Shown: positions 1 to 10,991 of the stretch, piece after piece
How positions within the stretch are numbered: the stretch's first letter is position 1
Layout: the number at the start of each line of letters is the position of its first letter
Source of the DNA: Thiotrichaceae bacterium
GTDB lineage: Bacteria; Pseudomonadota; Gammaproteobacteria; Thiotrichales; Thiotrichaceae
Length of the DNA stretch: 10,991 nucleotides
Reading direction: 5' to 3'
Assembly (NCBI GenBank): GCA_027024625.1
Contig: JALVRY010000357.1
Span: 1-10,991, forward strand
Made by a program: the position numbers and the translations under genes
The notes under the pieces: generated by a model
Told to the model about the DNA's origin: nothing
The model's database searches: none
What the model saw: only the letters and a program-made list of their open reading frames with translations

Positions 1-1
1 A

Positions 2-325
2 ACATTGATGATTGAGCCGACAGAATCAGAGTCTAAACGTGAGTTAGATCGCTTTTGTGATGCGATGATTGCTATTCGGCATGAAATAGAGGAGGTGCAG
101 TCAGGAAAATGGCCTTTGGAGAATAACCCACTCGTTAATGCTCCTCATACTGTGGAGGATTTAACAACAGGTTGGGAGCGTCCTTATACACAAAAAGAGG
201 GTGTTCTTCCTGCTGGTAAACAATACACTTCGAGTAAATATTGGCCGGTAGTAAATCGTGTGGATAATGTATATGGTGATCGTAATTTAGTTTGCTCATG
301 TCCAAATATTGATACTTATCGTTGA
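2..325 (+). CDS. gcvP: Glycine dehydrogenase (decarboxylating) P protein, C-terminal fragment
   Basis: This is the last 107 codons of a gene that begins before the window; the reading frame is open from the first complete codon (base 2) to a TGA at 323-325. The peptide opens with [12 protein letters not shown] and ends with the [18 protein letters not shown] stretch, both hallmarks of the GcvP C-terminus. GcvP is the PLP-dependent P protein of the cytoplasmic glycine cleavage system: it decarboxylates glycine and passes the aminomethyl group to the lipoyl arm of the H protein. The PLP lysine lies upstream, outside the window. No convincing terminator follows: there is only an AT-rich inverted repeat, TTGTAAAA (352-359) with TTTTACAA (379-386). 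Family assignment is very secure. Whether the gene is full-length, or split into gcvPA/gcvPB as in some bacteria, cannot be judged here. Confidence 0.95.
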
Positions 326-570
326 AAGTAAAAAAGGGGTAATGGAGTAAATTGTAAAATATCTACCACATGATGCTTTTTTACAACAATTTGTAACTTT
401 GCTCTTCCTATTATTTTTAATTGTCCTATACTCGGAGCGTGTAGGTTTTCTATATCCTTGATTGCTTTGGTAGTTTGCGAATATTTTATAGAGCTATTTT
501 ATAGATTTAATTAGAATTTGCGATCAGCGTAGGTAATTTGTAGATAAAAAACCACAAAGTATAATATCTT
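326..570. other. AT-rich intergenic stretch after gcvP
   Basis: No gene is seen in either strand. The stretch is AT-rich and holds one weak inverted repeat, TTGTAAAA (352-359) with TTTTACAA (379-386), whose right arm overlaps a run of six T (377-382); it might help end gcvP transcription but is not a typical GC-rich terminator. A TATAAT at 560-565 lacks a good -35 partner. Confidence 0.5.
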
Positions 571-601
571 TTGATATACTGTTTATGTGTTGTTATATAA
601 T
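571..601 (+). promoter_or_regulatory. Likely sigma-70 promoter of the first lipoprotein gene
   Basis: TTGATA (571-576, five of six consensus bases) is followed by TATATA after 17 bases (594-599), overlapping a perfect TATAAT at 596-601 (19-base spacing). Transcription would start near 606, giving a leader of roughly 20 bases that contains the strong AAGGAGA ribosome site (616-622). The corresponding stretch before the second copy is similar around the -10 and the ribosome site. Confidence 0.55.
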
Positions 602-628
602 AAATTCATCTCAATAAGGAGAATACAA

Positions 629-1087
629 ATGAAACTTAAAGCTCCCTTAACTATAGCAGGCGTTGTTCTGTTCGGTGCTTTCGCAACGGGTTGTAGCCAG
701 CAGCAAACTGCTGACTCAAGCCAGAATGTTGATTCTAGTCAAAATGTTGACTCAAGCCAGAATGTTGATTCTAGCCAAAACGTAGATAACACTGGTGGCA
801 ATACTGGTGGCACAACGACTACAACGCGTCCTCCAGCAACAGGTGGAAACTGTCATACGCATCAAGAAAATGCATCTCGTGGAACGACTAGACATTGTCA
901 TCCTCATCCAAATGGTGCTAATCACTCTCACCTATATGGTAATGCTGGTAGTAGACCAAGCGGTGGTGTAAATGTTGCACAGATGCAAAATCGTTTAAAA
1001 GCTAAAGGCTATTACAAAGGTTCTATCTCTGGTGTTATGGATGCGGATACTAAGGCTGCACTTCAAGCGTATCAAGCTGCACATTAA
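629..1087 (+). CDS. His/Cys-rich lipoprotein with peptidoglycan-binding domain, copy 1
   Basis: A 152-aa exported protein. The start at 629 is chosen over an in-frame ATG at 587 because AAGGAGA lies at 616-622 and because it matches the start of the paralogue at 1488. Residues 1-22 form a lipoprotein signal (MKLK, hydrophobic stretch, ATGC with the lipidated Cys at 22). Four DSSQNV repeats follow (about 29-52), then a Gly/Thr/Pro linker, a His/Cys-rich block (about residues 72-101, with CHTH, HCHPHP and NHSHLYG), and a C-terminal helix-rich module (about 115-152, MQNRLKAKGYYKGSISGVMD...TKAALQAYQ) typical of the PG_binding_1 fold. Inference: an envelope lipoprotein that binds peptidoglycan and may hold a metal ion through the Cys/His cluster. 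I do not recognise the full architecture as a named protein. It differs from copy 2 by one hexapeptide and a few residues. Confidence 0.85.
   Translation: MKLKAPLTIAGVVLFGAFATGCSQQQTADSSQNVDSSQNVDSSQNVDSSQNVDNTGGNTGGTTTTTRPPATGGNCHTHQENASRGTTRHCHPHPNGANHSHLYGNAGSRPSGGVNVAQMQNRLKAKGYYKGSISGVMDADTKAALQAYQAAH
713..784 (+). repeat. Tandem 18-bp repeat (4 x DSSQNV) in copy 1
   Basis: Four in-frame 18-bp units encode DSSQNV. Two synonymous spellings alternate, GACTCAAGCCAGAATGTT (713-730, 749-766) and GATTCTAGTCAAAATGTT or a close variant (731-748, 767-784). The higher-order unit is therefore 36 bp, and the array probably grew by duplicating a 36-bp dimer. Confidence 0.9.
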
Positions 1088-1136
1088 TTTAGTGGTGTGA
1101 TAGCTACAACTCCATAGTTTATGTGGTTGTGCAAAA

Positions 1137-1296
1137 GAGACTGTGCAAGTATTCTGGGACTGCGAAAAAATGAGGAAAAATTTTCCAGATTTTGTTTAAA
1201 AATGAAGGTAATAGCAGGTTGTTGGCTGAATTTTTAAACAAAATATGGGGGATTTTAACCATTTTTTTCGCGTTTCATGAATACTTACACAGTCTC
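1137..1296. mobile_element. 160-bp MITE-like palindromic element with IS256-like ends
   Basis: The ends are inverted repeats with one mismatch in 18: GAGACTGTGCAAGTATTC at 1137-1154 and its near-complement at 1279-1296. The whole element folds as two 66-base arms (1137-1202 and 1231-1296) that match at about 51 of 66 positions, including a perfect inner 14-bp pair (1189-1202 with 1231-1244) and a shared GCGAAAAAA block. The loop is 28 bases (1203-1230). Both flanks read AAAA, a possible short target duplication. The GAGACTGTG termini resemble ends of IS256/Mutator-type elements as I know them. No transposase fits inside, so it would be non-autonomous. Removing it puts copy 1 and its terminator at the same spacing as in copy 2. 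Confidence 0.75.
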
Positions 1297-1328
1297 AAAA
1301 GCCAAGTTTCCAGTAGCTTGGCTTTTTT
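1297..1328 (+). terminator. Intrinsic terminator of lipoprotein copy 1, displaced by the MITE
   Basis: AAAAGCCAAG (1297-1306) pairs with CTTGGCTTTT (1317-1326) around a 10-base loop, and the right arm runs into six T (1323-1328). The GCCAAG/CTTGGC core is shared with the terminator of the second copy, so it belongs to the duplicated unit. It now lies about 210 bases beyond the stop codon because the palindromic element directly abuts it. Confidence 0.8.
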
Positions 1329-1430
1329 ATGTGCGATTTGCTTTGCATATATTAAAAAATATACAAAGTCAGCTATCTTTATAGTACGCGGTGTGTACCA
1401 TACGCTATTAATTGGGAACTTTTGCAGTAT

Positions 1431-1459
1431 TTGTTTTTGTAGAGGTTTCTTATTTAAAT
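1431..1459 (+). promoter_or_regulatory. Possible promoter of the second lipoprotein gene
   Basis: TTGTTT (1431-1436) and TTAAAT (1454-1459) are 17 bases apart, a mediocre sigma-70 match. The position relative to the AAGGAGA ribosome site resembles the better promoter before copy 1. The stretch between the upstream terminator (ending at 1328) and this point holds no other gene. Confidence 0.35.
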
Positions 1460-1487
1460 AATTCTTTATCTCACAAGGAGAATATCA

Positions 1488-1928
1488 ATGAAACTTAAGA
1501 CTCCCTTAACTATAGCAGGTGTTGTTCTGTTCGGTGCGTTTGCAACGGGTTGTAGCCAACAGCAGACAGCTGATTCTAGTCAAAATGTTGACTCAAGCCA
1601 GAACGTAGATTCTAGCCAAAACGTAGATAACACTGGTGGCAACACTGGCGGCACAACGACTACAACGCCTCCTCCAGCAACAGGTGGAAACTGCCATACT
1701 CATCCAGAAAATTCATCTCGTGGAACGACTAGACATTGTCACCCTCATCCAAATGGTGCTAATCACTCTCACCTATATGGTAATGCTGGTAGTAGACCAA
1801 GCGGTGGTGTAAATGTTGCTCAAATGCAAAATCGTTTAAAAGCTAAAGGCTACTACAAGGGTTCTATCTCTGGTGTAATGGATGCAGATACTAAAGCTGC
1901 ACTTCAAGCATACCAAGCTGCGCACTAA
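1488..1928 (+). CDS. His/Cys-rich lipoprotein with peptidoglycan-binding domain, copy 2
   Basis: A 146-aa paralogue of the upstream gene with the same order of parts: lipoprotein signal with Cys22, DSSQNV repeats (three instead of four), Gly/Thr/Pro linker, His/Cys block (CHTHP, HCHPHP, NHSHLYG) and C-terminal PG_binding_1-like module. An AAGGAGAAT ribosome site directly precedes the ATG. Apart from the missing hexapeptide, I see only a handful of residue changes (for example T-P-P-P for T-R-P-P after the Thr run, and HPENSS for HQENAS), while synonymous differences are spread through the gene. That suggests a fairly recent duplication with the protein under constraint. The role is inferred as for copy 1: a lipid-anchored, peptidoglycan-associated protein, possibly metal-binding. 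Each copy appears to have its own promoter and terminator, so they are probably not co-transcribed. Confidence 0.87.
   Translation: MKLKTPLTIAGVVLFGAFATGCSQQQTADSSQNVDSSQNVDSSQNVDNTGGNTGGTTTTTPPPATGGNCHTHPENSSRGTTRHCHPHPNGANHSHLYGNAGSRPSGGVNVAQMQNRLKAKGYYKGSISGVMDADTKAALQAYQAAH
1572..1625 (+). repeat. Tandem 18-bp repeat (3 x DSSQNV) in copy 2
   Basis: Three in-frame DSSQNV units (1572-1589, 1590-1607, 1608-1625) use the same two alternating codon spellings as copy 1, in the order B-A-B. The array is one 18-bp unit shorter than in the neighbour. Confidence 0.9.
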
Positions 1929-1948
1929 TCTTACTTAGTGTTGTATAT

Positions 1949-1975
1949 ATAAGTTCATATCGATTTTGAACTTAT
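1949..1975 (+). other. Hairpin just upstream of the copy 2 terminator
   Basis: ATAAGTTCA (1949-1957) is perfectly complementary to TGAACTTAT (1967-1975), with a 9-base loop. It lies between the stop codon and the terminator and is not followed by a T run. Copy 1 has a weaker, interrupted hairpin at the equivalent place (ACAAC...GTTGT, about 1107-1131). It could protect the mRNA 3' end, but this is inference. Confidence 0.5.
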
Positions 1976-1976
1976 C

Positions 1977-2018
1977 AAAAAAGCCAAGCTTTGTTTTTTC
2001 ATAGCTTGGCTTTTTTTT
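1977..2018 (+). terminator. Intrinsic terminator of lipoprotein copy 2
   Basis: AAAAAAGCCAAGCT (1977-1990) pairs perfectly with AGCTTGGCTTTTTT (2003-2016) around a 12-base loop, and the T run extends to 2018. It begins 48 bases after the stop codon and shares its GCCAAG/CTTGGC core with the terminator of copy 1. Confidence 0.9.
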
Positions 2019-2330
2019 GCATTTGGAATAATTCTAATGGATAGGACTCAATTATGAATTTTTATGGTAATTGGGGTGTCATATATCCAACAGTGTCGTC
2101 TGGCTGGTAATCATAGATTGTATGAATATCCTGAAAATAGACGGTTTGGTCAATATTTGATTAGCTATTTTTCAGTAGTTGACTAAACTCACTGGATTGT
2201 ACGGTATTAGAGCCTATTTTTTAATCACTGAAAATATTGATTAGTGAAGCTTTTGACAGTTTGCTTCATTCTTGAATAGGCCTCCTAGTCCAATCATCTC
2301 CCTAAAAACTCAGAATAAAGGTAATTTAAC
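2019..2330. other. Intergenic stretch with no clear gene
   Basis: No convincing gene is seen. An 18-codon frame (2054-2110) has an AGGA upstream but nothing else to support it. There are loose direct copies of AATATT(T)GATTAG near 2154 and 2233, and TTGACT and TTGACA boxes without good -10 partners. The promoter of the downstream exported-protein gene presumably lies here but I cannot place it. Confidence 0.5.
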
Positions 2331-3578
2331 GTGAAAATAACAAGGACAGTCTTCTCTCTGCTTGGCTTGTTGCTGATTGCATTGTTTGCAGTAGCTCCTG
2401 CTCAGGCATCAATTTGGACCGCTGAAAATGAGTGGGATAATGATTGGGAGGCTCGCTATCGCGAATGGGTGAATACGAGCTGGAAAGAAGATTTTTTCAT
2501 GAATCCAGATAAGCCACTTTATTACAAAATTTCTCATGACTGTGCTGATGCTGTTTATTTAATGCGTCTCATTTTTTCTTATGAAAATAAACTACCTTTT
2601 GTTATTAATAATATTCATGGAAAGGGTGATATATCCAATAAAATGAGGACATGGGATAGGCAGCCTGCATTTAAGCGAATGCGTCGTTTTATGGATTATG
2701 TCACAGATATGACAAGTACGCAGACGCTTAAAAATGATACATATCCTATTGCTTTGGCAGATATTCGTCCAGGCGATATTTATGTTTCACCAGGGGTTCA
2801 TTCATACCAAATTGTTAATATAACCGATACGGGCATAGCAGAGGTGATGGCATCAACAACACCTAAAGCACCTCGATATTTATCTCGTTATGAGTCGTTC
2901 CCCTTTTATGTGCCTGAAGACACAGCAAAAATGTCAGATGGTTATCGTCGTTTCAAACAGCCCAGAAATATCCACAAACGTATGCAAGATCAGCCTGGCT
3001 TTAGTGATGAACAATATCGTGTTGCTGATGCAGTGGATCATAATTATGTGGGTTTTACTGATGTAATTTCAGCAAAATTGGGAACAAGAAAAGAGAAACC
3101 AGCGGAAAAGAGCTTACGCTTGTTGATGGCTCTTTGTATGTACTCCAACGATCGTGGTGTGTATGTTTATGATGCTCTGTATCATATCAAAGAAATGCGT
3201 GCTAAGGGACGTCGGTGTATGACGCGTAGTGAGTATGATAGTTTTTCAACCCCAACACGTGATAAACGATTAGGACAATTCTTTGATGCGGTTAGGCAGC
3301 ATATTAAGTCTAGTTATTCAAAAGATAAATATTCAGCTCCACAGCGTTGGGCTGCCGCTATATTTTCAGAGAAACCACCACAGCCTCGTGACTTACAGCA
3401 GTTGGATAAGTTTTGTAAAGTGGAGCTAAGTTTGCAATCAGGTTACTTTATGTCACTGCGTGAATTGCGCAAGAAGGCCGATGCAGGTGTGTTAGTGTCT
3501 GACCCGAATGCTCCATTAGATTATCGTTGGGGGATTACAACAGAGCCTCCTTACAAAGCAAAATGCCCAACGTATTAA
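2331..3578 (+). CDS. Exported NlpC/P60-like protein, uncharacterised
   Basis: A 415-aa protein starting at GTG (2331), with AAAGG at 2317-2321 placed to support it. Residues 1-26 are a Sec signal peptide (MKITR, long hydrophobic core, AQA|S cleavage), so the mature protein is periplasmic or secreted. I do not recognise a named family. The N-terminal half has HDCADAVYLMR with Cys71 at the start of a helix, then ADIRPGDIYVSPGVHSYQIV with His157 in a strand. A helix-borne Cys followed by an RPGD turn and a strand with His is the pattern of NlpC/P60-type cysteine hydrolases and amidases. The C-terminal half (about 200-415) is rich in Lys/Arg and has paired cysteines (C269, C297 region and C394-412 region) but no motif I can name. 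It is followed by its own terminator. The cell-wall hydrolase role is inference; the signal peptide is clear. Confidence 0.75.
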   Translation: MKITRTVFSLLGLLLIALFAVAPAQASIWTAENEWDNDWEARYREWVNTSWKEDFFMNPDKPLYYKISHDCADAVYLMRLIFSYENKLPFVINNIHGKGDISNKMRTWDRQPAFKRMRRFMDYVTDMTSTQTLKNDTYPIALADIRPGDIYVSPGVHSYQIVNITDTGIAEVMASTTPKAPRYLSRYESFPFYVPEDTAKMSDGYRRFKQPRNIHKRMQDQPGFSDEQYRVADAVDHNYVGFTDVISAKLGTRKEKPAEKSLRLLMALCMYSNDRGVYVYDALYHIKEMRAKGRRCMTRSEYDSFSTPTRDKRLGQFFDAVRQHIKSSYSKDKYSAPQRWAAAIFSEKPPQPRDLQQLDKFCKVELSLQSGYFMSLRELRKKADAGVLVSDPNAPLDYRWGITTEPPYKAKCPTY

Positions 3579-3633
3579 TTTGTTGGTATTGATACTCTAT
3601 CAAACAAAATTGATGGAGTACCAGCTCAGAAAT

Positions 3634-3669
3634 AATAAAAACGGCTTTCTTTGGACAGCCGTTTTTATT
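3634..3669 (+). terminator. Intrinsic terminator of the exported 415-aa protein gene
   Basis: AATAAAAACGGCT (3634-3646) is perfectly complementary to AGCCGTTTTTATT (3657-3669), with a 10-base loop and a T-rich tail. A second hairpin lies just before it: TACTCTATCA (3593-3602) with TGATGGAGTA (3611-3620), one G-T pair. Confidence 0.9.
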
Positions 3670-3784
3670 TTGTTTTCTTTATTCCGTTTATAAATAGTTC
3701 TCTAAAGATTCAGCTTTTGTTCTCGTTAGTATGCTTATGATGTTTCGATGTAATGATCAAATAGAATAAGTAAGAATATGTATC

Positions 3785-4498
3785 ATGATGACTAAAAATA
3801 GAATAAGAATAATTTTACAGTGGGGAAGCTTCCTATGGTTATTGTTTTTACTAACTTCATGTGGGAGTGTTCCGACTTCTGATGAAGAAATAGAGATAAA
3901 GGTATTACCTAAGAAGATAGTTAAGCCAAAAGTGCACAAAGCGCCTGCAAAGTATCTCTCTGGCTTCTATCCACGTTTATCGCTTGCTGCTTTAGAGCGA
4001 ACCAAACATCATGTTGTTTATGATGGTAGTTATAAAAAAATCCCTTACCCTTGGGGAGATGTTGATCCATCCAAGGGGGTCTGCACCGATGTAGTCATTC
4101 GTTCGTATCGAAAGTTAGGTGTTGATTTGCAGCAATTGATCTATGAAGATCGTGTAAAACATCCAAAGGCTTATCCTGATTTGCGTTCTGGCAAAGTAAA
4201 ACCTAATCCAAGTATTGATCATCGACGCGTGAGGAACATGAAACAGTTCTTCAAGAAAAATGCAATGGCAATGCCAATTACAATGAACCCACGTCATTAT
4301 CGCCCAGGTGACTTAGTAACATGGAAACTACCAGGCGACTTTGATCATATTGGGATTGTTGTGAATAGACGTTCACCTAGGGATCCAAATCGCTATATGA
4401 TTGTGCATAATTTAGCAGAAGGTCCAATTATCGAAGATATACTCTTCACTTTTAAAATAGATGGGCATTATCGTTATTTTGGAAATAAAATTTTGTAG
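3785..4498 (+). CDS. DUF1287-family lipoprotein, putative NlpC/P60-like hydrolase
   Basis: A 237-aa protein. The N-terminus (MMTKNRIRI, hydrophobic run, LLTSC) is a lipoprotein signal with the lipidated Cys at residue 26. Either of two adjacent ATGs (3785 or 3788) could start it; the ribosome site is weak. The body carries motifs I associate with DUF1287: YPWGDVDPSKGVCTDVVIRSYRKLGVDLQQ (Cys100), NPSIDHRRVRN, and YRPGDLVTWKLPGDFDHIGIVV (His188). The Cys, then RPGD, then His order is that of NlpC/P60-like cysteine hydrolases, suggesting action on peptidoglycan peptides or a related amide bond; activity is not established from sequence. A second conserved-looking His (H208, IVHNL) follows. Length is in keeping with a single catalytic domain plus a tether. 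It is on the same strand as the preceding NlpC/P60-like gene but separated from it by a terminator. Confidence 0.85.
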   Translation: MMTKNRIRIILQWGSFLWLLFLLTSCGSVPTSDEEIEIKVLPKKIVKPKVHKAPAKYLSGFYPRLSLAALERTKHHVVYDGSYKKIPYPWGDVDPSKGVCTDVVIRSYRKLGVDLQQLIYEDRVKHPKAYPDLRSGKVKPNPSIDHRRVRNMKQFFKKNAMAMPITMNPRHYRPGDLVTWKLPGDFDHIGIVVNRRSPRDPNRYMIVHNLAEGPIIEDILFTFKIDGHYRYFGNKIL

Positions 4499-4516
4499 AA
4501 TTATTCGTGCTTAAAG

Positions 4517-4544
4517 CTTGAATTCAATATGTGAATCCTCATAT
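4517..4544 (+). promoter_or_regulatory. Heat-shock (sigma-32 type) promoter of htpG
   Basis: CTTGAAT (4517-4523) and CCTCATAT (4537-4544) are 13 bases apart, close to the E. coli RpoH consensus CTTGAAA-N13ish-CCCCATNT. The start site would be near 4551, about 28 bases before the htpG ATG. This fits the known heat induction of htpG. The -35 box overlaps a 10-bp palindrome, TTGAATTCAA (4518-4527). Confidence 0.75.
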
Positions 4545-4579
4545 TTTCCGCATTATAAATTGAATATCGAGGATACAAA

Positions 4580-6463
4580 ATGAGCGAAACTACTGCGAAG
4601 GAGAATATGCAGTTTCAAACGGAAGTTAATCAACTACTCCATTTGATGATTCATTCTCTTTACTCAAATAAAGAAATTTTCTTACGTGAGCTTATCTCAA
4701 ATGCATCGGATGCTTGTGATAAGCTACGCTTTGATGCCTTGTCTAACGATGCTTTGTATGAAGATGATTCAGACTTACGCATTGAGATAGAATGTGACGA
4801 GAAAGCTAATACGATTACGATTCGTGATAATGGTATTGGCATGACGCGTGACGAAGTTATTAGTCACATTGGAACAATTGCCAAGTCTGGCACAAAAGAA
4901 TATTTAAAAAATTTAACAGGTGATCAAGCGAAAGATTCGCAAATGATTGGTCAGTTTGGTGTGGGTTTCTATTCTGCATTTATTGTGGCGGATAAGGTAA
5001 CGCTGACTACTCGTAAGGCGGGTACCGATGAGGCTGTCTGTTGGGAGTCAACAGGTGAAGCTGGCTTTACTTTAGAAACGGTTGAAAAAGCAGCAAGAGG
5101 CACAGAAATTGTACTTCACCTCAAAGAAGAAGAGAAAGAGTTTGCTAATGATTATCGCCTAAACTCTATTATTAAGACGTACTCTGATCACATCTCAATT
5201 CCTATTAAAATGCACAAAAGAGATGATGAAGGAAAATTGACTGATGAATGGGAAGTCGTTAATCAGGCGAATGCACTTTGGGTTCGTCCAAAAAGTGAGA
5301 TAAAAGACGAAGAGTACAAAGAGTTTTACAAGCATATTTCACACGATTGGCAAGATCCGCTAACGTGGATGCATAATCGCGTAGAAGGTAATCTTGAATA
5401 TACTTCACTGCTTTATTTGCCATCAAAAGCTCCATTTGATCTTTGGGAGCCAGAGCAAAAAAATGGTATTAAGTTATATGTGCAACGTATCTTCATCATG
5501 GATGATACTGAAAACCTAATGCCACGATACCTGCGTTTTGTCAGAGGTTTGATTGATTCTAATGATCTACCGCTAAACGTATCGCGTGAAATACTACAAA
5601 GCAATAAAGTCATTGATTCCATCCGAAAGGCATCTATCAAGAAAGTGTTGGAAATGCTAGAAAAGATGGCGAAGAATGACAAAGAGAAATACCAAGAATT
5701 CTGGAATGAATTTGGACGTGTATTGAAAGAAGGGCCTGGTGAGGACTTTTCGAATAAAGAAAAAATTGCCAAACTTCTACGTTTTAGTACAACAAAAGAA
5801 GATTCTGATGCTCAAACTGTTTCGTTTGATGATTATATTGCCCGTATGAAAGAAGGGCAGGATAAGATTTACTACATCACAGCAGATAGCTATGTTGCAG
5901 CAAAGAACAGTCCGCACCTTGAAATTTTCAAGAAAAAAGGCATAGAAGTTATCTTGCTACATGATCGTGTTGATGAGTGGTTGGTCAACAGCCTAACGGA
6001 ATATGATGGTAAATCACTGCAATCTGTTGCAAAAGGTGACCTTGATTTAGGTGATTTGGATACTGAAGAAGATAAGAAAGAGCAAGAGAAAACGGAGAAA
6101 GATGCAGAAAATGTTATCAAGCATATTAAAGAAGTGCTAGGTGACAAAGTTGAAGATGTTCGCGTATCTCACCGTTTAACTAACTCAGCGTCTTGTATTG
6201 TGTTGAATGATCAAGATATGGCTCTCTATATGCAACAGTTGATGAAGCAGGCGGGGCATGAAATGCCATCAACTAAGCCAGTGTTAGAAATTAATCCAAC
6301 GCATCCACTACTAACGCGAATGAATGATGAAACGGATGATGAGCGTTTTGCTGAATGGACAAGCATTTTGTTTGATCAAGCGATACTTGCAGAAGGTGGG
6401 CAGCTAGAAGATCCATCTGGCTTTGTGAGTCGTTTGAATTCATTGATGCTAGATATGTCGTAA
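4580..6463 (+). CDS. htpG: Chaperone protein HtpG (bacterial Hsp90)
   Basis: A 627-aa protein, about the usual bacterial length (E. coli 624). HtpG is the cytoplasmic, ATP-driven Hsp90 homologue that remodels client proteins with DnaK. The N-terminal GHKL ATPase domain is intact: [14 protein letters not shown] (Glu37 and Asn41 of the ATP site), DNGIGM (Asp83) and GQFGVGFYS (about 124-132) lid and glycine motifs. The middle domain contains the LWVRPKSEI and [11 protein letters not shown] signatures, the latter with the conserved Arg. The C-terminal dimerisation domain ends in LMLDMS with no MEEVD tail, as expected for bacteria. The ATG at 4580 has CGAGGA (4568-4573) before it. A sigma-32-type promoter lies immediately upstream and a strong terminator downstream, so it is a single-gene unit. 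Confidence 0.98.
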
Positions 6464-6482
6464 AACATTATTTCTTACGATT

Positions 6483-6523
6483 AAATAAAAAAGGCCTTGA
6501 TGTTATCGAGGCCTTTTTTATTT
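6483..6523. terminator. Strong intrinsic terminator after htpG
   Basis: A 19-bp stem (6483-6501 with 6505-6523, one G-T pair, GTT loop) has a GGCCTTGAT core flanked by A-rich left and T-rich right sides. It begins 20 bases after the htpG stop. Because A and T runs flank both sides it could work in both directions, although no converging gene is present. Confidence 0.93.
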
Positions 6524-6661
6524 GTGGGTGCGGATTCGGGTTATAATTTATATTGCTGAACCCATGTGGCTGAATTTTAACTATTTTGCTTAAATATCAG
6601 TTTTCATCTGTACATATCTGTGGAATATTATTGAGACTACACTCTAAATTAAGGACTACTC

Positions 6662-7138
6662 ATGAGTAAGCTCACGCATTTTAATAAACAAGGTGAAGCC
6701 CATATGGTTGATGTGGGAGCTAAGAATATAACGCATCGTGTAGCTGTTGCAGAAGGCCGTATTCAAATGCAGCCAGAAACATTGCAGAAAATAATGGAAG
6801 GTGATAACAAAAAAGGTGATGTGCTTGGTGTTGCCAGAATTGCGGGGATTATGGCATCTAAAAAAACAGCAGACCTTATTCCTCTCTGTCATCCGCTTGC
6901 TTTAAATAAAGTTGAAATTGATTTGCAAACAGATGAAGCCTTACCCGGTGTGCATTGCCAAGTGAGTGTTGAAGTATCTGGAAAAACAGGGGTGGAAATG
7001 GAAGCTCTAACCGCAGTGCAAGTGACTTTGCTAACGATTTACGATATGTGTAAAGCAGTGGATCGAGGAATGATTATGTCTAATGTTCGTTTGTTAAAAA
7101 AATCAGGTGGAAAGTCTGGTGATTGGTCAGCAGACTAA
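6662..7138 (+). CDS. moaC: Cyclic pyranopterin monophosphate synthase
   Basis: A 158-aa protein (E. coli MoaC 161 aa). With MoaA it makes cyclic pyranopterin monophosphate, the first intermediate of molybdenum cofactor synthesis; MoaC performs the rearrangement and cyclisation in the cytoplasm. Key residues fall at the E. coli positions: Lys51, the LIPLCHPL motif with His77, [10 protein letters not shown] with Glu112 and Glu114, and DMCKAVD with Asp128 and Lys131. The start is supported by AAGGA (6651-6655) six bases upstream. A TATAAT at 6542-6547 could be a -10 box, but no good -35 accompanies it. It stands alone: no other moa, mog or moe gene is in the window. No terminator separates it from the metZ promoter; readthrough would meet the metZ leader terminator. 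Confidence 0.97.
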
Positions 7139-7154
7139 ATTCCTATATTTATAT

Positions 7155-7184
7155 TTGACAGTCGGCTTAACTTAGCACTATTCT
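7155..7184 (+). promoter_or_regulatory. Sigma-70 promoter of the metZ leader
   Basis: A perfect TTGACA (7155-7160) is followed after 18 bases by TATTCT (7179-7184). The predicted start, around 7191, coincides with the 5' edge of the SAM-II aptamer, so the transcript would begin almost exactly with the riboswitch. Confidence 0.8.
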
Positions 7185-7190
7185 AGCCTC

Positions 7191-7247
7191 ATGCGTTGAT
7201 TTGAGTGACAGCTTGCGGACGCAATATAAATACAGCTAAAGCGGGGG
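7191..7247 (+). promoter_or_regulatory. SAM-II (SAM-alpha) riboswitch aptamer
   Basis: The stretch matches the SAM-II pattern. P1 is TGCGT (7192-7196) with ACGCA (7219-7223). TGATTT (7197-7202) follows the P1 5' strand. ATAAAT (7226-7231) and CAGCTAAA (7233-7240) follow the 3' strand. The pseudoknot can be drawn between loop bases GCTT (7211-7214) and AAGC (7239-7242). SAM-II aptamers bind S-adenosylmethionine and repress methionine-synthesis genes, which agrees with metZ immediately downstream. The 3' strand of the aptamer can instead pair with the 5' arm of the downstream terminator (7236-7245 with 7254-7263), giving an antiterminator. Binding has not been tested; recognition rests on conserved bases and context. 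Confidence 0.9.
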
Positions 7248-7252
7248 AAATA

Positions 7253-7286
7253 ACCTGCTTTGGATTTTGTTCAAGCGGGTTTTTTT
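7253..7286 (+). terminator. Riboswitch-controlled intrinsic terminator before metZ
   Basis: ACCTGCTT (7253-7260) pairs with AAGCGGGT (7273-7280, one G-T pair) around a 12-base loop, followed by seven T (7280-7286). The right arm AAGCGGG is identical to aptamer bases 7239-7245, so both compete for the same CCTGCTT. This gives a simple off/on switch: SAM-bound pseudoknot allows the terminator; free aptamer strand forms the antiterminator. Confidence 0.85.
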
Positions 7287-7310
7287 ATGCCCGTAATTTG
7301 AGGATAAAAA

Positions 7311-8492
7311 ATGGATAATCAAAATGACTGGGCATTAGAAACACTTGCCATTCGCACTGGACATAAAAGAACAGCAGAAGCAGAGCATTCTGAGGCTATT
7401 TTCCCAACATCAAGTTATGTTTTTGGTAGTGCAGCCGAAGCAGCGGCTCGCTTTTCGGGTGAAGAACCTGGCAATATTTACTCTCGCCTAAGTAATCCAA
7501 CAGTGCGTTATTTTGAAGAGCGCTTAGCGATGATGGAAGGTGGAGATTCCTGTGTTGCAACATCATCAGGTATGGCTGCAATTATGGCGGTGATGATTGG
7601 TTTATTAAAAGCAGGTGATCATATCGTCTGCTCTCGCTCTATTTTTGGAACAACGACAGTTTTTCTCAATAATTTTATTGCCAAGTTTGGTGTTGATATT
7701 AGCTTTGTTAATTTAACTGATTTGGATGATTGGCAAAATGCACTTCAATCAAATACCCGTTTATTATTCGCAGAAACGCCATCTAATCCATTAAGTGATG
7801 TGGTTGACATAAAAGCATTGGCAGATATTGCACATCAAAATGATAGCTTATTGGTCATTGATAATTGTTTTTGTACGCCTGTACTGCAACGCCCTTTGGA
7901 TTTAGGGGCTGATATTGTTGTGCATTCAGCAACAAAATATCTAGACGGGCAGGGGCGTTGCCTTGGTGGTGCAGTCGTTGGTGACTCTGAAATTGTTGGA
8001 AAAGAGGTATTTGGTGTACTGCGTTCGGGCGGGGTTGCTATGAGTCCATTTAATGCTTGGGTATTTTTAAAAGGGTTGGAGACATTAAGCCTGAGGATGA
8101 AGGCTCATTCTGCATCCGCTTTAGAATTGGCACAATGGTTGGAGCAACATGAGGCTATCGAACGTGTCTATTTTACAGGCCTAGAATCTCACCCTCAGCA
8201 TGCCTTAATTAAGCAGCAGCAAAGTGACTGGGGTGGGATTGTCTCATTTGAAGTCAAGGGAGGAAAACAAGCGGGGTGGCGAGTAGTTGATAATACGCAA
8301 ATGATTTCAATCACTGCAAATTTAGGCGACGCAAAAACAACGATTACCCACCCAGCAACAACAACTCACGGACGTTTAACGCCTGAGCAACGTACAGAAT
8401 CAGGGATTTCGGATGGTTTGATTCGTGTGGCTGTAGGGCTAGAAAATATTGATGATATTAAGGCAGACTTGGAACGGGGATTACTGGCGTAA
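7311..8492 (+). CDS. metZ: O-succinylhomoserine sulfhydrylase
   Basis: A 393-aa PLP enzyme of the Cys/Met metabolism family. MetZ makes homocysteine directly from O-succinylhomoserine and sulfide in the cytoplasm, bypassing cystathionine. Visible family features: IYSRLSNPT (Tyr57 region), SSGMAAI (about 85-91), ETPSNP (155-160), VIDNCFCTP with Asp184 near the PLP ring, and HSATKYLDGQGR with Lys209 as the PLP lysine. The C-terminus has SLGD-like NLGDAKTTITHPATTTH and RVAVGLEN. The lack of strong cystathionine gamma-synthase features and the NCFCTP and DGQGR signatures favour MetZ over MetB or MetY; the acyl group used is inferred. GAGGA (7300-7304) precedes the ATG. Expression is probably controlled by the SAM-II switch in its leader. 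Confidence 0.93.
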   Translation: MDNQNDWALETLAIRTGHKRTAEAEHSEAIFPTSSYVFGSAAEAAARFSGEEPGNIYSRLSNPTVRYFEERLAMMEGGDSCVATSSGMAAIMAVMIGLLKAGDHIVCSRSIFGTTTVFLNNFIAKFGVDISFVNLTDLDDWQNALQSNTRLLFAETPSNPLSDVVDIKALADIAHQNDSLLVIDNCFCTPVLQRPLDLGADIVVHSATKYLDGQGRCLGGAVVGDSEIVGKEVFGVLRSGGVAMSPFNAWVFLKGLETLSLRMKAHSASALELAQWLEQHEAIERVYFTGLESHPQHALIKQQQSDWGGIVSFEVKGGKQAGWRVVDNTQMISITANLGDAKTTITHPATTTHGRLTPEQRTESGISDGLIRVAVGLENIDDIKADLERGLLA

Positions 8493-8514
8493 AATAATCC
8501 CACTATTGATGATA

Positions 8515-8550
8515 CATTGCCTCTACAGCAAGTTAGCTGTAGAGGCAATG
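8515..8550. terminator. Perfect 15-bp inverted repeat between convergent genes, possible terminator
   Basis: CATTGCCTCTACAGC (8515-8529) is perfectly complementary to GCTGTAGAGGCAATG (8536-8550) with a 6-base loop. It begins 22 bases after metZ stops and faces the minus-strand gene ending at 8610. Neither side has a T run, so it is not a standard intrinsic terminator. It may end transcription in both directions or protect mRNA 3' ends. A second, weaker repeat lies at 8570-8576 with 8592-8598. Confidence 0.5.
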
Positions 8551-8609
8551 AACTACACAAAACATGAATCTGTTGAGCTTGGGATGATCTATCAACAGTT
8601 TGTATATGG

Positions 8610-9437
8610 TTACTTTGTAGGTGTAGGTGCTTGAGTCATTGGTTTTTGTACCGCCTGTGGCTTAAATACGGTAAAACCTTCTGGGATGGTAAAATCTTTA
8701 TCTTCTAAAGTATCAGTTGATAGCTTAGAAAGCTCACTTTTCACTCCATTAATCAATCCCTTAACTCGTATTGCAACACCATCTTGATGGCTTGGCATTG
8801 TTTCTGCATCCGGGGCGGGTAGTCCGCGTATCTTAGCTGTCTCAACGGCAACGCTTTCCATGAAGTTAAACATGCTTTTAAGTTGACTCATGTCCTTTTC
8901 ATCAATGCCATCCTTGCTTATACAACTTTCCTTTATTGGCTTTCCGTTAACTGAAATGGTAATAATTTTGCAAGATAATCCCTGCACGGTGTCTGTTTTA
9001 TCGCTGGGTGTGATATCAACTTTAGGCGGTGGCATTTTTTCTTGTTTTTCCACTGCTTCCATTTGTTGTTCAAATGCCTTGCGTTGTTCCTCAGGCATTT
9101 TACTCAGTTGTTCCTTCATCTGAGCTTTCATATTTTCTTGCATTTTCATTGCTGTCGTTAAGCTATCTTTAATGGTGTCGATATTAGCCTCCATGTACTG
9201 CTTAACGTCAGGGTTGATGGTATACATTGTTTTCTTTTCTGTATCAAAAAGAGTATAAATATCGCTATCTGATTCATTTGTTCTAACGGTATTGCCGTGT
9301 ATTTGGATACTGCTTGTGCGAGTTTCCCCTTTAGGGTTAGTGTCAGTGAATGTTAACGTGGTGTCTGCCCATAAATTGCAACTAAGTAATGTGCTGCTGA
9401 GTAGTAAGCTAATATTGAGTAATGATTTTATCGTCAT
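8610..9437 (-). CDS. Exported DUF4412-like protein
   Basis: A 275-aa protein on the minus strand. The start at 9437 is chosen because it gives a clean signal peptide (MTIKSLLNISLLLSSTLLSCNLWA|D); an open frame continues 38 codons further upstream to 9551 but would bury it. The LLSC before the cleavage site could alternatively be a lipobox. Mature residues 25-85 contain SSIQIHGNTVRTN, then IYTLFDTEKKTMYTINPDVKQYME, the pattern I associate with DUF4412 proteins (a beta-rich periplasmic fold resembling lipoprotein carriers). A Glu/Gln/Lys/Met-rich helical segment (about 95-135) follows, likely a coiled coil. Then come GLSCKIITISVNGKPIKESC with two Cys that may pair, and a Pro-rich tail. Function unknown. 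It converges with metZ and diverges from the Pro-rich gene. The ribosome site is weak (GGAAA, about 10 bases upstream). Confidence 0.75.
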   Translation of the reverse strand: MTIKSLLNISLLLSSTLLSCNLWADTTLTFTDTNPKGETRTSSIQIHGNTVRTNESDSDIYTLFDTEKKTMYTINPDVKQYMEANIDTIKDSLTTAMKMQENMKAQMKEQLSKMPEEQRKAFEQQMEAVEKQEKMPPPKVDITPSDKTDTVQGLSCKIITISVNGKPIKESCISKDGIDEKDMSQLKSMFNFMESVAVETAKIRGLPAPDAETMPSHQDGVAIRVKGLINGVKSELSKLSTDTLEDKDFTIPEGFTVFKPQAVQKPMTQAPTPTK

Positions 9438-9750
9438 AAGGTTTTTCCATTTCTTTGCTGTATGTCCTATGAATATAGGATGAAATGGGTAAATAGCATA
9501 GAAATTTAGCATTTCAAACAGGTGGACGAAAAAAGATATTAGATGCCACATAAAAATTCATTTTTACTGTAAACTCTAAGATATGTAGAGTTTAAGGAGA
9601 CTCTGGATAGATTAGAGAGGGTCTTCTTTAAATATTTAAATAATCAATAAAACTAAGAGAGTTGGAAGACGTTAAAATATACTTTCCAAGTCCTTAATTA
9701 GCGATCAATGATTGAGAGCTTGCTCTTGAGTCTTTGACATTGTGAATATT
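9438..9750. other. Divergent intergenic region with a series of hairpins
   Basis: There is no gene in these 313 bases. On the plus strand, several inverted repeats precede the Pro-rich gene: TAAACTCTA (9570-9578) with TAGAGTTTA (9586-9594); AAGGAGAC (9594-9601) with GTCTTCTT (9621-9628, one G-T pair); TTGGAA (9662-9667) with TTCCAA (9684-9689); and TTGAGAG (9712-9718) with CTCTTGA (9723-9729) closing a CTTG loop. TCCTAT (9465-9470) with ATAGGA (9475-9480) lies in the leader of the minus-strand gene. I cannot place a confident promoter for either gene. Confidence 0.5.
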
Positions 9751-10524
9751 ATGAAAAAACTAAATGTATTACTTCTGTTGTTTGCTGTATTTATGACGAC
9801 TGCAAATGCGAACAGAAATGCGTCTTTATTTCCGCCAACGATGCAGGGTAAGTATCCAACACAAAGACAAGTTTGGCCAACCCCCATGACACCCTACCGT
9901 TGGCCAATGGCGACTATGCCCAATGTGCGTCAAATGCAGCCTCAGCAAAGAATGATGCAGACTATGCCTGCTTTTCCAACTAGGCAAATGATGATTCCAC
10001 AATCTCCATATCCTTACGCGACACCATATCGCGGTATGCCACAATATCCAGCAACAGCATATTCTGTTCCTCCCGTTTTGCGCTTTCCTGCAAACCAGAC
10101 TTTTCAGCAAGCTCGCCCTGTTTATAATATGAATAATGCATATGCTACTCCACAAATACAGCCGCCCCCCTATGCTAGACAGATGTATTTGCCTGCATAC
10201 CCTTTAGCGGCTAATACTGCGCAGCAACAGGCGAGACCTCAGTACCCAATGAAACAACGACCTCCTTTTAAGAAGAAGGTAAAGAAAAAGAAAAAGCCTT
10301 GGGGCGATACACGTTATATTTGGCCTGATTTCTATACTGATGCGACAGGTGATATGTGGGATAGTATGATGAATGCACCTTATGATATGGGGCGTATGCC
10401 AGGTGGTTGGCGTGCACCTTCTTTAAGTTCACCAGACCCTGTAACTGTCGGTGATGCGGTGACTAATCAGTTCCCACCCGTAATTGATGAGATTCCGAAT
10501 TTTATGCCGTTTATGAATAAATAA
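9751..10524 (+). CDS. Secreted Pro/Met/Gln/Tyr-rich protein, uncharacterised
   Basis: A 257-aa protein from the ATG at 9751; an in-frame GTG at 9742 would add three residues and cannot be excluded, since neither has a good ribosome site. Residues 1-20 are a signal peptide (MKKLNVLLLLFAVFMTTANA|N). The mature protein is low-complexity to about residue 173, dominated by Pro, Gln, Met, Tyr and Ala with recurring P-x-Y/M spacing. A basic cluster KKKVKKKKK (about 174-182) separates this from a different, ordered-looking C-terminal module (183-257): PWGDTRYIWPDFY, GDMWDSMMNAPYDMGRMPGGW, then SSPDPVTVGDAVTNQFPP. I do not recognise the family. The composition recalls structural or surface proteins, and loosely the proteins coating sulfur globules, but that is only a resemblance. 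The frame ends at a TAA immediately beside the insertion sequence, so the natural C-terminus may have been altered. Confidence 0.7.
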   Translation: MKKLNVLLLLFAVFMTTANANRNASLFPPTMQGKYPTQRQVWPTPMTPYRWPMATMPNVRQMQPQQRMMQTMPAFPTRQMMIPQSPYPYATPYRGMPQYPATAYSVPPVLRFPANQTFQQARPVYNMNNAYATPQIQPPPYARQMYLPAYPLAANTAQQQARPQYPMKQRPPFKKKVKKKKKPWGDTRYIWPDFYTDATGDMWDSMMNAPYDMGRMPGGWRAPSLSSPDPVTVGDAVTNQFPPVIDEIPNFMPFMNK

Positions 10525-10991
10525 TAGACATCTTTCCTAAATAGAGTCATACCTGAGATTAACCAAAGCAGTAACCAACCGCCAAGTCAGACCATAGTTT
10601 TTGTGCTTTCCTCTGTAAACATCTTTAGCAATTCTGAAAATTTTACAGCGTCTATTAATGTGCTCTATCAATATCCGTTGTTTAGATAAGCTCTTATTGT
10701 AGGCTTTCTCTTCTTTTGTTAGTGGTATCTTTTTCTTTCGCTTTACGGGAAGATTTGAGTTCTTATGGTAAGCCAATAGACCCTGATAGCCCAAATCTGC
10801 CAACAGTTTTGAATTAGAGGCGAGTAATATATTGCTTTCTTTATAAATTCTAAAATCATGGGCTTTGCCTTTAGCGATGACAACGCTATAGATAGCCAAC
10901 GTCAGTACACAAATAACTAATTGAACCTTAATTGTGTGGCGTTTTTTTTCCTGAATAATAGGCTCGTTGACCTTTAACAGGACGCTCTATA
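10525..10991 (-). mobile_element. IS5-family insertion sequence, 3' part, running off the window
   Basis: The element is identified by its transposase, which reads leftward from the window edge and ends at 10537. The boundary is probably within a few bases of 10525: the sequence there (TAGACATCTTTCC) resembles the outer end of IS5-group elements, and the preceding gene stops at 10524. The other end, its inverted repeat and the target duplication lie outside the window, so the exact edge is unproven. Confidence 0.75.
10537..10991 (-). pseudogene. IS5-family transposase, 5'-truncated by window and frameshifted
   Basis: Two minus-strand frames together make one transposase. From the window edge the first frame reads ERPVKGQRAYYSGKK, a standard IS5-type stretch, then stops at a TAA (10928-10930). 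The sequence continues in another frame from RHTIKVQLV through KAHDFRIYKES, LADLGYQG (a catalytic Asp) and RILIEHINRRCKIF (the catalytic Glu), to a TAG at 10537-10539. The switch falls at eight A on the coding strand (10942-10949 as T on the plus strand). Joining them needs a +1 or -2 shift. This could be an inactivating indel or slippage expression, as some IS5-group elements use two overlapping frames. The protein is a DDE transposase that moves the element. An internal TTG at 10899 is not a credible start. Confidence 0.85.

Follow-up and report, generated by a model that had tools for sequence, protein, structure and literature searches.

A predicted SAM-II riboswitch with competing terminator and antiterminator in front of metZ in a Thiotrichaceae bacterium, and its probable gamma- and betaproteobacterial relatives

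The metZ leader and its family membership

The window, a stretch of 10,991 nucleotides from a Thiotrichaceae bacterium (assembly GCA_027024625.1, contig JALVRY010000357.1), carries metZ together with a leader at 7155-7310 on the forward strand, and moaC precedes this leader on the same strand as metZ. Along the leader lie, in order, a sigma-70-like promoter, the P1 stem-loop, a tail with GCUAAAG, a terminator with seven U, GAGG and the ATG. The leader coordinates given in the initial annotation were all found right when the sequence was re-read. The features are the following:

7155-7160, +: -35 box TTGACA, read in the sequence
7179-7184, +: -10 box TATTCT, with an 18-base spacer to TTGACA
7183-7256, +: match to RF00521 (SAM_alpha, the SAM-II aptamer), 32.7 bits, E 2.5e-4
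7189-7248, +: match to model R1 (gamma/beta-type SAM-II aptamers), 69.0 bits, E 7.6e-21
7192-7197, +: P1 5' strand UGCGUU, paired with 7218-7223 by folding
7198-7204, +: conserved loop segment GAUUUGA; GATTT invariant in 46/46 alignment rows, the next G in at least 90%
7213-7216, +: 5' strand of the P2 pseudoknot core, UUGC, invariant in 46/46 rows
7218-7223, +: P1 3' strand GACGCA, paired with 7192-7197 by folding
7225-7233, +: joining segment UAUAAAUAC, in agreement with the consensus
7235-7241, +: GCUAAAG, 3' strand of the P2 core and start of the predicted antiterminator; GCTAAA invariant, the next G in at least 90% (46 rows)
7236-7245, +: predicted antiterminator 5' strand CUAAAGCGGG, 10 pairs with 7254-7263, -14.2 kcal/mol
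7254-7263, +: predicted antiterminator 3' strand CCUGCUUUGG; its 7254-7260 (CCTGCTT) doubles as terminator 5' arm
7252-7281, +: terminator hairpin, -12.4 kcal/mol, with 3' arm AAGCGGG at 7273-7279
7280-7286, +: U tract, read in the sequence
7300-7303, +: GAGG, read in the sequence outside the switching hairpins, a putative Shine-Dalgarno element
7311-8492, +: metZ, O-succinylhomoserine sulfhydrylase, 393 aa (NCBIfam NF006003, 681.9 bits; cut-off, 522)

Several other features of the window are recorded here. The ORFs at 587-1087 and 1488-1928 resemble each other, are lipoprotein-like with a peptidoglycan-binding domain, and belong to a direct duplication (94% over a stretch of 300 nt); between them lies an inverted repeat (1137-1203/1230-1296). 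A DUF1287 protein of unknown function (3785-4498, 191.1 bits) is encoded upstream of htpG, and a fragment-sized DDE transposase (PF13359, 54.7 bits) lies on the reverse strand at 10537-10899, near the contig end.

The promoter TTGACA-18-TATTCT scores 10/12 and, together with a site at 10101, ranks best among the promoter-like sites of the window; such sites were not commoner window-wide than in shuffles (34 versus a mean of 32.4). TTGAC was found 34-49 nt upstream of P1 in 22 of the 24 leaders from the window's order. Transcription is predicted to start at about 7190-7192, which is the P1 edge, and promoter placement at this edge is already described for the SAM-II family in the accessible text of Corbino 2005 (PMC1273637).

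The initial annotation had proposed the Rfam SAM-II model as a check, with a score below threshold counting against the assignment. Formally the outcome is negative, 32.7 bits lying under the curated gathering score of 36, but the E-value is 2.5e-4, the next best family reached only E 0.1, and no more than 31 of 370 class genomes pass the cut-off. Since a sub-threshold score is common to most class relatives, it is read as the mark of an alphaproteobacteria-trained model and not of a false hit. When the window's whole genome was searched, the place had an E-value of 1.4e-5 and the next one scored 14.7 bits (E 1.1); 7183-7256 is the sole credible RF00521 place in the genome. The SAM-V model, which we take to be RF01826, was absent from the six Rfam matches with E ≤ 1 in the window.

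Model R1 comprises 46 aligned aptamers from the class and from named records, none of them from the window's order, with P1 as its sole helix. It gave a single match with E ≤ 1 in the window, at 7189-7248, although the E-values of such a model are rough. All invariant positions of the 46-row alignment are kept in the window, so the SAM-II conserved bases are present, as had been claimed. Among eight named beta-type loci, seven match RF00521 at E ≤ 0.1 and two lie above its cut-off. Since R1 also recovers 9 of the 9 outside-class loci given (of 30) at 36-43 bits, the gamma/beta-type and outside-class loci were treated as one family.

P1 is intact in the window and supported by covariation: in the 46 relatives its pairing is kept in 99.6% of cells, with changes on both sides in three of the five pairs counted. 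The window has UGCGUU/GACGCA where most relatives have GCGCC/GGGCGC, UU/GA replacing CC/GG, so that the pairs are kept through the change. The P2 core UUGC/GCUAA, whose bases we take to be those that bind SAM, is found at 7213-7216/7235-7239, GCUAA pairing with UUGC with U7237 skipped. It is invariant in 46/46 relatives, and therefore covariation cannot show there. A methionine/SAM-synthesis gene downstream, as expected for SAM-II, is provided by metZ.

Competing hairpins in the window and in related leaders

The sequence AAGCGGG occurs twice, at 7239-7245 in the aptamer tail and at 7273-7279 as the 3' arm of the terminator, and CCTGCTT at 7254-7260 is shared between them; this part of the initial annotation can be read directly in the DNA. 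Growing transcripts were folded from 7191 with ViennaRNA, in which neither the pseudoknot nor SAM is modelled, and the folding accordingly shows compatibility with the OFF logic rather than the switch itself. The antiterminator forms from about 7260, ahead of the terminator 3' arm. The probability of its key pair was 1.0 at 7265-7275, 0.999 at 7279 and 0.956 at 7283; in the unbound RNA it was then 0.551 at 7286, 0.219 at 7290 and 0.899 at 7300, from which point the antiterminator wins again. Given that the unbound RNA is about balanced or terminator-favouring at 7286-7290, the decision would rest on timing. As a stand-in for the SAM-bound pseudoknot, UUGC and GCUAAAG were held unpaired, and the terminator then had a probability of 0.995-1.0 from 7279 on. 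The fold comparison suggested in the initial annotation thus came out as anticipated, with the antiterminator first when the pseudoknot is left out and the terminator when the core strands are held. As far as structure prediction goes, the antiterminator occupies the terminator 5' arm and is itself disrupted by the aptamer, which is the arrangement of a transcriptional OFF switch. In this single leader the 10-bp antiterminator is within chance, a helix as long or longer being found in 486 of 5000 dinucleotide shuffles, and support for the predicted helix of the window is comparative.

For this comparison, a strict pattern gave 200 unique aptamer-plus-tail sequences (229 before duplicates were removed). 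The order set holds 24 of 25 clear places, L021 being left out because it ends too early. The class set of 68 was drawn from 30 loci of the RF00521 class scan and 40 regions chosen from the class and phylum scans; six loci gave no entry, including four that were not SAM-II by eye and one duplicate, and some loci gave two. The named set holds 83 of 98 stretches (15 dropped as duplicates, as too short or by the pattern), and the outside-class set, presumably alphaproteobacteria, 25 of 30 loci. Since the sequences are related, leader counts in these sets are not independent events.

Terminators with a folding energy of at most -6 kcal/mol were present in 24/24 order, 52/68 class, 81/83 named and 24/25 outside-class leaders. 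An antiterminator was counted when a helix of at least 6 bp used at least four bases of GCUAAAG and landed on the terminator 5' arm or loop. Such a helix was present in 23/24 order leaders (the exception is L018), 37/68 class leaders and 53/83 named leaders, and in 0/25 outside the class. When all 420 permutations of the 7-mer, GCUAAAG included, were scored in the same way, 4, 2 and 11 reached the observed order, class and named counts (means 4.6, 7.8 and 13.4). Most of the highest-scoring permutations in the order and class sets share four to six consecutive bases with GCUAAAG. The named set is the weakest of the three: 11/420 permutations reach 53, the top one reaches 72, and several top ones share only three consecutive bases. 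An exact CTTTAG or TTTAGC within 75 bases was seen in 16/24, 29/68 and 62/83 leaders of the order, class and named sets and in 0/25 outside the class. Of the 24 terminator-bearing outside-class leaders, 16 have a core-strand helix of at least 6 bp somewhere and none has it over the terminator 5' arm or loop; by eye, the antiterminator work in that group seems to fall to GGCCGG, the outer P2 strand.

The outer part of P2 was examined in the same sets. The window has one such pair, C7209-G7243, and in the 46-row alignment as many as three are partly retained (65.7% of cells). In the core register, 0-3 pairs were found in 24/24 order leaders and 61/68 of the class set; in any register, the longest loop-tail helix has 2-4 pairs in 21/24 order, 59/68 class and 74/83 named leaders. 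The outside-class loci have a loop-tail helix of 5-6 pairs in some register in 25/25 cases, 14 of them in the core register. In the order, the distribution of outer-helix lengths was no better than after re-dealing the tails among leaders, even though the alignment keeps some pairs. The crystallised SAM-II RNA, from the Sargasso Sea, reportedly has a short outer P2 part as well, and for this reason the gamma/beta type is not called a separate class.

Taken together, sequence parts, model-based membership, the downstream gene, the conserved competing pairing and folding in both states, all of it computational evidence, point to a SAM-II riboswitch controlling metZ through transcription termination, a reading to which we assign a probability of roughly 0.87. 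From this evidence we infer SAM binding, termination, the direction of control and the start site. The core of the initial annotation, a SAM-II aptamer followed by mutually exclusive terminator and antiterminator before metZ, is backed by R1, the relatives and the folding; its proposal that the antiterminator 7236-7245/7254-7263 uses the pseudoknot bases and excludes the terminator agrees with the folding and with 23 of the 24 order leaders.

In the mechanism proposed, transcription would start at the P1 edge. At low SAM, CUAAAGCGGG would be free and would pair with CCUGCUUUGG once this is made, before the terminator 3' arm exists; with the antiterminator formed, polymerase would read into metZ. 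At high SAM, the pseudoknot would lock GCUAA to UUGC in the P1 loop, with SAM enclosed, so that the antiterminator could not start. CCUGCUU would then pair with the second AAGCGGG, and transcription would end at the U tract. More SAM would mean less MetZ.

It is also conceivable that the aptamer acts chiefly on translation or RNA stability, the terminator being constitutive and merely trimming transcription. Precedents exist in the excerpts at hand: the structurally best-known SAM-II RNA occludes a ribosome site (PMC10907184), and S. meliloti metA has a terminator on which SAM binding was not predicted to act (PMC9373788). In the window, however, the switching pairs are all upstream of the Shine-Dalgarno-like GAGG (7300), and in 23/24 order leaders the partner of the antiterminator overlaps the terminator 5' arm or loop, so that we hold this route to be improbable. 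Termination control has its own parallel in S. meliloti metZ, where, according to the same excerpt, a SAM-II RNA likewise stands before metZ, a terminator is predicted upon SAM binding and the terminated leader is seen as the sRNA RZ (PMC9373788); that case differs in its alphaproteobacterial host.

Distribution among genomes and target genes

The order sample covered 63 genomes of one family and 8 genera. R1 found 25 places in 24 genomes at E 2.3e-14 or better; at E ≤ 0.01 it matched 29/63 genomes, the extra five being weak or partial matches, and RF00521 was above its cut-off in 8/63. Clear R1 places were absent from two genera (g8, 0/16; g3, 0/6). Two further genomes represent the window's genus (G035 and G036, 97% complete). 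Both have metZ, in one case 89% and in the other 81% identical, with no SAM-II in front, which indicates that the switch is dispensable in the lineage. Neither moaC nor htpG was found in the metZ flanks of about 1500 bases in G036 and G035, and the leader was possibly replaced through rearrangement. We read the patchy occurrence in the order as repeated loss. Two further metZ leaders were inspected: in G012 (L072) extra sequence separates the aptamer stem-loop from the GCTAAAG tail, and the G007 leader (L070) showed only repeats and a terminator-like end but no aptamer. The initial annotation had asked for covariation and conserved alternative pairing in related leaders. P1 covaries and the alternative pairing is kept in 23/24, whereas the P2 core is invariant and the same-genus metZ leaders lack the switch.

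The absence of the switch before metZ in G035 and G036, its interruption in G012 and the sub-threshold Rfam score would also suit a SAM-II element that has decayed and lost its function, with an ordinary terminator behind it. We consider a relic very unlikely, as the core positions are kept, P1 still pairs through a changed pair, and the low score is shared with most matching genomes of the class.

In GTDB, Gammaproteobacteria takes in the betaproteobacteria, and the window's class thus includes them. RF00521 matched 139/370 class genomes at E ≤ 0.01, only 31 of them above the cut-off, and 0/14 controls at E ≤ 0.01. R1 matched 193/370 at E ≤ 0.001, a count to be read with the fact that many R1 rows were drawn from the same genomes and that the controls were scanned with RF00521 only. 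In the phylum sample, 107/397 genomes matched RF00521 and 79 were above the cut-off, the best scorers lying outside the class, as expected of an alphaproteobacteria-trained model. One genome (G291) has multiple SAM-II copies, with 5 RF00521 matches (E ≤ 0.01) and 10 R1 matches (E ≤ 0.001). MetJ was considered as a mutually exclusive regulator and set aside: it occurs in only 4/370 class genomes, none of them among the listed R1 matches, and these are too few.

The initial annotation had thought a gammaproteobacterial host with so explicit a platform unusual, which does not hold in view of the 139 matching class genomes and of publications from 2005 and 2007. In their accessible portions, Corbino 2005 describes SAM-II with terminators and examples from Coxiella, Bordetella and Bacteroides (PMC1273637), Barrick and Breaker 2007 place SAM-II in gammaproteobacteria and name terminators as the platform that it uses most often in alpha- and betaproteobacteria (PMC2258182), and Meyer 2009 reports SAM-II in alpha-, beta- and gammaproteobacteria (PMC2704228). 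SAM-II, its terminators and its gammaproteobacterial presence are already published; the present analysis adds the platform type, the spread below the cut-off and two proposed re-identifications, those of the metXZ element and RF02424. The window shares with RF00521 SAM-II, as far as the latter's description is accessible (PMC1273637), one P1, the loop with GAUUUGA and UUGC, the GCUAA pseudoknot, the P1-edge promoter, a terminator and methionine genes; it differs in scoring below the curated cut-off and in an antiterminator that sits on the core strand GCUAAAG.

Target labels of the 200 unique loci, assigned by short motifs, were metZ/Y 108, metX 51, metA 14, metK 8 and other 19. SAM-II-type leaders before metK, to our knowledge an unusual target for SAM-II, were seen at L085, L099, L105, L149, L150, L162, L164 and L168. 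Tandem SAM-II-like aptamers about 90-130 bases apart occur at L087, L096 and L165 (L146 is doubtful), the first with a terminator and the second seemingly without; L241 has two RF00521 matches 133 bases apart. A terminator-antiterminator attenuator for a non-SAM signal, that is, a specificity variant, has a precedent in the spermidine-sensing variant of a SAM aptamer reported in the available part of PMC10853860, but is scarcely credible here, given loop and core bases equal to the consensus and metZ, metX, metA or metK downstream in 181/200 relatives.

Two previously named elements and the meaning of the finding

The accessible text of Leyn 2014 (PMC4239095) describes a scan with Rfam models in which SAM_alpha was reported only in Rhizobiales and Rhodobacterales, and presents as novel and separate from SAM_alpha a betaproteobacterial 'metXZ' element. 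According to this text, the element has six conserved boxes, of which boxes 1 and 4 are paired, a pseudoknot and a terminator behind, and stands before metXW in 30/35 genomes and before metZ in Methylophilales, Nitrosospira and Thiobacillus.

In our named records, 69 of the 80 listed gave an entry after filtering, with genes identified by short motifs. Entries before metX came from Acidovorax (9), Comamonas (9), Giesbergeria (3), Simplicispira (2), Variovorax (2), Delftia (1) and Diaphorobacter (1), and entries before metZ from Nitrotoga (5), Gallionella-type bacteria (5/6), Nitrosomonadales and Nitrosomonadaceae (2 together), Thiobacillus (1), Thiobacillaceae (1), Sideroxydans (1) and Sulfuriferula (1); the remaining ones were mostly unplaced bins. 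The element fits the SAM-II leaders in topology, hosts and genes (Comamonadaceae genera, Thiobacillus, Gallionella-type), whereas it was named apart from SAM_alpha and is compared here by its description in the accessible text (PMC4239095). The betaproteobacterial metXZ element is very probably the SAM-II riboswitch.

RF02424 ('Burkholderia sRNA Bp2_Cand287_SIPHT', Bp2_287) matched the opposite strand of two SAM-II leaders among the 20 loci given:

L187, 1681-1795, -: RF02424 match, below its cut-off of 70
L140, 274-423, -: RF02424 match, below its cut-off of 70

Turned into its reverse complement, the consensus printed for RF02424 presents P1, GATTTGA, CAGCTTGC and GCTAAA, along with a GC-rich hairpin that has a U tract; it reads GCGTCGATTTGATTTCAGCTTGCGGACGC ... 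GCTAAA, and the other printed part is the GC-rich hairpin with TTTTT. The profile of alignment A1 scored 27.3 bits (E 8.5e-8) against this reverse complement, compared with 4.5 bits for the best of 1000 shuffles, and the forward strand of RF02424 was absent from the best eight rows of the search. In 11 genomes searched with RF02424 at E ≤ 0.01, three matched, none above the cut-off, and of the five places hit only that on G600 contig 26 overlaps a SAM-II leader; the window's genome gave no match at E ≤ 0.01. As 3/14 control genomes match at E ≤ 0.01 too, little weight can be put on the genome matches, and it is the consensus that carries the argument.

In most genomes, homologues of Bp2_287 lie upstream of methionine genes, metX and metZ being named, and a cis-acting element was suggested, as the consulted excerpt of PMC3521395 has it; a 2024 review, in its available part, counts Bp2_287 among expressed sRNAs (PMC10987360). 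RF02424 differs from SAM-II in that its model describes an sRNA of the opposite strand and has a small extra hairpin-like stretch before GCUAAA. It appears to be the SAM-II riboswitch plus terminator, modelled on the wrong strand. In the partial texts that a literature search covered, no statement was found equating the metXZ element or RF02424 with SAM-II.

Considering the comparative data as a whole, the window probably belongs to a distinct gamma/beta type of SAM-II. This type would serve as the principal methionine riboswitch of the class, present in about half of the genomes sampled; its outer P2 would be reduced and its antiterminator placed directly on GCUAAAG, the SAM-binding strand. 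The metXZ element and RF02424 (on the wrong strand) would be this same riboswitch. The results suggest that an alpha-trained model used at its cut-off hides most gamma- and betaproteobacterial SAM-II, which is a possible reason why the metXZ element and RF02424 received separate names. The finding bears on the statement, in the accessible text of PMC12452182, that only 10% of Pseudomonadota riboswitches have terminators. In the window, ligand binding and antitermination would compete for identical bases, a compact design.
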